In this document: piece by piece, positions 1-64,000 of the stretch
Position numbering within the stretch: position 1 is the first letter of the stretch
Layout of the letters: each line of letters opens with the position of its first letter
Notes under the pieces: generated by a model
What the model was told of the DNA's origin: nothing
What the model saw: only the letters and a program-made list of their open reading frames with translations
Database searches by the model: none
Program-made: the position numbers and the translations under genes
Assembly: GCF_000165425.1 (NCBI RefSeq)
Contig: NW_001799200.1
Location: 248,178 to 312,177, forward strand
Direction of reading: 5' to 3'
DNA length: 64,000 nucleotides
Source of the DNA: Paramecium tetraurelia
Lineage: Eukaryota > Ciliophora > Oligohymenophorea > Peniculida > Parameciidae

Positions 1-191
1 GATACAATTAACTAAATTTAAATACATTACATATTAAATCGTGAAATTAAATTAATGATTGATGACTAAAATGAAAATCAACTTAAACCTTAAATAGATT
101 TTATTAGTTTTGTCTTTTATATCTAATGAAAAATCAGTTATATCATTGAATTTTTCTTATTATTTATTAAAATAAAACATATTTGATTTAA

Positions 192-1135
192 ATGTTTGCA
201 AATAAGGAAACCTTTGAAGTTTATGAACAAGTTAAAGAAATTCGAAAAATTTACTCACAATTTAAGTAAAGCATTGTTGTTTAGCTTGAAAAACTAGAAG
301 TCTAGATTGAAAAAATGATTTATGAGTTTTCTCAAAGTAATTCTTCTATTGATCAAATTTATGATAACAAAATTGAAAATGAAAACACCTTACTAAATGA
401 GGATGAAATGCAATAACTGATTTCAAATTGGAATAAAGTATGTAATCAGAAAAATGTTGAATAGTGCCCTAAATTTAATCATCAATTAGTAAGAAGAGTT
501 CAGAAGACATTTAATCTATGGGATAAATAAATTTAAGAACTATTATAATTTAATCTCGAAATTATTCCAAGACATTCCAGTTTATAATATTATTTTGGTA
601 CTAACTCAAAATATCAAAGTATTAAAATTAATGAAAAATCTATAATTGAATAAACTCAAACTTAAAACCATTATTGTTTTGCTATTATTGAATAAAGATT
701 GAATTAAAATGAAACTAGTTCTATTTAATTCAAATTTCCAAAATTTATTGGAGACATTGGAGTTGGAATCTGTGATTAAAAAATCCTCAAATCTAAAGAT
801 TATAGGCCTCCTTTGAACGTTGTGAATAATGGATGTTTTGTTTGCTTTTAAGATTCATGTAAAATGATACATAATCATAGACACTATAAATACTGAATAA
901 GAAGAATTAAACTGGAAAACTAAAGGATTTCAATTTGGCGAAAAAGATGTTATCGAAGTTACTTATGAACCAGCTCTTAAAAGGGTCAGTTGGAAAAAAG
1001 TTTAAGTATTTATTTCATATATCTTAGAAACCTCTAGAAGGATATTCAATAATCTTAAAAAATGATAATAGAGAATTACATTTTTGCTGTATTGTTAAAA
1101 CATAAGGAGCAAAAGTCGAAATAATAACAGAATGA
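192..1135 (+). CDS. SPRY-domain protein with N-terminal coiled coil
   Basis: Read with TAA/TAG as Gln, this gives 299 residues in three exons joined by two 22-nt GTA...TAG introns (859-880 and 1006-1027). The first ~140 residues are charged and helical. From about residue 165 the sequence shows a SPRY/B30.2 pattern: a PKFIGDIGVGICDQ strand region, a N-N-G-C-F turn, then W-K-T-K-G-F-Q-F-G-E-K-D-V-I-E-V and a Trp-Lys pair before the C-terminus. SPRY domains bind proteins, often beside B-box or coiled-coil modules. No RING or B-box cysteines are visible, so its partner and role are unknown. The start is the first in-frame ATG after an AT-rich leader. The intron positions restore the SPRY frame exactly, which makes the model firm. 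Confidence 0.7.
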
Positions 1136-1299
1136 AAATTCAGAGCCATTTTTGTAAACATTAATTTACTCAACAATCATTTTATTAAATATCGTATATC
1201 TCTAATCAATTGATAATTATAATATGTATTTTTTGTAAATAATTTTGGAATAATATTGAAGAGTTAAATAAAAATAAAATTTATTTAGAATTAATAATA

Positions 1300-1801
1300 A
1301 TGAGATCATAAAGTCTTTTACTATCCCCTTAAAATTATTAGCTGAATCCTAATCTATTAACACCAACTTAGAAAAGATATATTTCACAATTATCAACCGG
1401 ATAAAATAAATCTAGTACATCTTAGACTGAGTTTATACTCAAAAAAAAAAAGGGAATTCTAACTGTATATCCCTTAGTTAGTTTCTGAAAAGTAAGAATA
1501 ATTTCAAACTGTTAATAACTACTATAATCCAAATAGTATAACCTATTTAAAACTTTCTGAAAGTCCTTAAAAAATTTTATTCAAAACAGGATATGAATAA
1601 TAAATAGAAATTAAAGAGTTGAATTAGGAAAATCAAAATTTAAAAGAGATTGTAAAAAAGTAAGAAGATTAATTACACGACTTAGGAAATATTTTAGAGT
1701 TAAATCAATAGCTTAAAGATAAATTATTATAATTACAACAAGAAAATGATATACTACTTTAAAAGAAAGAGCAACATCAAAAAAATTCTCAAAATGTATG
1801 A
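1300..1801 (+). CDS. Small coiled-coil protein, unrecognised
   Basis: A 157-residue product in two exons with one 28-nt intron (1465-1492). The first half is Ser/Thr/Gln/Asn-rich and low in complexity. The last ~75 residues form a plain heptad-type coiled coil rich in Glu, Lys, Gln and Leu. I recognise no family. It lies 164 bp after the SPRY gene on the same strand and converges with the coiled-coil gene on the other strand. In-frame Gln codons are mostly TAA/TAG, as in its neighbours. Confidence 0.55.
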
Positions 1802-1972
1802 CTTTAATTAAATTAGATTTTAATACTAAAATGACTTAGTAATGATAAGCAAATACTAATATATATATCTAATTCTTAATCTTATTTTAAAGTATCTTTA
1901 AAGAATACTAATTCATAATATAAATTATGTATAAACTAAATTAATACTGCTTTCTACAAAGGATGTGCAAAC

Positions 1973-3016
1973 TCATATTTTTTTAACTAAAATTTTAACT
2001 TCTTCTTAGTTCGATGAGAAGGGATTTTCTTTAAATTTTTTTATGAATTGTAGAAATGTGTTAGTTTAATTCCACATTTGATCTATCTCAATCTGTTTTG
2101 ACGAAAGAATTCCATCTAATTTTATAGTTTCTTCCTTCAGTTTAAACGTTTGAATTCTTTCTATTTACAACTCATTTTAGCATTTAGAAAATTGTTCTTA
2201 AGTTTTAATTATATCTTATCCCTATTTTTATAAATCATTTTTGCATTTTGAAAGTTCTTCTTTCAACTGAATTTTATATTCTCTTTCTTTGGATAAATCA
2301 TTTTGGCATTTAGAAAGTTCATCTTTAGTTTTAATTACATCTTATCTTTCTTTTTATAAATTGTTTTTGCATTTTGAAAGTTCTTCTTTCATTTTAATTA
2401 TATTTTCTCTTTCTTTGTATAAATCCTTCTGGCAATTAGAAAGTTCATCTTTAGTTTTAATTACATTTTATCTTTCTATTTATAACTCATTTTTGCATTT
2501 TGAAAGTTCTTCTTTCATTTTAATTATATCTTCTCTTTCATTTTATACATCATTTTGTTGGGAATAAAGGCTTCCTTTAATATGTATTATAGGAGGTTTT
2601 ATTTCTATGAATAAATCATTATTGTATTTTGAAAGGTCATCATTATTGGTTTATTATCTATAATTTAGACCCTCCTTACAATTTTCTTATTTTATTTTCG
2701 TTGGTTGTTCAAGATAAAAATAATTAGAATGCATATAATTATTATTAATAGAATTAGGGTTATTTTATCTAGTATCTCTATTTTCTGTTTCGATTTAATG
2801 AGTTTTCTGAGTATATTAATTTAACTGAAGGTTATCATCTTATTTTAACTTATTATTCTCTCTGATTTGGCTTGACTTTGAGCGAACATCATTTTGGTTA
2901 TTTGAGAATCTTTTTTAGATGCCAAAGTGTTGACCTACATAGAATAATATTATACCTTAATTTGGATTTATTTCTAATCGTTTCTGTTAACAATTAATTG
3001 GACTCTTCTTATTCAT
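1973..3016 (-). CDS. Coiled-coil protein built of 22-residue repeats
   Basis: The minus strand encodes 340 residues in two exons with one 21-nt intron (2935-2955). Residues ~1-130 are Asn/Gln/Ser-rich. Residues ~150-270 carry about eight copies of a 22-residue unit of the form E-L-S-K-C-(K/Q)-N-D-L-Q-K-E-R-(E/Q)-D-(V/I)-I-K-(M/T)-K, visible in the DNA as a ~66-bp repeat from about 2190 to 2560. Each unit keeps one Cys. The repeat predicts a long parallel coiled coil, as in ciliate cortical or basal-body filaments, but no named family was recognised. The open run at 2289-2567 on the plus strand is only the antisense shadow of these repeats. Confidence 0.65.
2190..2560. repeat. ~66-bp in-gene tandem repeat
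   Basis: About six clear, imperfect copies of a 66-bp unit lie within the minus-strand coiled-coil gene. Alternate copies resemble each other more than adjacent ones, which suggests a two-unit (132-bp) period of duplication. The period is a multiple of three, so copy number can change without breaking the frame. Confidence 0.7.
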
Positions 3017-3194
3017 ATAATTCTAAATAATTTGCTGATTAAACTTATGAAAATTTTTAATTAAATAGCAATATAATTTATTTCTATTATATTATAAATG
3101 ATTATTAATTAGGATTGATAGGAATTAGAATTTATATAATTGTTTAAATGTCATAATAAAATTAAATATATTAGGTAATTTAAATAAATGTGAA

Positions 3195-4047
3195 TCATTT
3201 TTATATATTGATTTTCTTTTTCGATTTATCCTAAAAAGTTATGTTATATGGAATATTTAGACAGTCTTCACAAGAACACAAGTCTCCACAAGCCTGTCCT
3301 CTTTTTAAACATTCGCAATATTTTTTTTAACATCCTGTAGATTTACATTTACACCCATAACTAATTTACAAAGATAGTAATTCGTTTGCTGGAACATTTT
3401 TATCCCTGTTACATTTTTTAAAAACGTAATTAATAGCAGCTTCTCTTTCTTCTGAAAACAAATCGCAGTTTTTGCAATCTTTGCATTAACATTCATCCAT
3501 ACACATTCTGCCACTATGAAAACATGTACAGTATCTTTTTAGGCAACTACTTTAAGAACAATTACATGGCTATATTTCTGATGCTTTATAAAGATTAGTT
3601 ATTGTTTTTATTTTAATCTAATTTTTTGGTTATGAATGCTTTTATTATTAGATTGTTTTGTTTAGGTTGATTTAACTTGTTTAATTCTAGAATTATGGTT
3701 GTGGTATATCTTGATCATTCTCAATTTTTATAGGGTTGTCGGGATACTATTAATGAGGATTTTGAACAATATTAGAAACATATGAAAGATAAGACAAAAA
3801 TGGGTCATCTGGCATAACAGGATGATAGACAAACCAAGATTTATAATAATCATTTGTATGTTATTGTTAAATGTTTGGCATAGGAAAACTATTGTTATTT
3901 TCTTGTATTTTACGTATTTGGTTATATATAAAAGACAGGGCCATATTATATATTATTTTGTTAAGGAGTTTGTGGCTAATTTTTTGTTGATTGTTGCTAT
4001 TATTATTAAAGTTCTTGATTGTTTTAAGTAGAAACCTACTTATTCAT
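3195..4047 (-). CDS. Tesmin/TSO1-like CXC (CRC) domain protein, LIN54-like
   Basis: A 275-residue protein in two exons with one 25-nt intron (3889-3913). The N-terminus is poly-Gln and Pro/Asn-rich. The C-terminal ~120 residues hold two cysteine clusters typical of the CRC domain: the first begins P-C-N-C-S-Q-S-S-C-L-K-R-Y-C-x-C-F, the second reads C-K-C-K-S-T-G-C-Q-K-K-Y-C-E-C-L, with a short linker between. In animals and plants such domains (LIN54, TSO1) bind CHR-like promoter DNA, using a Tyr in each cluster, and belong to DREAM/MuvB cell-cycle complexes; both Tyr are present here. The protein is probably a nuclear regulator of cell-cycle or meiotic genes; that role is inferred from the family. 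Standard-code ORFs in this region are shadows. Confidence 0.85.
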
Positions 4048-4156
4048 TACAGAAAATAATTAATCAAATGATTACAATTGAATTAATTGGTGTATTGAGG
4101 AAGGAATTCAGAACACAAAATTTGATCTAATATATGTATTTTAAAAATATTCTATA

Positions 4157-5056
4157 TCAATCTCTGTCGAATAATCTGTCCAAAAAGCTCTTTGTTTTCT
4201 ATTATTATTATGGTTGTTTTGTTTATGGCAATTAGGCTTAAGGTTTGGTCTAAAAATATGATTATTTAAAAATACTTAAGCTTAAGGAGGCAATCTTGGT
4301 GAAACAGTTTAACCCAAAGGCAATGATCCAGGAGCATAAACAGGAGGACGAACAGTTTAGACTGGGATTGATTGAACCAATGGCTATTAGACGACTGGTT
4401 ATTGAACGTATTAAACTGGTTGTTAAACAACTTAGACTGGTTATTAAACAACTGGTTAAGCTACAACTTATTAGACTTGTTGGGCTGGTTAATGAACAAC
4501 TTATCTTTCAACTGGATAATATTCAACTCTTTCTTAATATCTATCTACTGGGACATATTCTAATATGGATAGGATTATTATTAATACCTGTGTATTTTTC
4601 TTAGAATACTTATGGAACATATTCTGTTTAGTATTCCACTGCATAATAATCTGTCACATATCTTTCTCTTGGAACTTGAATTTTTTATCTTACTTCTTCA
4701 TATTCCAATACAGTCTTTTCATATGGGACATATTCAATTCTGCTTTCTCCCTTAATTGGTTATGCAGCAACAACTGGTTGAGCAACAACAGATTGTGTTA
4801 CTACTGGTTGTTAAACAACTGAAGGAGCATAGACAGGTTGTTAAACAACAGGAGGAGCATACACTGGTTATGCTACAACAGAGGGTTAATAAAGAGGTTG
4901 AGAATATCTCAATGGTGATGAAGTGAGAGGTGGACCATAAGTCACTGGAGCAGGAGCATATTAAGGAGCAAATCCAGGTTGGAATTATGTTGGTTAGTAT
5001 GGTGGACCTTATTTTGGAGCTTAAGGTGGATGATGTGAATTGGGTACGTTGCTCAT
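4157..5056 (-). CDS. Alveolin-like cortical (epiplasm) protein
   Basis: The product has 281 residues in three exons, with introns of 28 nt (4560-4587) and 26 nt (4250-4275). Residues ~1-105 are Pro/Gln/Val/Tyr-rich with repeated Q-P-V-Y-A-P-P-V-V-Q units. The core (~110-180) has short charged repeats around V-P-Y-E-K, E-E-V-R-Q-K-I-Q-V-P, E-Y-V-P and Y-Y-P-V-E, the alternating charged/hydrophobic pattern of alveolins (IMC proteins) that form the membrane-skeleton under alveolar sacs. The tail returns to Q-P-V-V-Q repeats and ends in a basic segment. It is expected in the epiplasm. The 26-nt intron is preferred over read-through because splicing gives a tidy charged C-terminus. Confidence 0.8.
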
Positions 5057-5147
5057 TATTATGATAAATAAATTTATTTAGAGATTAAAAAGATATAATT
5101 TTATGAATAACAAAATAGTGTCACTTTTTATTTAATTAATAAAATTA

Positions 5148-6639
5148 TCAATCAAAGAGACAGCATTCTTTAATTTAATTTCTAAAATTGGAGTTCCTAC
5201 CTTTAACTAATTCCACTCTTAAGAAGAAATCCCCTATTTTTATTTCTGAATTATTTTTCAATAAAATTTAATTTGATTCCTTCTTCCTTTCTGATTACTC
5301 AACTGTTTAAAGGCTCACCCAAGTTCCATTGGCTGAATCTCTATCTTATAGTCCATCCGAAATCACCCAAGATTGATATCTAACAATATTATATAGAAAC
5401 CTTTTTACTAAGCTGAATATTTAATCCTGCATTATTTTCTAGAAATGGTGTTTGAGTTGATCTTTATCGTATTATCCGCTCCTCTTCCTATGCTGAATTC
5501 ATCACTATCCTAATTAGATTTCCCAACAAGAATATATTATTGCTTATTTGAATCAAATCCTTAACCAGAAAATTTAATTCCTAAAATTGGAACATTATAT
5601 TCTTTTAAAATATTATAAAGGTCTTTAAACCCCATATTCGTTACATCCTCTTCTAATTGCTGAAATTCTAATTGTTTTTATTTATCTCCTAAATGGATTT
5701 CGTGTTTTTATAACAATTTCAAACAAGACAAAGCCTTCAAAGTTTTGTAAAATTATTAATCTATCTCTTTTGAATTTATTTTATATGTCTCATTCAAAAC
5801 AATGTTAAAATAAGTTTCACTCCCTATACTAAATTTATTGTCATAAGATAATAAATATGGCTCCTATCTGAATACTCTCAGATAAGTTCCAAATATACTT
5901 CCTAAATCTTAAATGTAAGCATTTTTTGGTTCCCTATTTATAAATTTTAAAATACTCTAAAAATTAACTTATTTTATGCTTGATACATCTTGATAAATTA
6001 ATGTATTTCAGAGCTAATTTATATTTTCTCTCTAAAATTTAATTTTTTCTGAAGTAATCTTTACAAACTATTTTACAATGAATCCTTGAGATTGCACGAT
6101 CATCTGGTAATACTAATCAAATTATTATTTTAATTCTACTTATATCATTAGGAATGAGATCTGGATTTTAGTTTCGATGAGATCTTCCTATTAAAATATC
6201 TTTAGAATTAGTATTTTTTTAAGAACCAATAAGTCTATAAAAATCCTTATTATAATTACCCAAATTCGTTAATAATATATTCATTATTAACATTTGTATT
6301 TCTTAATGAAGTAACTTTGATGTGTGGTTATTCTTAATCCCAATGATCATTTTATATTGGCTCCGTGCTCTTTTAATAATATTTTTAAAGGTTTAATTTT
6401 TAGCTATGCTACTTTCTACATTTTTACCTAGGTGAATGTCTTTCTCTTCTACGAGGTTATCTCATCTCTGCTATTATTGCCATGCCTCTTGCATCAAATT
6501 CAGCTATTCTATTAAATGCTGGATTATCAATAAAAAAAAATTAATCCAATTCTGATGCATATATCTATAATTGAAATAAGGTAAATTGAAGATTTATCCC
6601 GTTTAAATTTTCATTGTTGTTTGTATAATCATTATTCAT
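5148..6639 (-). CDS. Tandem FHA-domain protein
   Basis: A 454-residue protein in six exons; five introns of 24, 25, 27, 22 and 29 nt restore one frame. Two forkhead-associated domains are visible. FHA1 has D-I-L-I-G-R-S-H, A-I-S-R-I-H-C and D-L-G-S-I-F-G-T-Y. FHA2 has E-F-S-I-G-R-G-A-D-N-T, T-I-S-R-K-Q-C and D-S-A-N-G-T-W-V. These are the G-R, S-x-x-H (or S-R-K) and N-G-T positions used to bind phosphothreonine. FHA2's usual His is replaced by Gln and FHA1's N-G-T by F-G-T, so binding may be altered. No kinase or BRCT domain is fused. It is probably a phospho-dependent adaptor; its pathway is unknown. Confidence 0.75.
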
Positions 6640-7255
6640 TTATTATAATATTGTAAAATAAATAATGAATATTAATGATAAATTTATTATTCTAACACTT
6701 TAAAACTATAAAAATGAAAAAATTCCCTTGATTTATAGTGAAATCATTTTCACTATTTCAATTCTAATTGTTCCATTCAATACTTTCTATTTAATTGAAG
6801 GCTTAATTTAAAAATTAAATCATTTCTATTTCCCTCCAAATAAGCTATGTTATCCATTATGTAATAATCGTCAGAATATTAGCATAATCATCAATTATTT
6901 TAACAACTATCATTTTGTTTATTCATCATTATAAATTAAATTATTGTTTGAAAACTTTCTCTCTCTCATTCATATATACAAACTAATAAGAAATCATTAT
7001 AAAATTTATAGTTGTGGTTAACAAATTTAAACTTAAATAAAATAACAATCAATTAAGAACTACTTCTATTTTTTTGTTAACCCAAATTTACTGATATCAA
7101 TTAATCTCTTAATTTGCAATCTATAACTTCGTGTTAGATAATGTATAAATTTAATTATATTCTCATTAATTTAATAGGTTTTCTAAAACCAGAAAGAAGG
7201 AATTTTAGGTTTAGATAATTTTGATTCTTATTCAATTTTATTTTATATTTAAACA
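6640..7255. other. Intergenic, divergent promoters
   Basis: 616 bp between the divergent FHA and propeller-like genes, very AT-rich. A short minus-strand reading frame of about 50 codons near 6760-6915 is open but has no recognisable content. I see no other gene here. Confidence 0.5.
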
Positions 7256-8358
7256 ATGGATTAATATATAGGATTTCAACTAGATTTAACTTCATTTAAT
7301 TCAATTAAGCAAATCGTTTAGATGAAAGATGGGTATGTCGTTTTTGGAGAACAATAAGTTGAATAAAAATTAAGTATTCATTTTATGTATCAAAGGATCT
7401 GTTTCATTATCAATGAGTAATTAAAAGCTTCTTTATTTCGAAATAAAGAATGGAGAATGTATTTCTGAGAAACCTTATTAAATTGGACAGGGATTGGCAG
7501 TACTGTCAAATATTATAGCAAATGAGAATCACATTCTAGCTTTAATTTCTCGTTAGGGTAATAGAAGTTTAGTACAATTCAATCCAAAAGAGCACACAAA
7601 CGTTCATTTAATTCCCAGTCTACCCTACAAACAGTATAATAATAATAATTAGATATTAAATAGATTGTGAGTCTAATTATAATGTTTATTCCTTTCAAGA
7701 TAGAGTGACATTGATCGAACTTTATAAATTACAAAACTCAATATATTTAGAGTGTTTGAATTACCCAGACGGATACCATACTGGAAAGAAATTTAAAAAA
7801 GCAGAGCAAATTTAAACCTTAAAAATTTACAATACTAATCATATTTTGATTTTAGCAGATGAAGAATTCTATTTATTTGATGGGTCTGGAGACTTATTTG
7901 CAATCAACATATAGATGCCATCGGAATTTAAATTAAAATTTATAATAGAAATCAAAGATCAATATGTTTTAGTCATGAAAGATCGAATGGACAAATTTTA
8001 TAAATTTTGCCATAAGGAACATGAAATAGACTACTTCAGTACCTTTAAATGCTAAGAATTGATAGATGGATAATTTGATGTTCAAACAACAAAAAAATAA
8101 TCAATCAACCTTTCAAAGCTTAATGATGATTATTACATATGGATTAGTACAATATATTAATGCGAGGATAATTAAAACAAATTATTTGTAAATGTTTTTA
8201 AGATTAGCATTGATAAAGAACCATCATTAATATCAAGTTATGAATTATGGAAGAGTTAAGAAATAGGTTTTATATAAAAGGATGAATTTGTACATGAATA
8301 TTTATTGTTTAAAGATGAACAAGTCATTAAAGCCTTTTGTATTAATCAACTTAAATGA
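7256..8358 (+). CDS. Unrecognised protein, possibly beta-propeller
   Basis: 353 residues in three exons, with introns of 22 nt (7374-7395) and 19 nt (7634-7652); the second is at the lower size limit. The sequence is rich in short beta-strand patterns with aromatic residues every 40-50 residues (for example H-I-L-I-L-A-D-E-E-F-Y-L-F-D-G), which suggests a propeller, but no WD or Kelch signature repeats clearly. No signal peptide or membrane span is visible. An unrelated intronless gene at 32.2-33.5 kb has a similar look. The function is unknown. Confidence 0.5.
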
Positions 8359-8699
8359 TTATTATAAATATGAAACATAAATTTCATAAGTAATATACCA
8401 ACTATTATTATTATATTATTTTCAAGATTCTGGTATTTTTAAGATTTCTTTTCTGAATTCTTGTTAATAATTAATAAATATATTAGTTGTCAGAAAAAAA
8501 CACTAAGTTAGTTCAAATTTAATCCAATATATTCATTATTAAATAATTTTCTACAATCAACTCTGAGCACATTGATCTAATGGCCTGAACTTACTTCCAA
8601 ACAGCATTAAATAATATAGCAATTATTAAATTCTAAGTTAAAGAATGAGATATTCATAAAATTTGGTTTTATTAATTGTTAGAAGAATATAAATTAACA
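8359..8699. other. Intergenic
   Basis: 341 bp, AT-rich; I see nothing that looks coding or structured. Confidence 0.45.
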
Positions 8700-9374
8700 A
8701 TGAATATTAAAGAATTAAGCTCATTTATCAAAGAATATGATCTTAAGCTTACTTAAAAGCTAGTCAAATACTTAGTGATAATTGGAATATCAGCTATGAA
8801 AAGCAAAACGTAGGATATATCAATTGAAACGATTAAACTAATTGCGAGTATTTTTGAATTTAACAATTAGGCTCTTGTAAATAATAAAAGTTGAAGAAAG
8901 AAATGGCTACTTTAAAAGAAAAAGTAATCAATATTTAATAGTCAATTACCCCAAGAATGGGAAATTGCAATTTTTCTGAAGATAAATAATTAAGAATTTC
9001 AAAAAGCCCATTGATCTAATCAGAATATTCACCTATTTAGAAGAAAAAGGAATAACCTAGTAATAAGACGAAAAAAGCTATATCGGTTTAAGATTAAGAT
9101 TTCAATTTTTAATCGTTAAATTTGAAAAATAAAAGTAATCAACTCAGTAAAAAATTGGAATAATAAAATAAATAAACATAATCTTAAAAAGATAATTAAA
9201 ATTGCTATTAATCATCAATGAGAATAAATTTAGATTAGATTGCCAATAATTTTCTGAGATCTCCTTTAATCCAAAATCCGTTGACAATAAGAAACTAATC
9301 TTAATAAAATGAACTCTAATGTATAAATAATAATATTGATAGATTTCTTTTAGAATACATGGAAATAATTTTGA
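8700..9374 (+). CDS. Q/S-rich protein, unrecognised
   Basis: 210 residues in three exons, with introns of 20 nt (8877-8896) and 22 nt (9321-9342). The first ~60 residues are helical and hydrophobic/charged; the rest is Gln/Asn/Ser/Lys-rich and probably disordered. Using the second intron ends the protein at 9374, 20 bp before the stop of the convergent Myb gene. Reading through it would overlap that gene by about 100 bp, so the spliced form is preferred. No domain was recognised. Confidence 0.5.
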
Positions 9375-9393
9375 AATTTCATGATTAAATGTT

Positions 9394-10906
9394 TCATTTA
9401 TTATTATTAGGTGTTACTAAGAAATTATCTAAATCTAGATCTTTCTTGTATTTTTTAAATGCACTTTGAGTGTATCCAAATTTAGAGCTAGATGATTTAG
9501 TAAAATCTTTAGTTGCTTCTGCAAAATCAATATTGATATCTAAATTAAGATCATCTCCTTAAAGATATTTTTAAGAGTTTGCATCTAAATATAAAGAATA
9601 ATTCTAAACCTATGTCTTATTTAAGCTTTTCTAAATATTGATCATAGTCTTAATTATAAATCACAGGTTTTATCAAAATGATAGGTGTGAAACTAGAATT
9701 ATTATTGATAGTCTCTTTAAGATATGTTTCATTTTACTGTTCTTTCGAAATTGATTTTTAAGAAGTACTCTTTATTATTTGATCTGAAATTTAGTTCTAT
9801 ACACTCTAAATTGAATTTTAAGATTCTTGATAACAATTTTATGAAGATTCCTTTTATAAATGAAATAGATACATTTTCATCTGATTAAAATTAAAATCTA
9901 TCATAGATTATTTTAAAGACTGGACCCTACTTAGTCCTTATAATCATATCAAGATCATCTTCGTCATTAAATTTCTATAAGCATTATATGAGAAATAATT
10001 ACAATTTTTTTTCTTGAACTCTAACGAATTGATCTCTTTATTGGAATTTACACACTATTGTCACCCATTTTATAAAAACTAGAATACGAGTCATCCTCTT
10101 CATCATCATCTTCAATAATATTTTTTCTTTTCTTTAAATTCAATTTTCTTGATTTTAATTTATTTTCCCTTTGTCTAGTATAAAGTCCGCTTAATATAGT
10201 ATTTGAGAGTAATACTTAAAATCCATAATTTTCTCTATCAATTATTTGAATTTTTCCTCATTGAATTGGATAATTAATGATTTTTGTTTAGATTATGCAA
10301 ATTCAAGTATGGAATCTTATAATCCTTTGCAAGCTAAACATAACTTTTTCATATGATCATCCTTCAGTTCAGATGGATTTTTTTCAGCTAGTATGAAGAT
10401 CTTGGACAAAACACCTGGCTTTATGTCCTTGATCTATTGGGTACACTTTTCTTTGCTAAATATTTATTTACGTTGATTACTGTTTTTATCGCCAATCATT
10501 TTATTTATGCGTCTTAAACTTCTTCTTAAGGTTGAATAAAAATGATTTTTAATTGCATTATCCGTTCGACCTGGAAGCAATTTTGCGATTTCTGCCTTAA
10601 CATCTTTAAATCTGCAATTATTACCCATTTGTTTCCATGTTCTCTATGTGCCAGAAAGATTATTTTCTCTTCATTTTCACTCCAAGGATCTTTATTGATT
10701 GTTGGGTCCAAATGATTATGATATCTTTCTCTGCATTATTTACCAGATCGACCAAATAAACCATATATTTCTTTCATTTTTTCAGCCACAGTTGTCCATT
10801 TCTTAATCCCATATTGCTTTACTAAGTGAAGAATGGCTAGATCTTCCTATTCATTTATTTATTGATATCATAATACTTTTTAATTCCACGCTTTTCTATC
10901 AGTCAT
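9394..10906 (-). CDS. R2R3-Myb DNA-binding protein
   Basis: 450 residues, with six introns of 30, 29, 26, 28, 22 and 25 nt. Two SANT/Myb repeats occupy residues ~5-58 and ~62-108. The second is classic: W65-S-E-N-E-E, G-N-K-W84[19 protein letters not shown]. The first has a short insertion (K-E-I-Y-G-L-F-G) before R-S-G-K-Q-C-R-E-R-Y. This matches c-Myb/plant R2R3 factors that bind AACNG-type sites. After it come a Lys-rich segment with a long acidic run ([10 protein letters not shown], ~residues 240-250), then Ser/Gln-rich sequence. It is probably a nuclear transcription factor or nucleosome-interacting protein. The 61-codon standard-code ORF at 10526-10711 is part of this gene broken by an intron. 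Confidence 0.88.
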
Positions 10907-11026
10907 ATATAAATATTAATAAATACTGTTTCGACATATTATAATCATAAAGCTGTTGTATTTTTTATTAATCTGCCACCTGTTTACTTCTTAAACCCAT
11001 ATCGTTCACTAGTTTTATTTATATAT

Positions 11027-11999
11027 TCATAAATACAGCATTTTAGTCCATTATCCATGTACTTTCTCAGGCAATTCTATTTTTTATAATGGAACTGGCC
11101 AAGCCAAGTTAGGTTATGCTAAAAATATTCTTATGTGACTTACATATTTTTCCATATTTTTATTATTGCTGCAATAAATAATCTATTTCTCTATCAATCC
11201 TTTATTCGTCATATTCTTCTGGTTTTTATTTCAAAGTTTATCTTTTTTCTATCTCAATTTATGCGAAAATTCCTCTTTAATATGCACTATCTCGACTCTA
11301 AGTTTTTACAAAAGAAGGCCCAGGGATATTTTTCTGAACCATGTTAAAATCATAAAAGTCCTTACTACAAACAGGCTAAGCAGGCTTACTTATTTGTGGA
11401 CTCTTTGGAAATTCAATTGGATTCGTAGCTGTAATATAAAGAGATTAATATACGCCTGGACCTGGAGTTTTTGTCTTGTTTAATTGAATTTTCTAAATAC
11501 TGTTTTATAATAATAATCTCTATGAGGTCCTAAAAATCCACTATTCATAGAAGATGATGGTTTGACATGTTTTGTGATTTCTCGAAACTGTTTGATGAAG
11601 CCCTAATCAGCTTACAAATTCAATTTAAAATTCTTTAGTGGTTCTCTTTTTGCAAATCTCCTATCATCTGCTGTTACAGCTCTAGAATTGAGACCTAAGA
11701 TAGATGTTGTAGAAAACTAATAACAATAAATTTTATTTTACTTAAAGTCTCTTTGAACCTGATGTGTACAACACTATTTGTTAACCTTTAAGAAAATTTA
11801 ACTTCTTGTCTTTTCCAACTAATTTACCTGTGGAATCTCTTTCCTACAAAAATGGTTTAAAGTTCTAATTATTTAAGAGATCTTCTTTGCTTGTGAAAGA
11901 CTGTGTTTCAAATTCGAATTCTTGAGAACTTGGTGCTTTAGAACTCTATGCATCTATCACAAAATCGCTTGGGTTAGATTCATTAATCAGTTTTTACAT
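11027..11999 (-). CDS. PG-rich repeat protein (STPGR/SHIPPO-like)
   Basis: 298 residues in four exons with introns of 25, 26 and 25 nt. The middle has K-T-P-G-P-G-V-Y (near residue 160) and N-I-P-G-P-S-F-V (near 200), matching the P-G-P-x-x-Y/F core of sperm-tail PG-rich repeats found in axonemal microtubule inner proteins and ODF3-like proteins. Only two copies are seen, so assignment is tentative. The C-terminal ~90 residues are charged, helical and Gln-rich. A ciliary or cortical microtubule location would fit. The start lies 186 bp from the divergent start of the next gene. Confidence 0.55.
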
Positions 12000-12184
12000 A
12001 TTTGTAATTTGAGTTATTATAAAAATAATATCATTGAGTAATGTATATTTTTAGATGAAATCATAATTATTTAAACGAAGTAACTTTTTTTTTTTAATTT
12101 TCACCATTGAAATTAGTAACAGATCATATCAATTAACTTTACATAATATATTTTTATTTATTAAAATCTCTAAAGCAATTATTG

Positions 12185-13818
12185 ATGAAAAGTAAAACCA
12201 CTATAAACATATAGGGTCGAGATTTAATTTCTAGAGCGCTGCAGAAAGAGGCTTAATTAAAGGTGATCAGATGACACAAAAATTAATTAATTAAAATGAG
12301 CCTGATTTAGTTTTGCCATCTTTTATTTTGCCTAACCAATCTAATGGATTGAATCTTTCAGTTTAATTAACGAGAAAAATGAATTCAGACACCTATTCTC
12401 CAGAACATTAAACAAAGGTTCTAAATGAGTCCTAGATGACGAAATTACTCTTACCATAAATAGATAATAAAATACCAGTCTAACAGGATAACTCAGTCAA
12501 TTTACAATAATCATTTCAATTTTATGGACTTATGGATGAAAATCTTGGTTTTTAACATAATTTTCTTCACGAATAATCATTTGAATAAAATCATGAAAAA
12601 AAATAAATATCCCGATAATTGACTTATTCTTAGAATTAATTTTATCTTAATCATTCACCAAGAAGACGATAATATTCTTTTTAAATTAATAAAAACTTTC
12701 AAAGCAACTTAGATATAAACAAAGAGAATGATTTTTCAGACGATGAGATTGAAGAAAGCATTTCAAATTTTGAAAAAAACATTATCTAAAAAGAAAATGA
12801 AATCTAATAAATTGGTGCCTCACAAGATTCAAATCCTTTATTAACTTAAACTATTTAAGAAGTCAAATGCAAAGAGTATATCTACTGCTAGAAATTTAAA
12901 GCCTGTTTTATAGTTATTAGGGCAGTGCTTAGAATGATTATATTAGTTAGGTATTTTATTTTAATAATGATGTTTAGACCATTAAAATAAAAATGGACTT
13001 TAAATTAGCAACTATATTCTTAATTAATTAAATTGTTTAAATTTAAGGATAAATTAGTCTAAAACAAAATAAAATAATGGACTTAAATATCATTGACTAA
13101 AGTTCTATCTGTTTTAAGATATTAAACTCTTAAATAATGGAATTTTATAGTAATATTAATGTATTAAGACTTTAGGAAGGAAATATTGAAGATTTCCAAA
13201 AAGATTTGGCTATAACAAATTTTTTAAATTTATGTTCTCATCTAATTTCCAATCTTGAAGTAATGACATAACCCATCAATTTGTTACCAGAACTTGGATA
13301 TCAATCCTACTTAGAATAATTTGTCGAATATAGATCAACCTACAACATTTTTGTTACCAAAAGAACTGGTTATCTATAAAACAAATACTCGAAAATCAAA
13401 CCTATTGAAAAGGCTATGATTGCAACGGAGTGTGTAATTATGAATAATTTTATACCGAATTTAGTCTTACTAACCGAAAATCAAAAAAGTTTTTAATGCA
13501 GATGATCAAAATATTTAATTTTTAATTCGTGGATTCATCACAATTCTTCAATAATTATTCATAATGACTTTTTCTGATATCCCGTAGGCGTAAACATTGA
13601 ATACCGAATTTAAATATTAATAGATGCAAATTGGTAGAAACAAATATGGGATGATATTAGTTCCCATTCAAACTGATATGGAAGAGTTTTATAAAGGAAC
13701 TTTTAAACTTGACTAATTAAGATCTATTTTTGAAAGAAGAGGGTGGTTTTCGAATCTGGTGAAATAGTTTAAAAAGGTAGTTCGCAACATATACTAGCAG
13801 AAAATTTAAGAATTATGA
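12185..13818 (+). CDS. Tandem family member 1, uncharacterised
   Basis: A model of 515 residues uses introns of 23, 32 and 31 nt. The N-terminal ~210 residues are Asn/Ser/Gln-rich. A short basic-hydrophobic helix near residue 235 (K-F-K-A-C-F-I-V-I-R-A-V-L-R) is followed by a ~280-residue helical domain whose landmark is I-F-V-T-K-R-T-G-Y. The same layout recurs in the next three genes. The last intron (31 nt, about 13443-13473) is uncertain: splicing it removes residues that align with the paralogues, so a frame error or a weak site is possible. The function is unknown. It ends 41 bp before the next member. Confidence 0.5.
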
Positions 13819-13859
13819 TTATATTTCAAATACTTTTTTTTAAATTACTAGAAATAATC

Positions 13860-15327
13860 ATGTTGAGATAAAATCAAAAAAAATTATCTTTGTCACTCCA
13901 TTAGGATTACATTTTGCGTAATTATAAAGACTCCCATCAATGTCAAACAGTGACTGTTAGATAACAATAAATCCCTAAGCTGAACCTTTCTCCTATACGT
14001 CCAAGGCAAGCCAAAGCTCCTCGTTAAATAACATGTAACTTAGATGTGTATATGGATTAACTCTCGACTGCAAATTCTTAGCTAAATTCAAAAATTAAAG
14101 CTGACATTAACTATACCATGTGTTATGATCAAGATGAGCTGAAGCTAAGCCGAAAGATAGGTAGTGCTTGATCTAATTTTAGATTATAATTATACTCATG
14201 GCGAAAAAGTCAGATATAGGTCAACTATTAATCCTTCTACAATTCTTAGAAATAATCTACAAGAAAAATATTAATAGAGTCCTGAAAATTTTCTAATATA
14301 AACCTCAAGATTTACTAAAAGAAAATAAGTAATGCCATTCAAAATGTAATACTAAACTGAGATTAGTAGAATTACAAATTTATTTTGTTAGAATTAAAGA
14401 AAATTTAAAATTCTAAACAAATTTAGATGTCTTACCAGAACTATAGGGAGATTTGTTTTGTTGTATTTAAGATTGGCTTAACATATATCAGATGACTATT
14501 ATGCTTAAAGAGCTAAGATAGAACATTTTAATAGCTTAAAAACCGCATTTAAACTTGATAGAAACCTAAATGAGGATTTCATATAAAAAATGCAAGAATG
14601 GGCTGCTCCTGCGTTTTAGAAAATACTTTATTATATGGAAAAAAATTCTGAAAATAAAGCAAATGATGAGTTAATAGATAGTGAGAAGATTTAAGACTAA
14701 GAGCAACTTTGGTGCTTGAACTACGCAAAATTTCTATTTTAAAATATTGAATTAATAACCAGAAAAGGTTATATTCCAATTGAAATTATTAAAGAAGTAT
14801 CCAAGGCTACTATGATAACAAAGAATACTTAAATGACATTATTCCTTGCAAGAAGGTTAAAATTCTAAAATTCACCACTTTCAAAAACAGAGTATTAACT
14901 TATGGCTGGTGAATTTGTATATTTCAACATTATAATGAGGTAGTTCTTTGATTAAGCAAATAAATTAAAATATTCATCTCTTAAACACAATCTTTAACAA
15001 AAAAAAAAAATAATAGAAGTTGCCAGTATCATACATATTTATTTTATTAAATACTTTCTTAATATGCCTTAAAGAGGAGATGTTAGTGATAAACTACTTT
15101 TTTAGCGAAAGCTTCATATTTCTGGAGATAAAAATCAGGAATTAATTTTGATAGACACCAAGGATATTAGTTTGTCAGAAACCATAATTGTAGGATTAAA
15201 ATCAGAAGAACATGTCAGGAACTTGTTGAAAAAAAAAGAGAGTTTATAAAAATTATTAGGAAAATTATTTGATAAAACAATACAGAATATTTATTCTTAA
15301 ATTGAAATTTGTGATAATTTAGATTGA
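13860..15327 (+). CDS. Tandem family member 2, uncharacterised
   Basis: 481 residues with a single 22-nt intron near 14171-14192. The N-terminal ~150 residues are basic and Ser/Pro/Gln-rich. A basic-hydrophobic helix follows (K-F-K-I-L-N-K-F-R-C-L-T-R-T-I-G-R-F). The rest is a helical domain with T-L-F-L-A-R-R-L-K-F at the family landmark, then Y-Q-L-M-A-G-E-F, and a C-terminal segment V-G-L-K-S-E-E-H-V-R-N-L-L ending in a helix. All of these align in order with members 1, 3 and 4. No catalytic motif or known domain was recognised. Confidence 0.65.
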
Positions 15328-15415
15328 CTTACTAATCCCAATGATCAATTTTATATTTAATTTCTTAAATTATATAAATACATTCCACAAAAACTTAAAT
15401 ATAATTAAACTGCGA

Positions 15416-16951
15416 ATGTTTCATTAACTTTTATTACCACCAAATAGAAATACTAAGAAAGATTCTAAGCCTGATCAAAATACGAAAAATATTTAAAAGA
15501 ATCAATTACCCTAACTTTCAAAATATATAGAGAATGAATTAATGAAAAGAAGTGTTCAAAAAGAATAAGAGAGACGAATTTCATTATAGTAATAATCAAA
15601 TCAAATCGATGAAGATTTTAAAAATAGCCTATTGCTATAAAGAAGAGTTAATAAAAAAGAAATCGATCTATCTGTAGGATAAAGAAATTCTATAATTCTA
15701 GATGTAACAGAAAGAAAACCCCACAATAAATTGAAATAATTATAACATCCTATTAGTTAATGTATCACTATTGAGAACAAATTAAATTATAATGGAGATA
15801 AGGAAGAACCCAGTAATAAGTTAAGATCAATATCAGTCAACCAAAGAAATCCACAATACTCACATTCTTACTTAATGGAATAAGAAACTCCTAATGAATT
15901 TTAAAAGAATATGTTTTAATGTAATTAGATCTTAGATTTTAAAATATATATTGATTCATAACATTCTCATAATTAAATGGAAAAAAAATAAGGTAAATAA
16001 ATTCCTAATTATATAAATTTCTTTGAAAATAAAGTTGAGTAACCTTATAAATATGGAAAAAAAGACTTTTAGAAATATAAAAAAACTAAAAATATTCTTA
16101 AATTGTGGGGCTTTATATTCATTTTTATATTTAGATTGATTAAATAATTGAGAATAAAACAATTAAAAACTATTTAAAATTTAAGAGAATTAAGAGTTAG
16201 GTTAGAATCCTCCAATCAATAACAAATTGTTGACATTAAAATGAAATGGCATGATAAATTAATGGAAAAAGTGTTATTAACAATCAAATAGAATAAGTTC
16301 TCTTCAAATTTTAAAGAAAACTAAAACCCAAATGATAAAAAATTTATCCAAAATCGAAAATAATGGATGATAAATTTGACTTTATTGTTTTTTTAGAATT
16401 TGGATTTAATGACGAAAGCAGCAAATCTCAACCAAGAAATTTTGCTTTAAGCCTAAAATCACATTTTGTAAATAAACAAAAAATGTAGTTTATATGTGGC
16501 AAAGAGAATTAAGACCAAACTAAATTCAAAAGAAAAGTTACTAATAATTTGTGATTACTTATTCCTTTCTTTTATAATTGATGAAATTATTAAAAACTCA
16601 AATCAATTACAATGCATAAATGAACATCACCTTGCTGAATCTAAATTTTAATTAGTATCTATTTGTAGTTTGATCTAAATTCTTTATATGAATTACTTTA
16701 AGGAATTATAAGTATTTTAACCGAAAGTATTAAAAATCATTTAGAAAAGATTAAATATTAATAAAACAAAAAATCAAGAACTAAAAATTATTGAGGATGA
16801 AAATATTGACTAAAATGAGATTATTATATTAGGCTTGAATAATTTAGATTTCTATGAAAACCTAATAAAAGAAAATTAAAAATGGTATGATGAAATCTAA
16901 ACCTTTTTTCGAAATAGCATCAATAATTTAGCATCCTAAAATAATATTTGA
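15416..16951 (+). CDS. Tandem family member 3, uncharacterised, intronless
   Basis: A single uninterrupted 511-residue frame under the ciliate code. The N-terminal ~210 residues are Asn/Gln/Lys-rich. A hydrophobic stretch (W-G-F-I-F-I-F-I-F-R-L-I) flanked by Lys/Arg follows and could be a membrane anchor or an amphipathic helix. The conserved domain holds S-L-Y-V-A-K-R-I-K-T, a hydrophobic repeat L-L-I-I-C-D-Y-L-F-L-S-F, and the C-terminal segment I-L-G-L-N-N-L-D-F-Y-E-N-L-I-K-E-N-Q-K-W. It lacks introns while its neighbours have one to three, which is unusual for recent tandem copies. Confidence 0.7.
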
Positions 16952-17125
16952 TTCTATATATTTATCTGCTGTTTTTTTATAATAATATTTTACATACACG
17001 CATAAAGAAGCTTAACAAATTTCTTATAAATAAATAATTTACTCTTTTTCAATTAAAATCTAACCACTTCAAATTTACCACCTACGAAAACAATAGAGCC
17101 TCTATTTATTGAATTTAAAAATAAA

Positions 17126-18050
17126 ATGAGTAGAAATCCTTTTGGAAGAAAAATTCAATACAATAGACGATTAAGATAAACTAAAAAAGGACCCAAATAG
17201 AATACTAAGATAACAAGTGATCACCATTTAACAAGTTTCTTATAAGTTTAGAAAATAAGCATAATAAGTAAATTTGAAGATGACATCAATCAAATTATAT
17301 TTATTTTTGTTTAATTAAATACATTAATTATATCATCATTAGAAAATGTAATAAATATGACAAATGAAGGGGTCGTTATACATTAATTAAAATAATATAT
17401 ACTCATATTAAATCAACTTGTCTAGAATTTTCTGAAGGAATGAACAAAATGGTCTCTTCAAAGTATCAAATAATTGAATTTAAACATATTCAATTTATTA
17501 AGTATTATCGAGTAAATTTAGTTTGAAAAGAATTCAATCAAAAGACAATTCAGAAAAATTGCATGTGAAATTGATATTTTATTAAATCAACTAAAGAGGA
17601 CTAAAATGTTGATAGCTAAATTCTACTTTTTAGTTGTATTCAAAATGTATTTTTAAATTAAAGAGGATTTTACAAAAAACTATTTACTTTAAAGGGCAAA
17701 GCCTTTGTTTTGATTTGCAAACATTAATATTATAATAATATAATTAATAGCTAGGCTCAATTTTAATCAACTTAGAATATAATGATAGTATCTACCAAAA
17801 ACTAACCAAATTTATTGCCCTCTGACTGGAATTTTTATTTAATTCCTATAAATCAAATACTTTAAAGACATTGCTTTGGTTAAAGGATAAAATGTGTAAA
17901 TTATATAAAGTTACATCGGCTTTGGATAAATTTAAAGAAGTATTTAAATCAATGAAAACATAACACTCAGTTCCAACAACAGGTTATATTGACATCAATT
18001 TATGTAAAATCTTAGATAAAATTATCTTGAACCTTCTCAATTAAATATGA
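17126..18050 (+). pseudogene. Unresolved or decaying gene in the tandem cluster
   Basis: The start is convincing (a basic N-terminus, M-S-R-N-P-F-G-R-K), and the end reads as a helical C-terminus finishing at a TGA at 18048-18050. In between, the frame contains TGA at 17441-17443 and 17711-17713, and the downstream frame has another at 17823-17825. I could not remove these with any GT-AG intron of 18-40 nt. Each TGA sits where glutamine (TAA/TAG) would read naturally, as expected if Gln codons mutated by a single A-to-G change. It could be a pseudogene, two short genes, or a gene with splice sites I missed. Relationship to the flanking family is not evident. Confidence 0.4.
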
Positions 18051-18120
18051 TTCGCTACATTAAGGCAATTTAGTCAATTAATTGTATTTATTAATAATTT
18101 TTTATTACATCATCAAATAA

Positions 18121-19749
18121 ATGCTATAATTATTGTAACCGGGACAGTTTAATCTGCATATAACTGATAAAAATGCAGTCTTTAGTCCAAGATTAAATGA
18201 TCATTATCATTAACCTTATGCTTTGAAGCTAAAAAATAAGGCCATCTAACAAGATTCAACCTAGTATGAAAAAGATGTTCAAATAGATAGTCATGTTATA
18301 TAAACTAACGAGTAAACATATAAAACATATTAGACTTTCTCAAAATCAACTTTTAAAATTGAAAATGTATGAGTTAGAAAACTTAAGTTTAAAATAACAA
18401 AATGAATTGTTGAGTAGAGAAATAGGACATAAGCATAAAGAAATAACTAAACTAATAAAAATTTGCTAATATCCTCATCTACCCCCAGTCATTAAACCAA
18501 AATAATTTACATTTCTTGATTAAGAATTTCAAGAATATTTGCCTTCTACAAGTGGGCTATACCAAAATGGATAAGAATCAAAAAGAGCATAATCATACGA
18601 CTATTAGAACCAATCAAGAAATGATAGTTATTCAGACTCAAATTCTTATTAGCATACAAATAGAAGTTATAGACCTAGCAGAATTCAATCAAGAAATTCA
18701 AAAGAATTTTAAAAGTATCATGAGGATCCCTCTTAACCCTCATAATTATACTTACCCAATTTACGGGTAAAGTCCACACCAAGAGAATAATATTAAATTC
18801 TACATAGAACAAGGAGATATCATCTAAATGTTTCTCGTTTAAAAGTCCTTTTTATATTTATATTAGCATATACAAGGTGGAGTAAAAATTATAAGTAATA
18901 TTATATCTTATCAAAAGATAAAAACGAAATCTAAAACTGTAGCAACTTAAACAAATTCGATCAAAATATACAAAATGTCTTGAAACAATCTCCAATTAAG
19001 ATGTACTGATCTGCAAAATCATTATCAAATAATGGATATCCAATATTATAGACCCTTTGATTAAATCTTGTTCTTCAATTTAATTTATACAACAGTCCAA
19101 TGAAAATTCAAAAAATCCAAATAGTGAAAGCTCTATATAGTGCAGATAGAATTAATTGATGCAATTAACCATCTAAGTTATGAATAACATGGAAAAATTT
19201 ACAGAAAAGGATAAAATTCCAGAATTAATTTAAACTTCTCTATTCTTATCATTGTTTAAAAGTTAAAACTTAAAAGCTCCATTATTTGTTGCTAAAAGAA
19301 CTAAATACTATGCAAAAAATACACTTAAGATTGGAATCTATTAAGAAAAAATGATTGCAGGGGAATATTTCATTTTTAGATTATTTGTATCTAATTTAAT
19401 TGAATCATCCAATAATATGGCTTATCAAAATATCAACCATAAAATGTAATGTAAGTTTATTATTCTTGCCATAATGGGGATATTGTAAATTTTGTATGAA
19501 GATTATTTTTCTGAATTAAAATAATTAGATTAACCTTCGACTGAACTCTTTTAGAGAAGAATTAAAATCAGTAAATCGTAGGATATCAGCATTATAACTG
19601 ATGATAATATTGATTAAGATGAATCTTTAATATTTGGGCTTCATGGTAGAAAGAATTTTGATAATCTAATGGAAAAAAACTAGGAATGGTTATTAGATAT
19701 ATGTAACAAATTTGCTAAGATTTTAAATAATCTGCATTAAATTTTGTGA
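18121..19749 (+). CDS. Tandem family member 4, uncharacterised
   Basis: 527 residues in three exons with introns of 22 nt (18312-18333) and 23 nt (18895-18917). The N-terminal half has a short coiled coil and a Ser/Tyr/Arg/Gln-rich stretch. It is followed by a hydrophobic-basic helix (L-K-V-L-F-I-F-I-L-A-Y-T-R-W) and the conserved domain: P-L-F-V-A-K-R-T-K-Y, E-K-M-I-A-G-E-Y-F-I-F-R-L-F, I-F-G-L-H-G-R-K-N-F-D-N-L and N-Q-E-W-L-L. The C-terminal ~50 residues align closely with member 3. It is the last copy before a 0.9-kb gap. Confidence 0.65.
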
Positions 19750-20684
19750 TTATATTTGTAAATACTTTTTATCCTCACATTTATTAAATAACCTATTTTA
19801 AATAATTTAATGTAGATCAATCTCTATATTTATAAAATAAATCCTTAATATTATTCATATTTATTTTAATAATATTTTTAGTTAAAAAATAAATGTTATG
19901 TATTATTAAGTTAAATTATAATATAATTATATTTTATTTCGAGATAGATGAAATTTCTAGGTAATTATCACCTTTTGATCATAATTGGCACTAATAGAGG
20001 ATATGAAATGACATAACATACGATAATAAATATGATTATTATAATTGCTTAGATTAAAATAGGCAAGTATTTTATTATTTTATATTAATATTCATAAACG
20101 AATAGTAATTAACTAATATTTTTGATTTTTTGTGTTCTTTGGAGATAGTGAATTTAATCATAGAAACTATTACAAAGGATTATAATTGTTACATGAATAA
20201 ACTGCGAATTCTTTTTGATGAAATTTAAGAAGCAATAGAAATAAAAATTTTTTAGATTTTTTTAATTAATATGAAAGTGAATTGAAAAAAATGGAATTTA
20301 TTGATAAATAAAATTAGTAAAAAAGAGATGATTATTTATTCTCTTTAATTGGTTTTATTCTTGATAATTGAACAAAATGAATTGTTATAATGAGATCAGA
20401 TTTTCTAGAATATTTTACTTTCTTCTTCCTGATTAAAATAAAAGCTAAGAATTAAAATATTCTTATTAATATGAGTAATATGATAATAGCTTTGAATATG
20501 ATTCACATATAACTATAATAAATCTGAAGTTTTATGAAGGAATAAACACAGTATTTATATACAATTTTTGTACTATATATGCAGATTCTAGTTATATAGT
20601 TTTAGATAATATAATTTGTTTCGATTATTGAATGAGTTTAATTTATTATAAGTTATAATTATAAAGAGCAATAATAGTTAAAAA
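19750..20684. other. Intergenic, 935 bp
   Basis: Extremely AT-rich. A run near 20135-20210 on the plus strand reads like protein for about 30 codons but has no start and hits a TGA, so I do not call a gene. No RNA structure was recognised by eye. Confidence 0.4.
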
Positions 20685-20936
20685 ATGAGAAAATAAATAT
20701 TAAGTTTTGTGTTTAGCAAAGGATTTGTAAGAAGAAGGAATATATGGTATGTTGCATTTGTTACTCCTTTTATTTTATTTTTAAGTGAATTCGAATCGCA
20801 AAAGGTAGAATTAATAGCTTAATTGGCTTGGAGAAAAAGATTTGCTTTATCTTAATTTAACTCACCATAGTTGGATTGCACTAAGGAAGAGTTTGAAATA
20901 ATTGACCACAAAATAAAAATGAACAACCCAAAATGA
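20685..20936 (+). CDS. Small one-pass membrane protein (83 aa)
   Basis: An intronless 83-residue frame, too short for standard ORF calling because it contains TAA/TAG Gln codons. A basic N-terminus (F-V-R-R-R-N-I) precedes one hydrophobic segment, W-Y-V-A-F-V-T-P-F-I-L-F-L (~residues 21-33), and a charged tail with a second Trp-Arg-Lys-Arg cluster. The short basic N-terminus plus single span resembles accessory subunits of mitochondrial inner-membrane complexes; this is inference only. It converges with actin, whose stop is 47 bp away. Confidence 0.55.
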
Positions 20937-20983
20937 GTATTGATAAAATGTTATTTATATTGATTATTAATACTTATTATCTC

Positions 20984-22167
<1,184 letters not shown>

Positions 22168-23392
22168 GTGTTTGTAGATAAATAAAAGATATTATTGATT
22201 ACGATTTCAATTCTTTTCCCTTTTCTAGAGCAAATTAAATCAATTAAAACAATTAAATCTTCTCACATACCCCCAAAATTTTTATTAATTATAACGTATT
22301 CTCTATAATACACAACTTTGATATCTATTCATTCTTTGACTAATTCATACATACTATTTAAAACTCAGTCTATATTAAACAAAAGAATAGCAAAAGTGAA
22401 AATAATATTTCTCATCAGGGTTCTATATTATATGAAAATAAGAAATATCTCTAAGAACAAATTAATACAAGCAATATTATGAATATACTATCTAATTCTG
22501 TATTTTAAATTAATTAAATGAATCCATCAAGTGTTAATATATCCATACTCAATTATTATCATACATTCAACCCTTGTGAATTATATACAACTCTGTTCAC
22601 AAAACTTTAGAGTTATATAGTCTATTTAGAATCCTATTTTTTAATTCTATTAAACTTCGCAGATATTTCATTCTAAATTTAATTTTGTAACAAAATAGCT
22701 CATTAATCTAATATTTACATATATATAGAATAAGAATTATTATTTGTTACATTATATTATTTTTCTTAAAATATATACTTATTTACAATGCTATTCAGAC
22801 TTAAAAATTGATAATTAGAGTTAGAACATTATCTCCCTTAAATTCACTAAAGTGTGAATTGTTTTGAACATTTTTACTCTCTCTTAAAGTTTATCAATAA
22901 TTGAGATAGAAATTATGATAATTGAATAAGTGATATGCAATAGATTATCAAGATAAAATAAATCAATAATAATATAACAAAAAAAAATTTAAAACATCAC
23001 TAGGAAAATAAAAATTCTTTTTTAAGTTTGAATGAGCTTAATGACTTGAATTCTAAAATGATAACTTTAATCATTATTAGCTTTACCAAACTATTTTGAT
23101 TGAACTAGTCTTTAAAATGATTTCAATGATTTTGACAATTATGAGGAAAATTTGATACAAAACTAACAAGCATACTTTTTAACTCACCCCTAATATAAAT
23201 ACTATTAATGTAAAAACTTGTTATTTCAATTTTTTGAAGTAAAATAATATATTGCCATTTACAAATTAGACTATGGATAATAAGAAATTTGATAATTTAA
23301 TCTGTTGATATATTTCATTTTAATTTTTGGATCTACAAAAATGGAATTGAAAATGATAAAATTTAAAGTAAATATTATTATTTTTATTAAAT
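22168..23392. other. Intergenic, 1.2 kb between divergent genes
   Basis: The longest gap in the window. It is very AT-rich, with several TGA in all frames, and no coding pattern was found on either strand. It presumably holds the actin promoter in its low-coordinate part. Confidence 0.45.
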
Positions 23393-24850
23393 ATGGAGAT
23401 TCCTTTTGCAGTAACTTTTTTAGGAGTATTTGGATGGAATGTTTATTAACTAGTGCAAAAATATAAAGCTAGACGGAGTTAAAACTACTTGATAAAATTA
23501 ATAGATGATGAATCAAATTCTCTGATAAATACATTGTCCCCTTATAAGAAAAGGAAATTAAATGATTATAAAGAGGTTGTTATCAAAAATCCTTAAAAAG
23601 TTGAAGTTTAAGAAAATCCAGAGGAGTGTGAATCCAATACAAGATGAAAGAAATACAGACCATATTTAGAATAAGTGGGAGTAAGAAAGATTTTAAAAAC
23701 AGGATTACTTAGACGAATGTCTGCACCTTTCATTAAATGGATTATGCTTAAAAATAATGAGCATATTAAGAAAAGCAAATAAAATTAGGATTTTTCATTC
23801 GCTAGTTAACAATAGAACCATTATCATGATGATTAGAAAATTGATATACCAGATACCAATAGAGTTGATGAATTGAATGATTCTGAATCATAAGACAAAG
23901 AGAAAAATAATTTAACTTTTTCAATTGATACAGATTAATAGCATTAGAAATAAGAAGATGATTTTAATTGCAATTAATAGATTGAAAATTATCAATGTAA
24001 TTTCTAAGATGATTAAAATGTTGGATAATAAATTTTCCATTAAGAAAATAATAATATAGGTTAAGAAAGTTTTCACAATTTTGAAGTATAATCAAATTTG
24101 TTATAAAATTTTTACAATCATAATTAAGAAGAATAAGTATCGGCTGGCTTTCCTTATAATAATAATTTAATTCTTCCCAATTAAACACCTAATTTAGTTC
24201 ACAATTTATCTTAAATTAATTATTAAGCTCAAAATATATAGATCGATATATTTAATTAACTAGGATAATAATAATTTTAAAACTAAATTAGCTATCAAAA
24301 CTTTGCTAATATTTACACATCTAATCCTTAACCTATCTATTCAGTCAATAATATTTAATAAACAACTTAATCATATAATCAAGGATATTAAGGAATCCCA
24401 TATAACTAGTGCAACTTGGATTTATTAAATTATTAATAACCTAACTACAATCAATAACATTAGAGTATTACAAATCAAAATACATCTATTCAGAGCTATA
24501 ATTTCAAAGAATCTACCTAAATCCCTAAACTATAAAAAGAAGAAGAATAATTTAGTTTTTAAAAAAGAAATAATAGATCTGATTAGATCCATCAAGAATA
24601 GAACTAATAATAAAAATAAAGCTAGAGAACCTCCAATAATTAGGTTGCAGGATTAAAATATATCAAAGGATAAACAGATGTACCTACAAATTCAACAGAT
24701 AATTAATCCAAATCACAGAAGGATGAAAATAAAAATCAAGTGAATGACTTTTCATTTTATTTACAATTATTAGGTGGAGGAGGAGGAGGATTCAATAGTA
24801 AAATAAGTGTGCCATCAGGAAATTTGTTATCTTTATTATTGAATAATTGA
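23393..24850 (+). CDS. N-terminally anchored Asn/Gln-rich protein, unrecognised
   Basis: 474 residues with one 33-nt GTG...CAG intron (23626-23658). Residues ~2-22 (P-F-A-V-T-F-L-G-V-F-G-W-N-V-Y) could be a signal anchor. A basic segment near residue 85 (V-R-K-I-L-K-T-G-L-L-R-R-M) follows. Residues ~115-440 are Asn/Gln/Tyr-rich and prion-like. The C-terminus has a run of Gly codons (L-L-G-G-G-G-G-G-F-N) and ends hydrophobic. No enzyme domain is visible. The long N/Q tract makes phase separation or scaffolding possible, but that is conjecture. Confidence 0.55.
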
Positions 24851-25252
24851 TTTTCATATAGTATATTAATAAATATTTCTTTCCAAAAATAAATTTAAAC
24901 ATGATTGAAAATTACATTATTAAATTGGAATTAAAAAATAACAAATAATTCTCTAATTAGAATAAGATCTTTTAGAATAACATGAATTTCATCTATAATT
25001 GTGTATTCGAACTATAACTCTTAATATTAGATTTAAAAGGTTAAACCAATTAAGAATACATTGACTATTTTTAAATAAAATTCTCAATTATAATTTTTTA
25101 TATTTTTTATAATTCTATGTTCATTACTTTAGATAATGATTTAGAGCAAAAAGGACAATATATATATTTTATAAAGCCTAGTGATAAATAATTCTAAAAT
25201 AGTAATATCATTTTAATTTAGTGAGTCTTGATTATTAAATTCATATTTATTT
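24851..25252. other. Intergenic
   Basis: 402 bp, AT-rich, nothing recognised. Confidence 0.45.
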
Positions 25253-25961
25253 ATGATTGACACAGGGAAAACAAATAAGTATTTGCACTCTCCAGGTGAA
25301 ATGTTTTTAATGGTAATAATAACAGCAGTTTCAAATGGAGTAATGATCCCTTAAATCATTTACACATATAAAATTAGTAATGCTCATACATTGTTCCTAT
25401 CTGTATTATTGTTTGTGTCCTCATTTATGTATCATCTGTCTGAAAGTATAGGAGTAGAGCCAATTATATTAAAAGAGGTTGATTGGCATCAGCTTGATAA
25501 CATTGCATCAATTTGTGGATTGGTATTCAAAATGATCTAAAAGTTAGATGGAATTATTCAATTATTTAATGCAAAACGATAGAAGGACAAGAAAATCCAT
25601 TTAATGGATTAATTTTATTGCTGTTGTAATAGTATAAGAATCACATGCATGGAATGTATGGGCAACTGTGATTCCAATATTAATAAGTTTAATCATGTTT
25701 ATAATCAAATAAACTTTCTACCCTAAGAAAGGTTAAATAGTAAATAAGGATTACCTACAGAAAGGATTATTTTACTTACTTATTGGTTTTGTGGCATTTT
25801 ATTTTGGTTTGGATGAATATAAAGATTACTTAAGGCTTTGGCATGGATTATGGCATCTAGCAATGAATCAGGCTTATTTTCATTTGTATCAATTATTCAA
25901 TCCAAAAGTATATACATTTTTGGAGTGTTGGGATTTAAAATAAGTATATGCAAAAGAATGA
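25253..25961 (+). CDS. Seven-pass membrane protein, CREST/TMEM8-like
   Basis: 227 residues in two exons with a 25-nt intron (25523-25547). About six to seven hydrophobic segments alternate with short loops. The conserved polar residues match the CREST superfamily (alkaline ceramidases, PAQR, Per1, TMEM8/PGAP6): S-S-F-M-Y-H-L-S in the second span, D-N-I-A-S-I at the start of the next, and W-H-G-L-W-H-L in the last span, giving the Ser/His, Asp and His-x3-His set that binds metal in family members. By family this could be a metal-dependent lipid hydrolase, perhaps acting on GPI or ceramide. The closest subfamily (DUF3522/TMEM8) is inferred, not tested. Confidence 0.65.
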
Positions 25962-26230
25962 TAGATTGTTTATTTCAATAAATTAAATAATTTTTGTGTT
26001 TGATTAGACTAATATAAATCCTTCATTCATCTAGAATATTCATAATTTATTTTGATATTTAGCATTATTCTCCACTTCTTATATTATGTCATCAGAATTA
26101 ATTAAGTATAAAATTATTAATTGATATAAAAGGAAATTAATCCTTAAACTTTTTAAATAGAATAGTATGAAGTATGGAAGGTTAATTGATATAAAATAAT
26201 TATTGTAAAAATTAATTGATAGAGTGAGTT

Positions 26231-27758
26231 TCAACGAACTTTGCATCTTTAAGTCCAATATCCTATTTCTTGTTCTTATTATTATATAAGTTTATTTAAG
26301 TTAACTTTAATTTCTAATCTCCTCATTGGAGAAGGCGCCATTGAAGGATTTGAAAGGGATCTAAGAAGCATAGATGGAGAACAAGTGCTAATATAATGTA
26401 GATTGAATTACTTTTAGACTGTTGTTGGTGATGACATCTAAGAGGGGTTTTTTTTGATTTATTTTGGCTTCCTATTAAATTAAATAGATTACTAAATAAA
26501 CTTGGTACTTTTTCTTTTTTTCATTTTCTTTTTCAAATGTGCATGATTAAGCCGGACCAATTTAAGGATGAGATGCTACACTTTTGTAGGAGGCATGAAA
26601 TTAATAATTGTCGGATTTATTTTTTGATTTCTTCATGTTTGATATTAATTTGAGTAGCATTTCATCAGTAATTTATTTTTTTGATGAACCTCCTTCTCCT
26701 CTATTTGTACCAATACCACAACTAGAACCAAAACCAGCAGCAGAACGGGTTTCGTTACGTTCTGTTAATATTTCCTTCACTTAAAAACGTTTTTACAATA
26801 TTTAATCATATTTTTTCATTAAAGATTAAATGCTTGTTGACTTATTGTTTGGGGCTGTGGTTGTTGATGATTTAGCACTTTCTTGGAGTTTCAATGGTGG
26901 AATAGGAACTTTAGGTTACTAAGGCTATTGTATTGATTAATTTTTCTTTTTGCTTGCACTTGTTGGAGGTTTCTTTTTAAATGGTATTTTGGTAATTGAT
27001 GATAACTAACGAGATGTGTGTGTGTTGACTTCACTAATGATATTATCTATATCTTAATCATTTTCACAGTTAAATAGTTTATTTTGATCACCAGATATGT
27101 TAAGAATAGGTAATTATGCAGAGGGTTTGTTTTTTGGTTGTGACTACTATGCTACACTTTATGAAATCTCATAGATGTTATGCGATTTGCTGTCCCATGA
27201 TATTTGTTCCTTGGGATAGGAACTAAATAAGTATGTCGATACTACTCAGATACAGATTCAACGTAGTTTTCACTAAAAATATGATCGGGAATCATTTTTT
27301 TAGTAATTGGTTGTTGATTCTAACTATTTTATGCTTTTTATTGTAATTTTAACAATTTATTAATTCTCTTCTCCATGAACTTATGAGCATTGACTTTACA
27401 TAAATTGGGCTATGGGATCTTAAAAAGGATTAATCACATAAATGAGTTACTTTATTTTACTCATAGTAAAAATCGCTAAGTAATTTAATTCTTGGGTCTT
27501 GTTCCTCTCTTTAATAAAATCGCTTCATATATTCATTTTCATCATGTAAATACAATTAGTCTTTAAATAGAATGACATGATCTATAGGAACATTAGCTAA
27601 AATTTCTGTTATGGGCTTGGCAAAATAAAAATTGAACTACTCAAAATATCTATAATTTCAAATCTATCAAAATACTTCTCATGTATTTCTTTCTAGATAA
27701 ACTTGTTTTGATTAATCTTGCAAAATTTACAATTGAGATTGTGTAGTTGGTTATTCAT
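26231..27758 (-). CDS. Ciliate-specific charged protein, unrecognised
   Basis: 469 residues in five exons, with introns of 26, 32, 23 and 37 nt; the last is the longest I accept. The N-terminal ~110 residues are ordered: I-L-A-N-V-P-I-D-H-V, then D-E-N-E-Y-M-K-R-F-Y and K-L-L-S-D-F-Y-Y-E-Q-N-K-I-P-Q-P, then A-H-K-F-M-E-K-R-I-N-K-L-L. Similar arrangements are common among ciliate-only proteins as I recall them. The C-terminal two thirds are Ser/Lys/Pro/Asn-rich and disordered, with a Gly-rich patch (S-A-A-G-F-G-S-S-C-G-I-G). It lies 55 bp after the 3' end of the upstream coiled-coil gene on the same strand. The function is unknown. Confidence 0.55.
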
Positions 27759-27813
27759 TAAATTCAAAAATAAATAATCAAATTTTATTAATTTTTCTTA
27801 ACAATATATTTAA

Positions 27814-29464
27814 TCAAACCTTAGAATACTTCAGCTTTTTCATTTCTTTGTCTCTCTGTTCTTTTTCAATCTCTAACTTTCTCATATTTTTCTCTCTTTC
27901 CCTTATATTCAATCTTTCATCATTCCTATAATATAATTAAATTAATTACTCTATCATTAACTTCCTTTACTTTTACTCTTCTTCCATCAATTCTTACATT
28001 CTCCTCTTCATTTCTAACTCTTATTATATTTGATTCAATCTTTAATTGATTTCTAATTATTTCATTAAATGTTCCCCAGCCTTCTCTTCCTAAAATATTT
28101 TAATCCTTCTATCTCTCAATCTTTACGCTTGAGCCTAACTCTAACATTTTCTTTCAAATTGATATTTAATTAATTATCCTCTGCTTGCATCCTCTACAGC
28201 TTTATTCTAATCTCTATTAATAAAATAAGTACAATTTAAAATTGATGAATTTTATCCTCTTTCTCCTTATTGATTTTATTCTAATAATCCTCAAACACTT
28301 TATGATATTTCTCCATATAAGCAAGCTTTTTCTTCTCCTTATTTTCAAATTTCTCTCTTCTCTAAATATCCTAAGATACTTGAATTTACTTTAATAATAA
28401 CGAACTTTTACGTTAGCCCTTTCAATCTTTTTTTGTTTTAATTCACTCTATCTTTACAACTGTTATTTAGTCCATTCCTTTGATTCTTAGATGTATTTCA
28501 ACTTATGATTATTTTATAATTCTTTTTTTTCAGATTACTCCTTTTAAATTTAATTAAATTTGTCCTTATCATTTAAAGCTCCCATGGATTTATGCAAAAT
28601 CTTTAAGAAATGTTCTTCCTTCTATTGTTTTTATAACTCATGGAAATCCTTTAACAATGACATTTATTTTTGTAATTGTTATTCTTTTTTTGAAATCTTT
28701 GCTTCCAAAGTAACTTATCTTTGCATTTAATCCTACTACACTCTTGATTTATGTTATTACAGTCTTTTTGAGTTCCCTTCTGATTGTTCTTTCATTATTC
28801 TAGACTACCATAATTGAAATTCTTCAAGGTTCATCTCAACCTTCTTTTATTTAGTATCGATTTCATATCTAAATTTCTAAAACTCTTTTTCATCTTCTAT
28901 CAACTTTTTCTAAATTGTATATTATTTTTCTATCCATTTTTAATTATGCGATTAAATTTTTTGATCTCTTTATGCTCGGTAAAACTAAAAACTACTTTGA
29001 TACATTCTTGTTTAACCGTCGCTAGTACTTGATAGCAGTCCTCCTGTCTAAGCCATGCTATCAGTTGGTGCAGTGTCTGGTTTAATGTTCGGCTAACTTT
29101 GAATTCGTAAGAATCTTTGCGATTTCTATTTTAATTATTCTAATTTATCTATTTCAAACATAATGGAATTTATATGCATATCAATATCTTTGACTAAACT
29201 TTAACAATTCGAATTGCTACTCCCATAAGGTTCTAGGTCTTTCCTTAATAAACCAAACTTTATTATTGTAATTATTACATCTTAAACAAGGGTGATTCTC
29301 TTTTCTATTTTAGTTTGAGATATTTTATTAATCTATTTTATTTTATCTAAATTATCCCATTTGAATCCTTCTATATAGAGCAAATGAGTTATTGATTTAT
29401 CATGCTCCAATTCCTCTATGTTCCGTTTCTTTAATTCCTCATATCGTTCAAGCAGTTGTTCCAT
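27814..29464 (-). CDS. Long coiled-coil protein
   Basis: About 500 residues; several small introns are needed in the 3' half and not all junctions were solved (one candidate is 24 nt at about 27919-27942). The start M-E-Q-L-L-E-R-Y-E-E-L is chosen because the upstream frame ends in a TGA 61 bp earlier. Nearly all of it is heptad-like, with Glu/Lys/Gln/Leu dominating, ending M-R-K-L-E-I-E-K-E-Q-R-D-K-E-M-K. It is probably cytoskeletal or basal-body associated. The ORF at 28814-29032 on the plus strand is antisense shadow. It could be fused to the next upstream gene if an unusual intron were used. Confidence 0.6.
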
Positions 29465-29524
29465 GAGATCTGCTTATAAAATAATAAATTAATAATCAAT
29501 ATAAATTGTGGAAAAGCATACGAA

Positions 29525-30288
29525 TCATTAATCAGAACTCCTAAAATATATCTCTATCAATTTAGCAATTCTTCCACAAATGATATAAGGATCCAAATAT
29601 TCTTATGAATCATATGCCTTCTCCCTTATTTCCTTATCAAGTTATATTAGTTCATCTGGTTGGAATCTCAATCTCTCAATATTGATTTATTAGTCATCCT
29701 CTGTTTTATTATTTAAAAGTGATTTAACCTCATCAACTAATTTGCACATCATTTTACTGATCTTTTCTTTAAACCTATATTAAAATCTTCCTTTGATCCA
29801 ATCTATCTGATTAGAATTGTTATCCATTCTTTTCAAAGTGGTTTAATTGTGTTTGTTAAAAATCTAAAGAATTTTAGAAAGTTTTACCTAATCTCTTAAT
29901 ATATAATAATGTTTCATCATTAAAATATCAATCTCACAAACTATCCTCATTCCTTCAACAGCCACACCTTACAAAGGCATAGCCTAGAACGCATTACTTT
30001 GAGGCAACATTTATGATTGCATTAAATGCTCAGCCATCGTTGGATTGTATTAGTGACTAAATAAGAAATTAGGAAAGCTTAGCTAAGCACTAGGATTTTG
30101 AAATAGTTGAGGATGAGGATATCGAAGAACAGACAATTCTAGATTTTCTTTTGCATCTAGCATTCCTGATTCTCCAATACTAAATGCCTCCGAATGCTTA
30201 GTTATAGTACTCTCCTTAGCTAAGAATACATTTAAAATTTACTTCTAAGAGATTTAGGGAATAGTTGGTTATATTTGTTATTCTACAT
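29525..30288 (-). CDS. Helical protein, unrecognised (246 aa)
   Basis: 246 residues in two exons with a 23-nt intron (gtaaattttaaatgtattcttag on the minus strand). The N-terminus is Ser/Pro/Gln-rich. Residues ~120-240 are helical with conserved-looking segments (Y-Y-I-L-R-D-Q-V-K-L, M-M-C-K-L-V-D-E-V-K, Y-L-D-P-Y-I-I-C-G-R-I-A-K-L-I). It ends in TGA at 29525-29527. The next gene starts 60 bp downstream on the same strand, and its coiled coil might represent the remainder of a longer protein; no intron of ordinary size joins them in frame. Confidence 0.5.
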
Positions 30289-30476
30289 ATTATATTCAAT
30301 GTTTCCATAAATCTGATTTAATTTTGCATTAAAAAGAGCATTATATCTTAATTTTCATAATAATAAAATTTCTGCACACACCAGCCATAACACCTAGTAT
30401 AAAATAAATATAAAATAATGTATATTATTTATAACTAAATAAAATGATATTTATTAATTATATTTATAAAATTCAT

Positions 30477-32122
30477 TCATTCAGTTTATATTTACTCTTT
30501 TTATTCCTCTTCACTTAAGACTGGAAAACATAGTTCTGTATTTTTTCTACAATACCCATGAGTAACAGGAGTAACAGGAAAGCCCTATTTTGTCATTCTA
30601 TCTTCCATTTGAATAAGACGTTTAACAAAAGAAGCATATTTTTCAGTTTCTTTGACTTTTGGATTCCAAAGACTAATAAATATATAATATTTGAATACGT
30701 TTCTGCAATAACTGATGTTCTCATGTATAATTTATTGAAATGTGTATTTTGATTATTAGTTTCTCCCCACAAAGGAACTTCACCTCCTATGATAGTATTC
30801 AGTGATCCTTATGGAAGGGATGGAGTCCATTTATAGATTTCTTTCCATGTATGATAAACAGAGTAAGGATTTCCAAAGGCATTTCCAAAGCCTGCATCAA
30901 TAAACAATGGGAAATAATCCATCAATATGATTCTATTAGGTTTATCAGCAACATCTGGTAATTGATCAGTATTTCCCCACCAATGAATAATATCGTCTTT
31001 ATCAAGTGGTAAATTGTCTTCTTTTCTATAGAGATAGATGATATCTTGTTCTGCTTTAATGACATCCTTCCATAATTACTTTTACCTTCTTCTGTAATAG
31101 GATTGCAATTCAAAATAATCATTAATGTTGTTTTTTTACATGAATTCTTTAATTTCAGGTCTTTGATCCCAACAAGTCTTGCTGACCTCATCACCTGCAA
31201 AGTTAACAAACTTGACCTTCTTGAACATTTGATAGAAGTCCTTTAATATAGATTCTAGGACTTGATAAGTCTTCTCTAATGTTGGATCAAGCACACCATA
31301 TTATTTTATTGTGCTTCCACACATCATCATAATATCAGCTAATTCTTTAGTCATTCCCCAACTCATTGAATGTCCAGGACTATCAAAACTAGGTATTATT
31401 TAAACTCCTCTTTTTGAAGCATATTCAACTATTCTTGTAGTGTCATTTATTGTATAATATGAATTCTCTGAATATTTTGTTGAATGTGTAATTCCAGGGT
31501 ACTCTGTTAATAGTAATGGAAAACTCTCGTCATCTGTAATATGCCAATGGACTGTGTTCATTGAATTCATGACTAAGGAATCAATTGTTCTCTCTATCAA
31601 TTGGACAGATAGAAAGTGTCTAGCACTATCAATCAAAATCCCTCTGTAACTATAAGTTGGTTCGTCCTCTATTGTTAAGGGAAGATCATGTATCTCTCCT
31701 TTCTCACTTAATTAATTTAAGGTGTTCAAAGCCCTGACCAAACCCCAATGATTATTCACTTGGATTTAAACATTCAATTCATTATCAATATCTAATCTAT
31801 ATGATTCTTATTTAGTTGTATCAACTCCATACAATTATTCAAAGGATTCTATTTGCATGGAGATCTTCATGGCTCCCAAGTCATTTGTAAACCCAAAAGA
31901 TTATCTAAAATTACATTGCTTTGGAGTCATCAAAGTATGAAAATGTTCAAGTAATTCCAAAATGAAATCTGGGTATTGATCCTCAGTTGCTTGATATCGT
32001 AGTGAGCATTTATTCTCAATTTTGACAACCTAATCTCCCTTCTATATAGCTTTAGGCATAGGCATCAAGCTAGCGACATTATGAAATATGACGCAGAATA
32101 GAAAAAGTACAAATAAATTCAT
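30477..32122 (-). CDS. Secreted GH20 beta-N-acetylhexosaminidase
   Basis: 539 residues with one 26-nt intron (30673-30698). The N-terminus M-N-L-F-V-L-F-L-F-C-V-I-F is a signal peptide. Residues ~40-170 look like the GH20 b-type N-terminal domain. The catalytic barrel starts near R-G-I-L-I-D-S-A-R-H-F and contains M-N-T-V-H-W-H-I-T-D-D-E-S-F-P, the catalytic pair D311-E312 in F-A-G-D-E-V, a W-W-G motif, V-P-L-W-G-E and the late A-E-T-L-W-N-P-K active-site loop. GH20 enzymes release terminal GlcNAc/GalNAc by substrate-assisted catalysis with the Asp-Glu pair. It is expected in lysosomes/phagosomes or secreted, for digestion of bacterial and glycoprotein glycans. The family usually reads G-G-D-E; here the first Gly is Ala. 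Confidence 0.93.
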
Positions 32123-32212
32123 TTATTAAAATATTAATTATTCACTTTCTCATATACCATAAGACTCCATTGATCATCATAATGCACTCCAATAATTTTG
32201 ATTAATTAATTA

Positions 32213-33532
32213 ATGAAGACTTAAGAAGTGTGTATTCTGAAGAATAAACTAAATATCCATCTCACACAAATCCTCAACGAATAAACACTTGTAACATACT
32301 CTTCCATCCATCATAATGATAACATATTGCCCATTGAGGTCCCCTATTTGAAGGTTTTGTCCATCCAATACATCTTGACATCAGATGGCATACTTGAAAG
32401 AGATGGAAACATAGTGTATTTGAGTCCCAACATACTCGATGCATTCGTTATCAACAACTTAATCTTCATTCAGTTGACTGATTAGTTTCTATTGCACAAC
32501 ACCAATACTCAAGAACAATACACAATTTTGAACAATATGAAAATTGAGAGCTTTGCTATTAGTTATCCCAAAGTGGCTATTGAATCCTCATACTATTACA
32601 TTTTTGATGACAAGACCAGGAGTTTGATCAAAGTTGGAAACACAGAAAAAAATAAAAAGTTTGGATGCTCATTTTATTAGTCCTACTTGTTTTGTGGTCG
32701 ACCAAATGGTATTTTATGGAAGGCTAAAATGACAGGAGAAGTGTAATCATCTTATAAATTTGCAGGTCTCAAATTTAATTAGATTAATATAGTAAATAAT
32801 TATATTTACAACATAAATCAAAACACATGCACCATCATTTTCATCGATGACATGTCCATTCTTACTAATATTGAATTGATCTCTTAGCAGATCTATTTTG
32901 CTAAAAACAAATTGCTCTACTTTGATAAAGAGTATCTGTACACTCTACAGATCCTCAACCTAGAAGATGCCTTTAATCAATATGCTACTCAAGGAGATCC
33001 CAAAGCCATCGAACTCTTCAAAACCCATTCTCAATTATAAACCTATCAAAATGGATTATTACTTTATAAATATAAATCTAATGAAATTGAGGATATTTTA
33101 TAAAATTTACAACGGGGTTAATTTAAATTTTCATTTCTAAGCAACAAGACTCTCATACCTAATAAATAACAAATCTAATTCAAAGATGAAGTGGGAGTTA
33201 AGTAATCTTGTTAATGGTTGGCTGTCGATCCAGTTATATCCAACAAGTAAGTTGATTTAGGCAATGTCTTAGATAAGATTAATAGCAAATTATTTCAATA
33301 TAAGGGCATGCGTAGACTGAGAAGGTATTTAAATGTTCAATCATTCAATAATTTAAATTTATTACATAGTTAAATAATAAAGAATATTAGAGCATTCAAA
33401 AAATGGGAATTGTTGATTATCCAACAAAATTTTAAGTATTGTAGAAATTTGAATTTAGAACATTAATTTTGTATTCAATTAATCCGAGAATAGATAAAAT
33501 GGAGAAATAAACAGTTAGAGGATAGAATTTGA
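32213..33532 (+). CDS. Unrecognised 439-aa intronless protein
   Basis: An uninterrupted 439-residue frame. The first ~270 residues are beta-rich with regularly spaced aromatics (Y-Y-Y-I-F-D-D-K-T-R, Y-L-F-C-G-R-P-N-G, L-L-Y-F-D-K-E-Y-L), which suggests a divergent propeller. The last ~100 residues are basic and helical, with R-R-L-R-R-Y and W-R-N-K-Q. There is no signal peptide. It lies divergent from the hexosaminidase gene (90 bp apart) and 41 bp upstream of the importin gene on the same strand. The function is unknown. Confidence 0.55.
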
Positions 33533-33573
33533 ATAAATATTATATAAAATAAAAAATACAAAAAAAATTTAAA

Positions 33574-36500
33574 ATGGCAGAAGCTACGCCTGAAATCACG
33601 TTATAGATTTATGCCTCAGCCCTTGAAAATTTGGAGAAAGCATACGACATCTTGCACACTCCTTATTCCAATTTTATGGTGGAGAGCACAAAAATCCTAG
33701 TATCTCCTGATTATCCAGTTGAAATAAGAATCAATATTGGAGTATTGCTTAGGAATATTTTGATCGAATAATGGGAATCGATATAACCATCTCGTAAAAT
33801 AATACGTGAACTTCTTTTAAATGGGTTAGTTATGAATGTCTCAAACATGCCTATCATAGAATTGATTGTAATCGATAATTAATACTTTTAAGTCTTCAAT
33901 AATAGTATCCATAATAGTATTAGATCCAAGTCACATTTGGCCAAGTCCATTGATGGAACTTTTAAATTGGATGGATGATATAAATGCAGTTGAATCTAGT
34001 TTAGAACTGTTCTTACAATTGTTTGGCAAATTGAGCGAGACAAACGGAGAGCATCAAAACTTATTAAAAGAGATAGTGCCTTCAGTGCTTGAAAAGGGAT
34101 TTGGCATATTTGCATAGCCAGAATTAAATGAGATGCTCAGAGAGAAAATACTATTGATGGTGTACCTAATATTGAGATCAATTTCTTTTGCTGATGGAAC
34201 AGACAACTCCCTAGTCAATAAATGTTTGGACAATACATTCCAAATATGGATGGTATCAAATATATTAATACGACATATAGTCATTGTTTTTATCAGCCTT
34301 ACAAACCTCCCCAAGATCACACATCTTCATTAAGAAGTTGGTCTTAAAGATTTTGATCATTATTTTCAGGGATTTTGGATTTTATAGTAGGAAATCCTTG
34401 GCTCTATCTTTAATTCCAATTTGGAAGTTTTTCAATTCCATTACGCAATTATACATTGGTCACATAGTGTATCAGATAGATGTGGAACACATAGACGGAT
34501 TGTTTAGTGAAGAAACAAAAGAATTACCTTTTAGTAATTAGAGAATAATAAATTTAAGAAATGGTAAATTTACATGTGTGATTTTATTAGATATTGAATA
34601 CAAATACCTTAATGAAGATGATGATTACGAGAATCATATTGAAGGATTGTGTGCATATTCTATAGAGTTGATTACAATTTTAGTTACAAAACCAGCTCTT
34701 TATAATTTGATCAAATTTGGAACATTCCCATTATTGAATACTCTTTCAACATTTTTGACTGCCACCAAAGAATAAGAAAAATAATGGATCAAAGATCCCA
34801 GTTACTTCATATTGAATGATGAGGAGGAATTACTATAAAAAAGTGTTCGAACCTTGGCTTTGAGATTGATTAATGATATGATCGAGAAGTATGGGGATTA
34901 ATTTATTCAACAAATACTGATAGTTGGAGAAAAGTTAATACTCAATAGGGACGAGAAGGAATTCCTAGATTTGGCATAATCCATTATATCTAAATTGAAT
35001 TTTCAAGAATTGAAGGGACAATAAACAAAAGATTTTGATCAAGATAGTGTTATGCAATTTATGAAAGGATCCATCATAACCATCAATAATAATCATTATC
35101 TAAAGTCATTCATCTAAAAAAGGAAAGAAATTGGTTATCTATTGTTGGGCAGTTTCTCAGAGGACATAATTGTGTTCCAATAAAAACATCAGAGCACTTT
35201 CGATATCAAAAAGTGTATATAGAATATACTGTATGAATTGGAGAAATAGAGTAAGAAGTAATATCCATATCAATAGATTCATATAGTTTATAAGCTCGAG
35301 CTATATGGAGCACAACCAGATATTCGGATTTGATTAGTCACTAATTCAAAGAATTGATAGTGCCCCTTTTTGAATCTGTCATTCATTATTTGGATTCAAA
35401 ATACCCCATTACTCTTCGCATCATTTCAGTCAAAGCATTAGGAAAGTAAGAGATTCTTAATTGAAATTAGTTATGCATCAAAAATTCACAAATACAGCAT
35501 TCCTTTTGAATATTAGTAAGAATTTATGGAATCAGTGCTTAATGTACTTTAAGAGGCAAATCAAGACTAAATGATTTCTATTTTAGAATCTACAATCCAT
35601 TTAGTTAAGTTTTCACCTACTTTAGCTACAACTCTAGCCAAAAATGGATCAAAAGTCTTATTATAGTTTTTCAGTGTTTTCCATTCAGAATAATGCTTCA
35701 TCAAACCATTAAATGAATTAATAGTGAGAATATGTTAATGCAAGGAAGCATACCCTCACATATTTGAAGTACTCATAACTGTTTATTAAAGGTGTTTTGT
35801 CCATTCATTTTGGATTGTTTCTAAGTATTTTATGAAGATGTCCACAAAATATAAGATAAAAGCAAGATCAAATAAAGTGATATTTCCTTGATGAGTGCCA
35901 TCATGAGCATTACCTCAACCTTTATCAAATTCTGTTCAGATAGTAAAGCACAAGAAGCTTTCATTAATTTACTACCTTCTATGGTCAATTTAATTCTGAT
36001 AAATGAAGATCCACAATTGTAAGTTCATACTAGTTAATGTCTCAAGAACTTCATTATAATCGAGACCGGATAAATATTGAAGATGTAATCTCTAAGTTCA
36101 TATAAATCTAGGAATTTGGTTTAAGATGTCATGAAGGTCAACTTAAAATTATTGGAAGTACCTTAGAATTCAGCAAATGAATCAGCTTCACTATTTGCAG
36201 GCAATTTAGTTATGATTACAATCAACAATCTCTTAGATGGAAATCCTGATCTGAATCTATTAAAGGCAGTTGTGTTTAAGATTTACAGATCTAGAATGCC
36301 ATCTACAGTCTAATCCTTAGTTCTCGTATATGCTAGAATGATAATCGAAAAACCAAAAGAGTCAATAGCCTTTTTGACTTCTTGGAGTATCGACAACAGA
36401 ATGGCTCTGAAAGTGTTGATTGATAAGTGGTTATTATAATAACCTCTGTTTAGAGGGAAGGGAACTAAAAATGCTACATTTTCAGCTCTAATGAAATTGT

Positions 36501-37176
36501 TCTTAGTTAAAGATAAAACCCTAGAGAACCTATTAGTTATTGGGTACAATCCTAGTCATCAGAATATCAATAGTGGTATTAACATACAATATAATATCAG
36601 ATGTATATGCACCATTCAAAATCTTATCTTTATTGATAAGATGTCTAGATAATGAAATTGTACCTTCCAAATAGGATAATGTTAATCAATAATAAGAAGA
36701 TGATCGTTTGGAAGTGGACAATGATGATGACGATTTCAATGACAAAAAGTACCAAGATCAAGTTGATGTGGATTTAGAAAAAATTAAAGATGATGAAGAT
36801 TAAGACATTGCAGATAGATTTGCTGTATTATTTAAATATCTATCAGTTTAGTCCTTGGATCCCAAAGAAAAGAAAGACAAAGGATTAGCAGATTTAGAGA
36901 CAGGATCAACCTTGTACATGAGTGAATTCTTAGATTTTAATCAAGAAGTAGGAGAAGAATGTGATGAAACAACCGAAGAAGATTTAACTTATTTGAAAGA
37001 TCCATGTTTAAACATAAATCTTGTGGTAATATCTCATCTAAATATCCTAGAATACCCTGTAAGAGTTTTTCACAAATTTATAAAAAAATGACCAAGAATA
37101 TTTCAAATTTTGCTTGCGCCATTTACTTAAAGAGGACATACTCTTATTATAGAAGCATATTAAACTGAACTTCTGA
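33574..37176 (+). CDS. Importin-9-like karyopherin
   Basis: About 1,080-1,150 residues over several small introns, not all positioned; the last, 25 nt at about 37027-37051, restores the C-terminus to the TGA at 37174. The N-terminus has the importin-beta pattern (Y-A-S-A-L-E-N-L-E-K-A, then Y-P-V-E-I-R-I-N-I-G-V-L-L-R-N). HEAT-like helical pairs follow. Features pointing to importin-9/Kap114 are the D-P-S-Y-F-I-L-N-D-E-E-E-L segment, the acidic insert N-D-D-D-D-F-N-D-K-K near the C-terminus, and the final D-P-C-L-N-I-N-L segment. Importin-9 carries H2A-H2B, actin and ribosomal proteins into the nucleus. ORFs at 34133-34775 and 36855-37091 are exons or shadows of this gene. Confidence 0.75.
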
Positions 37177-37585
37177 TTAGTTTCATTAATATAATAAAAT
37201 AGTTAATCATAAATCTTCAGTAAGAACCATTTTTTTTTGTAATCTTTTAAATTTCTTAACTATTACTATCATACAACAATTAAAAAATTGTTAATTATTA
37301 CTATGGTTTAACATTCTTTCATAGTGAAATCATTAAAAAATAATTTAAATTTTAACTTATCGAATTTGATGTCAGAAGTAATATATATTTCGAAATATTT
37401 CATTTAGTTAAATAAAAACTATCAAATTGTTTTGAAGTGATTTTAATAGGAACTGGTGAAACCTCAGAGTTTATATTTAAATAAACAAGTATTTTTCTGA
37501 TACCCTCAAAATTATAATTGAAAATAAAAACTGATAATTCTATTAGATGAATTTTAAACTCAAAGATTAAGTGTGATAGAAATAC
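37177..37585. other. Intergenic
   Basis: 409 bp, AT-rich. A possible upstream ATG at 37547 for the next gene meets a TGA after nine codons; no gene is called. Confidence 0.45.
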
Positions 37586-40048
37586 ATGTAAAATAATTGT
37601 AAATTAGTGTGGATTGATAAGCAAATCAATAATTACGAAAACACTTTTTTCTAAAAAAGACTTAAGGACAAAATTCAAGATTGTTCATTTTTGGACTCAA
37701 CTTCTGAAGCCTTGAAAATTTTGCTTAATTAACAGAAAGGTGATAAATTCATTAAAATTATATCTGGTTAATTTATCTATGAAGAGAAGTTAGACTTAGG
37801 CGATAACTTAATTGTCTTTTGTGGATAATCTAAAAAGCATTTATAATAGTTTTTAAGTAAAAAAGAATTATTAGTTCTTGTTGATTCTGGAATTGTAGAA
37901 GTGGAAGAAATTGTAAATCTAAATGAAGAATTCTTAATTGCTAAAGAATATTTACACTAATCATTTGATTAAAAAGCTCAAAAATAAACTTAATATTATC
38001 ATTAATTTGAGGCTACAAGTTTCAGATTTCTGTTGATTAATAAAAAATTAGAAAAAAACTATTAAACTAATGAGGAATTAATGGAAAAGGAAATTTTATA
38101 ATTTGTATCATAAGATGTTTTCAAAAATTGTCAAGCTAAAATGTAAGAAGCATAGAAAAATAAAAAAAATGGAGGAAAATTTAGTATTTTTGAGAAATTT
38201 ATATATTATTATACAGGAAAGGAAATTTATAGAGAGTTGAATAGGAACTTTGCAGAGTCTAATTATTCAAAATTAGAATAAATTATGTGTGTATTGTTTG
38301 AAGGATATTCCAAATTACAGAGTAAGCCATTGTCTAATAATATACTATATAGAGGAATAAGTGATCAAGAATAAGAAATTTATAACAATATTATACAAGA
38401 CCTATAGTAAAGCTTAAAGAACAATTAAAGTATGTTTTGGAATACTTTAGCTAGTACTTCTACCAAAGAGAATGTAGCTAGATGCTTTTGTAATAAAAGA
38501 TATAAAATTCTATTTGAAATAACATTAAATTAATAAAATCCTCATCCCTACTTTGTAATTGAAACTTATCACTCTTAATATCCAAATGAGGGTGAAGTAA
38601 TCTTGTTTCCTTAATTTGAATTTAAAGTTGTAGATATGTACAATAAAGACAATATTTAGTATGTTAAAGTTGAGTAAGTTAATAATAATTTTTCAATGTC
38701 TTTAGATAATTCTAAAAGATAAAAATATTGGACCAATAAAATTGAGAATGATCTTAAACCCAAACTTAAAAAGATTTGTTCTTTTTATTAAATTAGAATT
38801 GATTACATCATTAAAAATATCATGTAATTTTCGTAAGATATTGATGACTTAAAAGCTTTATTGAAAAATAATTTAGAATAATATCTTCGTAAGTTGGTGT
38901 CTTTGCTTTCATCATTTTATAATGATAATGACGATTATTATAGGATCCTCAATTAATTATTAGAAACTGGTTATAAAGAAATAAACTCTGCCTTTATCAA
39001 AGAAAGCGACTTTTTTAAGAAGTTGAGTAAATTTATTAGAGATGTTTCAGATCTTCTTATTGATTAATTTCTAAAAATAATACAAAAAATCTTTAATATT
39101 GAAGAATACAAAGAAAAGTTGATAACTTTATTTTCGAATTGCTATGATTTAATTACTCATTGTGCATCTAATTAATTAGTCTAGGGGGTGGCGGCATTTT
39201 CAAATTAAATCTTAGAGAGTATTAACAACTTTAAGGACTTTAAGAACTTTAATCCAAAATAGACTTTTCAAATAAAAGCCTCTGAAGCAGGTGGTTAAGT
39301 TATTGGAGCTACTATAGTTGATGCTTTGAATGGTAAAGCTAGTTTTGAATAATTGGCTCTGAAAGGTATTTTTATGGGGATTTCAAGCATCTCCGTATAG
39401 TTTAGGTAATTTATTTGGATATTGTGGCAACTTTCGTTAATAAAATGCACTTTATGCGATCAAAACACTTCTCATGTAGAAAAAGCAATTCTTTTTGGAA
39501 AATAAGCATTCTCAGTTGGAGTAGCTGCTTCATGGCGGATGAGTGGTTCAAGTATTGGTGGGACAATTGGAGCTGCGTTTGGTCCAGCTGGAATTCCAGT
39601 CGGAGCATTTATTGGAGGGATCATTGGAGGTGCAACAAGCTAATTAGCATAGGATAGTCTAGATAATTTTTTAAACTTTAAAATTAAAGTATCCTTTAGT
39701 TCCAAAAATAAAAGTATTAAAGAAAATGGTGTTTTAATATCACTTGGAGTTAATCCGTAAGTAGAGTTTAAAAATGTGCCTGATAAAGTTTAAAATTTAG
39801 TTATTGTTTGTAAGGCAAATAAAAGGGTTGCTTGGCTGACAATAGTGAAATCATCAATTAGTATTATTTAAGAGAACTAATTAGGTTTAGCAAGCCTATA
39901 CGCAGGACCAAATCCTGATGAATCTGACATAACTTTTCATGCTTTTGGGCTGGAAACAAATGATATCAACACAGATTCAGTTTTAGAAGATATTCATCAG
40001 AAAAAATACAAAGTTATTTGTTGTGATACATAGAATATATGTGAATGA
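37586..40048 (+). CDS. ADP-ribosyltransferase (R-S-E clade) fused to a Gly-rich domain
   Basis: An intronless 820-residue frame. The central ART fold shows the R-S-E signature: N-N-I-L-Y-R256-G-I-S, then F-W-N-T-L-A-S290-T-S-T-K-E, then N-E335-G-E337-V-I-L-F-P. The E-x-E pair is typical of arginine-specific mono-ADP-ribosyltransferases, which move ADP-ribose from NAD+ to protein arginine. Residues 1-250 have no recognised domain. After the ART, ~370-600 is helical. Residues ~640-685 are Gly/Ala-rich (S-S-I-G-G-T-I-G-A-A-F-G, A-F-I-G-G-I-I-G-G-A), a glycine-zipper pattern that can pack in or against membranes. The final ~130 residues are beta-rich. There is no signal peptide, so it is probably intracellular. 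Activity is inferred from motif only. Confidence 0.75.
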
Positions 40049-40509
40049 AATAATAATTATACAATATAAAATTTATTTAATTAATTTTTAATAGTAATTT
40101 TCAAACATGCTTACCTTATGAATATTAGTAGATAAGATTTGTAACACAATCTTAGAAATTCCATTATATAGGCATAAATATAGTCAGCATCAAACAGATG
40201 AATATAATCAATTAAAAGCTTATACAATTATAGAACAACTGATAAGATTATATTTGGAACATAAGAGTGGAATTTTAATTCCTTGTTTTCCGCTATGACA
40301 GTTAATGTTCCAAAATTAATCTTTATATATATATCATTATAATTAAGGATCTAATGATTTTTGAAATAATATATTATCTAGTAAAAAATATAGAAATGAA
40401 GGTTACCAACATTTAAAGTTTCTTTAAGTTAAATTACAGATAATTTTTATAAATTACTTCAACTAAAATTTTTCTGTATCATAACTTTATCCCTAAGGAG
40501 TAAAATGTA
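40049..40509. other. Intergenic with possible coding remnant
   Basis: 461 bp. A plus-strand stretch near 40125-40305 reads like protein (for example L-E-I-P-L-Y-R-H-K-Y) but its only ATG is separated from it by TGA. It could be a relic or chance. Confidence 0.35.
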
Positions 40510-40938
40510 ATGGATGATAATCATTCCTTGAGATCACCAATAATTTCTAATTAAATAGTTAATGAAAACAATCAATCTATCTAAATTAAAATTTTGCCTA
40601 TATTTGATGGAATGAAAATTAATTATTTACTATATTCACAAAAAGAAAGATTTAATAATACTGAAATTAAATTTTAAGATCTAATTTTAATTTAGTGTTT
40701 ATAACAACATCGATGGATATAAATTAATTTTTTGGAATATAAATGTCGTTAACATTCCTTATTTCATGAAACTAACAATTTGATTAATTTCTACGCAATT
40801 TCAAAACAATTTTTAGAAATGTTAAGTTATTATCTTTTTAGTTTGGTGTAAATTAGAAAATCCTATTCTAAGCAGACTCTTAAAACTGTTCTTAAAAAAG
40901 AAAAGATTATTTTTTTATTAATGATCTATTTATAATGA
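40510..40938 (+). CDS. Hypothetical protein, 142 aa, intronless
   Basis: A single 142-residue frame with mixed TAA, TAG and CAA Gln codons and an unremarkable composition (I-K-I-L-P-I-F-D-G-M-K near the start, a Cys/His-bearing middle, and a basic C-terminal helix). No family was recognised. It stands between two gene-poor stretches, and it may be part of a decayed locus that continues to about 41130, where another coding-looking fragment (G-F-L-N-Y-A-R-R-S-C-L-N-E-L-P) lacks a start. In this AT-rich DNA a chance frame of this length is possible. Confidence 0.35.
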
Positions 40939-41626
40939 AAAAAAGGAATGATTAAAAGGAAATATATTATAATTATTTTGATTCCTTTGTCTTGATCAAT
41001 TACAACAATAATGAATAGGGTTTTTGAACTATGCAAGAAGATCATGCCTAAATGAATTACCACAATTGTAGGTTGAACAAGAAGAAGTTCTCAGCTCCCA
41101 AGTTTCTAACCATAATTGAGTTCATATTCTTATATCTGTATTCATATATTTTTGATCTATGATAGATTATAATTAATTTAAAAGTGTGTCATTCTCATTC
41201 AGATTAAAAAAAATAAATATAATTCAATTCATTCTTAATATACGAATCAAAATATAAACACATAACTTTATTCCCAAACTTTCATTAATGCAAACTATTC
41301 AAAAATAAATACTTATCTCTATAGGCTTTGTTTTAATTTGTAACTCTCATTGAATTATTTATATAGTATTTGTGATTATGAAATAGCAACAACTTCTTAA
41401 AAGATAAATTATAAAAATATTTATTATAAGTGGATTGGCATTTCAATAGTACAATAATAAAATAAAAATTTTAAATGTCTTTAAAGTTGAAATAATGAAA
41501 AATGATTAGGAGGGTTAATCAAAGAGAATGAAGCTTGTTTGGATCCAATGTGAAATTTTGGTATGATATGTAAAATAATTGATATTTTAAGGTTTTATTT
41601 TTTTAAATTTGAAATATAATAAATAT
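40939..41626. other. Intergenic, 688 bp
   Basis: It holds an orphan coding-like fragment at about 41025-41130 on the plus strand with no usable start. The rest is AT-rich without features. Confidence 0.35.
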
Positions 41627-44157
41627 ATGAATAATTTTGAAAAGGTTGATGCTTTTGGACAATTGCCTTAAGCCAGATTTGGACATACAATTACATACAT
41701 TGCTAAGGGGAAAGCAATATTATTTGGGGGTAAATGAGAATAATTAAATGACAGGGGCGACTGGTGACACAGGGAAATATAGTATTACAGGAGATACGTT
41801 CTCATTCGATATGTAGAGCAAATAGTGGAAGAGAGTGGAAGGTACAAATCATAAAGAAAAGAATAGTTTAGGGTACAGCCCCATCTCCAAGAGCAGCACA
41901 TTCAGCAGTGTGTGTTGATATCAATTAAATAGTAATTTATGGAGGAGCCACAGGAGGTAAGACATAGATTAATTTACATTAGGTGGTAGTTTGGCATCAG
42001 ACGATCTGTATTTGTTGGATCTGAGATCAAACGATGACTTAGGTTAATGGACAGTCGTACCAGTTGTAGGAACTACGCCAGGGAGAAGGTATGGACATAC
42101 TCTAACCTTTACAAAACCATTTCTGATAGTGTTTGGAGGTAATACAGGATAGGAGCCAGTCAATGATTGCTGTATGAATTACATATTTAAATTCAAGGGT
42201 GTGTAAATGTGGAGAAGAGTCCAATAACTTGGGTGAGATTGGAATGCAAATCAGAATAGCCATTGGCACGAGTATATCATTCTGCCAGCATCTGCACAAA
42301 TGGTAGTGCTAATGGAATGGTAGTGGCATTTGGTGGACGTTCAAATGATCAGTAAGCATTGAATGATGCTTGGGGATTGAGAAGACATAGAGATGGAAGA
42401 TGGGATTGGGTCAAGGCACCTTATAAAATTGATAAGGAATAACCAGTGGGTAGATATCAACACACTACATTGTTTGTTTACAGCATGTTAGTTGTTATAG
42501 GTGGTAGAACTGGAAATGTAGGAGAGACCTTGACAATTGATGTTTATGATACAGAAACATCAGAGTGGTCTAAGTTCAATAGTATACAGAGATTTCGACA
42601 TTCCTCATGGTTGGTAGACACTAATATTTTTGTATATGGAGGGTTTGAATTAGATTCACCTAACATTCCCACTGATATTATTTCGAAGATCAATTTAAAC
42701 AGATTACTCTTGCCAAGCGAAATATTAACTAACAAATTGGCTTAATATTAACATGCTCAAAGAAAGTATTATCTAAATTTTATTTAGTGTTTCACCCTAA
42801 TCATTATCACCTTAAATGACTCCCATTTCCCCAGACACACAATAAGCTTCTCCTTTGAATAACTCTTTGATCCAAAAGAAACCAGGTCAGACTATTTAGA
42901 ATACTCAAAAACAATAGAAACCATTCGCTCAAAATCAAGCTGATAAATCTTAATTCAAATTTATCAATCAAGCTGTCGTCGCTGAAGAAGCTCGGGATTC
43001 CAAAGCCCCTAATAGAAAACCAAGAGTGCCTTAATCAGCTCAAGAGAATAATATTGCTCATTTATTCATAAGTACTTTATTGTAGCCAAAGACCTTTATC
43101 AACATTTCTGAAAATGCTAAGTTTTTATTTTAGGCTCAACATATACTAATGTTGTGTGACTAAGCAGAAGCTGTTTTAAAAGAATAACCTATGGTTTTAA
43201 GATGCAAGGCTCCAATTAAGATTTTTGGAGACATCCATGGATAGTATTCAGATCTGATGAGATTCTTTGATTTGTGGGGATCTCCATTTGTTGATGGCAA
43301 GGATAGTGATATCGAAGCATTTGATTACCTATTTCTCGGAGACTTCGTGGATAGAGGTAATCACTCTTTAGAGACAATCTGTTTGTTGTTGGCTCTAAAA
43401 GTAAGATTCCCTGAATCTATTCATTTGATTAGAGGAAATCATGAAGACAAGTGGATTAATAATGGATTTGGATTTTCAGAGGAATGTGCTTAGAGATTAG
43501 GTGAAGATCCTAATGATGAGGATTCAGTGTTTGCAAGAGTGAATAGATTATTTGAATGGTTACCATTGGCTGCAATAGTAGAGGACAAGATCATTTGTTT
43601 GCATGGAGGAATAGGGAGTCAATTAAATTATGTGGCAGAAATAGAGAATCTTTAGAGACCTTTGGAAGTGATCCATGAAGTCACAACTCCTGAATAGTAA
43701 TTGGTGGTCGATATCCTATGGTCAGATCCAACTGATACAGATTAAGACTTTGGAATCTAACCAAATATCATCAGGGATCCTGCAGGTACTGGAAATATAG
43801 TAAAATTTGGACCAGATAGAGTTATCAACTTCCTCATTAAAAATAATCTTTCTCTTATTATTCGTGCTCATGAATGTGTTATGGATGGCTTTGAGAGATT
43901 TGCTGGTAAGATTTCATGTTGATATTTAATTAGGAGGTCAATTACTCACAGTTTTTAGTGCAACTGATTATTGCGGTAGACACAAGAATGCAGGTGCAGT
44001 ACTTATACTCAAGAGAAACCTAGAGATAGTACCAAAATTAATATATCCTCAAAATCTCAATGCTCATAATTGGATTGAGGATGAAGAAGCACTCAAAAAG
44101 AGACCACCTACACCACCTCGTTGGAAGAATTAGGGGCAACGTAGAAGTTATGATTGA
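41627..44157 (+). CDS. PPKL: Kelch-repeat Ser/Thr protein phosphatase
   Basis: One gene of about 770-800 residues; a 22-nt intron at about 42750-42771 joins the Kelch and phosphatase halves in frame, and others lie near 41735, 41835, 41960, 42180 and 43904. The N-terminal half has Kelch blades ending in Gly-Gly (A-I-L-F-G-G, I-V-I-Y-G-G-A, I-V-F-G-G-N, V-V-I-G-G-R, F-V-Y-G-G-F). A Ser/Gln/Pro-rich linker follows. The phosphatase is PP1-like with G-D-I-H-G, G-D-F-V-D-R-G, R-G-N-H-E and L-H-G-G-I-G. This Kelch-PPP fusion (BSU1/PPKL) is known only from plants and alveolates; plant members dephosphorylate GSK3-type kinases and the apicomplexan one shapes the parasite apex. A cortical or signalling role is likely by family. 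Confidence 0.93.
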
Positions 44158-44220
44158 TATTTATGTTATCGTTTAATTCATAAATTTTGTTTTAAATACA
44201 GTAAATATTATCTCATAAAC

Positions 44221-44478
44221 TCAGGTAGTTTTGAGTATTCCTTTCTTTGGTTAACTATCAGATCTTATCACTTTCTTTATCATTGTCTCTGAAGGCACAA
44301 AATGGTGGATCTTATTCTCGGTGAATCTGATTTTACATTTATCCGTTGAAACATCATCCACTTATCTTAGCCACTTTCGATTAACTAAATTCAGGATAAA
44401 CTTTCTATATTTGCTAATTTGTTTAGATGACAAATTAAAGTGAGTTTTACAAACAGGTTTAGTTCTGGTTTTAATCAT
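44221..44478 (-). CDS. 85-aa protein with KIRF motif
   Basis: An intronless 85-residue frame, convergent with the PPKL gene (63 bp between stops). It is strongly basic. The centre reads D-K-C-K-I-R-F-T-E-N-K-I-H-H-F, in which K-I-R-F fits the [R/K]-V/I-x-F docking motif of PP1-binding proteins and resembles the K-V-R-F-x-E-x-V/I core of some PP1 inhibitors and targeting subunits. The rest (W-L-R-Q-V-D-D-V-S) is undistinguished. Being beside a PP1-like phosphatase may be chance. Coding status rests on open frame and composition. Confidence 0.5.
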
Positions 44479-45130
44479 TAACAAATTTGTTATCAAATTA
44501 AAATATTATTAAATTTATTGCTCAATCTATATTTAAATATTACAACAATCTCCTCAACTCTCAAAAAATCAACTAATCTCAAATCACTAGATCTTTCGAT
44601 TAACTATCTATCTCCAAATATGATTCTTTCAAAATCATTAAAACACAAATTCTAAAGAATTATTACTATAAACAGATCTCTCCTTGACTGAAAACTCAAA
44701 ATCTCACCTTTATTAACTCAATCAAAAGGTTCAAATTCATTTAATAAACTGATTCCTCATTTGAAAATTAATCCATATCCCAATTTACTTAAAGGGATAA
44801 AATCATGAAATTAATTAATTAAATGACTATTTCATGTAGTGCTTCTATTAAATGAAACCATCTTTCAAAAAGTGAAAAAACTAAATTCAAATAATAATTT
44901 TGATTTATCATATTTATGTTATACATAAATATATAAATTTTGAAATATTCATCTTTATTTAAACATTACATCAGTTCATTAGAGAATATGAATGTGATTG
45001 TATGAACAAAAAGTTGATTTCAAATTTTTTCTATAGAATTCATAGAATATGATAAATAATCTAGTTATTCTTAATAGAATATTAGAATTTTCATGGAAAA
45101 TCATATTTTATAAAATATTTAATAAATTAT
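44479..45130. other. Intergenic
   Basis: 652 bp, AT-rich, with no coding pattern or RNA recognised. It contains presumed regulatory DNA for the 85-aa gene and the 3' region of the B-box gene. Confidence 0.45.
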
Positions 45131-46144
45131 TCACTTTTTGAAAGTTGGAGAACAATACCTCTCACTCAACTCCAAAGAAGTCTCTCCCTTCAATAATTAA
45201 GTATAAAAGTTGTTAGTCTTCAATTGGTTTTCATTTACTTTGTTTAAAATCTCTAAAAACTTGCTTGATTAACTATTTGATCTTTTCTGTTTCTCTGGAG
45301 TTTGATGCATGATATTTGTCTAGGACATTGATTGAGGTGACAATAATCTTGAATTCGATTGTTATTCTGTTTTCAGTAGTGATGTCTATGCAATTTTGAT
45401 TTCTAATTCACAATCTTCAAATAAACCTCCTAATATCTTGGTTTCAGCCGCTCTTTTGTAAACTCTTCCTAAAACTACTTTGCATGTTCCCAGCTTGGTT
45501 AAACACTATTATATCTCTGTAACTCGTTTATTATATGATCCCATAATTTACTTGTATGGCAATACTTCCATTTTGAGAATGATGTTTTCAAGATTGACCT
45601 CGATATCACTTTACATTTGAATCAGTTCATTGTGGGTCTCTGTAATTTCCTGATACTTTTAATCAAATAGGGTGATTGCTTTATATTGAAGTTCATTTAA
45701 ATAATCAATTTACTCTTTTAATTTATTGTCTAAAGCTATTCTCATTGAAGTATAATGTTCTCTCACCTTGTCCTTCTACATTTCACAAAATTTTGTTAGA
45801 TCTTCTTTTTTTTGCAGCAAATTTTATTCATTTTAATTTATAATCAGGTAAGTTTGTGAAATAGTTTCAAGGAACTATTATATTTAGTCTTATCTCATGA
45901 GAGTTTCATCCGATTCTATGTTCTCAACCTACATAAATGTACTCGAATACTTTGTATCCTTAACTAATCAGTGTGATGGCGCATTTTGAACACACCAAAT
46001 CCATCAAATTGAATTTTGATTTATTGAAGGTAGTACCAACAATTTTGTATTTTGCCTATTATCAATCAACCAAATTACCTTCTTATTTTAATGTGCCTTA
46101 CAACCTACTTCTTATAAATTAAACCCCTCATTTTCTTTGTTCAT
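45131..46144 (-). CDS. B-box-like zinc finger plus coiled coil
   Basis: 322 residues in three exons, with introns of 23 and 22 nt near the 5' end. The first ~55 residues hold a degenerate B-box: V-G-C-K-A-H-Q then, ~30 residues later, L-V-C-S-K-C-A-I. Residues ~60-200 form a long coiled coil (R-E-H-Y-T-S-M-R-I-A-L-D-N-K-L), as in the B-box/coiled-coil part of TRIM proteins, with no RING and no C-terminal SPRY. The tail is Ser/Gln/Thr-rich. Many ciliate proteins have this layout. A scaffolding role is likely; the function is unknown. Confidence 0.6.
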
Positions 46145-46254
46145 CTGTTAACAATTAAATTAAATGAATGACAAATATTAATAATAATAAATCAGTAGAA
46201 TATAATAAATTCCCGCTGATTTTATTTTATTAATAATATTTCTTTATTTTTAAA

Positions 46255-47129
46255 ATGTAGTAAGAAGTCGATCCAGAATTCACATTCTCAGGAGTAATTA
46301 ATAAAGAAAGTAAAAAAATTTATGATGGTCTCATGAAGATCAAGCGCAATGATGTTTTCAATTGCTTCCTATTTATAGCCTTTTTATATATGTGTAACTA
46401 ATAAAGTAGATTTCCTTTCCATCGGCAGGACCAATTCTCATCATTTCACTTTGCAAGTCGACAAAATTAAAACCAATTAACCCATGATAATCGAAAGAAT
46501 TGATCTTGAAGCCTTTAAATAAGCCTTATCAGTATCATCATATATATTATAGTTTTAAGCTGCTTAGAATGGACATGCAATATCAGATCTCCTTTCTCAA
46601 TTATCAACTCAGTATCAAAACCTAGATTGAAGAGAACACATAGATGAATACCTATTCTTGCAAATCTAATTGTAAAATACCCATTTTGGTTAATTGTGAT
46701 AAGGAATAAGTCAAAATGTTATTGAATCTGCAAATCCAAAATACTTTGGTGCATTTGGAATTTCAGGATTGTGATTCATTTAGACTGATTTCTTAGTAAT
46801 ATAAAGCATTGAAATTGCATAGAATCTAATTTGAAATTATTCCAGAATAGACTTAATTGAGACTATAAACATACTTTGAAACTGATTATAATATGATAAT
46901 GAAGTATCATTTCAACAACTTCAAGATCTTAGATAAAAATATCACAGAAAAAGAAAAATTTACATACAACAGTGATGAATTTGTAGATTCTATATCAATG
47001 TTAGACAAAGATAGTACTCTTACATTTCTTCTGACTAACAATGGCACCCTATTAATTGGAGTTTTGGGTGGATAAGTATACTCAACAAAATCACTCCTGT
47101 CAAGAATAATTGTTCATGATGATTATTGA
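46255..47129 (+). CDS. Rad9-like checkpoint clamp subunit
   Basis: 273 residues in three exons, with introns of 25 nt (about 46353-46377) and 28 nt (about 46531-46558). The fold pattern is that of a two-domain sliding clamp. Resemblance to Rad9 as I remember it: a middle segment V-H-L-E-F-Q-D-C-D-S-F (human H-N-L-S-F-Q-D-C-E-S-L) and a late strand-helix unit Y-N-S-D-E-F-V-D-S-I-S-M-L, then T-F-L-L-T-N-N-G-T-L-L-I-G-V, like the C-terminal clamp core. Rad9 with Rad1 and Hus1 forms the 9-1-1 ring that signals DNA damage. The long Rad9 phospho-tail is absent. It starts 110 bp from the divergent B-box gene. Confidence 0.5.
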
Positions 47130-47720
47130 TTGTTTTATATATTTAATTTTATGGATCTTACTTAACACAATTTAATATGATCACATAATTTTAATTATCA
47201 TCTCTATTGTTTTACTAAATAGTAGTTTAAATCTCAAATAATTAGATGAAATTCATAAATTTTGAATTGTTACAAATTCATTAGTTTCTTAAAAGTTTGC
47301 CATTTAAATTCTTAACATCCTCATTGAGAAGTAATATATACTCTTTTTCAGGATTAAGACCATAATTTGTGTAAATTTAAGATAATAAAATCTATAAAAT
47401 TCTTTAACATTTTTATATAGTAATTTAAATCAGCATTCATATAATACGAACTTTAATCTTTTGAATTTGAACAAGAGTTAACTCGTATTCAACTAAAAAT
47501 ATTAAAAAAAATATTAATTTAAATGAATAATAAGAAGTATGATATAAATTATTAATTACACAAATTATTTTGAATTTCCTTGTTCCATTCACAAAAATTA
47601 TAAAGGAATATAACTGTATTGATTTTAAATGTTCATTTGATTCATTTAATAGATTATAAAACAATTAATAAGTAAAATATTGTGGGAATTTTATAATTAA
47701 TTAATTTAAATTGTTTGGAG
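47130..47720. other. Intergenic
   Basis: 591 bp, AT-rich. A minus-strand standard-code ORF at 47437-47664 has no coding character. Confidence 0.45.
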
Positions 47721-48032
47721 ATGAATAACTCAGATTCAGGCCAAGACTCATACGAAGAGAAATCATTTGAAATACCAAAATAAATAAAGGATTTAAGAGC
47801 ATGTTAATTTTGTGGATTGCTATTAACCTTGGAATAATGGAATAAAATAACTCAATGTCTGAATGGATGTAGTGCTGATTAAACTAAAATATATTCTGGG
47901 TATAAATGCAAATTTAAGTCAATTAGAGTCATTTGTGTGATGAAACCTTCTAAAAGTTGGGTAATTAAAAAATTAGGAAATTCCAAAAATATTCATCCTG
48001 GTTTATATGCTATTGATGTCTAAGCAGAATGA
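47721..48032 (+). CDS. SPT4: Transcription elongation factor Spt4
   Basis: 103 residues, intronless. The N-terminal zinc region reads D-L-R-A-C28-Q-F-C31-G-L-L, with the second cysteine pair as C46-L-N-G-C50. The C-terminal half has I-R-V-I-C-V-M-K-P-S-K-S-W-V, matching the universal S-W-V motif, and H-P-G-L-Y-A-I-D-V. Spt4 partners Spt5 (DSIF) to aid RNA polymerase II processivity. The length is typical (about 100-120). Two oddities: the second zinc pair is C-x3-C instead of C-x2-C, and the C-terminus stops soon after the Y-A-I-x-V strand, lacking the usual short tail. Confidence 0.85.
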
Positions 48033-48816
48033 GGATTTGTAGATATAAAAGAATAGTCATTATGATTTAATATTAAAAATTCATTAAATCCCCTCTAATT
48101 AAATACTCTCCTCCTTTTTCAAACTTTCTTAAAGTAATAATAACCTATTAACACATGAAGATTACCCTTGGCTTTGCATTTTTTCTATTTCTAAAATAAC
48201 TCTCTTTTTATTTACGAAATGATTAAGTGGTTTATTAATTGAAGTCTAAATATTTAGATTTTCTATTCTCCACATATCAAATCCCAAAAAAAAGGCTGAT
48301 TTTTTCAATGCGAAAGGATACAATTTATATAACTTATAATTAATTTAATAAAGATTATCACAATAAAATATTTGTTACAATTTGTCTATCATTTGACTTT
48401 ATTATAGAGTTTGATATTTAACTTTTATTCAATTATAAATGGATATATTTTATGATACAATAATTTAGGGAGGTTTATAGTAATTTTCATAAAATCATTG
48501 ACGAATGCTTATTAAATTTATAACTAATATACCCTGAAATATCTATAAATTAGATCTGTACTTTTAGGATCCCTTAATTTCTTAATCTCAATGACAGAAG
48601 CTACATTAATTTGATTTTAGTATTAGTAATTTTATTTTTGATAATTGAATCAGATGTCGTGATTAATTTCATGATTTTTTTTTCTTTGAAAAATTCTAGT
48701 CTTGAGACGCAAAGCAAAAATATACTAACTAATAATTACTATGATCAAATTAATCTACATTTTTGTACATTTTTTTAAAGGTATATTATTAGAGAAAAAA
48801 TGTGCAATTTTCATAA
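48033..48816. other. Intergenic
   Basis: 784 bp of AT-rich DNA; nothing recognised. Confidence 0.45.
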
Positions 48817-49062
48817 ATGCATAATCAACTCAAAAAGCTTAAAGGAGTTGATAATGGAAATCTTTATAGTAGAATAGTGAGTTGTTTCATCTTCACAATA
48901 TGGGAAAGCCTTTTTTTCACCTTTGCGGTTGGATTAATGCAGTATGAAATTAAGGCTTTATAATTGACTAAGCTCTTAGTTGCTGGATTGCTTTGGCATT
49001 AGGGGAGTTAATTATAATATTTTAAGGAAAAGAAAACAAAGTACTTCGATGATCTTTTGTGA
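48817..49062 (+). CDS. Small membrane protein (81 aa)
   Basis: An intronless 81-residue frame with two hydrophobic segments: C-F-I-F-T-I-W-E-S-L-F-F-T-F-A-V-G and, after a short loop, L-L-V-A-G-L-L-W. It begins with a basic, soluble stretch and ends F-K-E-K-K-T-K-Y-F-D-D. It could be a hairpin membrane protein. No family was recognised. The higher G+C than its flanks supports coding. Confidence 0.5.
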
Positions 49063-49226
49063 TTTATGAAAAAAAAATTTATAATTAAAGAACTCAAAAA
49101 TTATAAATAGTCAGAATTTGAATAATCAATCATAAAATTTAGAGTTTATAGAATACTTAATTATTCTATAAAAAAAGGGACATTATTTAAGCAAGATTTT
49201 ATTTTGAAATAGATTTATATTAATAA

Positions 49227-50168
49227 ATGTAAGGTCCATAAATCCCAGCTGTAGTCTCAATAAGACCATTCCCTAACTCTAATAGATTCTTATCAACATC
49301 ATCAAAGAAAGCCAAACATCATGGAGATGACCTTGACGTTAAAGTTGTTCATTAAGAATCTGAAGACACCTATTTCTTATTGGAAAACGTTCATGGTGCT
49401 GTCTATAAAATTAAGCCTGCTTCACATCCAAATCATTTCGTTTTCTGCTCAAGCGAAAGCAATAAAAAATACGGAACAGATTTGGATATCAGAACCCACC
49501 ATCATAATGAATAAAGAAACAATTGGATCATTGAGAATGTAGGCTGGAGTACATTCACAATAAGGTCTGAAACAAATCCAAATTTTTATCTTTTTGCAGC
49601 TGACGAGGGATAACATCAAAATGAATCTGATGTGAGGGCTCATACAAATTTGGAGTAAAGAAATCTTTGGTTTATTATCACAATACCAAACATTGTTCAC
49701 CCATACCCTCTCTTACATCAACCACCTATTGTCACACTTAGACCTATCCTTTTGCCATAACACTTCTTAACATTTGGAGATGCACATTCAGAATTCGAAG
49801 CTGATTTTGCAGTTAAAGCTAGAGGATTAAGGACAGAAAAATGTACATTTTATTTGGATAGACTTTAAGGAAATACATTCACAATTAGACCAACTGCCAG
49901 TCCAATTTACTATTTGTTCTGTGCCAACGGTAAAACATTAAACAAATGGAATGACTTCGATGCCAGATTCCACCTTAACAAAGAAGCCAGAAATAATTGG
50001 ATCATTGAACCCTCTGGACCTGGATACTGGATTATTAGATCAGCTACTAATCCAGATCAATTCTTATTTGGAGTTTAAGACGAAGGAAATGGTCAAGAAT
50101 TCAACGTTAGAACACATCCATGTAACGAAGAAAGAAATAAATGGGCTATCGATGGATTCAATGGATGA
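49227..50168 (+). CDS. Beta-trefoil-like lectin-type protein, copy 1
   Basis: 313 residues, intronless. It has two halves of about 150 residues, each with repeated units of the form F-T-I-R-(S/P)-x-x-(N/S)-P-x-x-Y/F-L-F ... D-V/F-R-T/A-H ... E-x-R-N-x-W. Such ~45-residue units repeated three times per half suggest two beta-trefoil domains, like AbfB- or ricin-B-type carbohydrate modules. There is no signal peptide and no catalytic domain. The halves are joined by a Pro-rich linker (H-P-Y-P-L-L-H-Q-P-P). It may bind sugar or protein in the cytosol or be exported unconventionally. It is followed by a clear paralogue. Confidence 0.6.
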
Positions 50169-50528
50169 GTATTTTATTATAGATATAATCATATTTAATA
50201 TTCCATCAAAATTTAATATCTTCCTAAATTGCAAAGATTATTTATTTGTATTTCTAATAATGAAATCACAAATCTCTTCTTACTCTTTCATTTTCTATTT
50301 TTAATTTGTGAGATACACTCTAATCATACATTTCCTCTCTTGTAAAGGATTTTATAGAATTTTGAAGTCATTTGAAGATGAGGACATGTATTTCTTTGGA
50401 ATTATGGTGATATTATGATATATCAAACAATGGATTCATTATATCTGCTCATTCCATATTTTTCATAAAGGTAATCATATCTTCGAATATTTGATTTGTA
50501 TTTTAATCAAAATAAATAAAAATTATCT
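50169..50528. other. Intergenic between paralogues
   Basis: 360 bp of AT-rich spacer; nothing recognised. Confidence 0.45.
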
Positions 50529-51482
50529 ATGGAACTTGGATCTACTCCTGTACTTATTTCTTTTAGACCTGTGGCTGCTCCAACTAGATATCTTGCAGCC
50601 TGTACAAATAAGTCCAGAGCTTTGAAGGAGGATTTTGATGTTAGATGTGTCTAAGAAAAATCAAATGATACTTATTTTATAATTCAACAAGTCAAAGAAA
50701 AAGTTTATGTTATCAAATCTGCAGCAAAACCAAATCATTATTTATTTTGCTCCAATGATGATACTAGGAAACATGAAGATGATTTTGATGTCAGAACACA
50801 CTCATTTCAAGAAGCAAGAAATAATTGGATTATTGAAAGTCATGGATGGAGTGTCTTCACTATTAGATCTGAAACAAACCCAAATCATTTTCTGTTTGTT
50901 GCCACTGACAAATCTAATAAGCTAGATAAGGATTTTGATGTACGCACTTAAAATAAAGAAAATTAAAATAATCATTGGTACTTAGTCACCAATCCAACTT
51001 TTACAACTCCTTATCCTTTAAAACATGAACCACTAATTGTGACATTCAATCCTGCTCATCTACCCCAACACTCCTTAACCATTGGTGATACTCATCAATC
51101 ATTTACAGATGATTTTAGTGTCAATGTTTAATAAAATAATAATTAACATTCTAAATTCATACTCGATAGAGTCACTGGAGATGCCTTTGCAATTAGATCC
51201 TTCCAATACCCTTCATTTTACCTATACGTCGATAATAAAAAAGAACTTAATAAATTCCACGATTACGATGTCCGATTTCACCCAGTCAAAGATCTCAGAA
51301 ACGTATGGTTAATTGAATAAACAGAATCTAATCATTGGACAATACGATCATTAACCAACCCTAATCAATACTTGTTTGCAGTCTAGGACGAACCAAAAAA
51401 TAATTCAAGCTTTCCAATTAGAGCCCATCCATTCCAAGAAGATAGAAATCAATGGATTATTGATGGATTATTATAATATTGA
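50529..51482 (+). CDS. Beta-trefoil-like lectin-type protein, copy 2
   Basis: 317 residues, intronless, collinear with copy 1 from start to stop. Matching landmarks include P-N-H-Y-L-F-C-S, E-A-R-N-N-W-I-I-E, W-S-V-F-T-I-R-S-E-T-N-P-N, the Pro linker T-P-Y-P-L-K-H-E-P, and the ending R-N-Q-W-I-I-D-G. Divergence between copies is substantial at the protein level, so the duplication is not recent. It has the same two-half, six-unit layout. Confidence 0.6.
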
Positions 51483-52360
51483 ATGTTTACAATATATTTC
51501 AATCCATTTTGAATTTATCTTCATCTATCTCATATCTAATCTCTATTAATTGAATAATCAGTTTTGAAATATCCATTTTGGATAACCTTAGTATAGAGTT
51601 TCAATATAATTGAATCTTATGAAAACTATCAAACAGTTTATACATATTTTTATTAAATATATGACAATAATAAAATAATTGAATTTCTAGGGATATGCAG
51701 TTAGTTTTTATGAAGTGATTAATTCTTATAATTATACAATTAGGAAATATATGATAAATTCAATTAATAAAATATAGTAAAGATAGACAGTTTGTAATTA
51801 TGAGAGAATAAACTATTGTGACTTTTAGTACTTAAATATCATCAATAATAAAAATAGATACAATAAAAAATAAAACTTAATAAAAACCAATTTATTATAA
51901 TATTCAATAAATAGAATAACATCAATCTTCTTGCTGAATTCAATATATGTTAGAGGAAATATCTAATAATTGCTTCTAAGAACCTTTATGAGTACAAAAA
52001 CTAAAGGTTAAAAACTCTTATTTTTTTAATTCATTTTCTAAATAGTTTTATTCTTGATTATAATAAATTGTAATTTGCTCAATTTTTGATCATTACCTCT
52101 CTAATAATTATAATGTAAAAAGATTATATACACTAATCATATACAATTAATATTGAGTCAAGAAAAATCGAATATCTAGATTAAATTGAATTTTTTACTT
52201 ATTTTCATAAGATGTTTAAAAATTGTTATTATCAAAGATCTCACTATATAGAGAATTGAATTTCTTTCAGATATTAAAATGGATCTAGAAGCTGATGAAT
52301 GTTTTCCATTTGATTTTTAAATTAAATAAAATCTTTTTATATTAAATATATTAATAATTT
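51483..52360. other. Intergenic upstream of eS8
   Basis: 878 bp, AT-rich. A 14-codon coding-like start at 52279 runs into the eS8 region in a different frame and is not called. The ribosomal protein promoter presumably lies in the last ~150 bp. Confidence 0.45.
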
Positions 52361-53004
52361 ATGGGAATTTCAAGAGATAGTAGACATAAGAGAAGACTGA
52401 CAGGAGGTCGTATGCCAATTCACAAAAAGAAGAGAGCATTCGAAAAAGGAAGACAGGCTGCAATGACAAAATTGATTTCTGGAGAAAAAAGAGTCAGAAG
52501 AATTAGAGTTAGAGGAGGAAATTTCAAATTCAGAGCACTTAGATTGTCTGAAGGCAACTTCTCTTGGGGTAGCCAAGGTGTAGCAAAAAAAGCAAAAATT
52601 GTTGAGGTTGTTTATCATCCTTCCAATAATGAATTGGTTAGAACAAAAACATTAACAAGAGGAGTAATTGTTTAAGTTGATGCTACTCCATTCAAATTAT
52701 GGTATGCTAAAAAATACAATGTTGAATTGGGACCAAAGAAGAAGGATAAGAAAGTAAGAATTGAATTGAAATATTTAGGATGCACCAGCTGAATAAACTT
52801 AAAAATCTAAATCCCTTTAAAAGAAACTTGAACAAAGAGTAAAAGATAATGTGATTGATTAATTGGTTAGAGTAATTCTCTAATCAAAGATTGTTGGTCA
52901 GAATAACATCAAGACCAGGATAATCAGGAAGAGCTGATGGATATATTCTAGAAGGAAAAGAATTAGAATTCTATGTTAAAAAAATTGAATCAAAGAAGAA
53001 ATGA
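52361..53004 (+). CDS. RPS8: Ribosomal protein eS8
   Basis: 198 residues in three exons, with introns of 25 nt (52754-52778) and 22 nt (52851-52872, gtg...gag). The start [16 protein letters not shown] is diagnostic, as are T-R-G-V-I-V-Q-V-D-A-T-P-F-K and the C-terminal [19 protein letters not shown]. It is a small-subunit ribosomal protein. Without the second intron the conserved C-terminus is out of frame, so this locus is good evidence for very short introns. Two in-frame TAA/TAG codons stand where Gln is conserved or tolerated, which supports the ciliate code. The 104-aa standard-code ORF is only the first part. Confidence 0.96.
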
Positions 53005-53064
53005 TATAATAAGTACATTATTGTTGCACAGAATAATTTATTATATTAATTTATCACTATTTCA

Positions 53065-53583
53065 ATGTATAACCAGCAACTTGTATAGAATTAAAAGTAA
53101 GTAATCAATAAAGTCATCACGCCAGAACAATTATATCCAAAACCCCCAATCCTATATAAATAATCAAATTTGAACTAATAATTGCCTCAACCAGGACATG
53201 AGGGCAATCCCCAAAAGCAAAAGTTTTCTTAACTTACTTATTAACCTTATTTACCTAATCCTGAAATAGACAAAATTATCAATAAGTATAAATCACCAGA
53301 AATTCAAAAGCCATCTCAATAAAATCAAGTTTGTTTTGATAACAGATTTTAAGATCCAAATTCAAATATTCTCCAAAGACCAAATACCTTAAAAAACGAA
53401 GATGATTCAGATAAATTGAATTTAATAAATAACAGAAATTAGAATAGCAATTAACTGAGAAAAGACTAAAAATTAACAGCTAGTTAGACGGACTATAAGA
53501 ATGATAGACTTTTTAAATTGATCATAATAGGTATCATCATATTACAAAGTTTATACATAATTTCACTGCTTAATTCGAATTGA
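53065..53583 (+). CDS. Tail-anchored protein (172 aa)
   Basis: 172 residues, intronless, starting 60 bp after eS8. It is Gln/Asn/Pro-rich and probably disordered up to residue ~145, then R-L-F-K-L-I-I-I-G-I-I-I-L-Q-S-L-Y-I-I-S-L-L, a single C-terminal membrane span with only three residues after it. The layout fits a tail-anchored protein, with the SNARE-like position of the span but no SNARE heptads recognised. Confidence 0.55.
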
Positions 53584-53712
53584 AAAGATATAATATTTAT
53601 AACCTGTATTAACAAATTTTAATTGATAACCAATTAGATAAATGAATTTAAGATACAGCGTAATTTATAATTCTACATTAACATAATCAAATTTACAATT
53701 TACTCTAATTTA

Positions 53713-55522
53713 TCAAAATAATTTTTTCTTTTTACAATCAGATCCAAATAATGCTTAAAAATTATTCATTTTATGCAAAGTGCTACTAGTTGTTGTTTTT
53801 GGAGATGCTAAATTTCCAAATTGTTCAGTTTTGACTCTTTCTATTATATTTTTTTTATTTTAATCAGGCATTGTAGTTATTCTATCTGAACTTTATAAGG
53901 CTCTAGATTAATCAATTAGAAATTTAATTTGCTAATATCAATCAAAAATAAATACTTTAAATTCTTAAAGTGAGAATTAAGTTTGCTACATAGTTTTTGA
54001 ATAATTATGTCCTAACTTTGAAGTTTAATGCTAAAGTTAAGTTGATTAAGTCATAGTTTCTGGTTTTTTTGAGTGATCAAATGCTTCACTTTTTACTTTG
54101 GTTCCATTTATTCGTTTTGATACTTATGGAGACTATTAAAATTATTGATCTTTCTAGTCTTACTGTGGTGATTAAAGTCTCATTGATTGAATAATTGAAA
54201 ATGGTTCAGCCATAATTGCTTAATTTTATAATTAATTTAAATAGACTTTCGTAGTTCTTCTTGATTTTACTTATCCATAAACACTCTCTCTTGAATAATA
54301 GAAGTTATCTAATAAACAATTTGCATTATCAACATTCTTATGATAAATATTAAAATAATACTTAATACTCTTTTTATAAATTAATTTGAAATTGCTTTCT
54401 AAACTCGGCATCTCCTTTGTTAAATTCTTCTTCATCAAAATTATATTTTAAAGGGTATGGTTTACAAGGAGGCTTTTCTTTTTTATTTAGAATTGCTTCA
54501 AAGTCAACATCTTAAAACCATTTGTGATGTAAGATTTCGATTATTCCATTCTAATGTCCAAGTCTTTCTTCTGGATTTTTTTTCAATAATAATTGTATTA
54601 AGTCTTTCAAAAGAGTTGAAATATGGACATAATTAGGAAATTGAATTTACTCAGTCAAAATTGAATTATAAATATCTTAAGTATTATGTGAATAGAATGG
54701 AGGCAATCCAGTAACTAATTCATAGAGTAATGCTCCTAAACAATAGCAATCCACCAAATAATTATGACCTGTCTTCATTAGCATCTCTGGAGCCATGTAT
54801 TCTGGGGATCCACAGAATGAATAAGCAACATCATCTGGTGTCATTTCTGGCTTTGATAATCCAAAATCACTTAATAGTAGGTGTCCTTATAAATCTAAGA
54901 GAATATTTTCAGGCTTAATGTCTCTATATACTATATTCTAAGAGTGCAAATAAGCCATTCCTAAGCAAATTTCAGCGAAATATATTTTAGCATCTTATTC
55001 ACTTAATCTCTTAAGTTTTCTTAGATGGTAAAATAGTTCACCTCCAGCACAATATTCTAAAACAAATGCAATATAATATTTTGATTCAAATGAATAATGT
55101 AATGGTGTTACAAACTGATTGTTCATTTTAGTCATGATATCTCTCTCATTCTAAACTATGATTTCTTTTGAATTTTCAAATATAAATTTCTTGTCAATAA
55201 GCTTTAAAGCATAAAACTTCCCATTGTCTTTCTTTCTCACCATATATACCCTCGAAAATCCTCCAACTCCTATACATTTAATTAATGTAAAATCTTTTAA
55301 TCCTACCTTCTTTGTTATAATAGGTTGGGAATAGAAAGGCTAAATCTGAAGAGTTATCCCTTTGAAGACATCCAATTTCTATTCGTTTAAAGTTAGGTAA
55401 TAATCATATGGTACATTTTTTGATAGAGTTTGGAACTAACATATTTTATTTAATTCTTAAAATGAAATTTCAAATACCTTATTAAATTGAATCTCCATCT
55501 GTAGAGCCTGTGCCTCCTCCAT
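53713..55522 (-). CDS. AGC-family Ser/Thr protein kinase with long Q/S-rich tail
   Basis: 586 residues, with introns of 25 and 24 nt in the tail. The kinase domain (~78-335) is complete: G-V-G-G-F-S-R-V (85-92), K107 in Y-A-L-K, Y-R-D-I-K-P-E-N (199-206), D-F-G (219-221), activation loop S-F-C-G-S-P-E-Y (235-242; S235 at the PDK1 site), A-P-E and R-L-G-H. The AGC C-tail start is present (K-P-P-C-K-P-Y-P-L). The relatives are AKT/S6K/PKA-like kinases; there is no PH or cyclic-nucleotide domain. The last ~190 residues are Gln/Ser/Thr-rich. An alternative is that the kinase ends at 54329 and the tail is a separate gene starting at an ATG near 54217. Confidence 0.85.
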
Positions 55523-55561
55523 GTTTTATAAATTATTTCTCTATACTAGCTATTTATTGTA

Positions 55562-56562
55562 TCAAATAATTAAAAAGATCATCAGTTGTTTTATTTTAAT
55601 ATTTAAACAAATAATGATACCTAAAATTATTATGATTCTTTACTTCTATTATTTGTAATATAGAATTATTTTTAGTTGCTGATCCTATTCATAATTTAAT
55701 TTTTCTTCAGTATTTTAATATTTTTATTGAATCTAAGATGGAGATACTTCTGTTTTACAATGATTTTAATTAGCTACTCTTTTGTCATTTTCACATTATT
55801 TTTAATGAAGTGGTTTTTATATACCTGCTTATTTAGGTTACTTTTTATTGCAAAATATATCCTCAAGCGTTTTCTTATGATATGATAGATCATCAGATAA
55901 AATTGACTGTTTATTTTATGTAATTTAAGAGTGCTGTAGGTAATCATCTTAGGAACTTGTTTTTATGTTTTTTAACTACATTATATTATTTCAATAGTAA
56001 TACTATTTGCATATCAAATTAATATTATTCTTTTTATTTAATAATCGGTGAATTTATTTAATTTTAAGGGGATTAATTGTAAGATTATTTAGTAGTTTGT
56101 GATTATTTAAAAAGTTGATTCTAAAAAGAATAAATTCATTAAGAATACTTCTAATGAAATTATAGCAAGAGATAAATTTTTAGGTTTGAGTATTGACTTT
56201 TTTGAATTATTTCTATCATCAGTTTATATATTCAAATCCACATACTAGAATATCATTATAAAAAGAATTACATTAAGTTAACCATTGTTAAAACGCTCAC
56301 TTTTCTAACTTTACGTTTATAAAATATCAATGCTTTTGCTTCCTTACTATGCATTCTTTACAGAATTAAATGTCTGGGTAATTGCATTTCTTTCGCTTTT
56401 CAAATAATCTAATAAGTCATTTTTTTTAGTTTTAGATTAAGGTCGTTCTGTCTTGGCAGATTTTGGATTGCTTCTCGAAGATTTAATTTCATTGCTTAGT
56501 GATGGCTCTTATACGCTATTTCTATTCATTAGCCATTGAATCTATGAACTTATTTTCTTCAT
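55562..56562 (-). CDS. S/Q/N-rich protein with hydrophobic C-terminus
   Basis: 305 residues with introns of 27, 28 and 28 nt. It is mostly disordered: Ser/Lys-rich N-terminus (S-S-R-S-N-P-K-S-A-K-T), then Gln/Asn-rich. The C-terminal I-I-I-I-L-G-I-I-I-C-L-N-I is hydrophobic and may be a tail anchor, much like the 172-aa protein at 53.1 kb. No domain was recognised. It ends 40 bp from the start of the kinase gene on the same strand. Confidence 0.5.
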
Positions 56563-57207
56563 CAAAGATGGGAATAATAATTTTATTCAAATTATATATT
56601 TTAATATATAAGAGCAAGTAACACAATCAAATAAAATGTTGTATATTCATTTTATTATATATAAAGAGTTTAATCCTTCTTTATCCTTAATTTCCTAAAT
56701 AATTCTTTGTTCATGAAAATACCATTAATTTTCAATCGAAAAAATATAATGATGTTTAGAATTGATAAGAAAGACACTCAATGAATGTCATTCATAAATG
56801 CTATATTTCCTCAGATTAAATGCAATTGGAAGTATAGTTTTAATTTTTATTATCTTACTCAGAAATATATTATTTTCCAATTGATGAGTAGTAATAATTA
56901 GAATTTTATTTGATATGCAACTTCCTAAACTAAATGCCTATTATGTACATTATTTAATAACAGAATAAATTTCTAAACCTGTCTTTCAAGTCTTCAATGA
57001 ATAATGTCTAACAATAATTTACACACTAACTAATCTCTCATATATTTGTATACTTTAAAGAAACATAAACGATTAGAATTATTTTCTTTCTCAAAAAGTT
57101 TATGAATATGTATTTATATATTTGATTAAAAATGAGTAATTGAATTTAGTTATTCACAATATCAAATTCTTTTTAACAGTTTATTAATTTAGTTAAAATT
57201 TTCTGTA
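56563..57207. other. Intergenic, divergent promoters
   Basis: 645 bp, AT-rich, nothing recognised. Confidence 0.45.
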
Positions 57208-58151
57208 ATGCTTGTTTCGAAGAATTTAGATTCTGAAAATGAAAACAACACCAACTTGCAAATTCAAAGACACAACCTATCCTTTAGTCCTATATAAAAA
57301 GAAGATTGGACTTAAATAATGGAAGAAGAATCAATCAGTGATTTCAGACAGAATGACTTAACTTTAGCTTTGTTCTATACTACTACTCTGACACCATAAA
57401 AGTATAATAACCAATTCTATTAAGTCATATCGATTTGATCAATATATTCTCTAAATCCAAAGAATTTTAAATGGCTAATCCTGAGGAACCAAATGCGTAT
57501 TATGCAGAATTGATTGATAGAGATATTGGTAGAACTTATCAATAGATTCCATATTTTAAAGATAAATAAAATTAAGATAAAATAAGATAACTTCTGGTGA
57601 ATTATGCATAACATGATCCAGATGTTGGTTATGTTTAAGGGATGAACTTCATAGCAGGAACCTTAGTTTATTTTTAAGTTCCTTAAAATTAAAAAATCTT
57701 CAATGAATTAATCTACAAACATAGAAACAATTATGTTACAGGAACTCCTGGTTTATTTGAAAACTTAGCAAAACTGAAATTCAAATTGAAGGCTAAAATT
57801 CCTTAATTATTTAAACATCTGCAAGAAATTGGACTTAATGATTTAGGCATTAGCTTTAGTCCTTTTTATTTAACAATGATGCTTTAAAGCACACCAATCC
57901 AATACTAGATGATAATCTTAAACATTTATTAACTCATGGGCTAAAAATATATCACAAAATTGTTAGTAGCCATGCTTAAACTTTCGAAAAAAGCATTGAT
58001 GAAACTGAAGGATGTAGAAAATGTTAATAAATATATTAGAACCCAATTGTTAGCTAACTTTTTCTAAGAAATTGAAATATGTAGGAAAGAACAACGACTT
58101 ATTCAACTCTTTTTTAATATTGGATTAATTAGACGTATTAATGAATTTTGA
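57208..58151 (+). CDS. TBC-domain Rab GTPase-activating protein
   Basis: 306 residues in two exons with a 23-nt intron near 57401-57423. The TBC domain covers ~90-285. The arginine finger lies in I-D-R-D-I-G-R-T-Y and the glutamine finger in Y-V-Q-G-M-N, so both catalytic residues are present. Downstream F-E-N-L-A-K-L and G-L-N-D-L-G-I-S-F match later TBC motifs (the usual W-F-L is divergent: S-P-F-Y-L-T). By family it speeds GTP hydrolysis on a Rab and so controls membrane traffic. The target Rab cannot be read from the sequence. There are no accessory domains. Confidence 0.88.
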
Positions 58152-58311
58152 GATGTTGAGAATATACTTTAATATTTAATTAGTTCTATTAAAATTTTCA
58201 TCATATTTGCAACTTCATTTGAATATGTCTGTTCTATAGAGATTATTGTAATTTATTAGTATTTTCATATTTGAAACTTCGTAAGTGTTAAAGAATAAAA
58301 TTTGATTATTT

Positions 58312-59517
58312 ATGTATTCATTAATAAATGTTATAAAAGGCTTATAAAAAGAGCCTTGTAGATTAATAAACACCTTAATTTATAAAAATGTCAACGACTT
58401 TCTAAAATCTTAGAAAATAATCCTTTCAAATACAGATGACGGTGTGCACTTTACTAAAGGAAAGGGGAAATAAATTTTATTAAATGAGTAAATTCTTATA
58501 TCTCAATAAAAAGATGATATTTAAACTGCTTGCCAAATTTATGAGGAGCTATATTAATTTTTGGAGTTCAGGGAATTCAAAAATAACACTCAATATTTGG
58601 TACAATATAACGGGAAATCTCCAGAAGAAATGATTCTACTTAATAGTAAGACAATATCCATTATACTAGAACTCAAAATAGCCATTTTGAATAATATATC
58701 AGCCACGTATCTCAAACTTTAATTGTATTAGTAAACCGTAGAAATCACAACCTATGTATTAAATCATGATCCGAATTCTCCAAAAGCTTTATTCAGAAGA
58801 GGAAAAGTAAATTCTGTTTTTATCGCCTTAGGCTCTATTATCACTTTCTCCTCTGACTAACGAAAATCTTTTTGCCTCAATCGAAGATCTTCAAAAAGCT
58901 TAATAAATTTAAACAGATCAATTAATTCTCAGCACATATTAATAAGCAATAGAAATTATGAATAAAAGGCAATTAAATCAGATAAATTTAATTGAAAATG
59001 CTAATTTGACTTATGAAATTGATTATTCTAAGGAAATCCCATAAGAAATTAATGAAGTTAAGTAATTTACAGAGAAAAAAGGAATTGAAATGCTAAAAGA
59101 TTTATAGAAGTAAGGAAAGATAAAAGAAGCAAATGAATTTTTATAAGAGTTGAATCAAATTTAAGAAGCAAAGAAGTAACTAGAAAAAATAAGCAGACTC
59201 AACTTTGATAAACCAAAACCGGTATGAATCAATTATTTATATATTAGTATCTTAATGAAATGATTAAAAGATTGGGTGTAAACTCAATTTAACTTTAATA
59301 AGAATTTAAGAAAATATAATATCAAAATCTCTAAGATATTAGAAACAAATTGAAGTAATGGAATTACTGTTATTCAAAAGATCTTAATATCAATAATTAA
59401 GGATTATAGGGAGAATAATAAGAGTATCCTTCAGAAAATTAAACTTAAAATATCTTATTGATTTTAGGAGGACTTTTGATATTTATTTTAATTGGTGTTT
59501 TTGCAGCTGGAACATGA
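58312..59517 (+). CDS. TPR tail-anchored protein
   Basis: 384 residues in three exons, with introns of 25 nt (about 58809-58833) and 26 nt (about 59221-59246). Residues ~65-190 contain TPR-like helices; the clearest is Y-Q-Q-T-V-E-I-T-T-Y-V-L-N-H-D-P-N-S-P-K-A-L-F-R, shortened here to its D-P-x-x-x-K-A-x-x-R-R-G core. A Lys/Glu/Gln coiled region follows. The end I-L-L-I-L-G-G-L-L-I-F-I-L-I-G-V-F-A is a tail anchor with three residues after it. The TPR-plus-tail-anchor layout resembles FKBP8-, TOM- or OEP-type co-chaperone receptors for Hsp70/90, without an FKBP domain. Confidence 0.65.
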
Positions 59518-59585
59518 TATAATTTTATTATTCTATTCCAAAATTAATTTACAAAATATACAATAATTAAACTATGTCGAAAATA

Positions 59586-60643
59586 ATGGAGCCATCTATT
59601 AATAGTTTCATATTGATTATTTTACTTTTTGAAGAGTTTCAAATAATCATTTATTTATTCCATAAATTTAACTTTCATCAATTAATAGTAGTTATATTGA
59701 AAAGTTCTTGGTTATAGATTAAAGCGATTAGCAAAACAGGCATTTAAAAGATAGACCAAATTTGAATGAATTGGAAGCATTCAGAACAACCTTTAAAATT
59801 TTATATTTCCTTGATATCTATTTAAGAATAGGGAAATACAATATCCTTTAATGATTACGAAAGTTAATATTATAAATAATAGAAGATCTCAAATTTATTT
59901 CAAGTTTCAAGACAAAGAAGAATATTACATAAAGAGTTATTCAGGTATAGTGGCTAAAATAGAAGAGAAATTGCAATAAGGTTGATTAAAATATTCTATT
60001 ATGAGAAAATAGATAATCTGATAATTATTAGATAGGAAATTGTAAATATACACAATAAGTAATTCTATATTATGGTATAACATTATCTTAATTAGAATAT
60101 TTTCAATATTGTAAAGAAACTGAGCTATGAAAAAATATAGAGAAAGGAACTAGTTTAAATATCTTAGATATTAGGGTAATGATCTATGTTTTGAGATGGG
60201 ATCAATGAATAGTGTGAAAACAGCTAAAGAATTTGAGAATAGAAGTTGAAATTACAGCGTAAGAAGTAGGAAGTCAAAATTTTTAATGATTATTTTATTT
60301 ATTATATGAATTAAACTAAAATTAGTAAGGTTGACATATTATACCAAAGAAACAATCAAGCTATTCTGGAAATGCCTAAGGATTATAGAAAAGGGCATTT
60401 TATGATTAGAAAAAACGAGATAAAAATTGAGAAAGAAGAAGTACAGCCACCAAAAAAGAAGTAAAAATGTTTAGCAATTTTAGAGATGCTGATTAAAATA
60501 CTCCAAAAGATTATTATTAATAAAGAAAGAAAAATATGTATAAGAATAAAATAATGTTAGCCTAATAATTCGAGATGAAAGAGAAAAACAACCTTATTAA
60601 AGTTAAAAGTTTTTGGATGATTTACCCCAAGCCTAAAGTTTGA
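59586..60643 (+). CDS. Unrecognised protein, gene model incomplete
   Basis: Coding-like segments lie in several frames: an N-terminal part (V-S-N-N-H-L-F-I-P-Q) joined by a 32-nt intron at about 59607-59638; F-K-F-Q-D-K-E-E-Y-Y-I-K near 59900; and a long stretch from about 60245 (Q-A-I-L-E-M-P-K-D-Y-R-K-G-H-F) through a 23-nt intron near 60463 to K-P-K-V at 60643. I could not place every junction between 59800 and 60240. The C-terminal part is strongly basic, suggesting a nucleic-acid-binding or nuclear protein. It may be more than one gene. Confidence 0.4.
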
Positions 60644-60733
60644 TTTTGTTTAAAAATAAAGACAAGTATTCTTTAAACTTTGTATCTTAAAAATCTGAAG
60701 TTTACAAACATGTATATTTCAACATAATTAAAG

Positions 60734-61057
60734 ATGACAGAAGAGTTCTAAAACAAAATATTTAAGGACATCGATAAAGGATTAGATGCAAGAAAAAATT
60801 AAGAAAATAGAGATAAGGTGGACATTAGAGTAAAAAAACAGATTGCAGGATATGAAGAGGATGTTCTATCAGGTTCAGACATAGAGGATCCTTAATCTGG
60901 TAAAAAGAAGCAAACTAGAAAAAACAAAAAGGAAAAAGTTTCACATAAACTTGACTATTAATCTGATGAGGATAAGCCTAAAAAAAAGGTTAAAAAAGAT
61001 GAATCATCTGATGATGAAGTATCATCAGACTATGTATAAGATTCAAGTGATTCTTGA
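60734..61057 (+). CDS. Small acidic/basic Ser-rich protein (107 aa)
   Basis: 107 residues, intronless. The first third is mixed and charged. The middle has K-K-K-Q-T-R-K-N-K-K-E-K, a likely nuclear localisation signal. The end alternates acidic-serine clusters suited to casein kinase 2 (S-S-D-D-E, S-S-D) with Lys runs. Such composition is common in histone-binding or nucleolar proteins; no family was recognised. Confidence 0.5.
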
Positions 61058-61304
61058 TAATGCAAAGTATAATAAGGCATATATAATAATATTTCATTAA
61101 ATGCAACACTTTAATCAATTTATTCCAATCCTGCTTTATAAACTAAAAGAATGATTTAGTATTTTATTAATACTAAATGATTATATCTAGTTTAATGAAT
61201 ATTATTGCAAAAATAATAAAGTAGAAATGTATTAAATTCACTGATTAATATTCGAGCTTATCTATTCTATGAAATAATAATTTTAATATCATGTTATATA
61301 TATT

Positions 61305-62413
61305 TCAGTTACTGTTGATGGTGTTCTCTTCTTCAATATAGTATGGATCTGGTGTTTATTTTTTTCTAAGAAACATGTCTTTGGGAAACTCTCTTAGATT
61401 TTTACTTTTTCCATTGAGAAAACTTTAAACTAATTATTCTTATTATTCTTCTGCTGATTAGATCGAGTTATGACAGACTTTTGAGATTGACTTTCTTCTG
61501 TTCTTTAATTAATAATTGAAGTCAGTTGATTCATCTTCCTCTTCTTAAGTATTGTTGCTTAATTCCGAAGATGAATGAGTAGGCTTAGATTCATCATCCC
61601 ATTCATATTATTGTCTCACTCTTTCCTAATTCTTAACGTCTCTTAATATTTTATCACATAATTGATTTCCTTTTTGGCATTTACATTTTATTTGTAGCAT
61701 TTCAACAGTCTTCTTAACAGCCAACAGTGAGTTCTGATTGTCAATTTTCTATTTGGCTAGTAGTTCTTCCAACCATTAATTTTATTGAACTAGTTTTTAA
61801 TATTAGATAGTAAATTCCTTCTGCATCATTTTGATCTTACTTTTAAGATCAATTTCTTTCTGTTTATATTGGTTAAGTTAACTAGCTAGTAGTCTGTTGG
61901 ATAGGGTAATTTCCTTTAACTTTTATTCCAAGTGAGATTATTTATTAACTGAATGTCTGAAAAACCTTACATCTGAATGCTTATGATATTCAATAGCATT
62001 CTCAACAAATTTAAGAAAGTCACTCTCATTATTCTTATTGACACTATCTCTTTATATAGATTCCTTCATAAAGTCACTATCACTCTTCGAGTTATTTAGT
62101 TTAAAAAACTAATCAAACAATTTTTCCCCTTCCAATTCTTCCATGTCATTTATTGGTGTACCTTGCCTGTATGAATGCTATTTATTATCAAGTGTGGATT
62201 TGGCTCTTTGATGTTTTAGGTCGACACTAGGCTTGCGTTTCTAAATCAATGATTCAATGTATTGTAGATTGTTTCTATTCATGTCCTCAAATAAACCAAA
62301 TGACTATTAATCATTTGGAGACTTCTTATGTCTGAGTTCTCTTGAACTTATTAAAAAAACATCTTACTTGCATAATTTATACCCTGCTTTCCTGACAGTT
62401 AACTTAGTGACAT
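61305..62413 (-). CDS. Coiled-coil protein, unrecognised (355 aa)
   Basis: 355 residues in three exons; two introns close together near the 5' end (20 nt at about 62384-62403 and 21 nt at about 62350-62370) leave a 13-nt exon between them. Residues ~60-140 are Ser/Asp/Lys-rich. Residues ~140-235 form a coiled coil (L-K-E-I-T-L-S-N-R-L-L-A-S-Q-L), ending with two Cys in I-K-C-K-C-Q-K-G. The rest is acidic and disordered. The convergent neighbour ends 247 bp away. The function is unknown. Confidence 0.55.
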
Positions 62414-62716
62414 TTAATTAAATTATATTTAATAAAGCAAAAATCCATTCAACCACCTTAATTATAAATTCTAATAAAATAATTGATATTGATATCTAAG
62501 GAACTCCTAATTCAAGTCAATGGTTAAACATAACAGACAAGGGGTGTAATGTAAAATCTATTCATTATTTTAATAACAATAAATCATTGTATCTAAGAGA
62601 ACTGATTAGTTTTTTGATTTTCAATTAGAATAACAAATGTTGATTGCAATAAAAGATATTTTTACTAATTTAGGGATTATTATTAATAAATTTAATTTTT
62701 TATTATTTCTTATTTA
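62414..62716. other. Intergenic, divergent promoters
   Basis: 303 bp, AT-rich; nothing recognised. Confidence 0.45.
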
Positions 62717-64000
62717 ATGATTCCAAAACTAAGCCGAGAGAATACCACTAGCAATACTAGTTATCTTCCAAGACATCTAAATATCTAAGGGTTCTAAAAG
62801 TTCAACATTAAGTCTAATTCTCCAAGAACATTGTAGGCTTGTTAAGAATTGGGCATCGATCCAATAGTTTTAGAATTGAAGTAAGTTAGTTGTTGTATAC
62901 CAGAGAAGAATCAGATTTCAAATAAAATGACATAGATGAGGAAATCGTTCAACTCAGATATTAACATTACCTCAACAGAGCTCATTGTATAAGATGAATA
63001 AAATTTATTATAGAACTGTTCACTGAAATAACTTAAAGAAGGAAAGAGATAATTTAGAGACAAAGACAAAAACAATTAAATAATAATGCCTCAATAGAAT
63101 CCCTAGATAGATCAAAAACAATCAAGTTGTAGCAATCATTAGACTAGTGCGAGTAACAACTCCTGCATATAATTTCTTAGGGTTCGACGATAAATAGATT
63201 CAATCTACAACAGAACTGTATCCTTCTTGCACTAAAAGAGTGAATCTCCAACTAAAGATCACTTTACAGGAGATGTCTATGATCTCAATCAATTGGAAGG
63301 TGGAATCGAAAAGGAAATAGATAGATACAATAAACATAAAAAATAGAAGATTGTATATAAAATATTAATAATTGTAGAGAGAAGCATAACTGAAATTGAA
63401 GGAAGATGCAAAAAGGTTATAATTGATAGAGAAGTGGAAATAAAAGGATTCCTAAATTTTGGATTCGATATTGAAAAGACAATATGCATTTAAACAGAAG
63501 ATGAAGGCTTCTAGCAGTGGAAGAAAAACTCCTTTTCAAAAAATTCCATAATCTACAGATCCAAAATCCTTTAAAAGAGACAGTGAATCTAAGATAGACA
63601 AGTAAGATATCAATGTTAATTTAAGAGGAGGAGATACTTCAATGCAAAAGACCATGTACAGAACTAGAATAGATGACTCTAAAATCAAGTAAAGAAGAGA
63701 GATGGTCATTCAAAGAAAGGAAGAACTCAACAAAATGGAAGATATTGAATTATAAAAGGACCTTGAAAAGTTATAATTGAAATTGAATCAAAGTGAAAAA
63801 TTATCTAAACAATAAGCATAAATCAAAGTTGAGAGAATCAAAGAATAATATTTTCGAGAATAATAATTAATTTAATAATAAAGAGAAATTAATGTCATTT
63901 AATCTCAAGAACATTTGAGTGCAATGATTAGTAAAATGATTAACAAAGAACAAGAATTTAGAGGACAACTTTAATCTTAATTGATGCAAGACTTAGAAAA
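62717..64000 (+). CDS. Coiled-coil protein, 3' end beyond the window
   Basis: Partial: at least ~390 residues, running off the right edge. The N-terminus is Ser/Asn-rich; after a 23-nt intron (about 62889-62911) comes D-E-E-I-V-Q-L-R-Y-Q-H-Y, and after a 27-nt intron at about 62989-63015 a helical region. From about 63380 the frame is continuously coiled coil, very rich in Gln/Glu/Lys (R-R-E-M-V-I-Q-R-K-E-E-L-N-K-M, Q-Y-F-R-E-Q-Q-L-I-Q-Q-Q). One junction between 63200 and 63380 is unresolved. It is probably cytoskeletal. Confidence 0.55.

Follow-up and report, generated by a model that had tools for sequence, protein, structure and literature searches.

A tandem array of genes sharing a conserved helical domain in Paramecium tetraurelia

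Gene models of the array

The window, a 64,000-nucleotide stretch of the Paramecium tetraurelia genome (NCBI RefSeq assembly GCF_000165425.1, contig NW_001799200.1, positions 248,178 to 312,177; hereafter contig C158), carries four genes of one family on its forward strand (Table 1). With genetic code 6 and tiny GT..AG introns, the four were confirmed at the places given in a preliminary description of the sequence, as were the intergenic gaps of 41 bp (13819-13859) and 88 bp (15328-15415). That description had overlooked the introns of genes 1, 2 and 4, the frame break in gene 1, a decayed fifth member, a duplicate array on contig C36, and 26 further family loci. One gene caller missed the whole array, and another was used instead. 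The automatic calls broke member 4 into two pieces and placed the start of member 1 at 12271; the final models were completed by hand, guided by the C36 duplicate. The 12271 start was dropped because the duplicate keeps both the start used here and the intron at the same place. The second intron of member 4 likewise occupies a site common to its C36 duplicate.

Table 1. Family members and synteny markers in the window
Feature	Coordinates	Strand	Remarks
Flanking gene (synteny marker, non-family)	10945..11999	-	relatives adjoin family loci on C36, C47, C154 and C168
Member 1	12185..13818	+	exons 12185-12191, 12215-12950, 12978-13149, 13176-13818; introns 12192-12214, 12951-12977, 13150-13175; conserved domain begins ~12893
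Member 2	13860..15327	+	intron 14161-14182
Member 3	15416..16951	+	single exon, 511 aa; domain approximately residues 215-511
Decayed fifth member	within 16952..18120	+	profile and tblastn matches; stops in all three frames
Member 4	18121..19749	+	introns 18312-18333, 18895-18917
Actin gene (synteny marker, non-family)	20984..22167	-	also adjoins the C36 duplicate array

Member 1 is not one open frame. Apart from its introns, it contains a frame break near 13490, where it has one base more than the C36 duplicate. This insertion is due to a sequencing error or to recent breakage of the gene, and member 1 may be broken in the present assembly. A 31-base intron at 13434-13464 would restore the frame. 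It was rejected in favour of the 1-base shift because it deletes conserved residues that the C36 duplicate retains.

The interval between members 3 and 4 holds the remains of a fifth member, whose counterpart is intact in the C36 duplicate block. A profile search matched positions 17813-17944 to the subfamily that includes the intact C36 gene (iE 2e-5, the next chance match being at 0.02). Matches were also obtained by tblastn, at 17762-17959 with composition correction (E 7e-4) and at 17570-17956 without it (E 8e-6); the uncorrected search, which used neither composition correction nor low-complexity masking, inflates weak E-values, since it also matched a non-family stretch on the reverse strand at 19838-20926 (E 6e-7, against 0.15 in a corrected and masked rerun).

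The duplicate array and the age of the family

Flanking genes are common to the window and C36 on both sides of the array, and are shared with C47, C109, C154, C168 and C214 on one side, with a few kilobases examined. The non-family gene upstream of member 1 appears by eye to contain a PGPGxY-type repeat and has no Pfam match. The two array copies differ in gene content. Member 3 is 57% identical to its C36 duplicate. The interval of C36 expected to hold a counterpart of member 2 contains no intact gene; a possible trace was seen there by tblastn (E 9e-5 uncorrected, 0.014 corrected), and a profile search of C36 with member 2 found no remnant of it. The nearest relatives of member 2 in the trees are the older loci on C109 and C214 (support 100).

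With the fifth member decayed in the window and gene 2 lacking an intact counterpart on C36, the array predates the last whole-genome duplication, after which each copy lost a different gene; the array itself arose by tandem duplication. Duplicate blocks with partial gene loss are known from the P. aurelia complex (PMC10195154), and the window and C36 likewise form such a pair. The same study stresses the great rarity of single-gene duplications of recent date (PMC10195154). The present case differs from Paramecium gene families shaped by whole-genome duplication in forming a tandem array of five or more genes, and it does not conflict with that rarity because the array seems to antedate the last genome duplication. 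The arrays on C158 and C36, each minus a different gene, amount to a small natural experiment on the interchangeability of paralogues.

The domain is under purifying selection. Compared with the C36 duplicates, dN/dS in the domain is 0.10 for member 1, 0.21 for member 3 and 0.13 for member 4, and in the tails it is 0.29 and 0.48 for members 1 and 3, respectively. It could be supposed that the family loci are mostly redundant or decaying and have little present function. Three family remnants recognised by profile (on C158, C168 and C169), the lost C36 counterpart and the frame break in member 1 are all in keeping with this, but the low domain dN/dS in all three of the duplicate pairs tested and the near full-length domain kept at 30 loci make it very unlikely.

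The conserved domain

At least 30 family loci with a near full-length domain are present in the genome, a count that is a lower bound, and many of them lie in tandem arrays. The four proteins of the window are related, as had been proposed: their domains align above chance in all six pairs (local alignment against 100 shuffles; Z of 7.8, 3.3, 13.4, 24.2, 20.3 and 27.0, with member 1 represented by its model minus the 31-base stretch). The weakest pair, members 1 and 3, scored 77, the best of its shuffles reaching 75. The N-terminal tails gave Z of only -0.2 to 1.8 in all six pairs, in agreement with the earlier observation that the N-terminal halves are dissimilar while the domain is kept. Together with the dN/dS values, this contrast bears out the suggestion that the C-terminal domain is where constraint acts and is the working part of the protein.

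The FVAKR-like landmark noted earlier is borne out as well, its last Arg being invariant at all 30 loci. Phe230 and Gly275 are conserved at 29 of the 30, and Thr128, Phe156, Glu182 and Asn306 at 27. Many of the remaining conserved columns (at least 70% one residue) are hydrophobic or glycine, and neither His nor Cys occurs among the conserved columns of the 30-locus alignment at that threshold. Rows W1, W4, K36_1, C194 and C47_a of this alignment carry a few residues of intron read-through, which also affect the trees. We conclude that this is a genuine gene family sharing one well-preserved helical domain, and neither an artefact nor a known system.

The domain, of approximately 280-300 residues, is predicted to be a helical bundle that includes a single beta hairpin and ends in a helix. 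For the domain of member 3, an AF2 model built on an alignment of only five rows, all from the window, is mostly helical and moderately confident (pLDDT 79, pTM 0.71), while a second model, of member 2, is poor (pLDDT 65). A structural match to a well-known family was sought with both models, and neither gave a significant fold match.

No catalytic or binding motif had been recognised in the preliminary description, and Pfam (overlapping sets of 4, 16 and 9 members), NCBIfam, PHROGs and PDB sequences gave no convincing match. Weak matches of one member each were judged to be due to chance, among them Herpes_UL42 (0.044), DUF5009 (0.11), DUF7056 (0.0091), Hmw_CFAP97 (0.037), DDE_Tnp_1 (0.09), UbiT (0.0031), PH_FT_N (0.02) and NOD (0.027), as was PDB 9uxb (0.33). 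A viral origin was considered and rejected, since a BFVD fold search returned no significant match and a scan of viral contigs was empty; a scan of prokaryote genomes for the family also found nothing, both scans using short exact peptide patterns that are sensitive to close relatives only. We recognised no description of the family in the literature searched, the coverage of which was partial.

Possible roles of the domain and tails

RasGAP domains (p120GAP, NF1, IQGAP and the genome's own C200 and C14 genes) are helical, like the family domain, and the family could potentially represent a far-diverged RasGAP-type fold without an arginine finger, acting as a small-GTPase-binding pseudo-GAP. 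In that case, the family helix LIAxEYLIFxIIIPNLL would be the counterpart of the RasGAP signature helix VVSGFVFLRLICPAIL. Chain 8bos_G, which is p120 RasGAP, was the one high-probability Foldseek match (0.72) among the 50 PDB matches listed, but at an E of 0.88 and a TM of about 0.3, and the poorer member 2 model had no RasGAP among its 50 matches listed. Local HMM-HMM alignment of the family with p120, NF1 and C200 RasGAP profiles (the RasGAP profile being built from 6 sequences) fell on the signature helix each time. With each of three master sequences, the p120 (17.5-17.9) and C200 (20.2-20.5) scores exceeded all 40 column shuffles and the NF1 score (15.4-15.5) was reached by 1-2 of 40, under a null that destroys helix periodicity and is thus lenient.

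VPS9 and TBC are helical domains as well, found in regulators of Rab GTPases, and both are present in the same genome. Taken as unrelated controls (two families, each scored with 4 of its 12 masters, the TBC row L047 being translated out of frame), they scored up to 17.1 (VPS9) and 15.3 (TBC) against the RasGAP profiles, so that the p120 and NF1 scores to the family are hardly or no better than RasGAP against VPS9, and that of C200 only somewhat better. Against the family itself, VPS9 and TBC reached only 9-10 and 10-13, respectively. A whole-genome search with Pfam RasGAP (PF00616, E up to 10, best candidates scored) gave six exon matches, on C200, C14, C2 and C211, none of them in the family. 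HMMER comparison of the family with RasGAP returned nothing useful in either direction, and no probability from realigned default hhalign exceeded 0.16%. The arginine finger is the LFR.. loop in p120; by inspection, no such motif occurs in the conserved columns, and the invariant Arg lies at another place, just before the signature-like helix. The modelled domain also has a C-terminal beta hairpin, which RasGAP domains are not known to have, and unlike them the family has a basic-hydrophobic helix ahead of the domain. As the Pfam cut-off was not reached and HMMER, hhalign and the two AF2 models gave no confirmation, RasGAP membership is retained as a rival only, one that we consider unlikely. 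If the hint is right, it would point to a group of GTPase-binding proteins that has so far gone unrecognised.

An enzyme or ligand-binding domain of uncatalogued fold, with the Arg of the FVAKR loop in the active or binding site, is distinctly unlikely. Such a role would account for an Arg kept at every locus across very divergent members and for the four residues conserved at 27 of 30, and an unrecognised active site could include the conserved Arg, Glu and Thr; the hydrophobic or glycine character of much of the remaining conserved set, and the lack of His and Cys in it, argue against such a role, and the Arg could merely hold the bundle together.

The reading that we prefer, at about even odds, is an old and probably lineage-specific multigene family in which fast-changing tails are attached to a conserved helical domain with a soluble, adaptor-like or regulatory binding role. 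Each protein would consist of a fast-changing, mostly disordered-looking tail, a short basic-hydrophobic helix joining it to the domain, and the domain itself, with its single invariant Arg in the FVAKR-like loop, as a soluble adaptor or regulatory binding module. By differing between members, the tails would route a common domain to distinct partners or locations. A soluble binding role is proposed because the domain shows no recognisable active site or clear membrane span; the adaptor function is suggested from sequence, by the absence of other signals. A stronger form, which is rather unlikely, would have a ciliate-specific helical domain whose fold has no counterpart in the PDB, at least 30 paralogues that predate the duplication, tails acting as interchangeable address tags and the Arg loop as the functional centre; a truly ciliate-specific domain would be one with no assigned role kept under selection through a genome duplication. 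A bolder version still would make it a finger-less, RasGAP-like pseudo-GAP family coupling small GTPases to different ciliate cell structures.

A hydrophobic helix flanked by Lys/Arg had been described as part of the shared layout. Among 23 proteins, it is the 19-residue segment of highest hydropathy in 3, gene 1 of the window included; in the other 20 the segment of highest hydropathy falls inside the domain. Maximum 19-residue Kyte-Doolittle means range from 1.39 to 2.63 and exceed 1.6 in 14 of 23 proteins, mostly within the domain, and hydropathy taken by itself is compatible with a membrane span. The N-terminal tails, described earlier as low in complexity, are not all featureless. Some look coiled-coil-like by eye, and a short LPLIS-like motif, picked after inspection, is present in 10 of 23 tails, where shuffles predict 0.08.

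A family defined by its C-terminal domain

Genome searches with four different family members and a profile scan of the retrieved regions recovered a near full-length domain at no fewer than 30 loci, a lower bound, in 69.07 Mb (231 contigs; the window is C158:248178-312177). Contigs C158, C36, C47 and C154 carry four loci each, C109, C197 and C210 two (the C210 pair widely separated), and C86, C168, C169, C173, C177, C194, C207 and C214 one. Arg160 is invariant in the alignment of these 30 loci, Phe230 and Gly275 are each kept at 29, and Thr128, Phe156, Glu182 and Asn306 each at 27. Additional partial matches from the profile scan on C158, C168 and C169 look like family remnants. Genes were read with code 6; predicted introns span 22-31 bases and GC is 22-36% per 2 kb, features in keeping with a macronuclear genome, probably of Paramecium.

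Features of the window
Feature	Position	Strand	Evidence
Left flank genes of the array	8700-11999		Counterparts adjoin the C36 array
Member 1	12185-13818	+
Member 2	13860-15327	+
Member 3	15416-16951	+
Interval with the decayed fifth member, between members 3 and 4	16952-18120		Weak match to intact C36 gene 333330-334890
Member 4	18121-19749	+
Actin gene, right flank	20984-22167	-	Pfam E 8.9e-139; close copy adjoins the C36 array
Glycosyl hydrolase family 20 (hexosaminidase-like) gene	30477-32065	-
RabGAP-TBC domain gene	57471-58151		Pfam E 1.2e-30; 116 TBC exon matches in the genome

The constrained part of the proteins is the domain, as the preliminary description had proposed in calling it the working part. 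Against the duplicates on C36, Nei-Gojobori dN/dS was 0.10, 0.21 and 0.13 for the domains of members 1, 3 and 4, versus 0.29 and 0.48 for the N-terminal tails of members 1 and 3, with dS of 0.66-1.28 making these comparisons moderately saturated (for member 1, only the part upstream of its frame break was used). An LPLIS-like motif, picked post hoc, lies within residues 7-40 in 10 of 23 tails that otherwise resist alignment, where shuffled sequences would give 0.08. Every one of the eight proteins in a clade with support 99 has it, as do member 3 and the duplicate of member 3. By eye, the tails of C36_333330, C109_308296 and C47_387358 appear coiled-coil-like. In the favoured reading, the domain would be a soluble binding domain, for which the differing tails would serve as address tags. 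Hydropathy does not single out the basic-hydrophobic helix joining tail and domain as a membrane span, the most hydrophobic window lying inside the domain in 20/23 proteins; this window exceeds 1.6 in 14/23, so a membrane span is still conceivable.

An array older than the last genome duplication, with differing losses

The decayed fifth member has stops in all three frames. With the C36 gene as query, tblastn matched 17570-17956 uncorrected (25.8% over 132 columns, E 8e-6) and 17762-17959 after composition correction (E 7e-4). A profile of that gene and its C109 relative matched 17813-17944 (iE 2e-5; best non-family match 0.02), and the general domain profile 17786-17989 (E 7e-6 versus 0.075 for the next non-family match).

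Gene prediction on C36 gave no intact member 2 counterpart between those of members 3 and 1. The weak tblastn match at C36:336628-336978 (E 9e-5 uncorrected, 0.014 corrected) was not confirmed by a member-2 profile, and we therefore do not claim a remnant there. Member 2 was present in the ancestor, since the tree joins it with C109_a and C214 (support 100); the intact C36 gene that corresponds to the window remnant clusters with C109_b (support 100). Together with the remnant, these groupings imply an ancestral array of at least five genes, of which each present copy lacks different ones.

Gene order agrees: flanks on both sides of the window array are matched at C36, and left-flank counterparts also adjoin family loci on C47, C109, C154, C168 and C214 (few kb examined per locus). 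The array therefore predates the last genome duplication, and probably also an earlier one. Duplicate blocks in the genome are consistent with the genome duplications described for the P. aurelia complex in PMC10195154.

Partial members from the profile scan, at C169:216879-217684 and C168:285930-286091, adjoin intact ones and have probably decayed, so gene loss from arrays is seemingly recurrent.

Predicted fold and the RasGAP lead

The family had been proposed to be uncharacterised. Searches of Pfam, NCBIfam, PHROGs and PDB sequences gave no convincing family for the proteins, and neither these databases nor a partial coverage of the literature yielded a description of it. The AF2 model of member 3, from a shallow alignment of five window rows (pLDDT 79, pTM 0.71), opens with a long helix, continues with several others and a hairpin at positions 227-247 of the stretch modelled, and closes with one more helix; that of member 2 reached pLDDT 65. 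Foldseek gave no match at E <0.001 among 190 PDB and 144 BFVD matches for the first model, or among 430 for the second (member 2).

Evidence that the domain is related to RasGAP is mixed, and we do not file the family there. Among the best 50 of the 190 PDB matches, p120 RasGAP alone had a notable Foldseek probability (0.72), but with E 0.88 and TM about 0.3, and RasGAP was absent among the best 50 of 430 for the second model. Local hhalign always fell on the signature helix, scoring about 17.6 for p120, 15.5 for NF1 and 20.5 for the genome's own RasGAP gene on C200. The p120 and C200 scores exceeded all 40 shuffles, whereas NF1 was equalled or exceeded by 1-2 of 40, and control comparisons of RasGAP with VPS9/TBC profiles scored up to 17.1. 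Default hhalign against RasGAP profiles gave negligible probability, and neither HMMER nor the Pfam RasGAP model matched the family.

On C200 and C14, the RasGAP matches have a VPS9 match nearby in the same orientation (VPS9 at C200:213480-213785 and C14:196291-196584), and likewise on C2 and C211, an arrangement like that of RasGAP-VPS9 proteins of the GAPVD1 type.
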